Source: Planctomycetota bacterium (lineage in GTDB: Bacteria > Planctomycetota > UBA8742 > UBA2392). Taken from it: 64,000 nt of DNA. A program made the position numbers and the translations under genes. Position 1 is the first letter of the stretch, and the number at the start of each line of letters is the position of its first letter. Below are positions 1-64,000 of this stretch, piece after piece. The notes beneath the pieces are model-generated. The model was not told the DNA's origin and did no database searches. It saw only the letters and a program-made list of their open reading frames with translations. Location of the stretch: positions 1-64,000 of the forward strand of contig JAGQRH010000007.1 of assembly GCA_020425605.1 (NCBI GenBank), read 5' to 3'.

Positions 1-575
1 CCGGTGCGGAAGCCCAGCTCCCGCAGCTGGCCCGACAAGCCGTGCGAGGCCTTTTCACCCGCACGCCCGCCTTCGATCCTCTCTTCGCCGTAGTGCAGCA
101 ACCCGCCAAGGAACGTTCCGGTCGTCAGCACCACGCGCCGCGCGCGGATTTCGCGCCCGTCTGCCAGCACGACACCGGCAACCGCCGCCTCGAGTATCAG
201 CAGCCGAACCGCCTCGCCTTCCATAATTGTCAGCCCGGGCGTCGCCTCGCACATTGCCTGCGCGGCGCGCTGGTAGGCATCCTTGTCGGCCTGCGCGCGC
301 GGTGAAATCACGGCCGCACCCTTGCTGGTGTTCAGCATGCGGAACTGGATGCCGGCTTCATCAATCAGCCGCCCCATCGCCCCGCCGAGCGCATCGATCT
401 CGCGGACGATCTGCCCCTTGGCCACGCCTCCGATCGCAGGATTGCACGACATGCGCCCGATGCCATCGCGCGTGAAGGTGACCAGGCAGACGGACGCCCC
501 CAGCCGCACAGCAGCCAGCGCGGCCTCAATCCCCGCATGTCCCCCACCAACCACAATGACGTCAAAGCCGTCCAT
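1..575 (-). CDS. mnmG: tRNA uridine-5-carboxymethylaminomethyl synthesis protein MnmG (5' part; runs off window)
   Basis: FAD protein that, with MnmE, installs the cmnm5 group on U34 of certain tRNAs in the cytoplasm. I translated this frame by hand because it runs off the edge. The N terminus reads MDGFDVIVVGGGHAGIEAA, the GxGxxG FAD-binding motif, followed by SCNPAIGGVAKG and, near the cut, TTGTFLGG and a GGRAGE segment, all classic MnmG blocks. About 191 of the usual ~620 residues are present; the gene continues left of position 1. ATG at 573-575 is preceded by TATGAT with a six-base gap and no Shine-Dalgarno, so the mRNA may be leaderless. It is divergent from birA with 82 bases between starts. 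Confidence 0.95.
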   Translation of the reverse strand, partial: MDGFDVIVVGGGHAGIEAALAAVRLGASVCLVTFTRDGIGRMSCNPAIGGVAKGQIVREIDALGGAMGRLIDEAGIQFRMLNTSKGAAVISPRAQADKDAYQRAAQAMCEATPGLTIMEGEAVRLLILEAAVAGVVLADGREIRARRVVLTTGTFLGGLLHYGEERIEGGRAGEKASHGLSGQLRELGFRT

Positions 576-581
576 GCCGAG

Positions 582-587
582 ATCATA
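582..587 (-). promoter_or_regulatory. -10-like hexamer TATGAT of mnmG
   Basis: Reading the minus strand, TATGAT is followed by six bases and then the mnmG ATG, placing the predicted transcription start on the start codon itself. No GGAG-type site lies in the gap. I see no good -35 match. Confidence 0.5.
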
Positions 588-643
588 TCCTGTTGAAGCA
601 CGCCCGGGAGGCACAGCCACTAGCCACTTGTGGCGGGCCACCT

Positions 644-649
644 TATCCT
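644..649 (+). promoter_or_regulatory. -10-like hexamer TATCCT of birA
   Basis: TATCCT lies eight bases before the birA ATG at 658, with a C-rich gap (tccggccc) and no ribosome-binding site. It matches the arrangement seen before mnmG, hutH and other genes here. Confidence 0.35.
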
Positions 650-657
650 TCCGGCCC

Positions 658-1677
658 ATGAACCTTGAGTTGATTGAATACCTGAAGAAACAGTCGCAGT
701 TCGCGCCTGTGCCCGACATTGAGGAAAAGCTCAAGCTGGGGCGCGATCAGGTATTCACCGATGTCGAGGCGTTGATCGAGCAGGGGTACTCCATCGAGTT
801 TCACCCCTACCTCGGGCTCAAGCTGCTCGACATTCCCGACCGCTTCCTCAAGCACGAAATCCGCGACCACCTCAACACGAAGTCCGTCGGGCGCAAGCTC
901 AAGATCTATGAGCAGGTCACCAACACCAACGAATCCGCCTGGGAGTTCATCGAATCAGAGCCCAAGTTCCGCGACGGCACGGTCATCCTCGCTGAGTCGC
1001 AAACTCGCGGCCGTGGGCGCATGGGCCGCGAGTGGCACTCAGCGCCGGGCACAGGCCTTTGGTTCAGCGTAATCCTGAAATGCAGCATCCCCGGCGACAA
1101 GCTGGCCTTCCTCACCAGCGGCGCCGCGCTGGCGATCGCGAACATGCTGCAGCAGTTCATCCACCTGCCGGCCGAGATCAAATGGCCCAACGACGTGATG
1201 ATCCGCGGCCGAAAGGTCTGCGGCATTCTCGTTGAAGCCCGCAGCAATCACCCGGATGTTTACGTGCTCGGCATCGGTCTGAACGTGAACCAGGCGCGCA
1301 CGGACTTTCCCGAAAACCTGCGCGAAACCGCCACCAGCCTGCGCCTTGAGCGCCCGGGTGCGCGCCCGTTGAACCGCGTGCGCGTGCTGCGCCCGCTGCT
1401 GTTCTATCTCGAGCGGGTCTACCTGCAGATCAAGAAAAAGAAGTGGGAGCGGCTGGCCGAGGCGTGGTCCGAGTTCGTCCACATGGGCGGCAAGCAGGTC
1501 AGCCTTCAGCAGGGCGGCGAAGAGTTCCGGGGGACGGTGATGCGGCTGCATCCGTCCGAAGGCATCACCCTGAAGCTGGTCGGCACGGACGAGCAACGGG
1601 TGTTTGCATCCGAAGGCGTGAACACCGTGCGCGAGTTGCCTAAGGAAATCGTGGAGCCCGAAGAGGTGGAGCCGTGA
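658..1677 (+). CDS. birA: biotin--[acetyl-CoA-carboxylase] ligase with N-terminal HTH
   Basis: Makes biotinyl-5'-AMP and transfers biotin to the carrier lysine of biotin-dependent carboxylases. The protein is 339 residues. Residues ~1-70 form a winged-helix-like domain (MNLELIEYLKKQSQFAPVPD), so it may also repress biotin genes as E. coli BirA does. The ligase core has the ATP/biotin loop GRGRMGREWHS, then KWPNDV and GILVE, followed by a C-terminal SH3-like cap. The open frame extends upstream to 283, but that part overlaps mnmG antisense and has no family similarity, so the ATG at 658 is the start. The stop overlaps the next gene by four bases (GTGA), indicating coupling. Confidence 0.93.
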   Translation: MNLELIEYLKKQSQFAPVPDIEEKLKLGRDQVFTDVEALIEQGYSIEFHPYLGLKLLDIPDRFLKHEIRDHLNTKSVGRKLKIYEQVTNTNESAWEFIESEPKFRDGTVILAESQTRGRGRMGREWHSAPGTGLWFSVILKCSIPGDKLAFLTSGAALAIANMLQQFIHLPAEIKWPNDVMIRGRKVCGILVEARSNHPDVYVLGIGLNVNQARTDFPENLRETATSLRLERPGARPLNRVRVLRPLLFYLERVYLQIKKKKWERLAEAWSEFVHMGGKQVSLQQGGEEFRGTVMRLHPSEGITLKLVGTDEQRVFASEGVNTVRELPKEIVEPEEVEP

Positions 1678-2030
1678 GCATCAGCCGCGAGACGCTTCAG
1701 CGCTATCTCGACGTGCACAACGCGGCGATCGACGCCGGTGATTTCGCGGCACTGGTTCAGCTGTTCGCGCCGGACGGCGAATTGCACTTTGTCGGCATCG
1801 ACTTCGGACCCTTTGCAGGCCGCGACGCGATTGCAGCCGCATTCCGCGAACGGCCGCCGATCAACAAGCTGGCGCTGACCTCCGTCACCGCCGACGGCAA
1901 CAAGGCCACCGCCGTCTACGCGACAGCCGAGAATCCTGGCGAGCGCGCCGGCACCCTCGTGCTCACGACCGATGACGAACTGATCCGCCGCCTCACGATC
2001 AGCGTCATCAAGAGACCCACCGATGGCTGA
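1674..2030 (+). CDS. SnoaL-like / NTF2-fold small protein
   Basis: A 118-residue protein with the cone-shaped NTF2/SnoaL look: N-terminal helices (RYLDVHNAAIDAGDFAALVQLFAPDGELHF), a GPFAGRDAIAAAF segment and C-terminal strands. Members include isomerases, hydrolases and ligand binders, and nothing here tells the substrate. The start is GTG, overlapping the birA stop; the 3' end overlaps the next gene by eight bases. It therefore sits in a birA-SnoaL-methyltransferase operon with translational coupling throughout. A function linked to the methyltransferase is possible but unproven. Confidence 0.75.
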   Translation: MSISRETLQRYLDVHNAAIDAGDFAALVQLFAPDGELHFVGIDFGPFAGRDAIAAAFRERPPINKLALTSVTADGNKATAVYATAENPGERAGTLVLTTDDELIRRLTISVIKRPTDG

Positions 2031-2805
2031 GCAGAACGACCTGTACACCGCACCGGATCTCTACGACCTGTTGTCGGACGGCGTGCCCGGTGACGCTGCG
2101 TGGTTCGCCAAGCAGGCTGCCAAGGCAAAGCGCGTGCTGGAGCTGGCCGCGGGCACAGGGCGCGTGACGATCCCGATGGCGCGCTCGGGCGCGAAGGTCA
2201 CGGCAATTGAGCTGCGCGAGCCGATGCTTGAGGAAGCCGCAAAGCGCCTGTCGCGCGAGAAACCGCCCGTCCAGAGACGCGTCGAGCTGTTTCAGGGCGA
2301 CATGCGAGCCTTCGACCTGAAGAAGCAGTTTCCTCTGATCGTGATTCCGTTCCGCGCCTTCCAGCACCTGCATGCCGTCGCCGACCAGCGCGCCTGCCTG
2401 GAGTGCTGCCGCGACCACTTGACCCGTCAAGGCAACCTCGTCATAGACCTGTTCGACCCGAACCTGCGCATCCTCGGCAACAACCTCGACGTCAACGGCA
2501 CAGCCGCACGCTTCTTCGGTGAGACTGCGCTTCCGAAGGGCGAGCGTGTGGTGGCGATGTCATCGCGCGTCACCTGCCCCGAAGAGCAGCGTTTTGAGGA
2601 AACGATCGTCTACGAAAAGTTCGACAGCAGCGGCAAGTCCGTCTGGCGCCGCGCCCACAAGATCCACCTTCGCTACTTCTTCCGCTATGAGATGGAACAC
2701 CTGTTTGAACTGAGCGGGCTGGAAGTAGTGAAGCTTGACGGCGGCTTCAAAGGCCAGCCATACAAGCACGGAGCCGAGCAACTCTGGACCGTCAAACGCG
2801 CATGA
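2023..2805 (+). CDS. class I SAM-dependent methyltransferase
   Basis: A 260-residue cytoplasmic methyltransferase. Motif I is VLELAAGTGRVTIPMA (residues ~38-53), followed by the acidic ribose-binding position in VTAIELREPM, motif II-like GDMRAF, and the post-motif segment IVIPFRAFQHL, typical of the Methyltransf_25/11 families. The C-terminal half holds a beta-rich domain (RVTCPEEQRFEETIVYE) like that of small-molecule methyltransferases of the YcgJ/UbiE type. The substrate cannot be told. It overlaps the SnoaL-like gene by eight bases. A 58-base palindrome follows the stop by 11 bases and may serve as its 3' end. Confidence 0.85.
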   Translation: MAEQNDLYTAPDLYDLLSDGVPGDAAWFAKQAAKAKRVLELAAGTGRVTIPMARSGAKVTAIELREPMLEEAAKRLSREKPPVQRRVELFQGDMRAFDLKKQFPLIVIPFRAFQHLHAVADQRACLECCRDHLTRQGNLVIDLFDPNLRILGNNLDVNGTAARFFGETALPKGERVVAMSSRVTCPEEQRFEETIVYEKFDSSGKSVWRRAHKIHLRYFFRYEMEHLFELSGLEVVKLDGGFKGQPYKHGAEQLWTVKRA

Positions 2806-2816
2806 GCTGCCCTTAG

Positions 2817-2874
2817 CCACGAATCTCAACGAATCACCTGCCCTTCATTCGTGAGGATTTGTGTCGATTCGTGG
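2817..2874. repeat. intergenic palindrome, CCACGAATC family, copy 1
   Basis: Left arm begins CCACGAATCTCAACGAATC; the right arm, read on the minus strand, is CCACGAATCGACACAAATCC then TCACGAATG. Each arm repeats CACGAATC with a 10-base period. It starts 11 bases after the stop of the methyltransferase gene. A second copy lies at 8314-8383. Confidence 0.8.
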
Positions 2875-2950
2875 TTTCCCGCCTTTCAGAAATGCTTTAC
2901 CTGACGCCGCTGTTGGGTAGGTTGAGTCCCACCAACGAACGGAGACCAAC

Positions 2951-3514
2951 ATGGCTGTCACGCCTTCGAACATGCTGCCTTTGGGCACGCCTGCGCCTGC
3001 CTTTGCGTTGCCCGACATCACCGGCGACACCGTCTCCAGCGAGACCTACAAGGGCTATCCCCTACTGGTGATGTTCATCTGCAACCACTGCCCCTTCGTG
3101 ATTCACGTGGCGTCTGAGCTGGCGCAGATCGGCAAGGACTACCGCGACAAGGTCGCGATCGTCGCCATCAACAGCAACGACGTCACCACGCACCCGGGCG
3201 ACTCACCCGCCAAGATGAAGGAAGAAGCCGCCCACCGCGGCTACCAGTTCCCCTACCTGTACGACGAAACGCAGGAAGTCGCCAAGGCCTACCACGCGGC
3301 CTGCACGCCGGATTTCTTCCTGTTTGATAAGGACCACAAGCTGGTATACCGCGGACAGCTGGACGACTCGCGCCCGAACAGCGACATCCCGGTCACGGGC
3401 AAGGACCTGCGAGAAGCCATCGACGCGCTGCTGGCAGGCAAGCCGATTGCCGACAAGCAACGCCCGAGCGCGGGCTGCAACATCAAGTGGAAAGCGGGCA
3501 ACGCGCCCGGCTAG
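2951..3514 (+). CDS. thioredoxin-fold protein of the AhpC/TSA type with CNHC motif
   Basis: A 187-residue thioredoxin-family protein with no signal peptide. Residues ~10-30 match the peroxiredoxin/TlpA entry strand (GTPAPAFALPDITGDTV), and the redox motif is CNHCPFV, as in the widespread 'thioredoxin family protein' group often annotated as putative thiol-disulfide oxidoreductases. The cis-Pro region is ACTPDFFLFD. It likely reduces or oxidises cytoplasmic protein thiols or peroxides; the substrate is unknown. GGAG in the leader gives a Shine-Dalgarno about eight bases before ATG. Its TAG stop lies in a CTAG shared with the opposite-strand lipoprotein gene. Confidence 0.85.
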   Translation: MAVTPSNMLPLGTPAPAFALPDITGDTVSSETYKGYPLLVMFICNHCPFVIHVASELAQIGKDYRDKVAIVAINSNDVTTHPGDSPAKMKEEAAHRGYQFPYLYDETQEVAKAYHAACTPDFFLFDKDHKLVYRGQLDDSRPNSDIPVTGKDLREAIDALLAGKPIADKQRPSAGCNIKWKAGNAPG

Positions 3515-4080
3515 TCCAGCTTCCTGTTGATCAGCCACTCCACGTCGCGGGCGACGCGCAGGTGCGCCACCTTGATGCGCCCTTCGTAAGAGAAGCGGTC
3601 GTAGCCATCGGTTGTACCGGGGCTGTCCACCGAGCCCTTGAAGATGACCTGCCCGCTCTTGGCTTCCGTAATTGTCAGCACGCCGTGAACCCTGCCGGGC
3701 GACTTGTAGAAGTAGGCGTAGGTACCCAGGTTCATGTCCGTCACCGTGAATTCGACGATCGCGCCCTCACTTGCCTCCGCGCCCGGGCCGAGCGTGTAGA
3801 CCGTCTTGTCGGCGTTGGTGCACTCGCCGGCGAACGCGTTGGACCACTCGCTCGTCTTGGTCGGCCAATCGCTGTCGGGAATCTCCCATTCCGGATCGCG
3901 CTGGAAGTCGTAGCTCACCGGCTTCACATGGAAGGCCGACTGGCCTGCAATCGCGGCCGCGTCATCGACCTCGGCGGTCGTCACGCGCAATGAGCCGCCG
4001 CAACCCGTAAGCAACAGTGCGCCGAGCAGAAGCGACGCGGCCACCGCGCCCCTGCGGGCGCCGACTTGCGTAGTATTCAT
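3511..4080 (-). CDS. lipoprotein of unknown function (paralog of next upstream gene)
   Basis: A 189-residue protein with a lipoprotein signal peptide ending LLLTGC (Cys27). The mature part carries WEIP, a central MNLGTYAYFYKSPGRVHGVL segment and a C-terminal block (FSYEGRIKVAHLRVARDVEWLINR) that also occur, diverged, in the neighbouring 4136-4669 gene. I do not recognise the family. It probably sits in the outer or inner membrane facing the periplasm. A GGGGGT site five bases before the ATG fits its place as the second gene of a two-gene operon. It ends in a CTAG shared with the convergent thioredoxin-fold gene. Confidence 0.75.
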   Translation of the reverse strand: MNTTQVGARRGAVAASLLLGALLLTGCGGSLRVTTAEVDDAAAIAGQSAFHVKPVSYDFQRDPEWEIPDSDWPTKTSEWSNAFAGECTNADKTVYTLGPGAEASEGAIVEFTVTDMNLGTYAYFYKSPGRVHGVLTITEAKSGQVIFKGSVDSPGTTDGYDRFSYEGRIKVAHLRVARDVEWLINRKLD

Positions 4081-4135
4081 GATTTACCCCCGAACGTGTG
4101 TCACCAGTCTGGCCCATCTGGGAGGCAGCGTCAAA

Positions 4136-4669
4136 CTACTTTGAACGTTCGCGCTGGATCCAGCTGATGGCGTCGACGGCGAAGGCGTCGTGCGCGGTCT
4201 CGAGACGGCCGCCGTAGGTGTACCACTGCCAGCCGGCGTCGCCGGGCGTTTTGAAAGTGACGTCCCAGTGCATCAGGTTGTTGCCTTGTGCGTCGTCGAT
4301 GAACAGTTCACCCTTACAGATGGCCGGTTTGCGGACGATGCCGCCATAGAACCCGAGGTCGATCTCGTGCACGACCAGCCGGATGACCGCGCCGCCAGGC
4401 GGGACATCGCCCTCAAGCCGCGAGATCGGCGCGCGCCGCGTGACTTCAAGACGTTTCAACCAGGCTTCCGAGAAGTCCTTGTGCTTGCCCTCAAACTCCC
4501 CGGGCGGGAGGTCCCAGTCTTCCGGCACATCGAAGTCGAACACCACCGGAGCCGCATAGAACCGCTCCACAGAAGCCAGCGGCGACGGCGGCTCTTCCGG
4601 TTTCGGCTTGTGCGTGTTGGCGCACCCGGCGAGGAGCAGCAAGGGCAGGAGTAGAGTCAGCTTCTGCAT
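4136..4669 (-). CDS. lipoprotein of unknown function (first of tandem paralogs)
   Basis: A 177-residue lipoprotein with signal peptide MQKLTLLLPLLLLAGC (lipobox LAGC, Cys16). Shared with the downstream gene: a 'PV.(F/Y)DF' strand, an IDLGFYGGIVRKPAICKGEL segment, and YTYGGRLETAHDAFAVDAISWIQRE at the C terminus. The two are thus products of an old duplication, roughly a quarter to a third identical by eye. Function unknown; the fold looks all-beta. The ATG is preceded by TATCAT with a six-base gap and no Shine-Dalgarno, so it probably heads the operon with a leaderless start. Confidence 0.75.
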   Translation of the reverse strand: MQKLTLLLPLLLLAGCANTHKPKPEEPPSPLASVERFYAAPVVFDFDVPEDWDLPPGEFEGKHKDFSEAWLKRLEVTRRAPISRLEGDVPPGGAVIRLVVHEIDLGFYGGIVRKPAICKGELFIDDAQGNNLMHWDVTFKTPGDAGWQWYTYGGRLETAHDAFAVDAISWIQRERSK

Positions 4670-4675
4670 GAGATC

Positions 4676-4681
4676 ATGATA
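4676..4681 (-). promoter_or_regulatory. -10-like hexamer TATCAT of the tandem lipoprotein operon
   Basis: On the minus strand TATCAT is followed by gatctc and then ATG at 4669. The six-base gap places the predicted transcription start on the A of the start codon. Confidence 0.5.
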
Positions 4682-4756
4682 CCACAGCCCACAGCGCTAC
4701 CGGTGGGCCAGTTCGGTTGAGTGGTGCAGCTCCATCCCTCACGCGATGGGTTCCTG

Positions 4757-5611
<855 letters not shown>

Positions 5612-5623
5612 GGTTGCCCCTGC

Positions 5624-6388
5624 CTACTTCTTGCGTTCCAGGAAATCGGTCATGCGCTTCATCTTGTCTTCGCTCTCGAACAGCATGGCCTGCGCGACTG
5701 ACTCGAACTGCAGCCCGGTCTCGAGCCCGGTGCGGCTGCTCTGGTTCAACGCCTGCTTGGCTACGCGGATCGCCAGCGGCCCCTTCTTGCAGATCGTGTT
5801 CGCCATCTTGAGCGCGTGCGGCACCACCTCCGCGTCTTCCACCACGTGGTTTAGCAGGCCGATGCGGTGCGCCTCGGTTGCGTCGATGATGAAACCGGTC
5901 AGCACCAGCTCCTTGGCGCGGCCTAAGCCAACTATCCGCGGAAGGCGCTGGGTGCCGCCGGCGGCCGGGATGATACCCAGGTTGACCTCGGGCTGGCCCA
6001 TCCTGGCGGATTGGCCGCCGACGCGGATGTCGCAGGCCAGTGTCAACTCGCAGCCGCCGCCAAGCGCGTAGCCTTTGATCGCCGCAATGACCGGCGCAGG
6101 GTTCAATTCGATCTTGTTGAACAATGCGTTGTTGATGGCGGCGAGACTCTCAAGCGCCTTGCGCTCACGCAGCTCGCCGATGTCGGCGCCCGCGGCGAAG
6201 TCGTCGCCTTGACCGGTCAAGATTACACAGCCGACTTCGGTGTCTTCGCGAAGCGTGTCGAAAGCCTGGTGCAACTCCGCAACCATGGCCTTGTTGATCG
6301 CGTTCTTCACTTCTGGGCGCGTCAGCGTCACGATCACGATGCGCGGGTTGTCCTTGTCGCGCTCGACGCTGATGAGTTTGTGGGCCAT
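5624..6388 (-). CDS. enoyl-CoA hydratase / crotonase-family protein
   Basis: A 254-residue crotonase. The oxyanion-hole segments are GDDFAAGADIGEL and KGYALGGGCELTLACD; the two glutamates expected for hydration are in GGGCELT and in the GQPEVNLGIIP stretch. The C terminus (LFESEDKMKRMTDFLERKK) is standard. It probably hydrates enoyl-CoA to 3-hydroxyacyl-CoA for the adjacent dehydrogenase. The frame stays open upstream to 6730, but family similarity begins at MAHKLISVERD, where AAGGA gives a Shine-Dalgarno, so I start at 6388. A 113-base gap holding a short hairpin separates it from the VOC gene. Confidence 0.92.
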   Translation of the reverse strand: MAHKLISVERDKDNPRIVIVTLTRPEVKNAINKAMVAELHQAFDTLREDTEVGCVILTGQGDDFAAGADIGELRERKALESLAAINNALFNKIELNPAPVIAAIKGYALGGGCELTLACDIRVGGQSARMGQPEVNLGIIPAAGGTQRLPRIVGLGRAKELVLTGFIIDATEAHRIGLLNHVVEDAEVVPHALKMANTICKKGPLAIRVAKQALNQSSRTGLETGLQFESVAQAMLFESEDKMKRMTDFLERKK

Positions 6389-6501
6389 GGCGGATCCTTC
6401 AGGTTTCAAGGGATTGTGAGTTCTCGCCCGACGATGGCAAGCGGCCTTCGGGCGGAAACCATCGCTGGGCATCGGTGAACATGTTTCACCCATGGTTGCT
6501 G

Positions 6502-6867
6502 TTAGGCGTTCTGCAGGAACTCGAGGCGGTTGCCGGCCGGGTCGTCGGCAAACAATCGTTTGAAGCCGGGCACGTCGCTGCCGGGCCTGCTGGCGACGCC
6601 GGCGGCCTTGAGCGTTGCTTCGGTGGCGGAGAGGTCGTCCACAAGAAACCCCACGTGTGCCTTGGTTGCGGGCTGGAAGCCCAGGGGCTGGATGCCGATG
6701 TGGACTTGAACGTTCCCCGCGCTGAGCCATGCGCCGCGCGTGTCGCCCGTGCCTTCGGGCTTGGGCAGGCGCTTCAGCCCGAGCGTGCCCTCGTAAAATG
6801 CAAGTGCCGCCTGCTCTAGCTCAGACGGCACGGCGATCTGTACGTGGTCAATGCCGGCGATCTTCAT
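6502..6867 (-). CDS. VOC (glyoxalase/dioxygenase) superfamily protein
   Basis: A 121-residue single VOC domain made of two beta-alpha-beta-beta-beta units. The metal-ligand positions appear to be His8 (IDHVQIAV), a His in VQVHIGIQ or KAHVGFLV, and the C-terminal Glu in NRLEFLQ. Members include glyoxalase I, methylmalonyl-CoA epimerase and extradiol dioxygenases. Given the acyl-CoA neighbours an epimerase-like role is possible, but the spacing also fits generic glyoxalase-like proteins. Its ATG overlaps the stop of the preceding gene as ATGA, so translation is coupled. Confidence 0.8.
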   Translation of the reverse strand: MKIAGIDHVQIAVPSELEQAALAFYEGTLGLKRLPKPEGTGDTRGAWLSAGNVQVHIGIQPLGFQPATKAHVGFLVDDLSATEATLKAAGVASRPGSDVPGFKRLFADDPAGNRLEFLQNA

Positions 6868-7211
6868 TCGTAGCGGTTCTCGACGTCGACTTCGTCGTTC
6901 TCTACAAAGCTGCCGAGCATGTAGTCGTGCGGGCTGGGCAGCAGGCTCATCTCGTCGCCGTGGTAATTCTCGACGTGCTTTAGCATGTCGCGCGGACTGC
7001 GAAATGACAGATAGATAAAGAACGTGCGCTCGCGGTCCTTGATGCTGAAGCCGCCGGGGTTCTCGCCGCCCGGGTGCGGCTCGGGCACGAAGTAGCTGCC
7101 GTGCACGAAGCCCGGGTTGAACTTCGCCGCCTGGATGTAGCGGTCGAGCGCCGCGCGCGTGTCCGCCTCTTCGCCCGCCTGGCACGTCACCTTGATCAAC
7201 TGGCAGTACAT
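6864..7211 (-). CDS. antibiotic biosynthesis monooxygenase (ABM)-like protein
   Basis: A 115-residue dimeric alpha+beta-barrel-like protein: MYCQLIKVTCQAGEEADTRAALDRYIQ, a central RTFFIYLSFRSPRDMLKHVENYHG and a C-terminal FVENDEVDVENRYE. This is the ABM/YgiN-type arrangement, whose members are heme-degrading or quinol monooxygenases, or uncharacterised. The open frame continues to a GTG at 7223, but the ATG at 7209-7211 overlaps the upstream stop as TGATG, the usual coupled arrangement in this operon, so I use it. The substrate is unknown. Confidence 0.72.
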   Translation of the reverse strand: MYCQLIKVTCQAGEEADTRAALDRYIQAAKFNPGFVHGSYFVPEPHPGGENPGGFSIKDRERTFFIYLSFRSPRDMLKHVENYHGDEMSLLPSPHDYMLGSFVENDEVDVENRYE

Positions 7212-8263
7212 CAGGCCTCCCACTTGGCCAGGTCCAACACTACTTTGCCGAACGGCGCGCGCGATTCCACATACTCGTGCGCCTTGGCGACTTCGCCGAC
7301 CGGGAACACCCGGTCAACCACCGGCTTCAGCTTGCGCTGGCAAATCAGTCTCCACACCGCTAGCTGGTCTGCCTTCGGCCCCATCGTGCTGCCGATGATG
7401 CTGACCCGCTTGAAAAACACCGCCCGCAGGTTCAGCGGCACTTCGCCGCCGCTGGTGCTGCCGCACATCACGATCCGCCCGCCCCACTTGATCGCCTTCA
7501 TGTTGCCGGCGAAGGTGTCCGGGCCGACGTGGTCGAAGATCACTTCCACGCCGCCGCGGCCGACGATCTTCTTGGTCTCTTCGACGAAGTCCTGTGTCTT
7601 GTAGTTAACAGTGTAGTCCGCGCCGAGCGCCTTTGCTTTCTCCAACTTCTCGTCACTGCCTGCGGTGGTAATGACCGTGGCGCCCAATAGCTTCGCGATC
7701 TGGATTCCGGCGCTCGTGACGCCGCTTCCGGCCGCGTGCATCAGCACGGTTTCGCCGGGCTTTAGCGCGGCTTTCTGTAGCATCGTGTAGGCCGTCAGGA
7801 ACACCAGCGGGCAGGCCGCAGCGTCCGTGAAACTCATCCAGTCGGGCATTGGCAGCATGTTCACGCCCGGCGCATCCATGAACTCGGCGCAGCCGCCGTT
7901 GCGGGTCTCGCCGAAGATGCCGTAGTCGCGCGCCAGGTGGATGTTGCCGGAAAGCGCCTCGGGGCTGGTCGGGCTGGCGAAGCCGGGCATGACGGCCACG
8001 CGATCGCCCACATTGACGTTATCGACCAGTTCGCCCTTTTCGGCCACGACGCCGGCGATGTCGGTGCCCAGAATCATAGGCAGCGGAAACTTGTGGCCTG
8101 GCACGCCTTTACGGACCCAGAGGTCCAAGTGGTTGATGCCCGCGGCCCTGACGCTGATGAGGACTTCGTCGGGCTTGATCTGGGGCTTGGGCGCGTCTTC
8201 GATCAGCAGCTTGTCGAAGCCGCCGTGTTCACGAACCAGCACCGCTTTCATGGTTGCAGTCAT
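7211..8263 (-). CDS. zinc-independent MDR-family alcohol dehydrogenase / quinone oxidoreductase
   Basis: A 350-residue medium-chain reductase. The GroES-like half has GINHLDLWVRKG and LGTDIAGVV; the nucleotide half has VLMHAAGSGVTSAGIQIAKLLGATVI (Rossmann) and DHVGPDTF. The GINHLD segment, lacking the Cys and GHE typical of zinc ADHs, points to the NADPH quinone/enone reductase branch. It probably reduces enoyl or enone substrates. It heads a five-gene operon. The initiating ATG is preceded by TAGGAT with an eight-base gap; an alternative ATG lies four codons in. Confidence 0.85.
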   Translation of the reverse strand: MTATMKAVLVREHGGFDKLLIEDAPKPQIKPDEVLISVRAAGINHLDLWVRKGVPGHKFPLPMILGTDIAGVVAEKGELVDNVNVGDRVAVMPGFASPTSPEALSGNIHLARDYGIFGETRNGGCAEFMDAPGVNMLPMPDWMSFTDAAACPLVFLTAYTMLQKAALKPGETVLMHAAGSGVTSAGIQIAKLLGATVITTAGSDEKLEKAKALGADYTVNYKTQDFVEETKKIVGRGGVEVIFDHVGPDTFAGNMKAIKWGGRIVMCGSTSGGEVPLNLRAVFFKRVSIIGSTMGPKADQLAVWRLICQRKLKPVVDRVFPVGEVAKAHEYVESRAPFGKVVLDLAKWEA

Positions 8264-8271
8264 GGCGGCGC

Positions 8272-8277
8272 ATCCTA
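8272..8277 (-). promoter_or_regulatory. -10-like hexamer TAGGAT of the acyl-CoA operon
   Basis: On the minus strand TAGGAT stands eight bases before the MDR-reductase ATG (8263), with no Shine-Dalgarno between. It is a weaker example of the leaderless arrangement seen elsewhere in the window. Confidence 0.3.
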
Positions 8278-8313
8278 GCGGAGATCATTCCACGTGCAAC
8301 GAACCGCCATGCG

Positions 8314-8383
8314 AACCACGAATCCAGACGAATTGTCACCAACGAAGGCCTCCCTTCGTGCAGATTCGTGTGGATTCGTGGTT
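8314..8383. repeat. intergenic palindrome, CCACGAATC family, copy 2
   Basis: Left arm AACCACGAATCCAGACGAAT; the right arm on the minus strand reads AACCACGAATCCACACGAAT then CTGCACGAAGGG. The arms pair over about 20 bases, and the right arm repeats CACGAAT at a 10-base period. It begins at the dxr stop codon (minus strand) and fills the gap to the acyl-CoA operon. Confidence 0.85.
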
Positions 8384-9546
8384 TAAATTGCTTTGGCGGC
8401 GAGCTCGCGGGCGTGGCGGTCGGCTTCGAGGACTTGCTCGAGTGTGGGCTGGTCGATGTTGCTGTGCTGGTCGACGATTTTGCGGACGGCCTTGTAGATG
8501 TCGAGGTAGGCGATCTCTTCTTTCAGAAAGCGTGCTACCGCGACCTCATTCGCTGCGTTGAACACCGCGCCGAGTGTGCCGCCGGCCTCCGCCACTTCGA
8601 AGCCGAGCGCGAGCGCGGGGAAGCGCTCGTAATTCACTTCCTCGAAAGTCAGGTTGCTCATGCGATCCCAGGGCCAGGTGGGCACGGCCTGCTCGATACG
8701 GTTGGGATAGCTCAGCGCGTACTGGATCGGGATCTTCATGTCGGTCGGGCCGAGGTGCGCGATGATGCTGGCATCCACGTACTCGACCATCGAGTGAATC
8801 ACGCTCTGCGGATGGATGACGGCGTCGAGTTTGCTGCGTGGCACGTCGAACAGCCAGCGCGCCTCGATCACTTCCAGCGCCTTGTTGAACAGGGTGCTCG
8901 AGTCGATCGTGATCTTCGGCCCCATCTCCCAGGTCGGGTGCTTTAGAGCCTGCTTGAGGGTGACGTGCTTCAGGTCCGCAATCGGCGTCGTCCGGAACGG
9001 GCCGCCGGATGCGGTCAGGATGATCCGCTTTATCTCGCCGTGGTTCTCGCCGCGCAGGCACTGGAAGATCGCGCTGTGTTCGGAATCAACGGGCAGAAGC
9101 TCCGCGCCGGTCTTCTTGCAGATGGCCGTAAGCAACGGCCCGGTCATCACCAGTGATTCCTTGTTCGCGAGCGCGATACGCTTGCCGCGCTTGGCGGCCT
9201 CGAGCACGCTGGGCAGGCCTGCGGCACCGGTTACGCTGGCGAGCAGCACGTCGTAGTCCAGTTCGCGCGCCATGGTGACCATGTGCTCGTCGCCGCCGAG
9301 CAGCCATTCGGTCTTGCTGTTTTTCAGCTCAGCCGCAGCGGCCATGGCTTTCTTGGCGGACTCGGCGTTGGTGACGGCCGCGACGCCCGGCTGGAACTCG
9401 CGGACGATGTCGATGATCGCCTCCCAGCGCTTGCCGGCGGCGACTCCGACCAGCTCGAAGCGCTCGGCATGCTTGCGCAGCACATCAAGCGTGCTTGCGC
9501 CGATGCTGCCGGATGCGCCGAGAAGAAGTACCTTGGTACGTGCCAT
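8383..9546 (-). CDS. dxr: 1-deoxy-D-xylulose 5-phosphate reductoisomerase
   Basis: Converts DXP to MEP with NADPH, the committed step of the non-mevalonate isoprenoid pathway. The 387-residue length is typical. The NADPH motif is LLLGASGSIGASTLDV; LANKESLV, the metal-binding LLPVDSEHSA, the ASGGPFR loop and the HPTWEMGPKITIDSSTLFNKALEVIEA signature are all intact, with HPQSVIHS beyond. AGGAG gives a good Shine-Dalgarno seven bases before ATG. In many bacteria dxr follows pyrH-frr-uppS-cdsA; here it lies nearby but inverted and separated from pyrH by citrate synthase. Confidence 0.97.
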   Translation of the reverse strand: MARTKVLLLGASGSIGASTLDVLRKHAERFELVGVAAGKRWEAIIDIVREFQPGVAAVTNAESAKKAMAAAAELKNSKTEWLLGGDEHMVTMARELDYDVLLASVTGAAGLPSVLEAAKRGKRIALANKESLVMTGPLLTAICKKTGAELLPVDSEHSAIFQCLRGENHGEIKRIILTASGGPFRTTPIADLKHVTLKQALKHPTWEMGPKITIDSSTLFNKALEVIEARWLFDVPRSKLDAVIHPQSVIHSMVEYVDASIIAHLGPTDMKIPIQYALSYPNRIEQAVPTWPWDRMSNLTFEEVNYERFPALALGFEVAEAGGTLGAVFNAANEVAVARFLKEEIAYLDIYKAVRKIVDQHSNIDQPTLEQVLEADRHARELAAKAI

Positions 9547-9607
9547 GGCGTACTCCTAGCGCTTTGCCATGCAAAGGTAAAGAGCGTCTCGCGCAGAGCC
9601 AAATTGA

Positions 9608-9635
9608 AAAGCCCCGGGCAGTCGCCCGGGGCTTT
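9608..9635 (-). terminator. intrinsic terminator after citrate synthase
   Basis: A 12-bp perfect stem (AAAGCCCCGGGC / GCCCGGGGCTTT) with an AGTC loop. Read on the minus strand the stem is followed by TTTT then a mixed T-rich stretch, directly after the gltA stop at 9647. Confidence 0.85.
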
Positions 9636-9646
9636 GGTTTGCGTTT

Positions 9647-10789
9647 CTAGCGTTCGGTGATCGGGACGAATTTACGGTCGACCTCGCCGATGTAGTGCGC
9701 CTTCGGGCGGATCAGCTTGTTATTGGCCTGCTGCTCGATCACGTGGGCCGCCCAGCCGGAGACGCGGCTGACGGCAAAAATCGGCGTAAAGATTTCGGGC
9801 GGCAGTCCCATCATGTAGTAGGTGCTGGCGCTGTAGAAATCGACGTTCGGGTACAGCGGCTTCTCGCGCGCGAGCATGGCCTTCTCGATCGCGTCGGACA
9901 TCTCGTACCACTTGGTGGTGCCGTATTCTTCGCCGGTCTTCTTGCTCCAGGACTTCAGGATCGCCGCGCGCGGGTCAAGCACCTTGTAAACGCGGTGGCC
10001 GAAGCCCATCAGGCGGAAGCCTTTCTCGCTGAACTTGTCGTCCAGCCAGCTGTTGATCTTGGCGGGCTCGCCGATGTCGAGCAGGTTCTTGATCACGCCC
10101 TCATTCGCGCCGCCGTGAAGCGGGCCTTTGAGCGCACCGACCGCGCCCGTGATGGCGCTGTACATGTCGCTCAGCGTCGCGGCGATCACGCGGGCCGTGA
10201 AAGTGCTGGCGTTGAAGCTGTGCTCGGCGTGCAGTACCAGCGCGCAGTCCATCGTGCGCGCCGCCGCCTCGCCGGGCTTCTCACCGTGAAGCAGGTACAG
10301 GAAGTTGGCGGCATGGCCGAGTTCCGGGTCCGGCGCGATCGGCTCATTGCCGCGGCGAAGGCGGTAGTCGGCCGCCACGATTTCCGGGAACTGGGCGATC
10401 AGGCGGATGGCCTTGTTGTAGCGGCCTTGCTCGGTGTTGTCGTTGGGTGCTGCATCGGTTAGCGCGAGCGCGCTGGCGGCCGTGCGCAGGACGTCCATGG
10501 GCACGGAAGTCTTGGGTGCGCTCTTGATGACGTCGCGGACGCCGTAAGGCAGGCCGCGGGCGGCAACGAGCTCCTTCTTGAGCTTTGCGAGCTGGTCGGC
10601 GTTGGGCAGGGCGCCCTTCAGCAGCAGATAGACGACTTCTTCGTAGCTGCAATGCTCAGCCAGGTCCTCGATGCTGTAGCCGTAGTAATAGAGCTTGCCG
10701 ACTTCGCCATCGATCTTGCAGATGTGGGTGTCGTCGATGACGACGCCCTGCAGCCCGTAGGCAATCTGCGGTTTGTTCTCTTCTGCCAT
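9647..10789 (-). CDS. gltA: citrate synthase
   Basis: Condenses acetyl-CoA and oxaloacetate to citrate at the entry of the TCA cycle. The 380 residues match the short bacterial/archaeal type rather than the ~430-residue hexameric type. Catalytic histidines are in HAEHSFNASTF and in GFGHRVYK, and the active-site Asp in YPNVDFYSA; GPLHGGANE lies between them. The N-terminal beta segment YYYGYSIEDLAEHCSYEEVVYLLL is standard. A close relative would be 2-methylcitrate synthase, which sequence alone cannot exclude. AAGGA stands eight bases before ATG, and the strong terminator above follows it, so it is monocistronic. Confidence 0.93.
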   Translation of the reverse strand: MAEENKPQIAYGLQGVVIDDTHICKIDGEVGKLYYYGYSIEDLAEHCSYEEVVYLLLKGALPNADQLAKLKKELVAARGLPYGVRDVIKSAPKTSVPMDVLRTAASALALTDAAPNDNTEQGRYNKAIRLIAQFPEIVAADYRLRRGNEPIAPDPELGHAANFLYLLHGEKPGEAAARTMDCALVLHAEHSFNASTFTARVIAATLSDMYSAITGAVGALKGPLHGGANEGVIKNLLDIGEPAKINSWLDDKFSEKGFRLMGFGHRVYKVLDPRAAILKSWSKKTGEEYGTTKWYEMSDAIEKAMLAREKPLYPNVDFYSASTYYMMGLPPEIFTPIFAVSRVSGWAAHVIEQQANNKLIRPKAHYIGEVDRKFVPITER

Positions 10790-10947
10790 GTCCGGTCCTT
10801 GATTCAGCGCGTCAGGTGAGATCGAGCGGAGATTCTAGCCCCCGAAGTATGCCACGCAAGCGCCGCGAACCCGCTTAGTGGCGCTATTTCCGGCTGGGAT
10901 CCCCGGGTGTTGCCGAGGCCCCTTCCTCCCTGTAGAACGCCAAGCAT

Positions 10948-11664
10948 ATGGGCAAGGCCAAATTCAAGCGTCCCCTGCTGAAACTCTCCGGCGAAGCATT
11001 CAGCCCGCCCGGCAGCATGGGCATCGACGGCGAGCGCATGCTTGCCATCTCTCGCACGATCAAGAGCGTCATCGAGATCCCCGTGGAGCTGGCGGTCGTG
11101 GTTGGCGGCGGCAACTTCATCCGCGGCGCGCAGCTGAACATCTCCAGCATTCAGAAGGCCAGTGCTGACTACATGGGCATGCTGGCCACGGTCATGAATG
11201 CCATTGCCCTGCAGGACACCTGCGAGAGCATCGGCCTTGAGACCCGCGTGCTGAGCAGCCTGGATGTGCCGCGCGTGGCCGAGCGCTGGGTGCGCCGCCG
11301 CGCGATCCGGCACATGGAAAAGCACCGCGTGGTGATCATCGCCGCCGGCACTGGCAACCCGCATTTCACGACCGACACGGCTGCGGCCCAGCGCGCGATC
11401 GAGATCGGCTGCGACGTAATCGTGAAGGCTACAAAGGTCGACGGCGTCTACGACAGCGACCCGAAGACCAACAAGAACGCCAAGCGCTTCCAGAAGCTCA
11501 CCTATCAGGAAGCGCTGGAGAAGAACCTGCGTTTCATGGACCAGACGGCGATCGCCCTCTGCCGGGAGCACAAGATGCCGGTATTCGTCACGGACATGAA
11601 TGTGCCGGGAAACATTGAGCGTGCCATCCGCGGCGAAGACGTCGGTACGTTGATCGAGAGTTAG
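10948..11664 (+). CDS. pyrH: UMP kinase
   Basis: Phosphorylates UMP to UDP in pyrimidine nucleotide synthesis. At 238 residues it is the usual hexameric bacterial form. LLKLSGEAF is the N-terminal phosphate loop; VVVGGGNFIRG, GMLATVMNAIALQD, the GTGNPHFTTDTAA segment and ATKVDGVYDSDPK complete the amino-acid kinase fold. The usual neighbour frr is present on the same strand but 2.9 kb downstream, because a large antisense surface-protein gene sits between them. The pyrH stop is only six bases from the 3' end of that gene, with a GC-rich stem-loop at 11677-11698. Confidence 0.97.
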   Translation: MGKAKFKRPLLKLSGEAFSPPGSMGIDGERMLAISRTIKSVIEIPVELAVVVGGGNFIRGAQLNISSIQKASADYMGMLATVMNAIALQDTCESIGLETRVLSSLDVPRVAERWVRRRAIRHMEKHRVVIIAAGTGNPHFTTDTAAAQRAIEIGCDVIVKATKVDGVYDSDPKTNKNAKRFQKLTYQEALEKNLRFMDQTAIALCREHKMPVFVTDMNVPGNIERAIRGEDVGTLIES

Positions 11665-11670
11665 TGATTT

Positions 11671-14415
11671 CTAGTTGTCGCGGCCGTCCGGCCGCGACCG
11701 CAGGCAGGATCGTCTGCGCCACCCGACTGCACCCGTCACTGCAAGTAGCATCACCCACCACCAGCCGCTGGATTCGCCGGTGCTGCAGGTTTCCTTTGCC
11801 CGGCGGCCGATGAAGACCGGCGCGCTGGCGTATCCAAGGACGCTGATATCGTACGGGTTCTCGTCGGCGTCGTTGTTGGCAAGCGCGATCTCAAACCCGT
11901 AGCCGCCCACACCCAGCGGAGTGACCTCAATGATGAACTGGCCAGCTGCGCCCGGACCGATGGCATCCGGAGGCTGACTGGTGACCTGTACGATGCAGTT
12001 GTAGTCGCCGTAAATCGTAAGGGCGCCAATCTGCAGGTTCTCGGTGCCGCTGTTATCAATCGTGTAGATAAAAGCGTTCGGCCGCCCGACCGTGAGCGGG
12101 ATGATCTCGCCCCCGCCATCCGGCGTCACAAAAGTGGAATGGCTGATTTCGATCTCGACGGCCGGCGAAATGACATTCATGAACACATACGCTGAATTCT
12201 GCTTGGCGCCGCCGACACCGGTATGGCCGAGGTCATCGATGCCAATCGATATGACTCCCTGCCCGGTGAGCCCGCTGGTCGGCGCGAAAACCATTCCGTC
12301 GAGTGCTGCGTTGAGTGCTGCAAGTGTGCCCGTGAATATCATGTTGGGATCGGCCGCGCCGTCGCCGGTCGTAAACGTGAGCCCCGTAACCTGACTGAGC
12401 GAGAACACGCCATGCGGCGTATAGAGCGTGAGCTGCAACTCCTCGCCTGACGCGGCGTCGTCGCTGATCGTGATTTCGCCGCTACCGAATGTGTGGTCGA
12501 CACCGTAGGCGATCGAGACGGGCGCCGGTGAGCTGATTTGCGGGGCGACGTTGCCCCGAGACTCGAACGCGCCCACATCAACAAACCCGCCCGCAATGCG
12601 CGTCACGCCGCGCTGATCCGTGGACGGGAGACTGGCAGCAGTGTTGTCGCCACTGTTGACAGCCGGTGAATTACCGGCCGGCTCCATCGTGGGAGTTGGC
12701 CCGTCGTTGTCGGCAAGCGCAATCAGCTGTGGGTCGATCGCTCGTGGCGAGCCGCTGCCGAACCACCCGGCCTGCACGATGCTGACGTTGTCACTGCTGA
12801 GCGTGCCGCCGCCGCCGATGTCGTTGACGGGCGCTGCCGCCCCGTCGAGAGAACCGGCCAAAATGCTGTTCTGCAGGGTCATGCTCGCGGTCGCTGCCGT
12901 CGCCTGCACGCCGTTGCCCGACAGCGCAAGCGTATAAACGGCTCCGCCTGCGCTCTGGCTGGAAACCTGCAGGCTGCTGGCGCCTGACGAACGTGTGTTG
13001 CCGGCAATGGTGCTGCTGACCAGCAGCACGCTGCCGTTCAGGTTGAAGAGCGCGCCGCCAAGCCCGCCGCCACTCTCGCCGCCCGCGCTGTCACCGCCTC
13101 GGGCCGCATTCAGCGTCAGGGTGCAATTGATGAGAGTGAGACTGCCGTTGTGATTGAACAGCGCGCCCCCCATGCCTGCACCGCCGCCCCCGCCCGCGCC
13201 ACCACTGACGGCATTGCCACCGCCGCCCGCGCCCCAGCCGCACGCCTGGGCGGCTGAAGGTGTCCCGGCGTAAATCCCGCCACCACCACCGCCACCGCCG
13301 AAGCCGCCATAGCCACCGCTACCCGCGAAGCCGCCGCCGCCTCCACCGCCAAATCCACCTGCGCCGCCGCCGGTTGTCGTGCTCGCGCCTGCGCCGCCGC
13401 CGCCGATTCCGCCACCGCTCGTGCCGTTGCTGCCGCCACCACCGCCGCCGAAAGCGCCGCCGCTGGAATTGGCGTTGACCGCGCCGGAATATCCGCCGCC
13501 ATTGGTACCGCTGTAGCCGATGCCATCATCGTTGGGGCGAAAGCCACCGCCGCCGCCGTCTGCCGATGCGGCCTGCGCTGCGGCTCCGTCGCCACCGAAC
13601 GGGCTCTGGCCACCTGCGGCACCGCTCTCGTTTCCGACGAAGCCGAATCCGTAGAATCCGCCACCATCGCTGCCCGTGCCCGCAATGGCTCCGTCGCCAC
13701 CCATTCCGCCGCCACCGCCTGCGTGGGTTGCGTTGCCGCTGACCACGTCACCACCATTCCCACCGCGCGCCATGTTGTCGTGCAATGTGCAGCCATCGAG
13801 CGTAAGGGTGCCCTGGCTAAAAATTGCGCCGCCGGCACCGAGCCCCCCGCCACCGGCGGCAAGCAATGTCGTCCCCGCTGTGACTTCGCGCCCTTGGCCG
13901 CCGTCGCCACCTCGCGCAAGTCCATTGCGCAGTGTGCAGTTGCGAAGCGTGAGTGTGCCCGCACTGACGGCGACCTTGCCGCCTGCGCCGCTCTGGAAAC
14001 TGCCCATTACGAAGAACAGACGGAACGGGGCGGCATTCGTATCGCGTTCAATGACCGCACCGTTGCCCTCAATCGTGATGTTGCTGGTGATCGGCGGCAG
14101 CCCGTTCGGGCCGTACCAGTAGTTGTGAATGCTGCTGACGGTGAAGGCGCCGGCGGTCAGGTGGATCGTGTCTGGTCCCGCCGTGTTGTTGGCGGCGACA
14201 ATCGCCTCCGGCAGGCTGATGAATCCGTCCGCGCCGGGCAGGTCGCCAATCGCAAGCGTGTTGGGATCGTACAGACCGCTGCGCCCGCTTGAATCCTGGC
14301 TGATGTATGCTGCGCCCGCGACGTCGATGGTCATCGCTGTGGTGGTTACGTATATGTCGGCCGCCGCCAGAGATGACGCGCAAAGCAGGGCAGGCAGCCA
14401 GATTCGGAGCAGCAT
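11671..14415 (-). CDS. large Gly-rich surface protein with choice-of-anchor domains and a Cys-TM-Arg C-terminal tail
   Basis: A 914-residue secreted protein. Signal peptide MLLRIWLPALLCASSLAAA; a right-handed beta-helix start (SLPEAIVAANNTAGPDTIHL, NITIEGNGAVIERD); a ~200-residue glycine-rich region between POMP-like repeats (GTLTLDGCTLHDNMA, GSLTLINCTLTLNAA); a choice-of-anchor-Q-like ending (GNSPAVNSGDN, VDVGAFES); a cadherin-like domain; and an immunoglobulin-like choice-of-anchor-D-type domain (FIYTIDNSGTENLQIGALTI). The tail is TCSTGESSG, a hydrophobic stretch and RRR, resembling sorting signals of the MYXO-CTERM kind. The open frame runs to 15024 but overlaps frr antisense; GGAG before the 14415 ATG decides the start. 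It lies antisense between pyrH and frr. Ligand or role unknown. Confidence 0.85.
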   Translation of the reverse strand: MLLRIWLPALLCASSLAAADIYVTTTAMTIDVAGAAYISQDSSGRSGLYDPNTLAIGDLPGADGFISLPEAIVAANNTAGPDTIHLTAGAFTVSSIHNYWYGPNGLPPITSNITIEGNGAVIERDTNAAPFRLFFVMGSFQSGAGGKVAVSAGTLTLRNCTLRNGLARGGDGGQGREVTAGTTLLAAGGGGLGAGGAIFSQGTLTLDGCTLHDNMARGGNGGDVVSGNATHAGGGGGMGGDGAIAGTGSDGGGFYGFGFVGNESGAAGGQSPFGGDGAAAQAASADGGGGGFRPNDDGIGYSGTNGGGYSGAVNANSSGGAFGGGGGGSNGTSGGGIGGGGAGASTTTGGGAGGFGGGGGGGFAGSGGYGGFGGGGGGGGIYAGTPSAAQACGWGAGGGGNAVSGGAGGGGGAGMGGALFNHNGSLTLINCTLTLNAARGGDSAGGESGGGLGGALFNLNGSVLLVSSTIAGNTRSSGASSLQVSSQSAGGAVYTLALSGNGVQATAATASMTLQNSILAGSLDGAAAPVNDIGGGGTLSSDNVSIVQAGWFGSGSPRAIDPQLIALADNDGPTPTMEPAGNSPAVNSGDNTAASLPSTDQRGVTRIAGGFVDVGAFESRGNVAPQISSPAPVSIAYGVDHTFGSGEITISDDAASGEELQLTLYTPHGVFSLSQVTGLTFTTGDGAADPNMIFTGTLAALNAALDGMVFAPTSGLTGQGVISIGIDDLGHTGVGGAKQNSAYVFMNVISPAVEIEISHSTFVTPDGGGEIIPLTVGRPNAFIYTIDNSGTENLQIGALTIYGDYNCIVQVTSQPPDAIGPGAAGQFIIEVTPLGVGGYGFEIALANNDADENPYDISVLGYASAPVFIGRRAKETCSTGESSGWWWVMLLAVTGAVGWRRRSCLRSRPDGRDN
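11677..11698. repeat. GC-rich stem-loop at the convergent pyrH / surface-protein ends
   Basis: A nine-base perfect stem (GTCGCGGCC / GGCCGCGAC) with a four-base loop, inside the last codons of the surface-protein gene and just after the pyrH stop. No T-run follows on either strand, so it is at best a weak or Rho-assisted end. Confidence 0.45.
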
Positions 14416-14500
14416 GCGGATCTCCGTAACGGGCTTATGATACCAGCCGCACGTCCGCTTGCTAACCAATTGGTTTTTCCACGGTGAGAGCCGCAGCCCG

Positions 14501-14528
14501 TTTACCGTTGTGCCCCGCAACCTATAAC
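14501..14528 (+). promoter_or_regulatory. predicted promoter of frr
   Basis: TTTACC at 14501-14506 and TATAAC at 14523-14528 with a 16-base spacer, 28 bases before the frr ATG, which also has GGAG. A dedicated promoter is expected because an antisense gene separates frr from pyrH. A 12-base palindrome, AACCAATTGGTT, lies at 14464-14475 upstream. Confidence 0.5.
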
Positions 14529-14556
14529 CTAAGGCCTGCAACCCACGGAGTAAGCC

Positions 14557-15123
14557 ATGTCGCGCGACTACGACACCATCATGCTCGAAACCGAAGAGGC
14601 CATGGACAAGGTGGTTGAGCACCTGCGCCAGGAATTCGTCGGCATCAGCGCGGGCAAGGCCAGCCCCGCAATGGTCGAGAACATCAAATTCGACTACTAC
14701 GGCGCGCCAACCCCGCTGAAGCAGGCTGCCAGCATCAATACGCCGGACGCCAGCACCCTGACGCTGAAGCCGTTCGATCAAAGCCAGACCAAAGCCATCG
14801 TGAAGGCGATCCTCGAGGCCAACATCGGTCTGACGCCCAGCGACGACGGCAAGCTGATCATCTGCCGCATCCCGCCGATGACGCAGGAGAACCGCGAGAA
14901 GCTGGCCAAGCAGCTCAAGGACTTTGCCGAGAAGTCGAAAGTCAGCGTCCGCAACGCTCGCCACGAAGCCATGAAGCACGGCGACATCAGCCTGAAAGAC
15001 AGCATCCTCACCGAGGACGATCACCGCGGGCTCAAGGAAGAAATCCAGAAACTGACCGACAAGTACAACAAGCTCATCGAGGAAACCCTCGAGAAGAAGA
15101 CCGCCGACGTCATGAAGATCTGA
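14557..15123 (+). CDS. frr: ribosome recycling factor
   Basis: Splits post-termination ribosomes together with EF-G. The 188-residue length and the two-domain layout are standard: the N-terminal helix (MDKVVEHLRQEFVGISAGKASPAMVE), the beta/alpha domain around YYGAPTPLKQAASI, and the long C-terminal three-helix bundle with the VRNARHEAMKH signature. GGAG lies seven bases before ATG. It is separated from pyrH by the antisense surface protein and appears to have its own promoter. A weak hairpin (CGGCCCAG/CTGGGCCG, 15148-15173) follows and overlaps the end of the convergent gene. Confidence 0.97.
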   Translation: MSRDYDTIMLETEEAMDKVVEHLRQEFVGISAGKASPAMVENIKFDYYGAPTPLKQAASINTPDASTLTLKPFDQSQTKAIVKAILEANIGLTPSDDGKLIICRIPPMTQENREKLAKQLKDFAEKSKVSVRNARHEAMKHGDISLKDSILTEDDHRGLKEEIQKLTDKYNKLIEETLEKKTADVMKI

Positions 15124-15147
15124 CCACGCGCCTCAGACTTCAAAGAG

Positions 15148-15173
15148 CGGCCCAGGCTATCCGGTCTGGGCCG
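15148..15173 (+). terminator. possible terminator of frr
   Basis: CGGCCCAG and CTGGGCCG flank a ten-base loop, followed by only TTT. It overlaps the last codons of the convergent hypothetical gene. The stem is plausible, the T-tract poor. Confidence 0.45.
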
Positions 15174-15570
15174 TTTGCTGACCGGGAGCTACCTCCTTTC
15201 GGATGCGCGTCATCAACGCCTGCCTTTCGTCTTCGCTCAGTTCGAGACCTGCGAAGCTTGCTACCGGGTCGGTGATGTCGGCCGGCTCGCCGGACTCTTC
15301 TGCGGCTTCCTCGTCTGCGGGTTCAACCGCAGACTCCTCGGCTTCGTAACGCACCAGCAATTCGCCTGCGCGCAAAGCCTGGCCGTAGCTGACGCGGGGC
15401 TTGTCGGCGCCGCTCGTCAGGTCTTCCTGCGCCGCGTCGACCATCGCCTCCAGCAGCTTCATCACCTTGGCCTTCGCGTTCGAGCGCGGCTCCGCACGTC
15501 GCCCGACGCCCGCCGCCGGGGCCGGGCGCAGCAGCTTTCGCATCCGCTTGTTTCGAGACTTCCTGCCCAT
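15157..15570 (-). CDS. hypothetical charged protein
   Basis: A 137-residue protein I cannot assign. The N terminus is very basic (MGRKSRNKRMRKLLRP), the middle holds a helical LLEAMVDAAQEDLTSG and ALRAGELLVRYEAEE, and an acidic linker leads to LELSEDERQALMTRIRKEVA. There is no signal peptide or membrane segment. The N-terminal charge could bind nucleic acid; that is a guess. It stands alone between frr and the porin gene, and its 5' region contains two 15-base tandem repeats (15634-15663). Confidence 0.6.
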   Translation of the reverse strand: MGRKSRNKRMRKLLRPAPAAGVGRRAEPRSNAKAKVMKLLEAMVDAAQEDLTSGADKPRVSYGQALRAGELLVRYEAEESAVEPADEEAAEESGEPADITDPVASFAGLELSEDERQALMTRIRKEVAPGQQTAQTG

Positions 15571-15633
15571 GATTCACCTCGTTGGTTTGAAAGACACCCA
15601 AACCTTACAAGGCAGTGCGACATATCCTGGACG

Positions 15634-15663
15634 ACCCGCCTGAATAGAACCCGCCTGAACAGA
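15634..15663. repeat. 15-base tandem direct repeat upstream of the porin gene
   Basis: ACCCGCCTGAATAGA followed at once by ACCCGCCTGAACAGA (14 of 15 identical), with a decayed third copy (ATCTGAACGACAGA). It lies between the divergent hypothetical and porin genes, where a regulator could bind. Confidence 0.6.
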
Positions 15664-15728
15664 ATCTGAACGACAGATGCGCGTTGAGACGCCCGTTACT
15701 ATCATCACTGGCCGGAAAAGGAGTGCAC

Positions 15729-17201
15729 ATGCGCGTTCTGTTGCTCGCCGCAGCTCTGCTGCTGGCCCCGGCCCTACTTGCCGCAGAAGAGGGCCTGGTT
15801 GCCCCCACCACGACGGACACGACCCTCGGCGAGAAGGGGCTGACGCTCGGGACATCCGACGACTGGTTCAAGCTTAACCTGACGACGGCCACGCAATTCC
15901 GCCTCACTTATCACGACACGCGGGCGGAAGGCGCTCGGGGCGACAACGGGCGCGATTTCATCAACTTCAGTTTCCCGGGCATTCGCACATTCATCCACGG
16001 GCACTTCTTCGGCCCTGAGTTCCAGTATCGGTTGTGGCTGGTCTGGTCATGGCCCGGGACGGTGCGCGTCGAGGACTGCTTCTTCCGCTGGGCGCCGGAA
16101 GAATACTTCAACATCACCGCAGGACAGATGCGCGTGCCCGCGACCTGGGAATACCTCGTCGATCACGAACACACCGGCCTGCCCGATCGCGCCATTGCCG
16201 ACGAGGCCTTCACCCAGGGCTGGGGCAAGGGAATCAGCATTTCCGGGCGGCTCAACCTGTACAAAGCCGCTTTCGACGACGCACTGCTGACCTGGGAAGT
16301 CGGAATTTTCAACGGCGTGCTCGCCAGCCCCGACGGCGCGCAGGGGCGGGGCACGATCGGCGCTGACGGCGTGCACGTCAGCGACCAGAAGAAGACCGAG
16401 CACTTCGACGGCGGCTTCCGCAACACCGACTGGAAAATCAATGCCGAGAGTTTCGGGCAACTCGTAGACGGGCAGATGATGGTCGCCGCACGTGTTGAGT
16501 TTCACCCGATGGGTGAAGTATTCCGCCACATGGTCGACCTGGGCACAACGGAAGACTCGGCCGCCTGGTTCTTCATGGTCGGCCTCGCCGCGAACTGGAT
16601 GAGCGCGCGAATCGACGGCTACACAAGCTTTCTCGACGCCATCTACTACAACAGCAACGCGGCAGCGTCACTGGCTTCGGCCAGCGGGCGCAAGTTCGTG
16701 GACGCGCAGATCTTCCACGCCACGGCCGACGGGCACTTCCGCTGGATCGGCTTGAGCGTGAACTGGGCGCTGCACTACCGAACTGTCAACTTCTCGGCGC
16801 GTGGACGCCTAAAACAGTTCAATCTGGCGCAAGACACCTCACTGGCCAAGTCGGTAACCGACCGCGGGGCAACCATCGACGTTGGCTACTTCATTCTGCA
16901 TGACAAGTTGCTGATTGCCGCGCGCTTCAGCGTTGTCGACTTCGATGAGTTCAAGTCAACGGAAGTAGGCACGGGCAACCGGATCGACGGTGACAGCTTC
17001 GGCGCAGACAGCTACGAGTACGGCGGCGGAGTCACCTGGTTCCTGCACGGCGACAACCTGAAGCTGCAGCTGGACTATCGCTACGTCGCCCAGCAGCTCC
17101 CCCACGGCCGAAGCAAGAGCGGCGCACTGGCAGGCACGGTGCGAGTAAGCGATTGGCGAAACTTCCAGGAAATCCGCCTGCAACTCCAGTGGATTTTCTA
17201 A
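15729..17201 (+). CDS. OprP/OprO-like outer-membrane porin
   Basis: A 490-residue outer-membrane beta-barrel. Signal peptide MRVLLLAAALLLAPALLAA; then alternating amphipathic strands with many aromatic ends (TTATQFRLTYHDTR, FGPEFQYRLWLVW, YFNITAGQMRVPATWEYL) and a terminal strand ending in Phe (QEIRLQLQWIF), the usual BAM recognition end. The VPATWEYL and NTDWKINAE regions resemble Porin_O_P (phosphate- or pyrophosphate-selective) proteins, but the ion cannot be told from sequence. AAGGAG five bases before the 15729 ATG is a strong ribosome site and decides this start over the upstream in-frame one at 15684. Confidence 0.82.
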   Translation: MRVLLLAAALLLAPALLAAEEGLVAPTTTDTTLGEKGLTLGTSDDWFKLNLTTATQFRLTYHDTRAEGARGDNGRDFINFSFPGIRTFIHGHFFGPEFQYRLWLVWSWPGTVRVEDCFFRWAPEEYFNITAGQMRVPATWEYLVDHEHTGLPDRAIADEAFTQGWGKGISISGRLNLYKAAFDDALLTWEVGIFNGVLASPDGAQGRGTIGADGVHVSDQKKTEHFDGGFRNTDWKINAESFGQLVDGQMMVAARVEFHPMGEVFRHMVDLGTTEDSAAWFFMVGLAANWMSARIDGYTSFLDAIYYNSNAAASLASASGRKFVDAQIFHATADGHFRWIGLSVNWALHYRTVNFSARGRLKQFNLAQDTSLAKSVTDRGATIDVGYFILHDKLLIAARFSVVDFDEFKSTEVGTGNRIDGDSFGADSYEYGGGVTWFLHGDNLKLQLDYRYVAQQLPHGRSKSGALAGTVRVSDWRNFQEIRLQLQWIF

Positions 17202-17378
17202 GGCATTCCGCAAGCTTCGGCCGCAACAACACCATCGGAAGCGCGCCTCAGGCGTTGCCGCGGTGAATTGCTTTCGCTCGCGACCCATAAAGTGATCGCA
17301 AAGTCACACCGCCTGTGGTTATATTCGCTGATCATCACAAATGTCGCTCATTCGATCACCTTTACCGGAAAGGTCATC

Positions 17379-18329
17379 ATGGTCCGTACTTGGTTGATAC
17401 TTTTGATTCTCCTGAATGGGGCCGCACTCGCTGCCCAAAACATGATCACCGTTGGCGGAGTGGTCAACGCCAACAGCCGGCACTTCAAGATGCTTGAGAT
17501 TGACCACGGAAGTTCAATGACCGCACTGGATATCGACCTGAATCTGTCGACGTCCGACATGGTTGGTCTGTTCGCCCGTATTACCGACCTTGACCTTGCG
17601 TCAACGCTCACGACACCGTTCCGGGGCGAAGACTTGTCTGCCTCCGGCAGCGCCGGGACCGTGAGCTTTACGCTCTCTCTGCCGGCCCGCATCGGTAAAC
17701 ACCTGTTGTTGTATGAGGTAAACGACCTCAGCACGACAACCGCGGCGAGCACGACGTATACCGGCACGGTTTCCTGTACAGCCGGGACGCTCACAGAAAT
17801 TGATACCAAATACGAGGACGAGATCTTCATCGGCATGCGCAGCCATTGGGATCGCGTGCTGGACTACCACGTGGACTTCACCACCGATCTCACACCGATT
17901 CAGGTTGGCTGGAACTACACGTCATCCACAACGCAGACTACATTCGGCTCTGTCGGCCTGTTTGGATACGGAATCGGTACGTGGGGCTTCAGCGACACTA
18001 AGACCAGCCCTGCGCAGGTCTTGCAGTTCGGCAGCGGCGCGGCGCGGACGGGTTATGTGCTGAACGAAGTGACACTCTCGAACGGTTCGTGGTCCGGATC
18101 CAACGGAATGCGGCTGGACCTGACGCGAACTGGCCCGGGCCTGGTCGACCTGAGGGTTTTCAGTTCCAACGAAGCATTTGTGTTCTGGATCCTCTCCCGC
18201 GACAAGAACGGCAACAGCGGTGGCAACTCCAGCTGCAGCACGGAGGCCGTGGAGTCACCCACCGCGCTCTTCGTTGCAGTCATATGTGGGTTGCTGGTGG
18301 CCGTTCGGCTGCGTCGTCGCCGGGCCTAG
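17379..18329 (+). CDS. secreted protein with Cys-TM-Arg C-terminal tail, function unknown
   Basis: A 316-residue exported protein with signal peptide MVRTWLILLILLNGAALAA. The body is beta-rich and Thr/Ser-rich (ITDLDLASTLTTPF, SCTAGTLTEIDTKYEDEIF, FGSVGLFGYGIGTWGF) and I do not recognise a domain. The C terminus is SSCSTEAVESP, a 15-residue hydrophobic stretch and RLRRRRA. This has the same order (C-S-T, short acidic spacer, membrane segment, Arg cluster) as the 914-residue surface protein at 11671-14415, suggesting both are processed by the same sorting enzyme. The ATG at 17379 has GGAAAGG upstream; the frame upstream to 17268 lacks a signal peptide in the right place. Confidence 0.75.
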   Translation: MVRTWLILLILLNGAALAAQNMITVGGVVNANSRHFKMLEIDHGSSMTALDIDLNLSTSDMVGLFARITDLDLASTLTTPFRGEDLSASGSAGTVSFTLSLPARIGKHLLLYEVNDLSTTTAASTTYTGTVSCTAGTLTEIDTKYEDEIFIGMRSHWDRVLDYHVDFTTDLTPIQVGWNYTSSTTQTTFGSVGLFGYGIGTWGFSDTKTSPAQVLQFGSGAARTGYVLNEVTLSNGSWSGSNGMRLDLTRTGPGLVDLRVFSSNEAFVFWILSRDKNGNSGGNSSCSTEAVESPTALFVAVICGLLVAVRLRRRRA

Positions 18330-18350
18330 CACTCAGAATTGACCGAACAG

Positions 18351-18378
18351 AAGAACCCCGCCGGTTGGCGGGGTTCTT
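18351..18378. terminator. bidirectional intrinsic terminator
   Basis: A 12-bp perfect stem (AAGAACCCCGCC / GGCGGGGTTCTT) with a GGTT loop, followed by TGTTT on the plus strand and TGTTCGG on the minus strand. It lies between two convergent stops (18329 and 18382). Confidence 0.85.
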
Positions 18379-18381
18379 TGT

Positions 18382-20394
18382 TTACTCGGTTGCGGGCGCA
18401 TCGGGTTTCTTGGCTGACTCAACCGGGGCATCGGCAGTTGGCTCAGCGGCCTCGTCCGGAGGCGCAGCTTCGGCCTCGGCCGGCTTCTCGCTGAATTCAG
18501 TGTCGGGGCCGGGTTTGGGCTCATCCGCGGGCGGATCTTCGCTCGCTGGTTCCTCGGCCGGTTCTTCAAGCTCCGGCGGCTTCTTGTGCTCGCTGGTGTT
18601 TCTGGCGACGAGCGCGTCCTTTTCCTCTTCCAGCGTCATGCCGAACTTCAGTTTGAGTTGCTGGAAGCCTTCGCGGATTTCCTTTACCTGCTTGATAGCG
18701 TCCTCGACGGTGCCGGTAGTGCGGTTCACGTAGTCGAAGAAAGGGCCGAAGCTTTCGTTGATCTTCTCGATCGCCTCGCGCGCTTCCTTCTTGATCTGCT
18801 CTTCCAGCACCTGCGCCAGTGAAGCCTTCAGCGCGACCACCTTGCTGCTGAACTCCGACTTGATCTTGCGCCGCTGCATCGGCATCACCAACAGTGATCC
18901 GGTCAGTAGCGTCAGCCCGCCGAGGATGCCCGTAACGTCCACGACGGTGAAACCCGCCGTCGTGGTTAGAGCAACGACTGCAACTCCAGCGCCCACGCCG
19001 ATCAAGCTGCCACCTATGGCTGCGTTGATACCCAATCCCGCGCGGCCCATGAACTTGCGCATCTGGTCTTCGTAGTCGTAGTTCTTGATCTTGTCCTTGG
19101 CGTCGGCGCGCACGAGGTCATAGATCTTCTCACGGTTGTACTCGAACTTGTTGCCGACCTTGCCGACCATACCTTCATGCGGGCGCAGCGCGGCCTGGTC
19201 TGCAAAGTACTGGGTAGTGTCCTGCCAGACCTTCAGATACTTCTTCATGAACCAGTCGACGGCCTTGTTCAGCACGTCGTCGATCTTCACTTCGTAATCC
19301 TTGATCACTTCTTCCTTGAAGCGTCCGCGGAAGCGCTCCGGCGACTTCAGCATTCCCATGTTGGTGAGCTTGACGTTGTCGTCGATCCAGTTGCGCCCGC
19401 GCTTTTCCATCTCGAGCACGATGTTGTCGATCTCGAGGATGAAACGGCCGAAGTTCTCGGACATGTCCGATTCGCTCTGGCCGAGCTGCGCCTTGATGTT
19501 CTCGAGGACGCGCTTGTCGTCTTTCAGGTGCTCCATGCGCGCGGCGAGTGAATCACCGGCGCGCTTGCAGATGGTCATGGCGCTGTTGATGGGGCTCTCG
19601 AGCTTCAGTTGCAGTTTCTCGCCTGCGCTCAACTGCTCGAACAGGTATTCCTCAAGCGCCTTGAAGCCGGACTCTTCATACAGCGCATCGTCGCCGTCGG
19701 CCTTGGCCTTACGAGCCTGCTTGGCGCTGACCATGAAGATGTGCGGCTCAAAGTCGAAGAACTTCTTCACGCTGTCGTGAACGAACTCCTCGATCTCGAC
19801 CAGCTCGTGCGGCTCTTTGATGTCCTTCTTGGTGATGATGAAGATGATCTTCTTCGCCCAGCCCTCGAAGATGTAGCCCAGGAACTCGCGCTCGGTCTGG
19901 CTGAACGGGCGGTCCACGCTGGTCGTAAACAGAATCAGATCGCAGCGGGGTATGAAGCTCTCGGTGATCTCACCGTGGCGCGCGACGATGCTGTTGGTAC
20001 CTGGCGTGTCGACGATGTTGATGTTGCGTAGCGGCTCAAACGGCAACTGCTTCTCAACGAGGAATTCCTCGATGATCCGCTCTTTTTCAACGTCGCCGTA
20101 CTTCAGCACGTGAATCTTGTCGGTCGTCGGAATCGCGCCGACCTTGCACACTTCGGCGTTGAGCAGGCTGTTGATGAAGGTGCTCTTGCCCGCCTTGACT
20201 TCGCCGACCACCACCAGCAGGAACAGCTCTTCCAGGTGATGCGTAAGCCCGCTGATCTGCTCAATGACCTCGTCTTCGAAGTCCTGCTTGATCAGAAGAT
20301 CGCGCAGGGCCTTCAAAAGCTCGCGCTCTTCGGACATGCCCTGGGCGATTTTTTCGTCCAGGCGCTGTGTGAGTGTATTCGGGGCGTCGCTCAT
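18382..20394 (-). CDS. bacterial dynamin-like GTPase with membrane hairpin
   Basis: A 670-residue large GTPase. G1 GEVKAGKST (P-loop), a G2 threonine in AIPTTDK, G3 DTPGTNS and G4 TKKD are all visible in residues ~60-220. A long coiled-coil/stalk region follows (LKDDKRVLENIKAQLGQSESD). A double hydrophobic segment at roughly residues 455-510 (IGGSLIGVGAGVAVVALTTTAGFTVVDVTGILGGLTLLTGSLLV) is placed as in the membrane paddle of bacterial dynamins. The C-terminal ~75 residues are acidic, Pro/Glu-rich and unlike the family. It likely remodels or guards the membrane. AGGAG precedes the ATG at 20394; it is not paired with a second dynamin gene here. Confidence 0.85.
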   Translation of the reverse strand: MSDAPNTLTQRLDEKIAQGMSEERELLKALRDLLIKQDFEDEVIEQISGLTHHLEELFLLVVVGEVKAGKSTFINSLLNAEVCKVGAIPTTDKIHVLKYGDVEKERIIEEFLVEKQLPFEPLRNINIVDTPGTNSIVARHGEITESFIPRCDLILFTTSVDRPFSQTEREFLGYIFEGWAKKIIFIITKKDIKEPHELVEIEEFVHDSVKKFFDFEPHIFMVSAKQARKAKADGDDALYEESGFKALEEYLFEQLSAGEKLQLKLESPINSAMTICKRAGDSLAARMEHLKDDKRVLENIKAQLGQSESDMSENFGRFILEIDNIVLEMEKRGRNWIDDNVKLTNMGMLKSPERFRGRFKEEVIKDYEVKIDDVLNKAVDWFMKKYLKVWQDTTQYFADQAALRPHEGMVGKVGNKFEYNREKIYDLVRADAKDKIKNYDYEDQMRKFMGRAGLGINAAIGGSLIGVGAGVAVVALTTTAGFTVVDVTGILGGLTLLTGSLLVMPMQRRKIKSEFSSKVVALKASLAQVLEEQIKKEAREAIEKINESFGPFFDYVNRTTGTVEDAIKQVKEIREGFQQLKLKFGMTLEEEKDALVARNTSEHKKPPELEEPAEEPASEDPPADEPKPGPDTEFSEKPAEAEAAPPDEAAEPTADAPVESAKKPDAPATE

Positions 20395-20433
20395 TCCACT
20401 CCTAGAGTGTCGGCGGCGTGGCCGTCGGCACAA

Positions 20434-20515
20434 AGGTTTCAGGCATTAGGTGTTAGGTTGTAGGATACCTGCCAAACCAGCAATCCCCAAAAACCTAAAA
20501 CCGAAACCTAAACCC
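20434..20515. repeat. intergenic palindrome with 7-base period (TTAGGTG type)
   Basis: Left arm AGGTTTCAGGCATTAGGTG then TTAGGTTGTAGG; the right arm on the minus strand reads GGGTTTAGGTTTCGG then TTTTAGGTTTTTGGGG. Both arms are strings of degenerate GGTNTTA-like heptamers. Unlike the others it sits between divergent gene starts. Confidence 0.65.
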
Positions 20516-20541
20516 GCTCGTTTCCTGTATCCTGCTTCGGC

Positions 20542-20562
20542 ATGAGGCTGTCAAGTTCATGA
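20542..20562 (+). other. possible six-codon leader ORF (MRLSSS)
   Basis: ATG at 20542, with TATCCT upstream (the gap is 8 bases), opens a six-codon frame whose TGA overlaps the ATG of the PA14 gene (20559) as ATGA. This may couple translation of the long gene to a leaderless start, or be chance. Confidence 0.25.
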
Positions 20563-23369
20563 GTCGCAACCACTTGCTGATCGTAGTCGCTACCCTTGCC
20601 CTGCTGTTGTTGGCAGGGGCATGGGCATTCTTGCGGCCGGAAGGCTCGTCGCTGCTGCCGTTCATGAGTGATGACGTAAGCCCGACAGACAAAGTTGCAG
20701 ACAAGCCACTCGACGCAAGCCCGCCGCGGCTGGACGACACCGGCAAGCCGGTCGAGGATGCGCCGGCCGCAAACACTGAAGACGAAGGGCTATTGAGCGA
20801 CATCGACGAGGCCGAGCGCGAGCGAATCAAGGTCGCGCGCGAAGAAGCACGCATCAAGGCCGAAAAGGAAGCCAAGGAAGAGAAGTCCAAGCCCAGCCCG
20901 CCAGCACCGGGTGCCCCGGGGACGCCAAACCAGCCCGTCAGCCAGCCGCCCGACAACCGCACAGAAGAACAGAAGGCCCTTGATGCAGAGCGCCAGCGGC
21001 GCATCGAGGCGCTAAAGGCCATCAAGCGCCCGCCGAACCAAAGCCTAGGCAACAAACGGCCGGGCACGCGCAAGTTGAAGAAGGAAACGGGCAAGAAAGA
21101 GCTGGCGGACGTCAACCCGAAGCTGTTACAGGACCGGCGCGGGCTGTACGCCAAGTACTACGCCTTCAGCGCCATGCCGCTAGGCCAGATCCTGGACCCA
21201 AACCAGCCGGAGTTGGACGCCCGCACGCCGGATATCACCCGTATTGACCCGCAGGTGTATTTCCCCAGCAAAGATGCCTGGGCCGATCTGCCGTTCGACA
21301 AGCGCAACTTCATGGGCGTCTGGACGGGGTTCCTGGTGATCCCTGAGGACGCCGAGTACTGGCTGTATCTGGGCGCGGACTACACCGGCGTGGTGACGCT
21401 CGACGGCGAGGCGATTCTCTACAACGACATGCGCGACTACACCGAGGTCAGCACGGTGCTGAGCCTGAGCAGCGGGCTGCACCCGATCCGCATCGATTAC
21501 ATGGAAGGTGAGAACGGCAGCCCAGTCGATCCGCTTGCGGCGTGCAACTTCATGTACGTACCGGAAGGCCAGAGCAAGCCGATCCCCGTCCCGCCCGAAA
21601 TGCTGATGCTGCCGGAGGAGTTGTGGAGCGACAACGCGCCGATCATCACCAAGCTGAGCAAGTACTCAGGCGAGATCGGCGACGAGATCACAATCCACGG
21701 CCAGAATCTCAGTCAACCAGCCAACGCGAAAGACGAACAAGGTGCCCCCGTCTGGAAGTCCTCGGTCGAATTCTCTGGGCAGCCCGCCCAAGTCCTAATC
21801 GTCAGCGACGACGGAACAGAACTCGTGGTGAAGGTTCCCGTTGGCGCAACCACGGGGAAAGTCATCGTCTCAAAGACCCAGTTCAGTGCCTCTGATCCGA
21901 TGTCTGGACTCAAGAAACTCTCTTCAATCCCTTCCAACTCCAGCGATTTCACGGTCACCACGCAATTCGGTCTGTTCGCAAGCTGGCACAACCTGCAGGG
22001 CTGGTCGAACTACGACTTCATTGACGACACGCTTCACAAGCCGGATCTCGTACGGCTTGAGCGTGACTTCATGTTCGACACGCGCAGCAAACTCGACCTC
22101 ACCTTCCGCAACAACCCGCTCGCCTGCCACTGGGAAGGCAAACTCGGCATCCCGGCCGGCTGGGTGAAAGAAGGCGAGATTGCACTTGTACGCTTCCAGA
22201 CCTACGGCCGTCTGCGTGTGAAGCTGGGCGAAGTGATGAAGCAGACGACTTCGCCGACCGGGGCGACGTTCGACCTGACAACACTCGACTTCGAGGTACG
22301 CGACAACACGGAGCACTACCTGCCCATGAGCATTGACTGGACCAGCGAAAGCGGACCGGCCGGACTGACGATCGTGAAGATGGTGCAGGACGGGGCCGTC
22401 ACCGAAGGCGAAGGCAGCACGGGCATCACGTGGAAGCAGGTCGAGACGCTGCCGTATCAGTTGTTCTTCCCGCCGGTCGTACCGCCGAAGCCGCCGCTGA
22501 TTATCGAAGCCGCGCCGATGTTCGCCGAGGGCGAGCAGCCGCCCGTGCTGCCGTACGATATCCGCACGACGCTGCCCTCGATTCGCGAAGGCCAGCAGTT
22601 CGAGTTCACCATGATCGTTTACGGCGACGCGGAAGTGCAGGCGCAGCCGGTGAATATCACGGTCGACGGCATCCCGCTGGTCTACGAAATCACGACTACC
22701 GGCGAATCCAAGCCCGGCGAGCAGCTACGCCACTGCGTCGCGACGTTGCCCAGCGGGCTCGGCGAGGGCGCGATCGTCGCGCGGTTGACGGTCGTCACCA
22801 GCGACCCGTTCTACATCGACGTGCAGAACAAGGGTTTGATCGCATACCTGTACGACCTGCCCAACCCGGGCGGCTACGGCAAGATGCCCGACCCGGAGCC
22901 GCTGACCTGCTTCGAAGTCCGCAAGATGCCGTGGGTGAACTACGAGAACGCAAACCAGTTCGACCTGCCCTTCCCGGCCGAGACGTTTGCGATTGAGTGG
23001 CTCGGCGCGCTGATCATTGAGAAGGAAGGCGACTACCGCTTCACCTGCCGCAGCGACGACGGGATTCTGGTGTGGCTTGACGACAACCTGGTGCTCGCTG
23101 ACGACAACCTGCACTACCAGCGCGAGAAGACCGGCGACTGGGTTCACCTGGTGCCCGGCACGTACAACTTCCGCATGCAGTTCTTCGAGAACAACGTGCA
23201 TGAGGTGGCTGTCCTGTCGTGGGACGCGCGCACGGACAAGGATGACGACAAGACCGAGTTCATCCAGCGCGGCGTGATTCCCAAGCGCTACTTCACGTGG
23301 GACCAGCACCCCGCATTGCCGCAGAAAACCAGCACGCACAAGCGCTCGGACGGCAGCGATCCCGAGTAA
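20559..23369 (+). CDS. large exported protein with two PA14-like domains and an IPT/TIG domain
   Basis: A 936-residue protein with an N-terminal membrane anchor (residues ~5-24, LLIVVATLALLLLAGAWAF) and a charged, Pro-rich linker to ~residue 190. A PA14-like domain follows (GLYAKYYAFSAMP, FVIPEDAEYWLYLGADYTGVVTLDGE, LSSGLHPIRIDYMEG), then an IPT/TIG domain (PIITKLSKYSGEIGDEITIHGQNL), an unassigned middle, and a second PA14-like domain near the C terminus (GDYRFTCRSDDGILVWLDDNLV, LVPGTYNFRMQFFEN). PA14 domains bind carbohydrate or act as spacers in secreted proteins, so it probably works at the cell surface on glycans. No catalytic domain is visible. Its stop abuts the convergent hydrolase stop. 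Confidence 0.8.
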   Translation: MSRNHLLIVVATLALLLLAGAWAFLRPEGSSLLPFMSDDVSPTDKVADKPLDASPPRLDDTGKPVEDAPAANTEDEGLLSDIDEAERERIKVAREEARIKAEKEAKEEKSKPSPPAPGAPGTPNQPVSQPPDNRTEEQKALDAERQRRIEALKAIKRPPNQSLGNKRPGTRKLKKETGKKELADVNPKLLQDRRGLYAKYYAFSAMPLGQILDPNQPELDARTPDITRIDPQVYFPSKDAWADLPFDKRNFMGVWTGFLVIPEDAEYWLYLGADYTGVVTLDGEAILYNDMRDYTEVSTVLSLSSGLHPIRIDYMEGENGSPVDPLAACNFMYVPEGQSKPIPVPPEMLMLPEELWSDNAPIITKLSKYSGEIGDEITIHGQNLSQPANAKDEQGAPVWKSSVEFSGQPAQVLIVSDDGTELVVKVPVGATTGKVIVSKTQFSASDPMSGLKKLSSIPSNSSDFTVTTQFGLFASWHNLQGWSNYDFIDDTLHKPDLVRLERDFMFDTRSKLDLTFRNNPLACHWEGKLGIPAGWVKEGEIALVRFQTYGRLRVKLGEVMKQTTSPTGATFDLTTLDFEVRDNTEHYLPMSIDWTSESGPAGLTIVKMVQDGAVTEGEGSTGITWKQVETLPYQLFFPPVVPPKPPLIIEAAPMFAEGEQPPVLPYDIRTTLPSIREGQQFEFTMIVYGDAEVQAQPVNITVDGIPLVYEITTTGESKPGEQLRHCVATLPSGLGEGAIVARLTVVTSDPFYIDVQNKGLIAYLYDLPNPGGYGKMPDPEPLTCFEVRKMPWVNYENANQFDLPFPAETFAIEWLGALIIEKEGDYRFTCRSDDGILVWLDDNLVLADDNLHYQREKTGDWVHLVPGTYNFRMQFFENNVHEVAVLSWDARTDKDDDKTEFIQRGVIPKRYFTWDQHPALPQKTSTHKRSDGSDPE

Positions 23370-25049
23370 CTACTTCACAATCGGCAGCGTCAGCTCGGCC
23401 GCGTGTTCCGCGTCGTGGAAGATCGTAACATCCACATCCAGCGCCTTTGCACGATCGAAGTGATCGCTGCCATCGCCGGTGTTGGGCTCGTAACGCGGAG
23501 CGTTCCCGCCAGTCAGGATCAGCACCAGCTTGTGGTCTTTCACCCACGTGTACGCGTGCGGGGCGAGGCGCAGGGTCACGCTGTAGGTCTCGCCGGGTTT
23601 TAGCTCCTGCACGCTTTCGCCGTCGCGCAGCGTGGCGCGCTGGATGGTCTCGCTGACCAGGTACTGTTTGCCGTCGCCCGCTTCGTCACACAGGCGGATG
23701 TGAATGTCCGTGTCGACGCGGTTGCACTTGAAATAGACGGTCAGCTCGACTTCGCCGCGAATTGCCAGTGGCTCGGGCAGCTTGTCGGTCGCGTACACCA
23801 GCACGTCCTCGCGCTTGCTGATTTTGCTGACGTCCTTTGGTCCGTGCGTCATTGGCGGCAGGTTCTGGCCGCCGATCGTCGGCGTCGGGTTCCTGGGATC
23901 GTACTTGTATTGACGGGTCAACGGCTTGTCTTCCGTGGCCGTGCCCGGCTTGTCGACGATGCCTCCCTCGGCCGTCAGGTACATCGACTTCGCCTTGCCG
24001 ACCAGCTTTTCCCAGCTGTCGCCCGTGACCCAATTGTCTTCGCCGCACTGGAATGCGTTGACGCTGGGCACGTCTTTCCAGCCGCTGTCCTCCATGCCGC
24101 GCAGGTAGTAGTCGAAGAATCTAATGGTGATCTTCGTCGAGTAGTCTTCGGCCTCGGCGTACTTGAGGTCGCCCTGCTCGGCCATGTCGATCGCCGTGTG
24201 CGACCAGGGGCCCATCACCAGCTTGCTCTCTTTGGCCTTGCCGGTGCCCTTGGCGATGATGTCGCTGTACTGCTCGATCACGTCGCGCGGGAAGTTGTCC
24301 CACCATCCGCTGATCAACAAACATGGGACCTGCGTCTTTTCGGGATGATAGGAGAGGCTGCGGGCGAACCTCCAGAGTCGCATGTCCGGCAGCGGGTTGT
24401 CGGTGACGAACTTGCCGACTCCGAAGCCCAGCCGATCAAGCGACTTCACGTGTGAGTCCAGCATCACGCCGCCCTCGTAGTAGCCCTCGTAGCGCGTGCC
24501 CTGGTAGGCGATCAGCGGCGCTGCGCACACCAGGTGCGGCGGCTGCTCAGCGAGCGTATCGAGCTGCTGCTTGCCCAGCGCGCTGCCGCCCCAGGTGCCG
24601 ACCTTTCCGTCGCACCAGGTCTGCTTGGCGACCCACTCGACACAGTCGTAGCCGTCCTGGCCGCGCTTCCACTGGCGTTTGTTGACGCCCTGCATGGCGT
24701 CCTTGCTGCCATAGAAGCCGCGCCAGTCGACGAAGACATAGGCGTAGTGCTCGCGATCAAACAGCGACCAGGCCTTCTCACTGCCGCGGCCTGCCTCGCC
24801 GGCCTTGCTGTCGTCGCCGTACTCGCGGCCCATGCGATCTTTGTTGTAGGGAGTCTGAACCAGCACGCAGGGGTACTTGCCGCGCTTGTCCGGCAGCAGC
24901 ACGTTGGCCGCCAGCGACTTGCCGTCGCGCATCGGGATCGCGACATCGTTCTGCGTCTTTTGCCACGGCTCTTCGGTTGTCGTGCCCTCATCGGCAAGGA
25001 TCACCGGCACAAACGTCAGCAACGCAAACACGGCGGCAGTCAGTCGCAT
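23370..25049 (-). CDS. CocE/NonD-family secreted hydrolase (X-Pro dipeptidyl-peptidase S15-like)
   Basis: A 559-residue alpha/beta hydrolase with signal peptide MRLTAAVFALLTFVPVILA. Domain 1 opens with NDVAIPMRDGKSLAANVLLP and PCVLVQTPYNKD; the nucleophile elbow is GTWGGSALG (Ser in GGS), with the partner acid expected near LLISGWWDNF and the His near GPWSHTA. The C-terminal jelly-roll domain (LAIRGEVELTVYFKCNRVDTDIHIRL) is the X-Pro dipeptidyl-peptidase C-terminal domain. Members cleave cocaine esters, glutaryl beta-lactams or X-Pro peptides; the substrate here is unknown, location periplasmic or outside. AGGAG precedes the 25049 ATG. Confidence 0.9.
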   Translation of the reverse strand: MRLTAAVFALLTFVPVILADEGTTTEEPWQKTQNDVAIPMRDGKSLAANVLLPDKRGKYPCVLVQTPYNKDRMGREYGDDSKAGEAGRGSEKAWSLFDREHYAYVFVDWRGFYGSKDAMQGVNKRQWKRGQDGYDCVEWVAKQTWCDGKVGTWGGSALGKQQLDTLAEQPPHLVCAAPLIAYQGTRYEGYYEGGVMLDSHVKSLDRLGFGVGKFVTDNPLPDMRLWRFARSLSYHPEKTQVPCLLISGWWDNFPRDVIEQYSDIIAKGTGKAKESKLVMGPWSHTAIDMAEQGDLKYAEAEDYSTKITIRFFDYYLRGMEDSGWKDVPSVNAFQCGEDNWVTGDSWEKLVGKAKSMYLTAEGGIVDKPGTATEDKPLTRQYKYDPRNPTPTIGGQNLPPMTHGPKDVSKISKREDVLVYATDKLPEPLAIRGEVELTVYFKCNRVDTDIHIRLCDEAGDGKQYLVSETIQRATLRDGESVQELKPGETYSVTLRLAPHAYTWVKDHKLVLILTGGNAPRYEPNTGDGSDHFDRAKALDVDVTIFHDAEHAAELTLPIVK

Positions 25050-25162
25050 GGGGATTCTCCTGCCCAATACAACACACATGAACGCGATTGGTTGCGATTC
25101 GACTGGAGGCGGTTTCCAGTCCTCGCGCGAACGCGCCTGGAAACAGCATCTCGCGCTGGGAC

Positions 25163-25227
25163 CGCAGAGCACACGGAGAAGGCAGAACCAACAGGGCTGT
25201 CGCTCTGTGCACTCTGTGGTCTCTGCG
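25163..25227. repeat. intergenic palindrome, CACAGAG family, copy 1 (decayed)
   Basis: Left arm CGCAGAGCACACGGAGAAGG; the right arm on the minus strand reads CGCAGAGACCACAGAGTGCA then CAGAG. The arms match imperfectly. The gap 25050-25273 holds this element and no gene. It lies 46 bases beyond the stop of the esterase gene at 25274. A perfect copy lies at 29411-29489. Confidence 0.65.
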
Positions 25228-25273
25228 CGAAACGGCCGTTGCAATTCTTCGCGTCTTCGCGCGCAAGCAGTCC

Positions 25274-26746
25274 CTAGTCCACCCACCACTTGAGGCGATA
25301 CTCGGCGGCCTTGGGCCAGATGCTGGCGCCGCCGTCCTCGGCTTTGCGCCTGGCGAGGTCTTCGTAGAGCTTCTTGGCGTCGCCGCGCTTGTCTTTTTGC
25401 GATTCGAGCGCGAGTGCATCGCGCATCTGCTGTTCGCGCTCGCGTTCACGATTGGCAGGCGCGAAGTCGCCGTCGAGCGTGGCCAGGTGCTCCACGTAGC
25501 CCTTGCCCTTGATCCAGGTTTCTTCGGGCCAGGTATCCACGATCGCGCGCAGGCGCTTGACCTGCCACGGCGCGGGCATCTTCTCGGCCTTGATGGCGTC
25601 GGCGACCAGGTCATCCACGCGCTTCACTTCCTTCTTCGCGATCTTCTCTATGTCCTTGTCGAAGTGTTTGACGGCGCGCTTTTCCTTGCCGGGAATCGAC
25701 TTGTCGTCGTCGATCGCATCAATGCGGTCCAGCGCGCCACGCCAGTCGTCCGAGTTGCACAGCTCAATCAATTCCTGTACGTACTGGTCGTCGCTTGCCT
25801 CGAACGGAAGAGGCTCGGCCCGCGCGCCTTCGTCTCCCGATGGGTACGGCAGCATTCCCGGCCCGCCCATTTCATTGATTGCGTCGCGCGTGATCTGGTG
25901 GCAACGGCCGTTGACCGCATGGTTCATGCCCGGAATCTCATGGTAGAGCACCGGCTTGCCCCAGCTCGCCAGCACGTTGCAGAAGTGCCTCACGGCCGCC
26001 AGTACGTTCACGCTCCCGGCAACCTTCGTTTCTTCTGAGCCTACAGTGCAGAACCACGGGCACGGCGGGCAGGTTTCCTGCGTGACAGCGCCGCCGCTGC
26101 TGTACAGAAAGACCGCGCGGAACGGGAAGTTCTCCGGGTCATCACGCCACTCCTTTGCCGCCCAGCCGCTGGCCCAGCTTGTGCCCCAGCTGAAGCCGCT
26201 TACAAACACGCGGTCCGGGTCGACGGGCTGGTCCTTCTTGACCTTGTCGAGCAACCAGCGCGAGCCTTCAATGATCTTCCCGGAAGAGCAAAGTTGCGGC
26301 AGGCCCATCTTGCCCTTGCCGTCGTCGGTCAAGGCCTGGTATTGCACGCCGATGGTGATGATCGGGTCGCGCTCGCTGGTGATGCGTGCGACGTTCTTGA
26401 CGCGGCCGGCGCCGACGTCGCCGTTGCCGTGGAAGGTGAACATCAGGGCGTACTGCTTCGCCTTGTCGAGGCCCTCTGGAAGGCAGATGTAGCCTTCCAT
26501 TTTCTCACAGCCTTCGACTTCGATTTTGACGGTCTCGAAGGTCGTCTTGTTTGGCTCTGTCTTGGCTGTGTCGTCACCGCCAAGGCCGGTTTGTGGGATG
26601 AATCTCGCAGCGTCGCGCGCCGCCCGGTCGAGGACTTTCTGGCCGGGCTTGGCGGCGGGCTTGGCTTCAGGGGCGTCTTGCGCGATGGCAATCGACGTCA
26701 AACACAGCACGGCGGCTGCAAGCCACCAGTGAATTCGCCCAGTCAT
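25274..26746 (-). CDS. secreted esterase-like alpha/beta hydrolase with helical C-terminal domain (catalytic copy)
   Basis: A 490-residue exported protein: signal peptide MTGRIHWWLAAAVLCLTSIAIA, then a hydrolase domain like PHB-depolymerase/feruloyl-esterase proteins. EGYICLPEGLDKAKQYALMFTFHGNG is the entry, the nucleophile is Ser186 in VSGFSWGTS, and the likely catalytic His is His276 in IPGMNHAVNG. Residues ~330-490 are helical and charged, ending with KLYEDLARRKAEDGG and AAEYRLKWWVD. The downstream gene is a paralog over its whole length. GGGAG six bases before the 26746 ATG fixes the start. Substrate unknown; an ester of plant or polymer origin is plausible. Confidence 0.78.
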   Translation of the reverse strand: MTGRIHWWLAAAVLCLTSIAIAQDAPEAKPAAKPGQKVLDRAARDAARFIPQTGLGGDDTAKTEPNKTTFETVKIEVEGCEKMEGYICLPEGLDKAKQYALMFTFHGNGDVGAGRVKNVARITSERDPIITIGVQYQALTDDGKGKMGLPQLCSSGKIIEGSRWLLDKVKKDQPVDPDRVFVSGFSWGTSWASGWAAKEWRDDPENFPFRAVFLYSSGGAVTQETCPPCPWFCTVGSEETKVAGSVNVLAAVRHFCNVLASWGKPVLYHEIPGMNHAVNGRCHQITRDAINEMGGPGMLPYPSGDEGARAEPLPFEASDDQYVQELIELCNSDDWRGALDRIDAIDDDKSIPGKEKRAVKHFDKDIEKIAKKEVKRVDDLVADAIKAEKMPAPWQVKRLRAIVDTWPEETWIKGKGYVEHLATLDGDFAPANREREREQQMRDALALESQKDKRGDAKKLYEDLARRKAEDGGASIWPKAAEYRLKWWVD

Positions 26747-26890
26747 GGCCGCTCCCATTACTACCACCGCACGCGGTAAGTCATCATGCAGGTAGTACGC
26801 GCCCGGGCAAGCATTCCGAGGGATTCGACAAAAAAGTGACAACGCGGTGAAGCGCAGCGCGCCTCGCCGCGTCGGTACGTGGCGGGTGTA

Positions 26891-28348
26891 CTACTCGACT
26901 TCCATCCACCAACTCAGGCGGTACTCGGCCGCGTAGGGCCAGGTGCTGACGCCGCCGTCTTCCTTCTTCTCCTTGGCAACTTCCTGGTAGATTTTCTTGG
27001 CTTCAGCGCGCTTGCCTTCAAGCTCGAGTTTCACGGCCTGCAGCAGCTTTTCGCGGCGTGCCTCGTCGCGCCTGGCCGGGCCGTAGGTCTTCAGAGTTTC
27101 GAGCGTCTTTGAATAGCCCTTCTTCTGGTACCAGTTCTCGTCCTTGAAGGCGCGATTCATTGCCTTCAGCCTCTCCCAGTGCCAGGTGTTAGGCCAGAAG
27201 TCAGCCTTGATGCTCTTCTGGATTGAGGCATCGAGGCGATCACATTCGTCCTTCACGTACTTCTCAAACTCCTTCATGAAGTCCTTCAGGTCACGCTTCT
27301 CCTTCGTCTTGATGTTCTTGTCGTTGAGGATGCCGTTGCCGCGCTCCCAGGCCGCTTTCCAGTCTTCGGCCTGAGCGTAGGCGATGACCTCTTTGGCCCA
27401 TGGGTCTTTGTGTTCGGTCCATGGAATGTCATCGGCCGCGATTCTTGCCCCGAGGTAGCGGCTTTCATCCGGCGGATACTCTTCAGCACCCGGGCCGCCG
27501 AGGCAGTTGATGGCCGCCCGCATGACCTGGATTATTCGGTCCCCTCTTTCATCAAGGAAACTCCGGGGCACCTTGTGGTACTCGGCCGGGATACCGCGGG
27601 CCAGCAAGCTGTTTACCGACCGGCGCGAGTTGTATTCACTATCCTGATCGGAGTATTCCCAATCAATCATTACGGTTGGAACCGGCGGCGCGGATTCCGC
27701 GACGAACTTGAGATCGTAACCCTCGAAGAGGCAGCCACGGAACGGAAACGAGTCCGGATCACTTTCCCACAACTCGGCGGCCCAACTTCCTGCGCGCTCT
27801 TCCCAGTCAAACCCACCTCCGACAAGGAAGACACGAGATGGATCAACCGGATAGTCGGACATGACTTTATTGAGTAGCCAGGCAAAGCCTTTCGTTAGGG
27901 CATCTTCCGTCGCCACGAGTTCAGACACGCTCATCTGCTCATCAACCTGCCGCAGCGCACGATACGTGAGCCCTGCAAAGATGATCGGGTCTTGCGGACT
28001 TGAAAGCCGAGATGACATCTTCAGGTCCTCTGCACCGTCCTCGCCACGCCCCCACAGAGAAAAGACCATTGCGTGCTTCCTTGACTTGTCCAGACCGACC
28101 GGTGTCGAGATATAGCCCTTCATCTTCTCGCAGCCTTCGACGTCGATCTTGATCTCGGACTGTTTCTGCTCATCGCAAGAGAGACGAACCCTGTCCGACC
28201 CGCCTACGCCGGCTTGCGGCAGCAACAGCAACGCATCAGCTTTCGTGCGCTCGATGATCTTTGCACCCGGCACCGGCTCTTCGTCCTGTGCCGCCATGGA
28301 TCCTGCCAGCAGGGCGATCAGCGCCGCCCCCAATAGTGTCCTGCGCAT
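26891..28348 (-). CDS. paralog of the esterase-like hydrolase with catalytic residues lost
   Basis: A 485-residue exported protein, signal peptide MRRTLLGAALIALLAGSMAA. It aligns end to end with the gene at 25274-26746: VEGCEKMKGYISTPVGLDKSRKHAMVFSLWG, SDYPVDPSRVFLV, INCLGGPGAEEYP, and the final AAEYRLSWWMEVE. At the nucleophile elbow the partner's GFSWG is GGFDWE, so Ser is replaced by Asp, and the MNHAVNG histidine segment is RSFLDERGD with no His. The protein is therefore unlikely to hydrolyse esters; it may bind the same ligand or partner its sister. The frame is intact, so it is not a pseudogene. Confidence 0.75.
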   Translation of the reverse strand: MRRTLLGAALIALLAGSMAAQDEEPVPGAKIIERTKADALLLLPQAGVGGSDRVRLSCDEQKQSEIKIDVEGCEKMKGYISTPVGLDKSRKHAMVFSLWGRGEDGAEDLKMSSRLSSPQDPIIFAGLTYRALRQVDEQMSVSELVATEDALTKGFAWLLNKVMSDYPVDPSRVFLVGGGFDWEERAGSWAAELWESDPDSFPFRGCLFEGYDLKFVAESAPPVPTVMIDWEYSDQDSEYNSRRSVNSLLARGIPAEYHKVPRSFLDERGDRIIQVMRAAINCLGGPGAEEYPPDESRYLGARIAADDIPWTEHKDPWAKEVIAYAQAEDWKAAWERGNGILNDKNIKTKEKRDLKDFMKEFEKYVKDECDRLDASIQKSIKADFWPNTWHWERLKAMNRAFKDENWYQKKGYSKTLETLKTYGPARRDEARREKLLQAVKLELEGKRAEAKKIYQEVAKEKKEDGGVSTWPYAAEYRLSWWMEVE

Positions 28349-28455
28349 TGTCGTCTCCCGCCTCGGGCCGCCCCGGGGAATCTGCAAAAGGGGCTCAGCT
28401 TTGAGCCTGATTATCTACCAACGGTTGCGAATTGCCACGATTGTGACGAAATTCG

Positions 28456-29388
28456 TCAGGACGGGTTCCCGCTATCCGGACGAATGCGGGCCTTGAGCTT
28501 CGGGTTGGGATAGTCGGCCAGCCAGGCCGTCACGTCCTCGTACGAAGGACGATTGGCGGGCTTGAGCAGCTGGATCGCCGCCAGCAGCAGGATGGGCCCT
28601 ACAACGAAACAGCCGGCCAAAAAGAGTTTGCGGACCTCGGCCGCGTCGAATTCAAGATCGCCCGGGTCGTAGGCCCAGCCGAGCCACGCGGTGACTCCCA
28701 GGTTGAACAGAAGAATCCCCGCCCAGAACAAAGGCGCAAACAACCCTTTGGCGGGCACGTATGGAAGCTTCAGTTCCCGCCCGCTGGCGAGCTCCCGATT
28801 CGCAAGAAATGCGTCGACGCGCTGGTTGATGAAGATGATGACCCAGCCGACCACAAACCAGCCCGCATAGTTCGCCATCGTCACGTCGAAGTGATAGCCC
28901 GGCGAAGGGTAGTGGTAGATGTCGCCCAGGAACCAGTGACGGCCGAGGTGCGCGACGGGATCAACGATGATGTCGATAACCATCATCAGGGCCGCGCCCA
29001 GCAGCAGCGTCACCGGCGAATTGCGGATGCCGCGTGAGGTGACGCGCTGGTAGTCAAAGCCGCGTCGCCAGAGGGGCGACATGAAGAACTGGGCGAACGA
29101 AAAGCTGACGTAGCTCAGGAAGGCGAACGACAGGCTGTCGAAGAACGGTACACCGAAGATCGCCAGGTCATTCGCCAGCACGTCATCGTGATAGACGTAG
29201 TAGCCGAACGGGATGCGGATGGCCGGGTTGACGCTGCACCACTCGGCCGTGAGCGCAACCAGATAGCCGGTCACCAGCCAGATGCCGGTGCGCAGCTTTC
29301 CCTGCTCCATCCAGCTGAAGGCAAGAAACGCCAGCAGAAAGACGAAGACGTAAGGCCGGTGCCAGATGCTGTAGAACAGTGCGCCCAT
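28456..29388 (-). CDS. carotenoid biosynthesis protein, CruF-like (DUF422) membrane protein
   Basis: A 310-residue integral membrane protein with about seven hydrophobic segments. The family marks are AEWCSVNPAIRIPFGYYVYHDDVL, IFGVPFFDSLSFAFLSY, and the second acidic block MVIDIIVDPVAHLGRHWFLG..YHYPSPGYHFDVTMANYAGWFVVG, as in CruF-type carotenoid 1,2-hydratases and bisanhydrobacterioruberin hydratase (PF04240). No other carotenoid gene is in the window. The upstream perfect palindrome of 29411-29489 lies between it and aspS. A TAGAAC about nine bases before the ATG could be its promoter. Exact substrate unproven. Confidence 0.78.
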   Translation of the reverse strand: MGALFYSIWHRPYVFVFLLAFLAFSWMEQGKLRTGIWLVTGYLVALTAEWCSVNPAIRIPFGYYVYHDDVLANDLAIFGVPFFDSLSFAFLSYVSFSFAQFFMSPLWRRGFDYQRVTSRGIRNSPVTLLLGAALMMVIDIIVDPVAHLGRHWFLGDIYHYPSPGYHFDVTMANYAGWFVVGWVIIFINQRVDAFLANRELASGRELKLPYVPAKGLFAPLFWAGILLFNLGVTAWLGWAYDPGDLEFDAAEVRKLFLAGCFVVGPILLLAAIQLLKPANRPSYEDVTAWLADYPNPKLKARIRPDSGNPS

Positions 29389-29409
29389 AATTGAGCTGTT
29401 CTAAATTCA

Positions 29410-29490
29410 ATTCACCACAGAGGACACAGAGTTCACAGAGAAAGACCCGTCCCTGCAGTCTCTGTGAACTCTGTGTCCTCTGTGGTGAAA
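29410..29490. repeat. perfect 31-bp intergenic palindrome, CACAGAG family, copy 2
   Basis: Left arm 29411-29441 starts TTCACCACAGAGGACACAG and continues AGTTCACAGAGA; right arm 29459-29489 is its exact reverse complement; the loop is 17 bases. Each arm repeats CACAGAG with a 9-base period. It begins seven bases after the aspS stop on the minus strand. Confidence 0.95.
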
Positions 29491-29496
29491 CCCGCC

Positions 29497-31383
29497 CTAC
29501 GGCTTCGGCACCGACTGGATGCCCAGTTCCTTCAGCAGCGCCGGCTCGACATCGTTGGGTGTATCAATCATCAGATCGCGGCCGCTAGCTGACTTGGGGA
29601 AGGCGATTACGTCGGCGATGTTGTCGAGACCAAGCAGCAGCATCAACAGGCGGTCAACGCCGCTCGCGATGCCGCCATGCGGCGGCGCGCCGTGAGCCAG
29701 TGCGGACATCAGGAAGCCGAACTTCTTCTCGGATTCTTCCTTGCCGATGCCGATCAGCTCGAACACGTCGGCCTGCATATCATTGCGGTGCATACGGATG
29801 CTTCCGCCGGCGATCTCAATGCCGTTGACTACCAGGTCGTACTGGTTGTTGCGCAGGGCGATGATCTCTTCGATCTCGACACCGCCACGGAGCATGCGCG
29901 CAACCGGGTGGGGCTCTTTGCCCGCGCGGGAAATCTCTGCCAGCTCCTGCACGCGCTTGACGTTCTGCGGCAGCGTGAACGGATGGTGGCTGGCGAACAG
30001 CTTCTCGTCTTCTTCGCGGTACTCGAACAACGGGAAGTCCACGACCCAGCAGATTGCGAAGTTCGATGGATCGCTGAGGCCCAGCTTCTCGGCGATTAGC
30101 ACGCGCATGTTGTGCATCACCGCGTGCACGATCTTGTGCTTCTCGTGCGCACAGATCAGCAGCAGGTCGCCCGGCTTCGCGCCGAAGGCTTCGATCATTG
30201 CCTTCTGCTCGGGCTCGGGGATGAACTTGGCAATGCCGCCTTCGAGGCCCGCTTCGGTCACCTTCAGGTTCGCAAGTCCCGTTGCGCCCATGCCCTTGGC
30301 GTCGCGCTCGAGGTTCTTGAGCTGGCCCGTGCTGAACGCCTCGGCCATGCCGGGACAGCGCAGGCCCTTGATCAGCCCCTTCTTCTCGGCCGTGCCCTTG
30401 AAGGCATTAAAGCTGCAGCCGGCCGACCACTCGTTTAGCTCAGTGAGTTTCAGGTCGCGCGAACGCAGGTCCGGCCGGTCGATGCTGTAGTCGCGCATCG
30501 CCTGCTCATAGGTCATGCGCTCGAACGGCGGCTTCACGTCGCCGGCGCTGAGCACCGGCCAGGACTGGTCCTTGAAGCGTTCGTCCTTACGGATGCCTTC
30601 GAAGATGTTGGTGACGACTTTCTCGAACAACTCGATCACGTCATCGACGGTCGGAAAACTCATCTCGATGTCGATCTGCGTGAACTCAGGCTGGCGGTCG
30701 GCGCGCTTGTCTTCGTCACGGAAGCAGCGGGCGATCTGGAAGTAGCGGTCCAGGCCGCTGATCATGCAGAGCTGTTTGAAAAGCTGCGGCGACTGTGGCA
30801 GCGCGTAGAATTGGCCGCGGTGGGCGCGGCTCGGCACGATGAAGTCGCGTGCACCCTCCGGCGTGCGCTTATAGAGCACCGGGGTTTCTACATCGAGGAA
30901 GCCCTCGGCCTCGAGCGTCGCACGCGCCATTGAGACCAGCTTCGCGCGGGCCTGCAGCATGGCCTGCATCGGCCGGCGGCGCAGGTCGATGAAACGATGT
31001 TTCAGGCGCAGCTCGGGGTCGCATTTCAAATCGTCGCGGACCTCGATCGCCGGCGTGACGGCCGTGTTCAGGATCTCGAACTTTTCGACTACGATCTCGA
31101 TGTCGCCGGTCGCCATCGTCTGGGTGCGGTTGCCTTCTTCACGCGCACAGACTTTGCCGGTGGCCGACAGCACGAACTCGCCGCGGGCTTCCTTGGTCTG
31201 GGCTAGCAGCGCCGGGTCGGTCTCTTCGCTGAATGTCAGCTGCACCTTGCCCGCCACGTCACGCAGCAGGATGAATGCAACGCCGCCGCGATCTCGCTTG
31301 GTGTCCACCCAGCCGCAGACGGTGACGGTCTGGCCGACGTGCTCTTTGCGTAGGTCGCCGCAGCGATGCGTTCGGTTCTTCAT
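29497..31383 (-). CDS. aspS: aspartyl-tRNA synthetase
   Basis: Charges tRNA-Asp. A 628-residue bacterial-type enzyme: N-terminal OB-fold anticodon-binding domain (GWVDTKRDRGGVAFILLRD), class II motif 2 in the RCFRDEDKRADRQPEFTQIDIEMSF region, the bacterial GAD insertion domain, and motif 3 in PHGGIASGVDRLLMLLLG. QSPQLFKQLCM contributes to aspartate binding. Whether it is discriminating or also charges tRNA-Asn depends on anticodon-domain residues I cannot score. GGAG lies before the ATG; the FHA gene upstream is separated by a terminator. Confidence 0.96.
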   Translation of the reverse strand: MKNRTHRCGDLRKEHVGQTVTVCGWVDTKRDRGGVAFILLRDVAGKVQLTFSEETDPALLAQTKEARGEFVLSATGKVCAREEGNRTQTMATGDIEIVVEKFEILNTAVTPAIEVRDDLKCDPELRLKHRFIDLRRRPMQAMLQARAKLVSMARATLEAEGFLDVETPVLYKRTPEGARDFIVPSRAHRGQFYALPQSPQLFKQLCMISGLDRYFQIARCFRDEDKRADRQPEFTQIDIEMSFPTVDDVIELFEKVVTNIFEGIRKDERFKDQSWPVLSAGDVKPPFERMTYEQAMRDYSIDRPDLRSRDLKLTELNEWSAGCSFNAFKGTAEKKGLIKGLRCPGMAEAFSTGQLKNLERDAKGMGATGLANLKVTEAGLEGGIAKFIPEPEQKAMIEAFGAKPGDLLLICAHEKHKIVHAVMHNMRVLIAEKLGLSDPSNFAICWVVDFPLFEYREEDEKLFASHHPFTLPQNVKRVQELAEISRAGKEPHPVARMLRGGVEIEEIIALRNNQYDLVVNGIEIAGGSIRMHRNDMQADVFELIGIGKEESEKKFGFLMSALAHGAPPHGGIASGVDRLLMLLLGLDNIADVIAFPKSASGRDLMIDTPNDVEPALLKELGIQSVPKP

Positions 31384-31402
31384 GTCTGCTCCGTGGAATG
31401 AA

Positions 31403-31426
31403 ACGGCCCGGCATTCACCGGGCCGT
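31403..31426 (-). terminator. intrinsic terminator between the FHA gene and aspS
   Basis: A nine-bp perfect stem (ACGGCCCGG / CCGGGCCGT) with a six-base loop; read on the minus strand it is followed by TTTCATTCC. It ends the FHA gene 24 bases past its stop. Confidence 0.75.
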
Positions 31427-31449
31427 CGCTTGTACTCGTTTCGCCCGGG

Positions 31450-33819
31450 TCAATCTACCAACGTGTCCGGGTCTTCCTTTGATGCGGATTTCTTGTCCTC
31501 GGCCAGGTTGTCCGTCTCGGCGTGGAAGTCGTTGGCGTTGATGACGTCGCTTTCGCCCTTGGCTGCTCGGGCCGCTGCTTCGCGCGCTTTGCGGGTTGCC
31601 GGCGGGGGCGTGAAGAACGCGTAGTCCTCATCGAGGATGAAGTCCTCCTCTTCTTCGTCATCGCCTGGCAGCTTTACGGTCGGGTTGTCGCCGATGGTCT
31701 GCGGCTCTTCTTTCGCCGACCTTAGCTTGGGCTCGCTCGCCCGCAGTTCTGCCTGCATCTGTTTCATCATCGCCGGCGGCAGTGCAACCGTGTCACCGCC
31801 GGGACCTTCGCCCATTTCGTCGAGCGACTTGCGCTCACGATTTTCGGCCATGAGCTTGGGCTTGCCGGTCGCCTTTTCGCTCTCGGCCTTTGCCTCTGAG
31901 CCGGTTTCATCTTCTTCGGGCTCGGGCGCCGGCCGCGACAGCTTGGCGTCTTCCGGCTTTGGGATGAACATCGTCTTTGCGCCGGGAACGATGGGTGCAT
32001 CAAAGTCAGGCGGCGGGACATGTACTGTCTTCGCGCCTTCGGGCAGCGGGGTCGGGTTGGACTTGTCCGTGATCTTGGCCGTGTCCTTGCGCCGCTTCAT
32101 CAGCTTGCGAGTTTTGCGAGGCTTGAATGTCCGGTCTTCGGTGGCGCCTTCCCGAGTTGGTGGCGGCGGCGTCTTCGAGTCCTCGTAAGTGGGTACATCT
32201 TCGGGTTCGCCGCTGCCAGGCTCCTCTGCAGCCTCTTCCACCTGACCCTCGACGGCGTCTTCGTCTTCGACAGGGTCTTCAGAAATGGCCGTAGTTTGCC
32301 CAAGCATGGATGTATTGGGCTCCTTGTACTCGGGCTCATCGACCGGGCCGTCTTCGGTGGACTCCTCAACGGGCGCTTCTGCCGCTGCTTCTGCCACATC
32401 TTCGGCAGGTCCCTCGGCTGGCACTTCAGCAGCCTGCTCAGACGCTTCCAGATCTTCGTCCAGGTCGATGTCTTCATCACCCTCGAGGCTGACCTTCGCG
32501 GCCGCCTTGCCGAAACTGACTTCTTCGCCCTCTTCTTCTGAGCCGGACTCGGCGGAGTCGCCGTCTTCGCCGAAATCGACGTCGCCATATCGGCCGGAGA
32601 GCGTGCCGCCCATGTACACGGCAATCTCTTCGTCCGTCAGGTCCTTCTCTGCGTCGTCCTCTGCAACTGGTGTGTCCGTGCGCGGCACTACGCCGATCTG
32701 CGGCTCGGGCTCAGGCTCTTCCGGGGCTGCGGCATCTCCTGGCTTCACAGCTGCTGTAGGAATCTTCAGCAGCGCAGCCTCCTCTGCCTCTTCCTGCTCG
32801 ATCTGTTTCTGACGGTCGAGAATGGCCGGGCGCTCAAGGCGCACGGTCGGCATGCCGACGCGAGGCTTCTGTTCTTCCGGCTCCTCTTCGGGCAACTCGC
32901 CATGAAACGGCTTCGGAGGCTGGAATGCACCGGAATCCGGGATCACCGGCTCGCGCGAGGTTCGCCCGGTTTCATCCAGGTCATCGCTTGGCGCCGGCTG
33001 TGGCTGGCGAGGTGGATTCGGCATCACGGGCTTGACCGGCGCAGCTGCGGCAGCCGGCTCGGGCGCGTGGAAGTTGCCCATTTCGTCAATCTCAGCCGTC
33101 TGCATCGGAGGCGGCGGTGATGCTGCACCACTGCGCGTCGGCGGCCTGGGTCCGCCGCGCGTTGGCGGCGGAATGGTGACGCGTTTTTCCTTGCCCGGCT
33201 CAACAGGCCCGGACTTCGGCTTCTCCCATGGCGCTTCGACAATGCCGGTGTTGCGCTTGGTCGGCGGCCGTGGTGCCGAAGCAGGGGCGGGCGCAGCCGG
33301 AGCTGCCTTGGGCTTCTGTTCCAGGTCCTTCGGGCTGTCTGCGAATTCCGCCGGATTGACTTCCGGCGGTGCTTCGGCCGGTCCGCTCTGGGTCTCGGGG
33401 TCGACCTTGTCCATTGCGAGGACCGTCGCCTCGGCCTCAAAAAATCGGGCGCGCGCGTTCGTTCGAATCAGCCCGCGCGGGTTGCTTGCCCCGGGTGGCT
33501 CAATCGCGTTCACCGGCGGCTCGCCGTCATAAAAAGTGACTCTCGACTCGCCCAGCCGAACCTTCAACCCGTCATTCAAGGGCGCAATCACTCCGCGACG
33601 CAAACGCTGGTTGTTGATCCAGGTGCCGCCGGAGCTACCGAGGTCGCGAACAAACGCGTTGCCCCGACTGTCGATAAAGAACTGAGTATGGAGGCGCGAG
33701 ACTTTCATGTCGCGCAACTGCACGTCTGCGCGCGGCAAGCGCCCAAGAACATAGTCGATCCGGCCCACAAAACGCAGGAGCAATGTGTCTGGGCCAAGTT
33801 TGATTTCGAGGTATGGCAT
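31450..33819 (-). CDS. FHA-domain protein with long acidic/Pro-rich disordered tail
   Basis: A 789-residue cytoplasmic protein. Residues ~1-95 form a forkhead-associated domain that binds phosphothreonine: GRLPRADVQLRDMKVSRLHTQFF (with the conserved GR, S and H) and VRDLGSSGGTWINNQRL. The remaining ~690 residues are low-complexity: Pro/Ala/Lys-rich to ~330, strongly acidic Glu/Ala/Asp-rich to ~620, then short motif runs (KTVHVPPPD, KTMFIPKPED, DTVALPPAMM, PTVKLPGDD) that look like repeated degenerate segments. No membrane segment. It likely scaffolds a Ser/Thr-kinase pathway; no kinase is in the window. I chose ATG 33819 next to the palindrome; ATG 33837 is an alternative. Confidence 0.82.
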   Translation of the reverse strand: MPYLEIKLGPDTLLLRFVGRIDYVLGRLPRADVQLRDMKVSRLHTQFFIDSRGNAFVRDLGSSGGTWINNQRLRRGVIAPLNDGLKVRLGESRVTFYDGEPPVNAIEPPGASNPRGLIRTNARARFFEAEATVLAMDKVDPETQSGPAEAPPEVNPAEFADSPKDLEQKPKAAPAAPAPASAPRPPTKRNTGIVEAPWEKPKSGPVEPGKEKRVTIPPPTRGGPRPPTRSGAASPPPPMQTAEIDEMGNFHAPEPAAAAAPVKPVMPNPPRQPQPAPSDDLDETGRTSREPVIPDSGAFQPPKPFHGELPEEEPEEQKPRVGMPTVRLERPAILDRQKQIEQEEAEEAALLKIPTAAVKPGDAAAPEEPEPEPQIGVVPRTDTPVAEDDAEKDLTDEEIAVYMGGTLSGRYGDVDFGEDGDSAESGSEEEGEEVSFGKAAAKVSLEGDEDIDLDEDLEASEQAAEVPAEGPAEDVAEAAAEAPVEESTEDGPVDEPEYKEPNTSMLGQTTAISEDPVEDEDAVEGQVEEAAEEPGSGEPEDVPTYEDSKTPPPPTREGATEDRTFKPRKTRKLMKRRKDTAKITDKSNPTPLPEGAKTVHVPPPDFDAPIVPGAKTMFIPKPEDAKLSRPAPEPEEDETGSEAKAESEKATGKPKLMAENRERKSLDEMGEGPGGDTVALPPAMMKQMQAELRASEPKLRSAKEEPQTIGDNPTVKLPGDDEEEEDFILDEDYAFFTPPPATRKAREAAARAAKGESDVINANDFHAETDNLAEDKKSASKEDPDTLVD

Positions 33820-33825
33820 TGCACT

Positions 33826-33847
33826 ACCGTGTTTCATGAAACACGGT
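33826..33847. promoter_or_regulatory. perfect 22-bp palindrome upstream of the FHA gene
   Basis: ACCGTGTTTCA followed directly by its reverse complement TGAAACACGGT, with no spacer. It ends seven bases before the chosen FHA ATG and spans the alternative one. Its size and perfect dyad look like an operator for a dimeric regulator. Confidence 0.55.
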
Positions 33848-33915
33848 TCACCCCCACAAGCATCGAAGCATCTCAACAGTACCGTTTATCGAAGATGCAC
33901 CCAATTACAAGGCAG

Positions 33916-35613
33916 CTACTGAGCCTGAACCGTGAACGTGACGGGCATCGAGCCAGCTTGAGACGCCGGCAAATGCTGCACGCGAATGATGTACGTCCCC
34001 GCCGTCAGGTTCAAAGCGACTGTCTTGTTGGGTGCACCACCGACGCTTTGACCGAGGATATTACGCTCGAGGTCATGCACTGTCAGGTCCAACCGGTGCG
34101 CGAGCGAACTGTAGCCCGCAGTGGTGTTTGTCACGTCTATTGTAACGCTTTGAGTGGCTGCAAGTTCCAATCGAAACACGCCATTGGCCTGGGGACCCAG
34201 GATCGAATTCGGATCTGTTCCGGACCAGGCATCCAGCATGCCGGAAGTTGCGGCAGCACCGACGATCAAAAGCGCCGGAAATGGGTCCGCCCCGCCGGGT
34301 GGAGGAAACTGCGCACCTTGCGCGGTCATGATGGTATTGGCGTCCGTCTGGTTCAGGAACGTGTCGTCTATCAACTGCTGCAGCAGACTCGGCATCCATG
34401 CAACCTCGTATGGTGCCGTCCGAGTCTTCAGTGCCGCGAAGCTCGACAGGAAGTCCGCGAGCGCGATGTTGGACGGATCCCCGTCACCGTCGGCCGGGCT
34501 TCCGGTTCCGCCATCGAACAGGTCCCAGGTAGCGCGCGTGATTTCGAACTCATTGCCGTATCCGACGCCCGTGCCTGGTATGACGCCCGACTCCATGTCG
34601 AACTCAAACTGTAGGCCAGTCGTGCCGCCGATGTAGCCCACGGTGTCGCGATAGAGGGAGGTGCCCAGCAGCGCTAGCCCAATCGCCGTGACCACACCCT
34701 CGCTGTATGCGGCCGTGGGCAGCAACTCTTCACCGAAGTGGGCGCCACCGAAGTTGTTGTCGCGGGACTGGGTAAGTTGCAGGAAGCTTGCCCATTCGTG
34801 CGCGATCACGGATTCGTCAAACTCATCATGGTCGCTGTTCAGCGGGTCCGCCGATGAGCCACCGATCAGGTAGATGGATGGGTTGCCCATCGGTCCGTCG
34901 AGCCCGGTCACGGTCGTCATCGTGATGGTCTGGCCGCTGCCGTTCTTCAGCACCCGAGTGCCGATGTTGCCGGGCGCCCAGAACAGGTCGAGCGGTCCAA
35001 GACTGGCAAAACTCCCGGAAGCCGCCGCACGAAGCCGCCGCACAGTGTCGAGCGCGGCAAACGCACCCGCACGGTCATTGGGCAGATCGCCCGTCGCGTG
35101 CAGGTTCACCGTCTGGCTACCGGCCGCGCGATTGAGCAGTGGGCTCGGTACCGCGTGCACGATCGGCGGCGACGTTTGCGAGTGATAGACACGGTCAATA
35201 TCGGGCGCCGTCCCGCACTGTGCCCGGGCGCGGATAAAGTAGTCAGCGATCGTGCTGAAGTTCAGAGTGTAGTCGCCCGAAGCATCGGTAGACGTGCTCG
35301 CGAACACTGTGTTCAGGTCGTACCAGGCAACGGCTTCGACCAGAACATCCTGCGCGACTTCGTTTGCCGGACTCGCTGTGTCCAGTCCCGCGGCAGTGAC
35401 CAACAGCCTGTCATAGCTGACATTGCCGGAAATCGTCAGCGCAACCGGTGCGCCGCCGTCCGGGTCTTTGGTGCCGCCGGGCTCAGGACCGATGACTGAG
35501 TCGGCCGGTACCACGATGTTTCCGGTCGTGCCACAACGGCCGCCGCCGTTGTCATTGCAGGCGCTCAGCAGAATCACGGCCGGCAACAGGAATATGCAGA
35601 GTCGGCGATTCAT
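33916..35613 (-). CDS. lipoprotein with degenerate zincin-like (HEWAS) region
   Basis: A 565-residue lipoprotein with signal peptide ending LLSAC (Cys19). An N-terminal beta domain with carboxypeptidase-regulatory-like repeats (VTAAGLDTASPANEV, STSTDASGDYTLNF) precedes a region resembling secreted metallopeptidases: SVIAHEWASFLQLTQSRDNNFGGAHFGEELLPTAAYSEG. The zinc motif HExxH would need His at 276, but Ser is there, so activity is doubtful. A C-terminal pre-peptidase-like beta domain (VFRLELAATQSVTIDVTNTTAG, VALNLTAGTYIIRVQHL) ends the protein. Its place is the periplasmic or outer face of a membrane. The function is unknown. Confidence 0.75.
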   Translation of the reverse strand: MNRRLCIFLLPAVILLSACNDNGGGRCGTTGNIVVPADSVIGPEPGGTKDPDGGAPVALTISGNVSYDRLLVTAAGLDTASPANEVAQDVLVEAVAWYDLNTVFASTSTDASGDYTLNFSTIADYFIRARAQCGTAPDIDRVYHSQTSPPIVHAVPSPLLNRAAGSQTVNLHATGDLPNDRAGAFAALDTVRRLRAAASGSFASLGPLDLFWAPGNIGTRVLKNGSGQTITMTTVTGLDGPMGNPSIYLIGGSSADPLNSDHDEFDESVIAHEWASFLQLTQSRDNNFGGAHFGEELLPTAAYSEGVVTAIGLALLGTSLYRDTVGYIGGTTGLQFEFDMESGVIPGTGVGYGNEFEITRATWDLFDGGTGSPADGDGDPSNIALADFLSSFAALKTRTAPYEVAWMPSLLQQLIDDTFLNQTDANTIMTAQGAQFPPPGGADPFPALLIVGAAATSGMLDAWSGTDPNSILGPQANGVFRLELAATQSVTIDVTNTTAGYSSLAHRLDLTVHDLERNILGQSVGGAPNKTVALNLTAGTYIIRVQHLPASQAGSMPVTFTVQAQ

Positions 35614-35663
35614 CGCAGCTCGGCAGGGGGAATTCGGGGACACAAATTCTAGCACGACTCGGG

Positions 35664-36716
35664 CTAGCCGTCTGTATCGCCGGCCAGCTTGGCGATCTTG
35701 TCGTCCAGCTCTTTGAGCGCTTCCGGCCACCAGTTTTCGATACCGGCCTTGACCAGGATCGGCCGGCCGGCCTGCAGTTCTTTCAGCCCGTCCGCCGGTT
35801 TGCCTTCGCTGACCAGAAGATCGCCGATGTAGACGTGCCCCCAGCCCACCCACTCGGCCTGCTCTGCGTTGTCCGGGTCGGCTTCGGCCGCTGCCTTGGC
35901 GCGCTCGAACGCGTCTGTCAGCCACTTGCGGGCATCATCGAGGAAGTTGTTGCGCCAGTAGGCACGGCCGACGCCGAAGTCGGCGATCAGCTTGCTCAAC
36001 TCGGAGCCGGTTTCGTAGTGGTACTTGCGGGCCTGGATGAGCGCGTCGAGCATCTTGTCGTACTCGCCGCGTTCCTCGTAGGTCCAGCCGAGGTTGTTCC
36101 AGAGCGGGCCGAGCCAGCCGGTTTCGCCGCCCTTCTCGGCCGCTTCGATCGCCTTGAGGGCCCACTCCACCTGTTCTTCCGGCGTACCGACGATGGCAAC
36201 CATGTGCGCGGCATCCAGCTCGCGCGAGAACAGCTTGTGTTCCTTGCAGTAGTCGTACATCTCGATGAAGGTCGCTTTGGCCTTCTCGTTGTCTTTCTCG
36301 TCCTGCCACTCAAACCGCCCGCGCACGCCGAGATAGCGCGACCACGTTCGGGGCTCCCTCGAGTCAGCGGCGGACGCCGCCTTGGCCAGCCAAAGCCGAC
36401 CTTCTTCATACTTGCCCTGAATTCCGTATGTCCGGGCGATCTGCGCGTAGGCTTCGGCGACGGCCGGGTTCCAGTCCGACTCGGGCGCGGTTTCTATGGC
36501 CTGGAGGTACGACTCACGCGCAGCGACGTAATCTCTGCGAGAGAACTGCTCATCTCCCTGCTTCAGAAATACCTCTGACTTCGCCCAGAGCTCAGAAAAC
36601 GAAACGCCAGTACTGGGACGCGGCCCGTCTCCTCTGTCCGCGCGCTCGGCCGGGACGCGACTGCCGGCGCAACCGGCAATCAGCAGAATCGGAACAATCG
36701 CAAGAACGTATCGCAT
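35664..36716 (-). CDS. TPR-repeat lipoprotein
   Basis: A 350-residue lipoprotein with signal peptide MRYVLAIVPILLIAGC (Cys16). From ~residue 45 it consists of helical tetratricopeptide-like repeats: FLKQGDEQFSRRDYVAARESYLQAIETAP, AEAYAQIARTYGIQGKYEEGRLWLAKA, LWNNLGWTYEERGEYDKMLDALIQARKYH and others. It probably holds partner proteins together at the envelope. GGAGGCGAAG before the ATG is a strong ribosome site. It is followed, 50 bases on, by the zincin-like lipoprotein gene on the same strand, so the two may be co-transcribed. It is divergent from waaA. Confidence 0.85.
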   Translation of the reverse strand: MRYVLAIVPILLIAGCAGSRVPAERADRGDGPRPSTGVSFSELWAKSEVFLKQGDEQFSRRDYVAARESYLQAIETAPESDWNPAVAEAYAQIARTYGIQGKYEEGRLWLAKAASAADSREPRTWSRYLGVRGRFEWQDEKDNEKAKATFIEMYDYCKEHKLFSRELDAAHMVAIVGTPEEQVEWALKAIEAAEKGGETGWLGPLWNNLGWTYEERGEYDKMLDALIQARKYHYETGSELSKLIADFGVGRAYWRNNFLDDARKWLTDAFERAKAAAEADPDNAEQAEWVGWGHVYIGDLLVSEGKPADGLKELQAGRPILVKAGIENWWPEALKELDDKIAKLAGDTDG

Positions 36717-36771
36717 CTTCGCCTCCGTGGCCCGATACTGCCGCGCCTTGACCCTTGCGGCAATGCGCGAC

Positions 36772-36777
36772 TAGAAC
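36772..36777 (+). promoter_or_regulatory. -10-like hexamer TAGAAC of waaA
   Basis: TAGAAC ends six bases before the waaA ATG at 36784. The gap GGAAAC could also act as a weak ribosome site, so this is less clear than mnmG or uvrD. Confidence 0.3.
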
Positions 36778-36783
36778 GGAAAC

Positions 36784-38106
36784 ATGCGGCGCTGGCTGTT
36801 CAACTGGGCATACCTGTGGCTGGCCGGTTTGATCTGGCCGTGGTTCCTTTTTAAGGCGCTGACCACTGGAAAGTACCGCGCGGGGCTGATGCAGCGTCTC
36901 GGCCGTCTGTCTCCGCGGAACAGCGAGAAGCCGAGTATCTGGGTGCATGCGGTCAGCGTCGGCGAGCTGCTGCAGGTCAGGCCGCTGCTTGCGCTGCTCA
37001 AGGAGAGGTACCCCGACCACGACGTCGTTGTTACCTATACAACCAAGACAGCCGCTGAGATCGCACACAGAGAGCTGACGGATTACTACCACTGCTACTC
37101 CCCCATCGACCTCAGCTGGGTGGTCGCCAAGTTCTTCCGCGTGCTGAACCCGAAACTCCTGATTCTCGTCGAGCTTGAACTTTGGCCGAATTGGCTGATG
37201 CATGCCAGGCGCACAGGAGTGCCGGTGCTGCTTGCCAACGGGCGTATCAGCCAGAAGAGCTTTGCCAACTATCGACGCTTCAAATGGCTGCTGCGCCCGG
37301 CCTACGAGGCGATCAGCATCTGGGCAATGCAGGACGAAACGTACGCTGAGCGAGCACGCGAACTGGCGAGCCGACCGATCGGCTCGCCGGGCGGGGCCGG
37401 CGGCAGTGACGCCTCGATGCCGATTGTGCCTGCGGGCTCAGTGGAGGTCGCCGGGAACCTCAAGTACGACTCACTGAATGGCGAGCCGGATGCCGCGAAG
37501 ACCGCGCACTTCCGCAAGCTGTTCAACCTTGCGGACGATGACCGGGTCTTGGTGTGCGGCAGCACGCACCCCGGTGAGCACGAATTGCTGGTCGAATTGC
37601 TGCCTCGCCTGGGCTGCCGCGTGGTGATCGTGCCACGCCACCCCGAGCGTTATCAGGCCGTCCGTGACCTGCTGACGAAGGCGGGCATCGAGTGGGTCAA
37701 TCGGAGCGAGCTGTCGCCCGAGTCTCCCGCGTCGGCCGACGCGGTGATCCTGCTGGATACGGTCGGCGAGCTGGCGCATGTCTATGCGGTGGCCGACGTC
37801 GTTTTCATCGGCGGCTCGCTGGTCCCCCACGGCGGGCAGAACATGGCCGAGCCGGTAGCATTGGGCAAGGCAACGCTGTTCGGCCCCCACACGGACAACT
37901 TCAAGGCCACAGTCCGCGAGCTGAAAGAGTGCAAGGGCGCCATCGAAGTCCAGACTCCAAAGCAGCTCGAGCACGAGATAAAGTCCCTGCTGGCCGACAA
38001 ATCAACACGCGAAGCGATTGGCAGGGCAGGCCAGACGCGCTTGTTGGCATCACGCGGCGCGACGCAGAGATACGTTGGTCTGATTGAGAGGCTCCTGCGT
38101 GACTGA
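36784..38106 (+). CDS. waaA: 3-deoxy-D-manno-octulosonic acid (Kdo) transferase
   Basis: Adds Kdo to lipid A at the cytoplasmic face of the inner membrane, so the organism makes LPS. 440 residues. The N-terminal membrane segment is followed by Glycos_transf_N with GLMQRLGRL and IWVHAVSVGEL (the catalytic Glu in SVGE), then VELELWPNWL and ANGRISQKS. The C-terminal GT-B half has VCGSTHPGEHELLVE, VPRHPER and FIGGSLVPHGGQNMAEPVALGKATLFGPH. A 15-residue Gly/Ser-rich insertion (IGSPGGAGGSDASM) sits between the domains. It heads an operon with two small membrane proteins; its stop overlaps the next start. Confidence 0.95.
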   Translation: MRRWLFNWAYLWLAGLIWPWFLFKALTTGKYRAGLMQRLGRLSPRNSEKPSIWVHAVSVGELLQVRPLLALLKERYPDHDVVVTYTTKTAAEIAHRELTDYYHCYSPIDLSWVVAKFFRVLNPKLLILVELELWPNWLMHARRTGVPVLLANGRISQKSFANYRRFKWLLRPAYEAISIWAMQDETYAERARELASRPIGSPGGAGGSDASMPIVPAGSVEVAGNLKYDSLNGEPDAAKTAHFRKLFNLADDDRVLVCGSTHPGEHELLVELLPRLGCRVVIVPRHPERYQAVRDLLTKAGIEWVNRSELSPESPASADAVILLDTVGELAHVYAVADVVFIGGSLVPHGGQNMAEPVALGKATLFGPHTDNFKATVRELKECKGAIEVQTPKQLEHEIKSLLADKSTREAIGRAGQTRLLASRGATQRYVGLIERLLRD

Positions 38107-38455
38107 CGAATTCCCAGAACCCGCGTCTCTCAGCCCGTACGGCAACGAAGGTCAACTTCGTGAGCGCTACTCGCAGTGTCGTCGATCGGCCTCTCGCAAC
38201 GGTGCCATCGGTTTCGGACTGGCTGTGCTGGCCCTGTTGCTGGGAACCCTGTACTTCGCCATCAACGCCATGTATGGGGGCGGCGCACCGATGTTCGGCG
38301 CACTGGTGATCGTCTTCTTTCTGCTGCCGGCGTGGCCCTTCTTTCGGAAGAAGAGTGCGCTCGAAACGGAATCCTACGCCATCGAGCGCGAGCTAAAGGC
38401 AGTCGAACAGGCCAAGCAGGGGCACGGGACCACTCATCAAGGACCTCAGCAGTGA
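38099..38455 (+). CDS. small two-TM membrane protein
   Basis: A 118-residue protein from a GTG at 38099, overlapping waaA by eight bases. A polar N terminus (VTDEFPEPASLSPYGNEGQLRERYSQCRRSA) is followed by two hydrophobic helices (IGFGLAVLALLLGTLYFAI and FGALVIVFFLLPAWPFF), then a charged helix (ALETESYAIERELKAVEQAKQ). I do not recognise it. It ends with GTGA, overlapping the next gene, which has the same two-helix plus charged-tail plan. An ATG at 38084 would add five residues. A role with WaaA in lipid A or envelope assembly is suggested only by position. Confidence 0.7.
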   Translation: MTDEFPEPASLSPYGNEGQLRERYSQCRRSASRNGAIGFGLAVLALLLGTLYFAINAMYGGGAPMFGALVIVFFLLPAWPFFRKKSALETESYAIERELKAVEQAKQGHGTTHQGPQQ

Positions 38456-38814
38456 CTGAACTGGACGCACAAAAGTGGAACGAACTGGCCAACAAGCTGG
38501 CCGGCGAGCTGGTGGTCGCACAGGCAAACGAAAAGGCGGCAACCGGCAAGGCCGGCATGCTGGCGCTGGTGACGCTGTTACTGCTGGGCACATGTGTCGC
38601 CCTGCAGATCGTGTTCTACGGCCAGCCGTACGCCCAGCTTGCTTCCATGCTGCCGGGTCTCCTGTTCCTCACCTCTGCCGCGTACGTGCTTCGCTATCGA
38701 CGCATCGCCGAGCAAGCGCGCAACGACGCAGACCGCATCCGCCGCGACATTCGCCAATGGAAGAAGAAGCAGCCCAAAGATGGCGCTGTTGATCGGCCGT
38801 ACGGGCATTCATAG
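38452..38814 (+). CDS. small two-TM membrane protein
   Basis: A 120-residue protein starting at GTG 38452, overlapping the preceding stop. An amphipathic N-terminal helix (AQKWNELANKLAGELVVAQANEKAATG), two hydrophobic segments (MLALVTLLLLGTCVALQIVFY and LASMLPGLLFLTSAAYVL) and a basic coiled tail (RRIAEQARNDADRIRRDIRQWKKKQ). The architecture mirrors the preceding gene and they may be diverged paralogs. No known domain is visible. It lies 17 bases before the spermidine-synthase-like gene, in the waaA operon. Confidence 0.7.
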   Translation: MTELDAQKWNELANKLAGELVVAQANEKAATGKAGMLALVTLLLLGTCVALQIVFYGQPYAQLASMLPGLLFLTSAAYVLRYRRIAEQARNDADRIRRDIRQWKKKQPKDGAVDRPYGHS

Positions 38815-38831
38815 TTTGTTGCCGGACACCC

Positions 38832-40967
38832 ATGATCCGCTACGCCTTCACGATTTTCGTCAGCGCATTCCTGCTGTTCCAGGTTCAGCCGCTGATCGGC
38901 CGTTTCATTCTGCCTTGGTTCGGCGGCTCGGCCTCCGTCTGGTCGGTTGCGATGCTGTTCTTCCAGGGCGCGCTGCTTGCGGGCTACGGCTATGCGCACT
39001 TCAGCATTGCCCGCTTGAAGCCGCGCGCGCAGGCCGGCCTGCACCTCGTGCTGCTGCTGGCGTGTATGTTGACGCTGCCGATCATTCCGCCGGAGTCGTT
39101 GAAGCCGGACGGTCCCGGAATGCCGACACTGCGGATTCTGCTGTTGCTGACCGTCTCGGTCGGACTGCCATACTTCGCACTCGCATCTACCGGACCGCTG
39201 TTGCAGGCGTGGTTCAGCCGCAGCTATCCGAAGAAGTCGCCGTATGCGCTATACGCCCTGTCCAATGTCGGCTCGCTGCTGGCGCTGTTGAGCTATCCGT
39301 TCCTGTTCGAGCCCGTCTGGGGCCGCGTCGATCTTGCCTGGAACTGGAGCTACCTGTTCATCGTGTTCTCGGTGCTGTGCATCGTCGTGGCCGTGAGCGC
39401 ATTCCTGCGAACGCGCCGCACGGAGCAAAACTCCGAGGTCCCTGTCGCGCCACCCGGGCCGACTGAAGCACCAGCTGAGCTCGAAGACAGCATTGCCCAC
39501 AGACCGATCTACTGGATCGCATTTGCGGCCGCGGGCTGCACCTTGCTGCTGGCATTCACCAACCAGATGTGCATGGACGTGGCAAGTGTGCCGCTACTTT
39601 GGGTGCTGCCCCTGAGCATCTACCTGCTGTCGTTTGTCATCACGTTTGCCGGCGAACGCTGGTATCCGCGCAGGCTGTGCCTGCTGCTGCTGCCGCTGGC
39701 GGCGCTGGGCGCGGCGACCGCGCCCGGACTCGAGCCATATGTCTCGCTGCGCTGGGTCATTGCCGTCTTCATGGCAAGCCTGCTCGTGTTCTGCGTCGTC
39801 TGCCATGGTGAGGCATTTCGCCTGCGTCCGCCCGCGAGCCAGCTGACAAAGTTCTACTTGCTGATCTCGGTCGGTGGTGTGCTGGGCGGACTGTTCGTTG
39901 CAGTCGTGGCGCCGCTCGTGTTTTCTCTCTACAACGAATTGCCCGCGGGCATGCTGGCAACCGGCGCCTTGATCCTTGTCGCGCTTGCCCGGGACCCCAA
40001 GTCGAAGCTCTATGGCGGAAGGCCACGCTGGGCCTGGACGGCGCTCTTGCTTGTCGCCGTGGCGGCCGTCGCCAGCTTTGCCTATAGCGTCTATTACAGC
40101 CTGGAAGACACGATCAGCGTGTCACGCAGCTTCTACGGCGTGTACCGCGTGAAAGAGACTCCCGAAGGCAGCGAATTTCCCTGGCAGCGCGTGCTGTATT
40201 CCGGCAGCACGATCCACGGCCGTCAGTTCATGGGCAAGGGCAGCCAGGGAATTCCCACCAGCTACTACGGGATGAATTCCGGCGTCGGGCTGGTGCTGAC
40301 TTCTTTCCCTGAGGACAAGCCGCTAAAGGTCGGAATCGTGGGCCTTGGAGCGGGCACCCTGGCGCTCTACTCGAAGCCCCAGGACCACTTCAAGTTCTAC
40401 GAAATCGACGCTCACGTGCTGGACCTGGCGCATGAGTACTTCAAGCTTCTGGAAGACGCCCCGGGAAACATCGAGGTAGTGATCGGCGACGCCCGCCTGC
40501 AGCTTGAGCGCGAAGAACCGCAGCAGTTTGACGTGCTGGTACTCGACGCTTTCAGCAGCGACGCCATCCCGATCCACCTGCTGACGATCGAGGCCTTTGA
40601 GCTCTATCGGCGCCACGTCAAGCCCGGTGGCGTGATCTGCGTTCACACTTCGAACCGATATCTGAATCTTCAGCCGGTGGTGGTCAGCGCGGCAAGGGAG
40701 ATCCATCTCGACCAGCTCATCTGGCTCTCCGGCATCAACATCAGCACCGGCACTACCATGGCCGAGTGGATGATCCTGACCAGCAACGAGACGGTTAAGG
40801 CAGCATTCCAGCGACGCGCTGAGGACTTCTACCATCACGAGCAGGAGATCGGCGCACTAGATGACTGGAGCCCGTACATCGGCCGCGTGCTGGAAGTTGA
40901 GGACGTCGATGAGGACTTCCACATCTGGACAGACGACTACTCGAACCTGTTTTCCATCGTCAGATAA
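38832..40967 (+). CDS. polytopic membrane protein fused to a spermidine-synthase-like domain
   Basis: A 711-residue protein. Residues ~1-430 hold about 10-12 membrane helices (starting FTIFVSAFLLFQVQPLIGRFILPWFGG, as in the 'fused MFS/spermidine synthase' group). Residues ~470-700 form a Rossmann methyltransferase-like domain of the spermidine synthase family: KVGIVGLGAGTLALYS, FKFYEIDAHVLDLAH, EVVIGDARLQLEREE and FDVLVLDAFSSDAIPIHLLT. The GLGAG nucleotide loop and DAFSSDAIP resemble the polyamine synthase core, but substrate specificity of these fusions is not known. It ends overlapping nadB by eight bases on the opposite strand. Confidence 0.88.
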   Translation: MIRYAFTIFVSAFLLFQVQPLIGRFILPWFGGSASVWSVAMLFFQGALLAGYGYAHFSIARLKPRAQAGLHLVLLLACMLTLPIIPPESLKPDGPGMPTLRILLLLTVSVGLPYFALASTGPLLQAWFSRSYPKKSPYALYALSNVGSLLALLSYPFLFEPVWGRVDLAWNWSYLFIVFSVLCIVVAVSAFLRTRRTEQNSEVPVAPPGPTEAPAELEDSIAHRPIYWIAFAAAGCTLLLAFTNQMCMDVASVPLLWVLPLSIYLLSFVITFAGERWYPRRLCLLLLPLAALGAATAPGLEPYVSLRWVIAVFMASLLVFCVVCHGEAFRLRPPASQLTKFYLLISVGGVLGGLFVAVVAPLVFSLYNELPAGMLATGALILVALARDPKSKLYGGRPRWAWTALLLVAVAAVASFAYSVYYSLEDTISVSRSFYGVYRVKETPEGSEFPWQRVLYSGSTIHGRQFMGKGSQGIPTSYYGMNSGVGLVLTSFPEDKPLKVGIVGLGAGTLALYSKPQDHFKFYEIDAHVLDLAHEYFKLLEDAPGNIEVVIGDARLQLEREEPQQFDVLVLDAFSSDAIPIHLLTIEAFELYRRHVKPGGVICVHTSNRYLNLQPVVVSAAREIHLDQLIWLSGINISTGTTMAEWMILTSNETVKAAFQRRAEDFYHHEQEIGALDDWSPYIGRVLEVEDVDEDFHIWTDDYSNLFSIVR

Positions 40968-42570
40968 CCAGCTCAATCACGCCTTCGGCACCGCCCGCGA
41001 GCTTCGTGTGCCGGTCGGCGAGGGCGTCGTCGTGATAAGGGTAGTCGCGCCTGAAGTGAACGCCGCGGCTCTCTTTGCGTGCGAGCGCTGAGCGTGTCAT
41101 CGCAAGCGCGACCTCAAGCATGTTCTCGAGCTGCCATTCGCTTGGGAACCGGCGCTCCTGCTCACTGGCCATGCGCGACCAGCCCGTCAGCTGACGCTGG
41201 AATTCGAGCATGCCGCGCTCGTCGCGCTCGACGCCCATGTAGCGCCACATTGCGCCCTTTACGGATGCCGTCATGTCCGGCACGTCGATGCGACGCGCGC
41301 TGCGCATTGGCCGCTCAAACTTGATGCGCGGCGGCTTGCCCTCAAACTCACCGCGCGAGGCCGCGAGCCCGCCGGCACGTTCGCCGCACACGAGGCCTTC
41401 CAGCAGGCTGTTGCTCGCCAGGCGGTTTGCGCCGTGCAGTCCGGTGCTGGACACTTCGCCGACGGCGAGCAGGCCGTCCACATTGGTGACACCGTCCAGC
41501 CCGGCTTTCGCCCCGCCGATCATGTAGTGCGGCCCCGGACGGATCGGCACCCAAGACTTTGCGGGGTCGATATCTGCGTCGTCGCACGCCGCCATGAAGC
41601 TGGGGAACTTGGTGCGCAGGTCGGACTGGTCAAGGTGCGTCACGTCAAGGAACGCGGCCGGGTCGCCGGTACGGTGCATCTCGCGGTTGATCGCCCGGCT
41701 GACCACATCGCGCGGGGCGAGCTCGGCCAGTTCGTGCTGGCCGACCATGAAACGTTCGCCCATCGAGTTGCGCAGGTAGGCGCCGTGGCCCCGCAGTGCC
41801 TCCGTGATCAGGCGGCGGTCCAGACCCGCGACGTAAAGAAGCGTCGGGTGGAACTGCACCATCTCCATGTCGCGCATCTCGACATCGGCGCGGATGCACA
41901 TGGCGTGCCCGTCGGCCGTGGCGACAGACGGGTTGCTGGATTCGCGATATAGCTGGCCTGCGCCACCGCTGGCGAGGATCGTCGTGCGCGCCCACACGAT
42001 GTGTGGCTCATTGTGGCGCATCATGATGGCGCCGAGGCACTTGCCGTCGTGCGTAAGCAGGTCGAGCACGAATGTGTTCTTGTACGCGCGCAATCCGTTC
42101 GTCTTCAGGCCCTCCGCCAGAAGCGCGCGGCTGACTTCGGCGCCGGTTGCGTCGCCGCCCGCGTGGATGATGCGATGGCCGGAATGGCCGCCCTCGCGCC
42201 CGAGGTCGAGACCGCCGTCGGCCTTGTCAAAATGCGCGCCGCAGGAAACCAGAAACTCGATTCCCGCCGGGCCGCCCTCGACAATCGCACGCACGGCCGG
42301 CTCGTCGCACAGGCCGTCGCCCGCGACCAGCGTGTCCTGGACGTGGGAGTCGAATGAGTCATCTTTCGCGACGACCGCGGCGATGCCGCCCTTGGCGTGC
42401 GACGTATTGGACTCTTCCAGCACGGACTTGTTGACCATCAATGTAGCGGCGCCACCGCGCGCAGCCGTGATCGCCGCAGTGATGCCGGCGACGCCGGTGC
42501 CGATCACCAGCACGTCCACGGTTTCGTGGCTGATGTGCTTGCTGTCGAACGAAGTGAGGTAGCGGTCCAT
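40960..42570 (-). CDS. nadB: L-aspartate oxidase
   Basis: Oxidises aspartate to iminoaspartate in de novo NAD synthesis; NadA and NadC are not in the window. 536 residues. FAD motif VLVIGTGVAGITAAI; the HAKGGIAA segment; the succinate-dehydrogenase-like MVQFHPTLL and EALRGHGAYLRNSMGERFM; the capping signature HYMIGGAKAGLDGVTNVDGLLAVGEVSSTGLHGANRLASNSLLEGLV; and a C-terminal helical domain. These together favour NadB over SdhA/FrdA. The ATG is preceded directly by a heptamer-repeat palindrome with no Shine-Dalgarno, so its translation signal is unusual. Confidence 0.94.
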   Translation of the reverse strand: MDRYLTSFDSKHISHETVDVLVIGTGVAGITAAITAARGGAATLMVNKSVLEESNTSHAKGGIAAVVAKDDSFDSHVQDTLVAGDGLCDEPAVRAIVEGGPAGIEFLVSCGAHFDKADGGLDLGREGGHSGHRIIHAGGDATGAEVSRALLAEGLKTNGLRAYKNTFVLDLLTHDGKCLGAIMMRHNEPHIVWARTTILASGGAGQLYRESSNPSVATADGHAMCIRADVEMRDMEMVQFHPTLLYVAGLDRRLITEALRGHGAYLRNSMGERFMVGQHELAELAPRDVVSRAINREMHRTGDPAAFLDVTHLDQSDLRTKFPSFMAACDDADIDPAKSWVPIRPGPHYMIGGAKAGLDGVTNVDGLLAVGEVSSTGLHGANRLASNSLLEGLVCGERAGGLAASRGEFEGKPPRIKFERPMRSARRIDVPDMTASVKGAMWRYMGVERDERGMLEFQRQLTGWSRMASEQERRFPSEWQLENMLEVALAMTRSALARKESRGVHFRRDYPYHDDALADRHTKLAGGAEGVIELVI

Positions 42571-42571
42571 A

Positions 42572-42634
42572 AGCTGTTGGCCATTAGCTGTTAGCTATTA
42601 GCCCAAGCCAACGGCCAACAGCCAATAGCTAACC
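42572..42634. repeat. intergenic palindrome with 7-base period (GCTGTTA type)
   Basis: Left arm is heptamers GCTGTTG-GCCATTA-GCTGTTA-GCTATTA; the right arm on the minus strand reads GCTATTG-GCTGTTG-GCCGTTG. It fills the whole gap from the serS stop (four bases away) to the nadB start (two bases away) on the minus strand. Confidence 0.8.
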
Positions 42635-42637
42635 GCT

Positions 42638-43963
42638 CTAAAGAGTCTCCGCGCCGTAGTACGGCTGCAGCGCCGGCGGGATGTTGATCGTTCCGTCCGC
42701 CTGCTGGTTGTTTTCCAGGATTGCAATCATGGTGCGCGGGCAGGCCAGGCCGCTGCCGTTGAGCGTGTGTGCAAGGCGCGTCTTCTTCTCGGCGCTCTTG
42801 ACCCTGATCTTGGCGCGGCGTGCCTGGAAGTCGGTGAAGTTGCTGCAGCTGCTGACCTCAAGCCACTTGCCGACGCCGGGCGCCCAGGCCTCCAGGTCGT
42901 AGCAACGTGCAGCGCCGAAGCCCATGTCGCCGGTGCACAGCTCGAGGCGCCGGTACGGGATGTTGAGTTTTTCGAGCACCGTCTCCGCACAGCGGGTCAG
43001 CGTCTCATGTTCTTCTTCGCTCCGCTCGGGCGTGGTGACCACCATCAGCTCCACCTTGCTGAACTGGTGCACACGCAGGATGCCGCGTGTGTCTTTGCCG
43101 GCCGCGCCCGCCTCGCGCCGGAAGCACGGGGTGAAGGCGCAATAGCGAATCGGCGCGTTCTCGTCGGGAATGATCTCGCCGGCATGCACGCTGGTAAGCG
43201 GCACTTCTGCAGTCGGGATCAGAAACAGGTCGTCGCGTTCGTCGGCGCGATACAGGTCGTCGTAGAATTTCGGCAGCTGGCTGCTGTTGCGCAGCGTTTC
43301 CGCGCGCACCATGAACGGCGTCCAGCACTCGGTGTAGCCGTGCTCTGCCGTGTGCAACTCAAGGAAGTAGTTGATCAGCGCGCGCTCAAGCTTCGCGATC
43401 TTGCCGCGGAAGAACGGAAAGCCGCTGCCGCTGATGCGCCCGCCGATTTCGAGGTCGAGGCCTTTGTCGCCCACCAGATCCCAGTGCGCCTTGGGCTCGA
43501 AATCGAACTCGCGCTTCTTGCCCCACTCCTTGCGCACGACGTTGTCTGCTTCCGACCTGCCGACCGGTGTGCTCGCGCTCGGCACGTTTGGCAGATGCAG
43601 CAGCAGGCCTTCGATCTGGTTCATGATCGCGTCGGCCTCGCCCTGGAGCTTGTCTTTGTCTTCGCCCAGCAGGCGCAGTTTCTCCTTGGCGGTTTCCGGG
43701 TCGGCGGGGGTTTCGCCCAGCAGCTCAATCAGCTCCTTGGGCGCGGGCATCTCGGGGTTCTTCTTACGGCCGCCCATCCATGGACCGAATGCCTTGTTGG
43801 CCTTGTTGAGCGCGGCCTGACGTTCTTCGGCTTCGGTCTGTTTCGCGCGCCAGTTGGCGTCGAGCTTGAGGACTTCATCGATCGCGTCGACGTCGGCGTT
43901 GCGGCTGATCAGCCCGGTCTTCACCGCCTCAGCGTCGTCACGAATGAGTTTGATATCGAGCAT
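42638..43963 (-). CDS. serS: seryl-tRNA synthetase
   Basis: Charges tRNA-Ser and tRNA-Sec. 441 residues. MLDIKLIRDDAEAVKTGLISR starts the N-terminal coiled-coil arm that grips the tRNA long arm; the core has FPFFRGKIAKLERALINYFL, TECWTPFMV, motif 2 FTPCFRREAGAAGKDTRGILRVHQFSKVE and motif 3 NGSGLACPRTMIAILENNQ. The arm contains a slightly unusual WMGGRKKNPEMPAPKE insert. Immediately after its stop lies the 42572-42634 palindrome, then nadB. Confidence 0.96.
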   Translation of the reverse strand: MLDIKLIRDDAEAVKTGLISRNADVDAIDEVLKLDANWRAKQTEAEERQAALNKANKAFGPWMGGRKKNPEMPAPKELIELLGETPADPETAKEKLRLLGEDKDKLQGEADAIMNQIEGLLLHLPNVPSASTPVGRSEADNVVRKEWGKKREFDFEPKAHWDLVGDKGLDLEIGGRISGSGFPFFRGKIAKLERALINYFLELHTAEHGYTECWTPFMVRAETLRNSSQLPKFYDDLYRADERDDLFLIPTAEVPLTSVHAGEIIPDENAPIRYCAFTPCFRREAGAAGKDTRGILRVHQFSKVELMVVTTPERSEEEHETLTRCAETVLEKLNIPYRRLELCTGDMGFGAARCYDLEAWAPGVGKWLEVSSCSNFTDFQARRAKIRVKSAEKKTRLAHTLNGSGLACPRTMIAILENNQQADGTINIPPALQPYYGAETL

Positions 43964-44035
43964 GCAGCACCGATCAAGTAACGGCCGTCAGTTGCAGGTG
44001 GCTTACCCCGGCGGCGTGGATTTCGCAACAACAGG

Positions 44036-45325
44036 CTAGATCGCGCGCGCGATCAGGTTGCCGCGGCTGAATGATGCGTACAGCGGCACTTCGTTGGCCA
44101 GCATGGCCTTGAACAAGTTGTCTTCCGCGCCCTGCGGAAGTCCCCAGATGGCGAGGTCGGCGGCGTCTGTGGCGATGCCCAGCGCCTTGCGGCCATTCAC
44201 TGTCGCCGCCTTGAACAAGTCGGTTACGTCGGCGTCCGGGTGTTGTGCTGCCAGGCGCAGTTCTCCCAGCATGTCGAGCCCGGTGTTGCTGGCGAGGCTG
44301 TCGGTGCCAATCAAAAGGTTCACGCCGGCCTCGCGCATCTGTGCCAGCGGCCACGGCTCGTGACCGAACCAGGCGTGACTGCGCGGGCACCAGCATACGG
44401 AAGGCCTGGTTGCGGCGAGGTGCTCGATATCGCCCTCTCGCGCGTAGTTGCAGTGGACGAGCACGAGTTGGTGATTCTCCGCGCCGAGCCACGGCATCAG
44501 CCATTCGCCGAGCAGCAGCGCGATCGGCGTGGTCCCGAAACCCCCAAAGCCCGAAAGGTTCAAACCGAGCTTTGAGAGCAACTCGGGCAACGGCCCGCTG
44601 CCGTCGCGGATGAACGCTTCTTCTTCGGGCGATTCCGCGACGTGCGTCGTGCACACCCGGCCCTCACCGAACGCGCGCCCGAAGGCGTGCTGGTAGAGTT
44701 CCATGCTGGTGCTGTAGGGTGCGTGAGGTGAATAGCTGTAGTCGATGCCATCGCGACCGGCCGGGGCTACCGCGTCTCCGGCATCTTCGCCAAGGCGTTC
44801 GGCGTCCAGCTCGAACTCCCTGCGCACGACCTCGTCGGCACGGGCCATGGCCTTCTCGGCCGCGTCGCCTGACCAGCCAAGTACTTCCAACGCCAGATTC
44901 CCGCGCAGTCCATGTTTGGCGAGGTGCGCCGCGGAGTCGCCGCCGACGCTGATGTCCAGCACGGCCGTCGTGCCGCTGGCGACCATCATGCGGCACGCGT
45001 CGTCGATGCCGGCATCGATCATCGCCTGTGGCATCCCGCGCCCGGCAATCACGGCCGGTGCCCATTCGGGGAATGTCAAACCGTTGGGGACCTGACCGTG
45101 CAGGTGAGACAAGTCGAGGTGCGCATGCGAGTTGACGAAGCCGGGCAGGCAGACCGCGTGGTCGAACTCCAGCGTGTGCTCGGCGAGGCCCTTGAGCCCC
45201 CCACTGACCTCGCCGCCAACAATGACCTCGGCCACGTGCGCGCCCGCGATCAGCACGATCACATCGCGCTGAATCTCGAATGTCGCAGGGTCAACGTAGT
45301 GGCTGACACGAACGGCGTAGTCCAT
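44036..45325 (-). CDS. amidohydrolase, aminodeoxyfutalosine-deaminase-like
   Basis: A 429-residue metal-dependent hydrolase of the TRZ/ATZ-MtaD group. Metal ligands are the His pair of SHAHLDLSHL, His in TTHVAESPEE, His in LVHCNYA and Asp in GTDSLASNTGLDM. CPRSHAWFGHEPWPLAQMREAGVNLLIGTDSLASN matches the menaquinone futalosine-pathway deaminases better than SAH deaminases or atrazine hydrolases. If so it turns aminodeoxyfutalosine into futalosine; no other mqn gene is in the window, so this is moderate. The start is ATG 45325, two codons inside an open frame beginning with GTG. Confidence 0.75.
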   Translation of the reverse strand: MDYAVRVSHYVDPATFEIQRDVIVLIAGAHVAEVIVGGEVSGGLKGLAEHTLEFDHAVCLPGFVNSHAHLDLSHLHGQVPNGLTFPEWAPAVIAGRGMPQAMIDAGIDDACRMMVASGTTAVLDISVGGDSAAHLAKHGLRGNLALEVLGWSGDAAEKAMARADEVVRREFELDAERLGEDAGDAVAPAGRDGIDYSYSPHAPYSTSMELYQHAFGRAFGEGRVCTTHVAESPEEEAFIRDGSGPLPELLSKLGLNLSGFGGFGTTPIALLLGEWLMPWLGAENHQLVLVHCNYAREGDIEHLAATRPSVCWCPRSHAWFGHEPWPLAQMREAGVNLLIGTDSLASNTGLDMLGELRLAAQHPDADVTDLFKAATVNGRKALGIATDAADLAIWGLPQGAEDNLFKAMLANEVPLYASFSRGNLIARAI

Positions 45326-45344
45326 AGGCACGGTTTAGCGCAGA

Positions 45345-45441
45345 GTGGCACTCGCTTCCAGCGACTGCGTGCAGCGGCCTACGGCCACTGACTTCGCGCG
45401 CCAGAGGCACGCGAAACTCATTCGCTGGAAGCGAATGCCAC
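45345..45441. repeat. intergenic palindrome, GTGGCATTCGCTTCCAGCGA family
   Basis: Left arm GTGGCACTCGCTTCCAGCGA (45345-45364) and right arm TCGCTGGAAGCGAATGCCAC (45422-45441) pair in 19 of 20 positions; inner segments TGCGTG and CACGCG may extend it. Each arm is itself a mini-hairpin (TTCGCT-GGA-AGCGAA). It begins four bases after the ribBA stop on the minus strand. Confidence 0.8.
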
Positions 45442-45445
45442 CGGG

Positions 45446-46723
<1,278 letters not shown>

Positions 46724-46730
46724 GCCCGCG

Positions 46731-46736
46731 ATAATA
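46731..46736 (-). promoter_or_regulatory. -10-like hexamer TATTAT of ribBA
   Basis: On the minus strand TATTAT, then cgcgggc, then ATG (46723). This is the best -10 match in the window with a seven-base gap and no Shine-Dalgarno. Confidence 0.5.
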
Positions 46737-46957
46737 GCGCGGCAGGCGACAAACGGGACCGGGCGACTGGTTTTCCTGCCCGAATCCACTCATTGACAGC
46801 ACACAGAAATGTGAGGAAAGTGCACCCCTCGCAACGAGTGGAAGCCAGTGCGGCCCGGGCGGTAAGTGCTTGAGGTCAACTAGCTTGCGTTGTGAAACGA
46901 ATTGAGCGATAAGCCCGCATCCCCCCGCAGGCTGTGCCCGAGCAGTGCAGGTAGGTT

Positions 46958-48166
46958 ATGCCCGCAGCAAAGATCATCATGTTCTCGGACGGCGTGTCGG
47001 AATCCAACCGGCTTGCCAAGGAAGCGCTTGAAGCGCACCACATGTCCTGGAACGAGCGGAACATTTCGACCGACGCGGATGCGAACGCCTTCATTCGAAA
47101 ACTATGCGGCGCACCGGTTTCACCCGTGCTGTATGTAAACGATGAATGGCTGCCGGACCCCACGCAGGAAGAACTGCTGGAAGCAACCGGCGTTCGCTTT
47201 GACATTGAAGGGCTGGAATCGCGCGGCCAGACGATCTTCGACGTAGTGGTCGTCGGTCTTGGCCCGGCCGGTCTTGCGGCCTGCCACGGTTGCCGTCTCG
47301 GTGGACTAAGCGTGCTAGGCCTGGATGAAAATGAGCCGGGCGGCCACCTGCTGCCACTGACGGATGTGGACGAGTATCTCGGCGTCGGCTTTGACGAGCC
47401 GGTGCCTGGTGCAGACATCGCGGCCAACTTCAGCGAGCACGCCCGGCACGTCGGCGCGACACTGATGCGCGGCAAGGTTAACAGCATCCGAATCCAGGGC
47501 GCGTTCAAGCGAGTGCACAGCAGCGCCGGCAACTTCTGGGCCCGCGCGGTGGTGATCGCTACCGGCGCCGCACAGCGCGAGCTGAAAATCGAAGGTGTCG
47601 AGAAGTTCATCAACCGCGGCATTCGCTACGGCGCACAGGTGGATGCGCAGATCTACTCTGACCGCCGCGTGGCCGTGATCGGCGGCGGCGACGAAGCCAT
47701 GCACGCTGCGATCTTCCTCAGCCGCTTCGCCAAGTTCGTTACAGTGCTCTGCCCCGACGATGAGCCAACCGCTGAGCCGCTGCTGGTTGAGCGCGCACAG
47801 GGCCAGAAAGTACGCATCATCCCCGGCACCAAGGTGGTAGCCGTGAAGGGCGACGACGCGCTGGACTTCCTGTTTTTCGTTGAGAAGGGCATACCCGAAG
47901 AGCAGGGCCTGCCGCTGGATGCGGCCGTGGTCGCACTCGGCCCCGCGCCGAAGACGCCAATCCCGGGCCTGGAGCGCATGCCGCAGGACGAGGGCTATTT
48001 CGCGCACGGTGAAGGTGGCAAGACCATGTTCGGCGGCATCTACGTCGCGGGCGACTGCACCAACATCGACACCCGCACGCTCATGAGCGTCGTGGCCTCA
48101 GGCAGCCTGTGCGCCAAGCGCCTGTGGCAGTGGCTCGCCAGCCACCCGCTGCCGAAGCTTAAATAG
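46958..48166 (+). CDS. glutaredoxin-like + thioredoxin-reductase-like flavoprotein lacking both CxxC motifs
   Basis: A 402-residue protein. Residues ~1-80 look like a glutaredoxin domain (AKIIMFSDGVSESNRLAKEAL..., PVSPVLYVND) but the CPYC position reads DGVS. Residues ~93-402 are TrxR-like: FDVVVVGLGPAGLAA (FAD), VIATGAAQRELKIEGVEKF, VAVIGGGDEAMHAAIFL (NADP) and IYVAGDCTN. Where TrxR has YCATCDG this has YGAQVDA (residues 224-230), so both redox cysteines are gone. The FAD and NAD(P) sites look intact. It may be a YumC- or YpdA-like reductase, or act on another acceptor. The gene at 48242 on the same strand is hutH. Confidence 0.8.
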   Translation: MPAAKIIMFSDGVSESNRLAKEALEAHHMSWNERNISTDADANAFIRKLCGAPVSPVLYVNDEWLPDPTQEELLEATGVRFDIEGLESRGQTIFDVVVVGLGPAGLAACHGCRLGGLSVLGLDENEPGGHLLPLTDVDEYLGVGFDEPVPGADIAANFSEHARHVGATLMRGKVNSIRIQGAFKRVHSSAGNFWARAVVIATGAAQRELKIEGVEKFINRGIRYGAQVDAQIYSDRRVAVIGGGDEAMHAAIFLSRFAKFVTVLCPDDEPTAEPLLVERAQGQKVRIIPGTKVVAVKGDDALDFLFFVEKGIPEEQGLPLDAAVVALGPAPKTPIPGLERMPQDEGYFAHGEGGKTMFGGIYVAGDCTNIDTRTLMSVVASGSLCAKRLWQWLASHPLPKLK

Positions 48167-48227
48167 TTTTTTGGGGCGAGCGTCGTCCTTCAGGCGTTGG
48201 GCACTGTTACTGTCCGCTGATTCGCGC

Positions 48228-48233
48228 TAACTT
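48228..48233 (+). promoter_or_regulatory. -10-like hexamer TAACTT of hutH
   Basis: TAACTT lies eight bases before the hutH ATG. The 17-base context CGCTAACTTCCCGGCCC is almost the same as that before the epimerase gene at 55457 (CGCTAACTTCCCGCC). Confidence 0.4.
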
Positions 48234-48241
48234 CCCGGCCC

Positions 48242-49774
48242 ATGGCCAAACCGAACACACTGATACTCGACGGCAAGTCACTGACACTGACGCAAGTGGA
48301 CCGCTTTCTGCATGGCGGATACTCGTGCGTGGAAGTCTCGGCCGGGGCGCGCTCGGCCGTGCGCAAGGCGCGCAAGTTTGTCGAAAAGTTGCTGAAAGAG
48401 CACCGGCCCGTCTACGGCGTAAACACCGGCTTCGGCAAGCTGGCGAACATGCGCATCCCGGATGCGGACCTGGGACAGCTCCAGACCAATTTAATACGCA
48501 GCCATTCGTGCGGCGTCGGAGAGCCGCTGCCGGTTGAAACCGTGCGCCTGGCGATGGTGCTGCGCATCAACAGCATCGTACAGGGCAACTCGGGCGTGCG
48601 CGAAGAAGTGGTCGACGCGCTGGTCGCGATGCTCAACAGCGAGGTCGTGCCGTTCGTGCCCAGCAAGGGCAGCGTCGGCGCGAGCGGTGACCTGGCCCCG
48701 CTGGCGCACATCGCGCTGGCGCTGCTGGGTGAAGGCAAAGTCTGGGTGAAGGGCAAGCTGGTCGGCGCGCCGGCCGCGCTGAAGAACGCGAAGCTGAAGC
48801 CGATCGAGCTGCAGGCCAAGGAAGGGCTGGCGCTGATCAACGGCACGCAGATCATCCAGGCGATCGGACTGCGCACCATCTGCGGCATGCGGCGCTGGAT
48901 CAAGCTGTGTGACGCGGCGGCGGCGGTCAGCCTGGAGGCTCTGCGCGGCAGCGATTCGCCGTTTGACCCGCGCGTCGCTGCGATTCGCCCGCACCCCGGC
49001 CATGGGCTGGTTTCGCGCAACATGCTGAAGATGTTGAAGGGTAGCCAGATCCGCGAAAGCCACCGCGAAGGCGACGAGCGTGTGCAGGACGCCTACAGCC
49101 TGCGCTGCGTGCCGCAGGTGCACGGTGCCGCGCGCGACGGCTTCGATTTCGTGCAGACCATTTTCGAGCGCGAGCTGAACGCCGTCACCGACAACCCGCT
49201 GCTGTTCCCGGACGACGGCGACGTGATCAGCGCCGGCAACTTCCACGGCCAGCCGCTGAGCCAGGCGCTGGATTTTCTCGCGATCCTGATGAGCGAACTG
49301 GGCGCGATCTCGGAGCGCCGCACAGAGCAGATGGTGAACCCGGACCTGTCCAACCTTCCGCCGTTTCTCGTGGAAGGCAGCGGACTGAACAGCGGGCTGA
49401 TGATCGCGCAGGTGGTCGCGGCCGCGCTGGCCAGCGAGAACAAGGTCTTCAGCCACCCTGCCAGCGTGGACAGCATCCCGACTTCGGCGAACAAGGAAGA
49501 CCACGTCAGTATGGGCGTCACGGCCGCGCTGAAGGCGATCACGATCTATGAGAACCTGCAGCACCTGCTGAGTATCGAGCTGCTTGCGGGGCGCCTCGCG
49601 CTTGACTACCACAAGCCGTTGAAGGGCGGGAAGCTGGTGGAAGACGTGGTGAACGCGTTGCGCAAGCGTGTGAAGCCGCTGAAACAGGACCGTGTCCTGC
49701 ACGAAGACTTCGCCAATATCCGCAGCCTGGTTAATGACGGCATGCTGGATGCCGTCCTGTCGAGACTGGAGTAG
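48242..49774 (+). CDS. hutH: histidine ammonia-lyase
   Basis: Deaminates histidine to urocanate. 510 residues. The MIO electrophile forms from Ala-Ser-Gly in GSVGASGDLAPLAHIALALLGEG; YGVNTGFGKLANMRI supplies the catalytic Tyr, and INGTQ, the TDNPLLF segment, and GNFHGQPL are present. The FHGQPL/MVNPDLSNLPPFL context favours HutH, but tyrosine- or phenylalanine-type aromatic ammonia-lyases share these motifs, so the substrate is probable rather than certain. No hutU, hutI or hutG is adjacent, which is unusual for a histidine-utilisation gene. Confidence 0.88.
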   Translation: MAKPNTLILDGKSLTLTQVDRFLHGGYSCVEVSAGARSAVRKARKFVEKLLKEHRPVYGVNTGFGKLANMRIPDADLGQLQTNLIRSHSCGVGEPLPVETVRLAMVLRINSIVQGNSGVREEVVDALVAMLNSEVVPFVPSKGSVGASGDLAPLAHIALALLGEGKVWVKGKLVGAPAALKNAKLKPIELQAKEGLALINGTQIIQAIGLRTICGMRRWIKLCDAAAAVSLEALRGSDSPFDPRVAAIRPHPGHGLVSRNMLKMLKGSQIRESHREGDERVQDAYSLRCVPQVHGAARDGFDFVQTIFERELNAVTDNPLLFPDDGDVISAGNFHGQPLSQALDFLAILMSELGAISERRTEQMVNPDLSNLPPFLVEGSGLNSGLMIAQVVAAALASENKVFSHPASVDSIPTSANKEDHVSMGVTAALKAITIYENLQHLLSIELLAGRLALDYHKPLKGGKLVEDVVNALRKRVKPLKQDRVLHEDFANIRSLVNDGMLDAVLSRLE

Positions 49775-49777
49775 GCC

Positions 49778-50467
49778 CTAGTAGCGCTCCGATAGCTTAC
49801 CCGGCTTGATGCAGCTCTTCCCCTTGTTGCGCTTATCGCTCACGATGTTTGAAACGGTGAAATGCGTCAGCCACTCGTCCGGGCACGGGCGCAGCAGCGC
49901 CCTGAGGGCATCCGGCTCCGTCTTGGGGTCGAGCCACGCATCATAGTCGGCCGGGTCAAGAATGCAGCCCATGCGGTGATGCAGCTTTGCCATCTTCGCG
50001 TTCGGCTGGCATGTGATCACGAGAAAGCTGTCGATGGTGACGCCGACGCCGGAATCCCAGTGATCGTATAGACCCGCGAACGCCAGTGGTTTGCCGTCAG
50101 CATGGCGGATGCAGTGAGGCTGCGGCTTCAGTTTGCCGGGCGTCCACTCATACCAGCCGGTGGCCGGCACTATGCAGCGACGCTGGACAAATGACTCACG
50201 GAACATCTTCTTCTCGTCCACCGTCTCGGAGCGCGCATTGATCGGCTTCTTTGCGAGCGCCGAGTCCTTCTCGGTTGACGGTACCAATCCCCAGCGCAGT
50301 TCCACGAGCTTGCGTTTGCGCCCACCCACCACGCAAAGCGCATCCTCGTGCGGCGCCAGGTTGTAGCGCGGCTGCCAGTTCTTGATGAGCGCCGCGGCCG
50401 GCTTCACGCCGAATAGCGAAAGGAATTCCGCCAGGTCTGGAGGGTCCTGAATGAGACGTCCGGGCAT
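49778..50467 (-). CDS. SRAP (HMCES/YedK) family protein with catalytic Cys2 replaced by Pro
   Basis: A 229-residue SOS-response-associated peptidase-fold protein. Family members use Cys2 to make a thiazolidine crosslink to abasic sites in single-stranded DNA. Conserved here: Asn36 in PRYNLAP, RWGLVP, NARSETV, RCIVPATGWYEW (Glu107) and HHRMGCIL (His163). However, the N terminus reads M-P-G-R, not M-C-G-R, so the crosslinking Cys is missing; no in-frame upstream start restores it. GGAG precedes the ATG. It is the last gene of the operon running from mrp, 14 bases after a small unknown gene. Confidence 0.9.
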   Translation of the reverse strand: MPGRLIQDPPDLAEFLSLFGVKPAAALIKNWQPRYNLAPHEDALCVVGGRKRKLVELRWGLVPSTEKDSALAKKPINARSETVDEKKMFRESFVQRRCIVPATGWYEWTPGKLKPQPHCIRHADGKPLAFAGLYDHWDSGVGVTIDSFLVITCQPNAKMAKLHHRMGCILDPADYDAWLDPKTEPDALRALLRPCPDEWLTHFTVSNIVSDKRNKGKSCIKPGKLSERY

Positions 50468-50481
50468 GGGCGCTCCGGTGT

Positions 50482-50763
50482 TCAGCCTGCGGCGATTTCC
50501 GACAGGCGAATAACCTCAGCGATCTCGGCGGCCGGCACAGAGACCTGCGGGATGCGGGGCCAGTGTCCCCACTGGGCTGCCGTCTTGACGTACTCGTCGT
50601 TGGTCTTGCCGTCCTGCCCTTCGTCGTGCTTGTCGGCGTCGTTCAAGAAGATGGCGTGAGGCGTCTGCGTGTCGCAACGGCCGATGTAGACCGCGCTGCC
50701 GGTCGTGCGAACGACGACCGTAATGCCGTGCAGAGCGCCCTTGTCTGAATGAAATGTTCCCAT
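50482..50763 (-). CDS. small protein with Sm/SH3-like barrel look (tandem paralog)
   Basis: A 93-residue protein. GITVVVRTTGSAVYIGRCDTQTPHAIFLNDADKHD and VSVPAAEIAEVIRL give the strand-turn-strand and final strand of a small five-stranded barrel. It shares with the preceding gene (50766-51107) the spaced motifs GRC, GHW and P.A.I, so the two look like tandem paralogs. I do not recognise the family by name. It starts two bases after the preceding stop and is in the mrp operon. Unknown function; binding of a polar ligand or RNA is a guess. Confidence 0.65.
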   Translation of the reverse strand: MGTFHSDKGALHGITVVVRTTGSAVYIGRCDTQTPHAIFLNDADKHDEGQDGKTNDEYVKTAAQWGHWPRIPQVSVPAAEIAEVIRLSEIAAG

Positions 50764-50765
50764 GA

Positions 50766-51107
50766 TCAATCCTGCTCTTCCGCGGCCGGCTGGGCGGCAG
50801 CCAGGTCCTGGGTGAATTCGCCCGATTGGTCCTTCCATGGCTCCTTCACCAGCAACTCCATGCGCGTGATGTCGGCCTTGGGGATGAATACTTTCTTGAT
50901 CACGGACCAGTGGCCCATGCTCAACGCGGCCTCGAGCTTCTCGACGTTCTTGTCCCAGGCGCCGTGAAAATGGTCGAGGTCGACCATGATCAGGTTGTCC
51001 TTCTCAAAACGCGAGCAGCGCCCGACGAACGTCTGGTCGAGCTTCGTCTCCACGACACAGGTCTTGCCGTGGAATTCCTTCAGGCGCTTTGCGGGGTCCT
51101 GTTCCAT
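50766..51107 (-). CDS. small protein with Sm/SH3-like barrel look (tandem paralog)
   Basis: A 113-residue protein. GKTCVVETKLDQTFVGRCSRFEKDNLIMVDLDHFHG suggests a strand pair of an Sm-like barrel; GHWSVIKKVFIPKADITRMELL matches the C-terminal part of the downstream gene. The last ~25 residues are acidic and probably disordered. The ATG at 51105-51107 overlaps the bacilliredoxin stop by one base (TAATG). The open frame reaches 51374 only antisense-like within the bacilliredoxin gene, so it is rejected. Function unknown. Confidence 0.65.
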   Translation of the reverse strand: MEQDPAKRLKEFHGKTCVVETKLDQTFVGRCSRFEKDNLIMVDLDHFHGAWDKNVEKLEAALSMGHWSVIKKVFIPKADITRMELLVKEPWKDQSGEFTQDLAAAQPAAEEQD

Positions 51108-51523
51108 TACAGCTTGACGTAGAGGTTGCTCAGGTGCTCGGCGACGGATTCCGGGTGGCCGCCTTCGAACACGTGGCGTGGAACGTAGCTGGCCGGCTGG
51201 CCCTGCTTGAACAGGTATACGCTCGGGCTGCTTGGCGGTGCCTGCGGCACGAGGCTGCGAACGTAGTTGCAGGCGTCCGTGTCGTTGCCAGCGAAGCACG
51301 TGCCGACCGCATCCGGCTTCTTGTCGCCTTCCAGCGAAAGAAGAATACCCGGACGTGCGGCGCCGGCCGCACAACCGCAGACTGAGTTCACGATTACCAT
51401 CGCGTTCTTGTCCTTGTTGCGCTCGAGGAAGTTCTTCACGTCGTCGGCCGTGCGCAGCTCTTCAACACCGTTGTCTGCCAGCTCGGCGCGCATCGGGGCG
51501 ATCATCTCTTCGGGGTATGGCAT
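51107..51523 (-). CDS. BrxA/BrxB-family bacilliredoxin (CGC motif)
   Basis: A 138-residue thioredoxin-like protein of the YphP/YqiW (BrxA/BrxB) family. The N terminus MPYPEEMIAPMRAELADNGVEEL and the redox motif VNSVCGCAAGAARPG (Cys49-Gly-Cys51) are characteristic, as is the ending HVFEGGHPESVAEHLSNLY. In Firmicutes these reduce mixed disulfides of proteins with bacillithiol, so the organism may make bacillithiol; biosynthesis genes are not in view. AAGGAG before the ATG. It is the second gene of the operon, 12 bases after mrp. Confidence 0.9.
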   Translation of the reverse strand: MPYPEEMIAPMRAELADNGVEELRTADDVKNFLERNKDKNAMVIVNSVCGCAAGAARPGILLSLEGDKKPDAVGTCFAGNDTDACNYVRSLVPQAPPSSPSVYLFKQGQPASYVPRHVFEGGHPESVAEHLSNLYVKL

Positions 51524-51535
51524 CGTTCGTTCTCC

Positions 51536-52594
51536 TTATGCGTTCGCCGGCTGTGCCGACGCCGCGTGAATTGCAATCTGTTGGGCTACCTTGTGGCTGG
51601 CCGCGCGCAGGGCTGTAGATGCAGGATCCTGCGGCTCGGCTTTCAGCAACGGAGTGCCTCCGTCGCCTGCTTCAACGACTTTTACTGTCAGCGGAATTCC
51701 GCCGAAGAAGGTGATTCCATACTTCTCGGCCGCGCGCGCACCGGCGCCGTGGCCGAAGATGTCAGTCTTTTCGCCGCAGTGGCCGCACACAAAGCCGCTC
51801 ATGTTTTCGATTACGCCGAGCACCTGGATGTTCACGGTCCCGAACATGCCGATGGCGCGCTGCACGTCCGCAAGCGCAACATCCTGCGGGGTTGTCACGA
51901 TTACAGACACACCCTGCGGCACCATGCGGCTGAGCGATAGCTGCACGTCGCCCGTGCCGGGCGGCATATCAACGACCAGATAGTCGAGCTCGCCCCACTC
52001 CACCTGACCGAGAAACTGGCGAAGCGCAGAATCCAGCATCGGGCCGCGCCAGATAACCGGCTGTCCCTCTTCCAGCAGAAAGCCCATCGACATCAGCTTC
52101 AGCCCGAACTTCTCGTGCGGCGTGATGCGCTTGTCCTCGCTGGCGGCCGGCTGGTGATGAATGCCGAACATCGTCGGCATGCTGGGGCCGTATATGTCGC
52201 CGTCGAGCAGACCGACGCTGGCGCCGGACTCAGCGAGTGCGATGGCGAGGTTCGCTGCCACGGTGCTCTTGCCAACGCCGCCCTTGCCACTGGCGACGAA
52301 GACCACGTTGCGCACGCCGGGAATCAGGTCGCTGGCGGTCTGCATGCGGCTGGTGTCCGCACTGAAATTGACCTTCACGTCCTTGGCGCCCAGCTTGACG
52401 AGGGCGGCCTTCACTTCGCCGCTGATCTGGTCTTTGAGCGGGCAGGCCGGGGTGGTCAGCTGGACGGTCAGCTCAACGTTCGCGCCCTCGGACTTGATCG
52501 CCTTGATCATGCCGAGCTCAACCAGGTCCTGTTTCAGGTCCGGGTCCTGCACGCCCTTGAGGGCCGCCTTGATGTCGTCTTCGGTCCAGCTCAT
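51536..52594 (-). CDS. Mrp/ApbC/NBP35-family iron-sulfur carrier ATPase
   Basis: A 352-residue P-loop ATPase that carries or transfers Fe-S clusters. An N-terminal MIP18-like domain (DIKAALKGVQDPDLKQDLVELGMIKAI) is followed by the deviant Walker A VFVASGKGGVGKSTVAANLA, LLDGDIYGPS, VDMPPGTGDVQLSL, and the C-terminal cluster motif CGHCGEKTDIFG (CxxC). GGAG precedes the ATG at 52594; the frame is open to 52660 but without similarity. It heads a five-gene operon of bacilliredoxin, two small paralogs and the SRAP protein. Confidence 0.93.
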   Translation of the reverse strand: MSWTEDDIKAALKGVQDPDLKQDLVELGMIKAIKSEGANVELTVQLTTPACPLKDQISGEVKAALVKLGAKDVKVNFSADTSRMQTASDLIPGVRNVVFVASGKGGVGKSTVAANLAIALAESGASVGLLDGDIYGPSMPTMFGIHHQPAASEDKRITPHEKFGLKLMSMGFLLEEGQPVIWRGPMLDSALRQFLGQVEWGELDYLVVDMPPGTGDVQLSLSRMVPQGVSVIVTTPQDVALADVQRAIGMFGTVNIQVLGVIENMSGFVCGHCGEKTDIFGHGAGARAAEKYGITFFGGIPLTVKVVEAGDGGTPLLKAEPQDPASTALRAASHKVAQQIAIHAASAQPANA

Positions 52595-52719
52595 GAAGCT
52601 CCGCTCTAGCGCGCCATCCCTACTCGTCCAGAGACTAGATTGCGGACCATTTTTGTCCACTATAGGCCATCTCGTTCAGCCGGGCGCCCGAATCTGCCGA
52701 TGATTTGCGGGGTTCGCGC

Positions 52720-55407
52720 ATGTTCGAGAGCAAGGTCAACTACATAACGGCCGGGATGGCCCTGGTGTTCCTGCTGCTGCTGGGGCGCTTTGCCTACATG
52801 CAGGTGGTGAACCACGAGTACTACGAAGACCTCGCAACCGACATGCGTACCAGCATCACCCTGCTGGAGCCCCAGCGTGCCGACATAGTCCTGAAGGACG
52901 GCACGGTCGTCGCACACACTGAAAGCGTCTGGGACATCTTCCTCGACTACCAGAAGTTCGCCGATCCTCGCAGCATGCTGCAGCGCGCACACGCCTCGCC
53001 CAGCCGCTACGATGCGGCCGAGGTTGAGGACTTCCTGACGAACCGCCTGAAACCGGTCCAGGAAGCCAGTCTTGCCGGACCGAGCGGGCGACGCCGGTTT
53101 TTCCTGTATTGGCAGCTTCGAAAAGACCCCGCGGCCCGGCACGACCTGGACGTTTGCGCCCAGCGACTTTGCCTCGTCACGGGCCTTACGCGCGGAGAGC
53201 TTGACCTGAAACTGAGCCAGCTCGAGGTCGAGGTGGATACGCTGGTCAGGGAAATGGGCGATCCGCTCACCGCGGACAGCCGCGACGTCAGCGTCGCCTG
53301 GCTGCGCTCCGAGCCCAGCCTTCACGACACCGAGTACTGGGAGCGTATCCGTCGCTTCCCCAAGAGCCTGCATTTCGCGCCCGTGCTGGCGGCACGGCTG
53401 GACTGGCTCGAAAAGGAAGCGGGCTATCTCGAAGGATTGCTGGACGCCGCCGACGAGGACCCCAAGCGGCTGCGCGACCTCTGCTATCAGGCCATGCAGA
53501 CCTGCAGGGACAAGGCGGACTCCATGAGCCTTGAGACGGATGCCGGCGACCTGACGCTATCGCAGGCGCAGGACATCCTGATCGAAGAGCATGCGGCCTG
53601 GCAGCGGCTCGCTGACGTATGCGAAGAAGGCGTGCGTGGAAACACCAGCGCCGTAGCAGAGCGCTACCTCAGCCTGACACAGGACAAAGGGCAGATCGAG
53701 CAGACCCGCAACCGCCTCGACAACCTGCAGCGGCACACAATCGACCGATACATTGACGACTGGCAGAAGCGCTGGCAGCACTACGAATTTGATGAATCGC
53801 CGCTGCTGCTTGTGCGCGACGCACCGCGCGACGTCGTGGAGCTGCTGAAGGTAAATTCCGACCTTCTGCCCGGTGTGGTTTGTGTACGGCGGGCATCACG
53901 CAAGTACAGCTACTCTCGCGAACTGGCGCATGTGATCGGTGGCGTCGGGCTGCCCGACCCGGCGATGCTTGAGCGCGTGCTGGCCCGGCCGGAATTCGGC
54001 GAAGGACTGGACGACTTCATTGACGAGTGGTTCGACGGCGACCGCAGCAAGTTCGTCGAGCGCTTTGACGGCGTGGTCGCGCACCAGGTCGTCGGCACTG
54101 GTGGAATCGAGCGGGTTTACGACGAACGCCTGAGCGGATTGTACGGCGGCCGAGTCAGCATGCGTGACGCAGCCGGGCGCATCCGCAGCATCGAGTTCGA
54201 GAAAGCGCCCATTCACCGCGAGGCGCTGACCCTGACGCTGGATATCGAGTTGCAGCGGGACATCCAGCAGAACGTCAAGAAGTGGGAGCCAATGCTCGCA
54301 GGCATCGCGCAGGCCAAGTCCACCCGGATGCTGCTGCGCGGCCAGACCGACTATGACCGCTGGCAGCGCTACAAGTGGACCATGCGAGGCGCGGCCGTGG
54401 TGCTGGACGTAAAGACCGGTGCGATCCTCGCGATGGTCAGCTTTCCCGACTATGACCCGGACCGCCTGATAGGCCGTTCGCCCGAAGACCGCGCCTACCA
54501 GCGTCAGTTCAAGCTGGAGCAGGAAGTCGAAGGCAAGAAGGGCTACCCCTGGTGGAACCAGAAGGCCCGCATGTTCAACCGCGCCACGCAGGGCCGCTAC
54601 GCGCCGGGCAGCACGTTCAAGGCGCTGACATCCGTCGCGCTGCTTGAGAGCGGCACGATCAACGCCGACAGTCGCTATGACGAGCAATCGAACGACATCT
54701 ACTACAACGGGAAGAAAATCGGCCGTACCGGCCACCCGGCCGGCGCAAACGTCAACGTCGTGTCGGCACTGGAACACAGCGCCAACGGCTTCTTTTACTA
54801 CTTCTCGCAGGAGTTCGCCGACACGCCTCAGGACGGCTGGGACGTGCTGAAAGACTACGCTGAGCAGTTCGGCGTCGGTCAGCCGATGGGCGGAGACTTG
54901 TACGGTGCCAAACGCGGCAACCTGCCGGACAGCGACCGGGTGTGGGCACAGAACCTGGCCATGCTCGCGATCGGGCAGGGACGCATGGAAGCCACGCCGC
55001 TTGAGATGGCGCGGGTATACGCATGCGTCGCCAACCGCGGCACGCTGGTCGTGCCGCACCTGACCGAGGAGTGCATCTACTACCCGCAGCAGTTGGATGT
55101 TGGCGATGAAACGTGGGACCTGGTGCACGAAGGCCTGCGCGACGTCGTTTTCGGTCAGTACGGCACCGCCAACGACTACCCCGTACTCAAGCGCATCCGG
55201 TGCGCCGGCAAGACCGGCACGGCGGAGAACGGCAAGGGCATCCCCGACCATTCCTGGTTTGCCGGGTTCGCACCATATGACGATCCCAAGGTCGCGTTCG
55301 TAATCCTGGCCGCCAACAGCGACCTCTTCGGTGCGGAAGTCTCGCCCGTAATCGGGGAGTGCATTGAACGCTACCTCAAGCGCACGGGCGTCCTTGAGGA
55401 CAAGTAG
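52720..55407 (+). CDS. penicillin-binding protein 2-type transpeptidase with large N-terminal insert
   Basis: A class B PBP that crosslinks peptidoglycan, inner membrane, periplasmic. One membrane helix near residue 15-30, then the dimerisation region, then the transpeptidase domain: SxxK as Ser631-Thr-Phe-Lys634 in PGSTFKA, SxN as Ser687-Ala-Asn, and KTG at 831-833 (CAGKTGTAEN). The 895 residues exceed the usual ~600-650: about 250-300 extra residues, helical and charged (DLDVCAQRLCLVTGLTRGELDLKL to LDNLQRHTIDRYIDDWQKRW), lie between the N-terminal segment and the dimerisation domain. I start at ATG 52720 (GGGG upstream) rather than TTG 52705. Confidence 0.88.
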   Translation: MFESKVNYITAGMALVFLLLLGRFAYMQVVNHEYYEDLATDMRTSITLLEPQRADIVLKDGTVVAHTESVWDIFLDYQKFADPRSMLQRAHASPSRYDAAEVEDFLTNRLKPVQEASLAGPSGRRRFFLYWQLRKDPAARHDLDVCAQRLCLVTGLTRGELDLKLSQLEVEVDTLVREMGDPLTADSRDVSVAWLRSEPSLHDTEYWERIRRFPKSLHFAPVLAARLDWLEKEAGYLEGLLDAADEDPKRLRDLCYQAMQTCRDKADSMSLETDAGDLTLSQAQDILIEEHAAWQRLADVCEEGVRGNTSAVAERYLSLTQDKGQIEQTRNRLDNLQRHTIDRYIDDWQKRWQHYEFDESPLLLVRDAPRDVVELLKVNSDLLPGVVCVRRASRKYSYSRELAHVIGGVGLPDPAMLERVLARPEFGEGLDDFIDEWFDGDRSKFVERFDGVVAHQVVGTGGIERVYDERLSGLYGGRVSMRDAAGRIRSIEFEKAPIHREALTLTLDIELQRDIQQNVKKWEPMLAGIAQAKSTRMLLRGQTDYDRWQRYKWTMRGAAVVLDVKTGAILAMVSFPDYDPDRLIGRSPEDRAYQRQFKLEQEVEGKKGYPWWNQKARMFNRATQGRYAPGSTFKALTSVALLESGTINADSRYDEQSNDIYYNGKKIGRTGHPAGANVNVVSALEHSANGFFYYFSQEFADTPQDGWDVLKDYAEQFGVGQPMGGDLYGAKRGNLPDSDRVWAQNLAMLAIGQGRMEATPLEMARVYACVANRGTLVVPHLTEECIYYPQQLDVGDETWDLVHEGLRDVVFGQYGTANDYPVLKRIRCAGKTGTAENGKGIPDHSWFAGFAPYDDPKVAFVILAANSDLFGAEVSPVIGECIERYLKRTGVLEDK

Positions 55408-55444
55408 GCGCTCTCAGCGTATCGACGCGCGAAGCCGTCCACGC

Positions 55445-55450
55445 TAACTT
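55445..55450 (+). promoter_or_regulatory. -10-like hexamer TAACTT of the epimerase gene
   Basis: TAACTT, then cccgcc (six bases), then ATG at 55457, so the predicted transcript begins with the start codon. TCGACG 17 bases further up could be a weak -35. Confidence 0.5.
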
Positions 55451-55456
55451 CCCGCC

Positions 55457-56458
55457 ATGCGATCACTGGTTACTGGCGCGACGGGCTTTATTGGCAGCCA
55501 CGTTGCAGAAATCCTGAAAGCGCGCGGGCACACCGTGCGGCTGCTGGTGCGCAATGAGAAGCGCCTGTTTCCTGAACTGCGCGAGGGCTACGACATCGTC
55601 AAAGGCGACGTCACCCAGTCGCCGGCGGATCTGGCCAAGGCCGTCAGCGACGTCGACTACATCTTCCACGTCGCCGGATTGCTCAAGGGCCGCACACAGG
55701 CCGACTTCAACAAGGTGAACGCCTACGGCACGCGCAACCTGCTGCAGGCGATCAAGGCCGTCGACAAGGCCGAAGTCATGCGCTTCGTGCTGTGCAGCAG
55801 CCTGGCCGCTGTGGGGCCGTGTGAGGACAGCCGCCACGTGATCGACGAAGAATCACTCCCCCACCCGATCACGTACTACGGCCGCAGCAAACTGCTGGGC
55901 GAAAAGTTCGCGCGCGAGTTCATGAAGGAATTCCCGATCACCATCATTCGGCCGCCAGCAGTCTACGGGCCGCGCGACACGGGAATCCTGGAGTTCTTCA
56001 AGTGGATGGCGAAGGGCTACAGCCTGCAGTTCGGCAGCGATGAGCGCGTGTTCAGCATGATCCACGGGCGTGACCTTGCACGCGGGCTGGTGGAAGCGGC
56101 GATGCACGAGAGCACGACCGGTGAAACATTCTTCCTGACCGACCCCGAGCCGTACCACCTTGCGTGGACGATGGAGCTGGTGCGCTCGATCCTGAAGCCG
56201 AGCAAGAACAAGATCATGAGCCCACCGGTCTGGATCGCGAAGTCGTATGCGCGCTTCCTCGACATCATGCAGTTCATCACGCGCCGGCCCCTGCTGCCCA
56301 ACAGCGACAAGATGCGCGAGCTGATGCCCCTCTACTGGGTCTGCAGCGGGCAGAAGGCCAAGGACACCTTCGGCTTCGTGCCCGAGATTGACCCGCGCGC
56401 AGGCATGCAGGAGACAGCCGACTGGTACATCAAGCAGGGCTGGATCAAGGTCCGCTAG
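55457..56458 (+). CDS. NAD-dependent epimerase/dehydratase (extended SDR)
   Basis: A 333-residue extended short-chain dehydrogenase. SLVTGATGFIGSHVAEILK is the GxxGxxG NAD motif; DYIFHVAGLLKG, CSSLAAVGP, the catalytic YYGRSKLLGEKFA (YxxxK) and IRPPAVYGPRDTGIL follow. It most resembles sterol/hopanoid-associated epimerases or 3-beta-hydroxysteroid-dehydrogenase-like proteins, with specificity unknown. TAACTT six bases before ATG suggests a leaderless start. It ends in a CTAG shared with the convergent radical SAM gene. Confidence 0.88.
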   Translation: MRSLVTGATGFIGSHVAEILKARGHTVRLLVRNEKRLFPELREGYDIVKGDVTQSPADLAKAVSDVDYIFHVAGLLKGRTQADFNKVNAYGTRNLLQAIKAVDKAEVMRFVLCSSLAAVGPCEDSRHVIDEESLPHPITYYGRSKLLGEKFAREFMKEFPITIIRPPAVYGPRDTGILEFFKWMAKGYSLQFGSDERVFSMIHGRDLARGLVEAAMHESTTGETFFLTDPEPYHLAWTMELVRSILKPSKNKIMSPPVWIAKSYARFLDIMQFITRRPLLPNSDKMRELMPLYWVCSGQKAKDTFGFVPEIDPRAGMQETADWYIKQGWIKVR

Positions 56459-57552
56459 GCTGCGAAATCTGACAAGCGCACTGGCTGGCGCTTCGCGCCC
56501 CAGTTGCCGGGTTTGGCCTCGAACACGCCGGCGCATGCGGTTCCGCACTTGGGGCACTTGCCGTCTGTTAAATTCCACTTCAACAGGTTGTACCAGTCCC
56601 GCACGATCAGCGGCTCGTGGCAACTGTGGCAGAAGGTTGTGTCGCCTTCGGTGTCGTGGACGTTGCCGGTGTAGGCGTAGCGCACGCCCGCTTCCATGGC
56701 GATCTTGCGGGCGCGGCTGAGTGTGCTTGCCGGTGTGCTGGAGATGTCGGTCATCTTGAAGTCGGGGTGGAAGGCCGAAAAGTGCATCGGCGTGTCCGGC
56801 CCCAGCTCCCGCACGAACCACTCGCACATCCGCTTGAGTTCATCGTCGCTGTCGTTCTTGCCGGGGATCAGCAGGGTGGTGGTTTCGAGCCAGGTCTTGG
56901 TCTCATGCTTGATGTACTTCAAGGTCTCGAGCACGGGCTCAAGCATACCGATGCAGACCTTCTGGTAGAATTCCTCGGTAAAGCCTTTCAGGTCCACGTT
57001 GGCCGCGTCCATGTACTTGTAGAATTCTTTGCGGGCATCAGCGCACTGGTAGCCCGCAGTCACCGCGACGGTCTTGATCCCGCGCTCGTGGCAGGCCTTG
57101 GCTACGTCGATCGCGTACTCGTGGAAGATCACCGGGTCATTGTAGGTAAACGCAACGCTGCGGCAGCCAAGCTCTTCGGCCGCTCGGGCTATCGTTTCCG
57201 GCTTCGCCTGGTCGGTCAGTGTGTGTGTCTCGCGGCTCTTGCTGATGTCCCAGTTCTGGCAGAAACGGCAGCCCAGGTTGCAGCCGGCCGTGCCGAAGCT
57301 CAGGATCGGCGTGCCGGGCAGGAAGTGATTGAGCGGCTTCTTCTCGACCGGGTCGATGCAGTAGCCGCTGCTACGGCCCCAGGTTGTCAGCACAATCTCG
57401 TCGGCCTGGTTGGCGCGCACGAAGCAGAAGCCGCGCTGGCCTTCGCGCAGCTTGCACTCGCGCGGGCAGATATCGCACTGCACCCGGCCGTCGGGCAGCT
57501 TGTGCCAGAAGTTGGTCTTTACCGTGTAGCGCGGGTCAAATGTCTCGGTCAT
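56455..57552 (-). CDS. AmmeMemoRadiSam-system radical SAM enzyme (PflA-like)
   Basis: A 365-residue radical SAM protein. An N-terminal cysteine-rich part (CDICPRECKLREGQRGFCFV) precedes the cluster motif CNLGCRFCQNWDIS (CxxxCxxC). The AdoMet and substrate barrel follow (GCRSVAFTYNDPVIFHEYA, HFSAFHPDFKM), and a C-terminal zinc-ribbon-like segment (CHSCHEPLIVRDWY ... CPKCGTACAG). This matches the AmmeMemoRadiSam radical SAM family (formerly pflA-like), whose genome partners AMMECR1 and Memo are not in this window. The target is unknown. It ends in a CTAG shared with the epimerase. Confidence 0.88.
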   Translation of the reverse strand: MTETFDPRYTVKTNFWHKLPDGRVQCDICPRECKLREGQRGFCFVRANQADEIVLTTWGRSSGYCIDPVEKKPLNHFLPGTPILSFGTAGCNLGCRFCQNWDISKSRETHTLTDQAKPETIARAAEELGCRSVAFTYNDPVIFHEYAIDVAKACHERGIKTVAVTAGYQCADARKEFYKYMDAANVDLKGFTEEFYQKVCIGMLEPVLETLKYIKHETKTWLETTTLLIPGKNDSDDELKRMCEWFVRELGPDTPMHFSAFHPDFKMTDISSTPASTLSRARKIAMEAGVRYAYTGNVHDTEGDTTFCHSCHEPLIVRDWYNLLKWNLTDGKCPKCGTACAGVFEAKPGNWGAKRQPVRLSDFAA

Positions 57553-57591
57553 GGCAGCGCACCCGTGGCCATCTTACCAATTCGGGCACAC

Positions 57592-58782
57592 CTAGTTCTG
57601 GAAGATAGGCAGGTATCCGCGCGGGATGCTGAGTATCAGGCATGCCATCGCGGTAGCGAACGCGTTCTTGTCCGGATCGAAGCCACCGATCTCGTCGGTC
57701 CACGCACCGTTCGGGTGTTGCAGGCGCATGAAATGCTCGCGGTTCTTCTTGTTCCACTCTTCCCAGGTGCGCTTGCTTACGAACTGATACTGGTACATTG
57801 CCTGGGCCGCGTAGTAGTGGCCGTACCAGAACCCGTAGTCGCAAACACGCGTGCCAGGCACCATCCAGCTCGCCACGCGGTCGGGGCGAGCGGCGAGCAG
57901 GTAGCTGATGCTCTTGTTCAGGTCCAGCTTGATGGTCTGGCCGCTTGGCCCGATGTACGTATGTGTGTCGTACTCGCCGAGACTCTGCAACGCGACGACA
58001 CCGGCCGCAGTCAGGGCGAAGGTGCTTCGGTCGTCCCAGTCGATCTGGTACTTGAAGCTGCCGGGGCTCGCGTAGGTGTTGTAGCTCTTGCGGACGTAGT
58101 CCTTGGCATCCTCAATTGACTTCTTGGGCACCAGCACGCCGACATTGCTCGCCGCGCGCAGGGCCTGCAGCTGGCAGACGCAGATCGACATGTCGCTGTC
58201 GGCCTGGTTCGGCACGTAGCGCCAGGAGCCCTGTCGGTTCTGCGACTCGACGATAAAGCGAATGGCGTTCCGCAGATTGCTCAGCACGACCGGGTCGCGC
58301 GTCTGGCCGTAAACCTCCGCCAGGAACATGCTGCAGAACGCATGGCTGTACATGCGGGTGCCGTAGTTGCTGATCCAGCCGGTGTCGCGGTCGATGTTCG
58401 ACAGCACGAACGCCAATCCCTTGGAAACGTTAATATGGAACTCGCCGCGGTCAGGTGTGTGGCCGGCAGCCATGAACGCCATGCAGCAGATTGCAGTCAC
58501 GCCGAGATGCGGCTTGCCAATGCCGTCAATGTTGCGTTGGTAGCTGTTGCCGAGCTTGTTACCGACGTCGTTGCTCCAGCTTCCGTCGTTGTTCTGGATG
58601 CTGGCGAGATGCTTCAGGCCCTTGTCGACGACCTTCTGGACTTCAAGGTCTTGCGGCGTCGGCTTGGGATCGCGGACTTCTTCTTCACCTCGGGGGGGGC
58701 CGAATTCAGGCGAATCCTGGGCGACTACTCCGGCCAGACACGCTGTGACCAGCAGCAAAGCTGCGAATATGATACGGGTCAT
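57592..58782 (-). CDS. secreted prenyltransferase/squalene-cyclase-fold (alpha-alpha toroid) protein
   Basis: A 396-residue exported protein with signal peptide MTRIIFAALLLVTACLAGVVA. The rest is an alpha/alpha toroid of repeated helices with QW-like motifs: HLASIQNNDGSWSND, YVPNQADSDMSICVCQLQALRAA and HFMRLQHPNGAWTDEIGG. The squalene-cyclase DXDD acid motif is absent, replaced by DSDMS. It may bind a polysaccharide or prenyl lipid in the periplasm rather than cyclise terpenes; similar secreted toroid proteins are common in planctomycetes. GGGAGG lies ten bases before ATG. Confidence 0.8.
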   Translation of the reverse strand: MTRIIFAALLLVTACLAGVVAQDSPEFGPPRGEEEVRDPKPTPQDLEVQKVVDKGLKHLASIQNNDGSWSNDVGNKLGNSYQRNIDGIGKPHLGVTAICCMAFMAAGHTPDRGEFHINVSKGLAFVLSNIDRDTGWISNYGTRMYSHAFCSMFLAEVYGQTRDPVVLSNLRNAIRFIVESQNRQGSWRYVPNQADSDMSICVCQLQALRAASNVGVLVPKKSIEDAKDYVRKSYNTYASPGSFKYQIDWDDRSTFALTAAGVVALQSLGEYDTHTYIGPSGQTIKLDLNKSISYLLAARPDRVASWMVPGTRVCDYGFWYGHYYAAQAMYQYQFVSKRTWEEWNKKNREHFMRLQHPNGAWTDEIGGFDPDKNAFATAMACLILSIPRGYLPIFQN

Positions 58783-58885
58783 CCGGCGAAACCTCCCAAG
58801 GGGTACTGCGGGCATCCACACAGTATACGAACGAGCCCCCGTTTTGGTTACCACAACCCGGGTAGAACGCTCTCCCGACGCGCGG

Positions 58886-58891
58886 TATTCT
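58886..58891 (+). promoter_or_regulatory. -10-like hexamer TATTCT of the uvrD/pcrA gene
   Basis: TATTCT, then cggcct (six bases), then ATG at 58898, with no ribosome site. This is one of the clearest leaderless-type starts here. Confidence 0.5.
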
Positions 58892-58897
58892 CGGCCT

Positions 58898-61165
58898 ATG
58901 GACCTTCTGGAAAAGCTCAATCCCGAACAACGCGAGGCCGTCTCCACCATTTCGGGACCGCTATTGGTTGTCGCCGGGCCGGGCTCGGGCAAGACCCGAG
59001 TCATCACGACCCGCATTGCCTACATGCTCGCACACGGTGTTGCAGCCTGGAACATCCTGGCCATGACCTTCACCAACAAGGCCGCGACGGAAATGCGCCG
59101 ACGCGTCGAGCAGTTCTACCCGGTGAAGGACCTGCAGATCAGCACCTTCCACAGCTTCGGCGCCTGGCTGATGCGCCGCGAGGCCGACCATCTCGGCTAC
59201 AATCGTGACTTCAGCATCTACGATACCGATGACCGAGACAGCCTCGTCCGGCGCATCATGAAAGAGCTGAAGATCGACAGCGCGTTCATCAGCGGCAGCG
59301 CGGCGGGCTACGCGATCAGCGACGCCAAGAACCGCGGCATCGACCCGCCCACATACAAGGCCGGCGCCTACGACGTGCAGTCGAAGAGCGTGGCGGCGAT
59401 CTTTGAGCGCTACGAAGAGGCGCTCAAGGAAGCCCAGGCGATGGACTTCGACGACCTGCTGGTGAAGCCCCTGAAATTGTTCACCGAGCACAAGGAAGTG
59501 CTTGAGAAGTACCGCAAGCGCTTCACGCACATCATGATCGACGAGTACCAGGACACCAACAGCATCCAGTACCGAGTGTCGCGCCTGCTGGCGCAGGAGA
59601 GCAAGAACCTCTGCGTCACCGGCGACCCAGACCAGAGCATCTATTCCTGGCGCGGCGCGGACATAAAGAACATCCTGAACTTCGAGCGCGACTTCCCGGA
59701 TACCAAGGTCGTCATCCTCGGCCAGAACTACCGCAGCACGCGCAACATCGTGCGCGCGGCTGACGCGCTGGTGCGCCACAACGTAGCCCGCAAGGACAAG
59801 CACCTCACGACCGACAACGACGAAGGCTCGCGGATCACGGTACTCAAGTGCCAGACCGAGACGCACGAGGCCCGCGCCGTCACTGCCCGGATCGAGAGTC
59901 TGCATCTGGAGAACAACGTCGGCTACGGCGACGTCGCCATCTTCTATCGCACCAACGCCCAGTCACGCGTGCTTGAACAGGCGCTGCGCGAACGCACGAT
60001 CCCGTACCAGCTTGTCGGCACCGTGAGCTTCTATCAGCGCCAGGAAATCAAGGACGTGCTGGCGTACCTGCGGCTGATCCTGAACCCGCGCGATCCTGTC
60101 GCGTTTGCCCGCGCGCTTACGCGCCCCAGCCGCGGCGTCGGTGAAGGCACGATCAACAAGCTGCACGAGGCAGCCATCAAGCACGACGTCAGCCTGCTGG
60201 AAGTCTCGAAGGACCCGAAAGCGTACGGCGTTTCCCGCGTGCCCAAGAAAGCAGTGGCCGCGCTGGGTGACCTGACCGACATGTATGCGCGCATTCTCGC
60301 CGGCAACCTCTACCCGATTGAGGCCGTCATCGAGACGGTGATCGAGGATTCCGGCTACAAGCGCATGCTGGAGACCGACCTCGACCCGCGCTCGGCCGAC
60401 CGCCTCGACAACGTGAATGAGCTGCTGTCCGACGCGCGCAGCAAAGAAGAAGAGAACCCGGAGTTGGACCTGAGCGGCTGGCTGGAGCAGATCGCGCTCG
60501 TCAACGACACCGACCGCCTCGACATCCAGGGCGACGCCGTGAAGCTCATGACCCTGCACAGCGCCAAGGGGCTCGAGTTCCCGGCTGTCTTCCTCACGGG
60601 TCTGGAAGACGGCGTGCTCCCCCACGCCCGCAGCATCCAGGGCGACGGCGACCTTGAGGAAGAGCGGCGCCTCGCCTACGTCGGCATAACACGCGCACAG
60701 CAGCACCTGACACTGAGCCTAGCCCGCCACCGCGAAGCCTTCGGCCGCAGTCAGCGCAACCCGCCCAGCCGCTTCCTCACAGAGATCCCGCCGGAGTTGA
60801 CGGTCGTCGACGACCAGGCCGCGACGGCCAGCGGATACGGCACAGAAGACTTCTCGGCCTGGTTCACCGGGCGGGCAGTCAAACCTGTGACTCGCGAGGA
60901 CGACGAGGACGACCCGTTCGATTTCAGCAATGAGCCGGAGATCGAGGACGGGCCCGCCGATCACCTCGCGGTGAAGTCGACGCGCCCGCCCGTATTCGAT
61001 CCGGCCGAGCCCGGCGAGCTGAAGAACGGCGACCGTGTAAGGCACGCCGTGTTCGGCGTCGGCAAGGTGCTGGACATGAGCAACAGCGGCCGAATCAAGG
61101 TTCACTTTCAGGGCTGGGGAGAGAAGAGCCTCGCGCTGGAATACGCGAGGCTCGAGAAACTCTAG
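58898..61165 (+). CDS. UvrD/PcrA-type SF1 DNA helicase
   Basis: A 755-residue superfamily 1A helicase that moves 3' to 5' on DNA in repair and in clearing transcription or recombination intermediates. Motif I AGPGSGKTRVIT; TFTNKAATEM; motif II IDEYQDTN; motif III VTGDPDQSIYSWRGA; motif IV LGQNYRST; motif V LMTLHSAKGLEFPAVF; motif VI EERRLAYVGITRAQ. The C-terminal tail has the PcrA-type Tudor-like fold (GDRVRHAVFGVGKVLDM..KVHFQGWGEKSLALEYA) that contacts RNA polymerase. The gene probably has a leaderless start. It ends in a CTAG shared with the anti-sigma gene. Confidence 0.95.
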   Translation: MDLLEKLNPEQREAVSTISGPLLVVAGPGSGKTRVITTRIAYMLAHGVAAWNILAMTFTNKAATEMRRRVEQFYPVKDLQISTFHSFGAWLMRREADHLGYNRDFSIYDTDDRDSLVRRIMKELKIDSAFISGSAAGYAISDAKNRGIDPPTYKAGAYDVQSKSVAAIFERYEEALKEAQAMDFDDLLVKPLKLFTEHKEVLEKYRKRFTHIMIDEYQDTNSIQYRVSRLLAQESKNLCVTGDPDQSIYSWRGADIKNILNFERDFPDTKVVILGQNYRSTRNIVRAADALVRHNVARKDKHLTTDNDEGSRITVLKCQTETHEARAVTARIESLHLENNVGYGDVAIFYRTNAQSRVLEQALRERTIPYQLVGTVSFYQRQEIKDVLAYLRLILNPRDPVAFARALTRPSRGVGEGTINKLHEAAIKHDVSLLEVSKDPKAYGVSRVPKKAVAALGDLTDMYARILAGNLYPIEAVIETVIEDSGYKRMLETDLDPRSADRLDNVNELLSDARSKEEENPELDLSGWLEQIALVNDTDRLDIQGDAVKLMTLHSAKGLEFPAVFLTGLEDGVLPHARSIQGDGDLEEERRLAYVGITRAQQHLTLSLARHREAFGRSQRNPPSRFLTEIPPELTVVDDQAATASGYGTEDFSAWFTGRAVKPVTREDDEDDPFDFSNEPEIEDGPADHLAVKSTRPPVFDPAEPGELKNGDRVRHAVFGVGKVLDMSNSGRIKVHFQGWGEKSLALEYARLEKL

Positions 61166-62901
61166 CCGTTGATTGCGTCGTTCAGCGCCTCGATCTCTGC
61201 TTCCAGTTCGGCCTGCAGATTCAGCAGCGCGTCTTTCTTCTTCTGGTAGTCGGCAATTGCTTCCTTGTCGCCTTCTTCTTTTGCAGCCTCGATGGCGACT
61301 TCCAGGAATTGCAGGCGGTTCTTCAGCGCATCGCGTTCCGACGTGGTGTTTTCCAGCTCGTCTTTCAGCGCCTCCTGTGTCATATCGCCGAGCGCCTGCC
61401 GAACGATCAGCGTTTCGCCGCGCTTCAGCAGCCGCAACTCGCAGTCATCACAGATCAGCTCCACGATCTGCCGAGGCTTGATCTTGGACAGCGACAGCGT
61501 GACCGCCGTGTCTTCGCCGGCGGGAAGTTCGTTCTGGATATCCAGCCCGCTTCGTTTGGCGATATCCATCAGCACCTCGCTGAGCAGCATGTCCTGGTAG
61601 TTGACGCTGATCGGCTTGTCGGGGTCGGCGTTCCGATCGGGGGTGCTGGTCTCACCGGCTCCCTTCTTCAGGATGATCACGTCGCCATCCTCAATCATGA
61701 CAAGGCCATTCGCGGTGCAGATTGCTCGAAGCACATCGCGGGGCTTTGCATTCTCCATCTTGATCGTGATCTTCGTGTCAAGCTCTCCTTCGATTACCAG
61801 CTGCAGCCCAGTACGCAGCGCGATGTAGTGCATCGCCTCGTGAATGCCCTTCTGCACGAAGTCGACAGTAATCGGCGCATCTGGATCGGTCTTGAAACCG
61901 CTGGGCGCTGCGTCAGCCTCTTCCTTGTACGTTTTCAATGCCAGCTTCAGCTCGTCGAGTTCGCGTTGGGCTTCTGTCACCGCCATCTTGGCGTCGCGGT
62001 CGTTCGGGTTCTTCTTGAGAGCCGCTGTAAGTTCCGTCAACGCCTCCTCCTGATTGTGAATCTTGAGTTCGTATTCGCGGATGTTCGTGCCCCGGGCGAG
62101 CTTGTAGTACTCATCCTCGAGCTTGTCGTAGTCCGCCTGGTGTTGCGCCCGCGTGTCCTTGAGCTTCTTGATCTGTTCGGGCGTGCCGTTTTTCTCGGCC
62201 GCCTTGATGTCTTTGTCGACGCTTTCGATCTTCGAATTCAAGTCGCGAATCTTCCCTTCGACTTCCTCCAGACGGGCTTTGTCCGCCTTGATGTCCTTCT
62301 CGAATGCGGACCAGTCCTGCTTCTTCGCGGCGTCGTCCTGCGCCTCGACCTTCTGTGCCTCGATCAATGAGCCGTCGACGACGGCCGTGCCGGCCAGCAC
62401 GCAAATGGCCAATCCGCCGGCCTGAATCCACTTGAAGTTCATTGCATTCTCCATTCCATTGCGCCGCAGCCAGTCACTCTGGGACTGCAGCTCCGTTTCG
62501 TCGGGGACCTCCCCGACCCTCACAAGTACCCGGCCGGTGACTTGTTCGATCTGTGTGTCTGCACGTGAGACGACCGGCGCGCCGCCCGTAAGCGCGTACC
62601 AGCCTTCGTTGACTTCGAGCTTTCCTTCCCGCAATTCATAGGCACCGCCTGAGGCGGCGACGCCGTCCGGCAATGGACTCGCCTGGCGCGGCAGGACCAC
62701 CAGGGCAACCAGACCGATCGCGAGCAGCACGCCTGCGGCCTGCAGCCAGAGCCAGTTTCGCGGGCGTGGTCTTTGCTCCGCGGTCTCAACGGGCGCTTGC
62801 ACCTCGCGTGACAGAATGTGAGTGACCAGGTCTTCCGAGGGGCCGCCGTGGTACAGCTCATCGAGGGCAGTCTCCAGGTATCGCTCCCTGTGTTCGGTCA
62901 T
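61162..62901 (-). CDS. anti-sigma-like membrane protein fused to a coiled-coil/STN-domain protein
   Basis: A 579-residue protein overlapping the ECF sigma gene as ATGA, so the pair is co-translated. Residues 1-45 are cytoplasmic and helical, like a zinc-less anti-sigma domain. There is a membrane helix at ~50-70 and a FecR-like beta region at ~80-130 (GGAYELREGKLEVNEGWYAL). Then, at Met154, comes a second signal-like start (MNFKWIQAGGLAICVLAGTAVV), a long coiled coil (~185-325), and two STN/secretin-N-like domains (KPRDVLRAICTANGLVMIEDGDVIIL; LSEVLMDIAKRSGLDIQNELP). The C-terminal end is another coiled coil. Two ancestral genes appear fused; GGAG before Met154 hints that an internal 426-residue product is also made. 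Confidence 0.75.
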   Translation of the reverse strand: MTEHRERYLETALDELYHGGPSEDLVTHILSREVQAPVETAEQRPRPRNWLWLQAAGVLLAIGLVALVVLPRQASPLPDGVAASGGAYELREGKLEVNEGWYALTGGAPVVSRADTQIEQVTGRVLVRVGEVPDETELQSQSDWLRRNGMENAMNFKWIQAGGLAICVLAGTAVVDGSLIEAQKVEAQDDAAKKQDWSAFEKDIKADKARLEEVEGKIRDLNSKIESVDKDIKAAEKNGTPEQIKKLKDTRAQHQADYDKLEDEYYKLARGTNIREYELKIHNQEEALTELTAALKKNPNDRDAKMAVTEAQRELDELKLALKTYKEEADAAPSGFKTDPDAPITVDFVQKGIHEAMHYIALRTGLQLVIEGELDTKITIKMENAKPRDVLRAICTANGLVMIEDGDVIILKKGAGETSTPDRNADPDKPISVNYQDMLLSEVLMDIAKRSGLDIQNELPAGEDTAVTLSLSKIKPRQIVELICDDCELRLLKRGETLIVRQALGDMTQEALKDELENTTSERDALKNRLQFLEVAIEAAKEEGDKEAIADYQKKKDALLNLQAELEAEIEALNDAING

Positions 62902-63404
62902 CGGAGCCTCCGTTCGATGCAATCACGCAGGTGCTGTCGTGCCCGCTGCAGCAGAGTCTTCACGCCATTGGCCTTCATCTCCAGCGCCGCGCCGATTGCC
63001 TCAAGGCTGAGCTGGTCGCGATACTGCAGCTGCACTGCTTCGCGGGCCTTGCCAGCCAGCGTGCGTTCGCATTCCTGCAACGCGTCCAGATAGGCGTCTC
63101 CCTGGCTGTCCCCGGCACACTCGACGAAGACAGCGTCGGCCGCATCCATGGCTGACTCTGACGATCGCTGGCGGCGGGCCTCAAGGTACGTGTAGCGCGC
63201 TATGCCACGAAGGTAGGCAGCCGTGGGCTCATGGCCCTGAAAGGTGAACGGCTTGCGAAGGAAGACGAGAAACGTCTCCTGAGTCAGGTCGTCAGCAAGC
63301 GTGCGGTCTGCGCCGAGAAAGCGCAGATAGCGCCAGACACCAAGGTGGTGGCGGCGAACCAGCGTCTCGCGGTCGGGCACGATTTCCATCGACAGGGTTT
63401 CCAT
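62898..63404 (-). CDS. ECF-family RNA polymerase sigma factor
   Basis: A 168-residue sigma-70 family protein. Region 2 is visible as HHLGVWRYLRFLGADRTLADDLTQETFLVFLRKP, typical of ECF factors; region 4 is the helix-turn-helix QYRDQLSLEAIGAALEMKANGVKTLLQRARQHLRDCI. It directs RNA polymerase to a stress or envelope regulon. The partner anti-sigma gene follows with an ATGA overlap, a standard arrangement. I start at ATG 63404; ATG 63389 is possible. Target genes cannot be named from this window. Confidence 0.88.
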   Translation of the reverse strand: METLSMEIVPDRETLVRRHHLGVWRYLRFLGADRTLADDLTQETFLVFLRKPFTFQGHEPTAAYLRGIARYTYLEARRQRSSESAMDAADAVFVECAGDSQGDAYLDALQECERTLAGKAREAVQLQYRDQLSLEAIGAALEMKANGVKTLLQRARQHLRDCIERRLR

Positions 63405-63461
63405 CGCCCTTAACCGGGCGCCGGAGGCCAAGCGTATTCAAGAATCCGAAGAAAATCTTCC

Positions 63462-64000
63462 CTAACGCAGGTTCAGGTCGAGTTGCTTGCCCCCGCGCAG
63501 CACGCGCACGCTGAGTAGCTTGGGGTCGAGGCTCCAGCCCAGGGCCTGGCCCAGGTCGCTGGAATTGCGGACGTGCGTGCCGTTGACCTCGACAATCACG
63601 TCGCCCGCACGCAGATCGAGCTGGGCAGCGAGTGTGGCCTGCGGGTCGGACGCCGGGTCCTTGAACAAGGCTGGAATGGTCTCGTCGACGCGCAGCGCGG
63701 CGCCGTCGCTGATGCCCAGCATGCGGGCCTCGGACAACGGCAGACCGCTCACCAGCGCGCCGAACCCGAAGAAGGCCCCGGGGTCTTCCCCGAACTCAGC
63801 GAACTTCGCGGCCCGCAACTGTGCGTCCGTAGTAGCTGCCGTGCGCAATTCTGCCCCGGTCATCAACGTGCCGCCCACTACGGCTACGCGAGACTCAAAT
63901 ACGCCCACGGCCGTAATCCGTGCCGTGACCCCGCCCGGGCCACTGAGCGTATCGCCGACACGCAGCCCGTCTTTCAGGCCCGCATCGATCAGCAGCCCGT
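63462..64000 (-). CDS. PDZ-domain protein (5' part beyond window)
   Basis: The frame is open from the edge, so this is the C-terminal ~180 residues of a longer protein. Translated past the first internal GTG, it reads LLIDAGLKDGLRVGDTLSG and RITAVGVFESRVAVV, a beta-barrel segment like those of MreC-type proteins. Its C terminus is a PDZ domain (LRAGDVIVEVNGTHVRNSSDLGQAL, SVRVLRGGKQLDLNL). It is likely periplasmic. It stands 57 bases upstream of the sigma factor on the same strand. The family cannot be settled without the N terminus. Confidence 0.7.
   Translation of the reverse strand, partial: GLLIDAGLKDGLRVGDTLSGPGGVTARITAVGVFESRVAVVGGTLMTGAELRTAATTDAQLRAAKFAEFGEDPGAFFGFGALVSGLPLSEARMLGISDGAALRVDETIPALFKDPASDPQATLAAQLDLRAGDVIVEVNGTHVRNSSDLGQALGWSLDPKLLSVRVLRGGKQLDLNLR

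Follow-up and report, generated by a model that had tools for sequence, protein, structure and literature searches.

Proteins of the SRAP family are defined by a cysteine at position 2 that has been described as absolutely conserved (PMC3765255), and it is through the stable adduct formed by this residue that the family is known to protect abasic (AP) sites at replication forks. The reaction of YedK begins with an attack of the residue 2 alpha-amine on the AP aldehyde, after which the thiol closes a thiazolidine, with Glu105 and His160 acting in opening the abasic sugar and in driving Schiff-base formation (PMC9436759). When the Cys2 thiol is missing, YedK cleaves AP-DNA instead of crosslinking stably to it; the C2A variant works as an AP lyase by means of its N-terminal amine, its Schiff base has been trapped and solved, and its lyase activity is slowed 25-fold by E105Q and 2.5-fold by H160Q (PMC9436759). 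The Fpg/Nei family lyses AP sites through the secondary amine of an N-terminal proline, such as in mycobacterial Nei2 where the mature enzyme lacks Met1 and Pro2 is essential for AP lysis on single-stranded DNA (ssDNA) (PMC11323726). The Nei2 P2A and P2C variants have lost nearly all lyase activity (PMC11323726), indicating that activity depends on how the N-terminal residue fits into the pocket. A literature search, with most subscription papers outside it, found neither a natural Cys2-less SRAP nor any activity measurement on a Pro2 SRAP, whether natural or a C2P mutant.

Analysis of a 64,000 nucleotide stretch of contig JAGQRH010000007.1 from a Planctomycetota bacterium (GCA_020425605.1; the window) identified a SRAP gene opening with ATG CCC (open reading frame from 50467 to 49778, reverse strand), the product of which begins MPGRLIQ and matches the Pfam SRAP profile PF02586 with E = 2.6e-60 and 204 bits compared to the curated cut-off of 27.1 (Table 1). 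The start was unambiguous as no ATG, GTG, or TTG codon occurs in frame in the 16 codons open before an upstream stop and GGAG precedes the ATG by 5 nt. With no usable upstream start the Pro2 call stands, and the replacement of Cys2 by Pro in a SRAP/HMCES-family protein, claimed by an earlier sequence-only reading of the window, was borne out, with the same CCC codon present in the loci L106 and L107 of two other species. The genome is a draft metagenome-assembled genome (MAG) of 86% completeness, which favors an artifact of sequencing or start site concealing a true Cys2 protein, but two or more substitutions separate CCC from TGC or TGT, Pro2 and its codon recur in two other, independent assemblies, and no Cys occurs among the first 44 residues. 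A base-call error was therefore excluded in practice, and an artifact of either kind was rejected as having virtually no chance of being true.

Table 1. Features of the Pro2 SRAP gene and its neighbors in the window.
Feature	Position	Strand	Evidence or remark
Histidine ammonia-lyase (HAL) family gene	48242..49774	+	Convergent with SRAP, ends 3 bp from SRAP
Cys2-less (Pro2) SRAP/HMCES/YedK-family gene, 229 aa	49778..50467	-	Open reading frame, Pfam, AlphaFold2 model
His163 codon, counterpart of YedK His160	49979..49981	-	Alignment; invariant in 45 sequences
Glu107 codon, counterpart of YedK Glu105	50147..50149	-	Alignment; invariant in 45 sequences
Asn77 codon, counterpart of YedK Asn75	50237..50239	-	Alignment
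Codon 2, CCC (Pro) replacing the Cys codon; expected N-terminal residue after Met1 removal	50462..50464	-	
GGAG, probable ribosome-binding site, 5 nt before ATG	50473..50476	-	Read from sequence
Gene Y, 93 aa, no Pfam family	50482..50763	-	14 bp upstream of SRAP start
Gene X, 113 aa, paralog of Y	50766..51107	-	Start overlaps bacilliredoxin stop
Bacilliredoxin (PF06491)	51107..51523	-	Context only
Mrp/ApbC-type P-loop Fe-S protein	51536..52660	-	Context only

The AlphaFold2 model of the window SRAP, built from a 45-sequence alignment, had a pLDDT of 93.5 and a pTM of 0.90. It gave 21 PDB matches at E <= 0.001, of which the named ones were HMCES, YedK, and structural-genomics SRAP entries, including 8d2m, the Schiff-base complex of YedK C2A with abasic DNA. 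TM scores were 0.82 against HMCES 6oeb and 0.75-0.80 against YedK. Active-site residues were matched using the YedK numbering of PMC9436759, and the invariance of Glu107 and His163 refers to the 45-row alignment A2. Both residues, along with Gly3, were kept in all three aligned Pro2 proteins, and the pocket arginines Arg4, Arg79, and Arg165 in all five aligned Cys2-less proteins described below. Asn77, the residue contacting residue 2, was found within this group in the window protein only, being Phe in the other Pro2 proteins (G006 and G011) and Lys in the two Thr2 proteins (G007 and G009), which also carry Asp in place of Glu107. The retention of the active site claimed earlier thus held for Glu107 and His163 and failed for Asn36, which is the Asn of the RYNLAP motif, the catalytic Asn being Asn77.

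By profile, fold, Glu/His, and Asn the window protein is a SRAP, sharing with YedK and HMCES (PF02586) the full-length domain, the predicted fold, Glu, His, Gly3, Arg4, and the pocket arginines. It differs in having Pro2 rather than Cys2, and the thiazolidine crosslink cannot form as there is no Cys2 thiol; judged on residue 2 and its clade-wide loss, it would not be a crosslinking SRAP of the HMCES/YedK type. The earlier description of a Cys-less, otherwise conserved SRAP without a crosslink was consistent with these results, with a real SRAP, Glu and His kept, and no thiazolidine expected.

A survey of orthologs for Cys2 versus Pro2 showed the nearest ones to be likewise without Cys2. Pro2 SRAPs with 43-45% identity to the window protein and the same CCC at codon 2 were encoded in G006 (L106) and G011 (L107), which represent two other species of the same Planctomycetota family, and SRAPs with Thr2-Cys3 (N-terminus MTCRLSQIVD) were encoded in G007 (L090) and G009 (L091). 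In a tree of 80 SRAPs, the three Pro2 and two Thr2 proteins formed one clade with support of 100/92, the same five members were grouped with residues 2-4 removed (SH-aLRT 95), and all 75 other proteins had Cys2. That the Cys2-less clade is genuine was considered close to certain. The Thr2 proteins resemble the window SRAP in their lack of Cys2 and in their place in the tree, and differ by Thr2, Cys3, Asp for Glu107, Lys for Asn77, and an internal TGA in the G009 copy. The simplest history would be a single loss of Cys2 in the clade ancestor, after which either Pro2 or Thr2 may have arisen first. A Cys2-less SRAP was present in 5 of the 16 genomes of the family. Cys2 SRAPs from other branches of the tree were also present in the window genome (G000), G006, G011, and G009, and none was found in G007 (88% complete), such that four or more of the five genomes combine a Cys2-less SRAP with an ordinary Cys2 one.

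Searches beyond the clade matched the Pro2 pattern in three of 392 Planctomycetota genomes, namely the window genome, G006, and G011 (a reversed control gave no matches), and in none of the 189 genomes covered from the phylum to which a Myxococcales MAG belongs. A species-wide scan with the stretches MPGR[LI]IQD and CIVP[IA]TGW, which are this clade's own so that Pro2 SRAPs with other flanks could escape it, returned the two known Pro2 loci and L108, which has Cys2. A phage or plasmid source was rejected: ten of ten full-length phage or plasmid SRAP homologs that were read had Cys2, and 2.9 million viral contigs held at least 104 distinct full-length Cys2 SRAPs and no real SRAP with the Pro2, Ala2, Ser2, or Thr2-Cys3 pattern (chance matches 3, 8, 2, and 0, respectively). 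With other phyla thinly sampled, the Pro2 SRAP was provisionally assigned to one Planctomycetota family. Another Planctomycetota genome, G028 (loci L013, L027, L101, and L102), gave six SRAP matches, of which the four that were read had Cys2, suggesting that the family has expanded in that lineage.

The Cys2-less genes are under purifying selection, with dN/dS of ~0.16 for the G006/G011 Pro2 pair and ~0.14 for the G007/G009 Thr2 pair by the Nei-Gojobori method, which is approximate at such divergence (dN 0.22-0.23 across the pairs; dS 1.35 and 1.57, respectively). The Pro2 proteins are nevertheless diverging faster than their Cys2 paralog, with identities between G000 and G006 of 45% versus 74%. 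An in-frame TGA interrupts the Thr2 copy of G009 (L091) and the reading frame is intact in the other four of the five clade genes.

Given Pro2, the intact Glu and His, and the chemistry of YedK and Nei2, the most reasonable reading of the window SRAP is that of a candidate AP lyase, and we give an even chance to its being a natural AP lyase and a selectively maintained paralog. We infer Met removal, AP-site binding, a Schiff base, and lyase activity as follows. Methionine aminopeptidase, to whose family the M24 peptidases encoded in the window genome belong, would take off Met1 and expose Pro2, and Glu107 and His163 would open the AP deoxyribose in ssDNA. The secondary amine of Pro2 would then attack C1', forming an iminium (Schiff-base) intermediate, and, with no thiol for thiazolidine closure, beta-elimination would resolve the intermediate and allow the protein to turn over. 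The Pro2 SRAP would in this way act like Fpg/Nei and YedK C2A, alongside the Cys2 SRAP of the same cell, a possible survival of the chemistry via the proline amine that the sequence-only reading left out of account. That reading had proposed a "self-reversing glutamate branch," which found no support as reversal presupposes a thiazolidine. An Fpg-family protein is encoded in the window genome, and the Pro2 SRAP would therefore not be the only AP lyase of the cell.

The closest counterpart is YedK C2A (8d2m), which has the same fold, an N-terminal amine without a thiol, and the Glu and His, and from which the window protein (25% identity) differs in that its N-terminal amine would be the secondary one of a naturally occurring Pro and not the primary one of an engineered Ala. 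As in Fpg/Nei including Nei2, which acts on ssDNA, a gene-encoded Pro directly follows the initiator Met and would be expected to attack C1' of the AP site; unlike in Fpg/Nei, the fold is that of a SRAP without homology to them, and the proposed mechanistic likeness would be convergent. The broader proposal that this lineage turned SRAP from a suicidal crosslinking protector into a turning-over AP lyase by a Cys to Pro change, convergent with Fpg/Nei on an unrelated fold and beside a Cys2 SRAP, is plausible at somewhat less than an even chance.

Several features count against a lyase. As the Nei2 P2A and P2C variants show that N-terminal residues cannot be swapped at will, the proline may be wrongly placed in the SRAP pocket to react. 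The active site drifts inside the Cys2-less clade (Asn77 replaced, Asp for Glu), and the divergence of the Pro2 proteins outpaces that of the Cys2 paralog. The maintenance of Arg4, Arg79, and Arg165 in all five Cys2-less proteins despite the drift at Asn and Glu, together with purifying selection on their genes, would suit a non-covalent binder of abasic sites or ssDNA that shields, recognizes, or competes for AP sites, its amine chemistry being blocked by Pro2. This role was considered fairly unlikely, as Glu107 and His163 with their known catalytic role are kept in all three Pro2 proteins and loss of the thiol alone leaves YedK C2A an active lyase (PMC9436759). Also possible is a dispensable paralog, jobless since the loss of Cys2 and drifting to decay while the Cys2 paralog does the work, as suggested by the patchy presence (5/16 family genomes), the faster divergence compared to the Cys2 paralog, the Asn and Glu changes in sister proteins, and the TGA in the G009 copy. 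Decay is distinctly unlikely in view of dN/dS of ~0.15 between pairs whose dS exceeds 1, reading frames that are intact in 4/5 genes, and a Pro2 codon unchanged over long divergence with Glu and His retained alongside Pro2.

Since the first nucleophile in YedK is the N-terminal amine and not the thiol (PMC9436759), Pro2 might still crosslink for long periods, with the iminium or a later adduct protecting the AP site and the function unchanged. Thiol-less YedK gives cleavage and no stable crosslink (PMC9436759) and the N-terminal Pro of Fpg/Nei leads to elimination (PMC11323726), making a lasting adduct very improbable.

What is new at this locus is a constrained, clade-level loss of the crosslink-defining residue within the known SRAP family. 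A maintained Cys2-less clade with Pro2 members keeping Glu and His corresponds in nature to the laboratory C2A mutant, and through it one can test directly whether exchanging a single N-terminal residue converts a protector into a cutter. Labeling every SRAP as a DNA crosslinker, as the GO terms of some records do, can be wrong.

Comparison of the genomic neighborhood showed that the order RibBA-TrxB-like-HAL, a gap, and Y-X-bacilliredoxin-Mrp-PBP-epimerase was conserved across the genus. The gap between HAL and Y was empty in G001, G004, and G005, held a Cys2 SRAP of another subfamily in the opposite orientation in G002 and G003 (L115 and L116) with no remnant of the Pro2 gene, and held the Pro2 SRAP in G000, where it follows Y at 14 bp in the same orientation and cotranscription with Y is likely. 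The Pro2 genes of G006 and G011 were located elsewhere, each next to a gene that encodes a large Ig-domain protein. The operon with Mrp and a bacilliredoxin that had been offered as a functional clue was not conserved in the congeners, G006, or G011, and a functional operon was rejected; the neighbors are uninformative on SRAP function. The HAL-Y gap (49774-50482) has received two unrelated SRAP insertions at one site. Genes X and Y (50482-51107), with ~30% identity and no Pfam match, were kept beside bacilliredoxin and Mrp throughout the genus, and an extra X-like copy was present in G006 and G011. The TrxB-like flavoprotein (46958-48166) has a pyridine-nucleotide-disulphide oxidoreductase domain from residue 94 only, and its N-terminal part, without domain assignment, reads like a thioredoxin/glutaredoxin-type domain.
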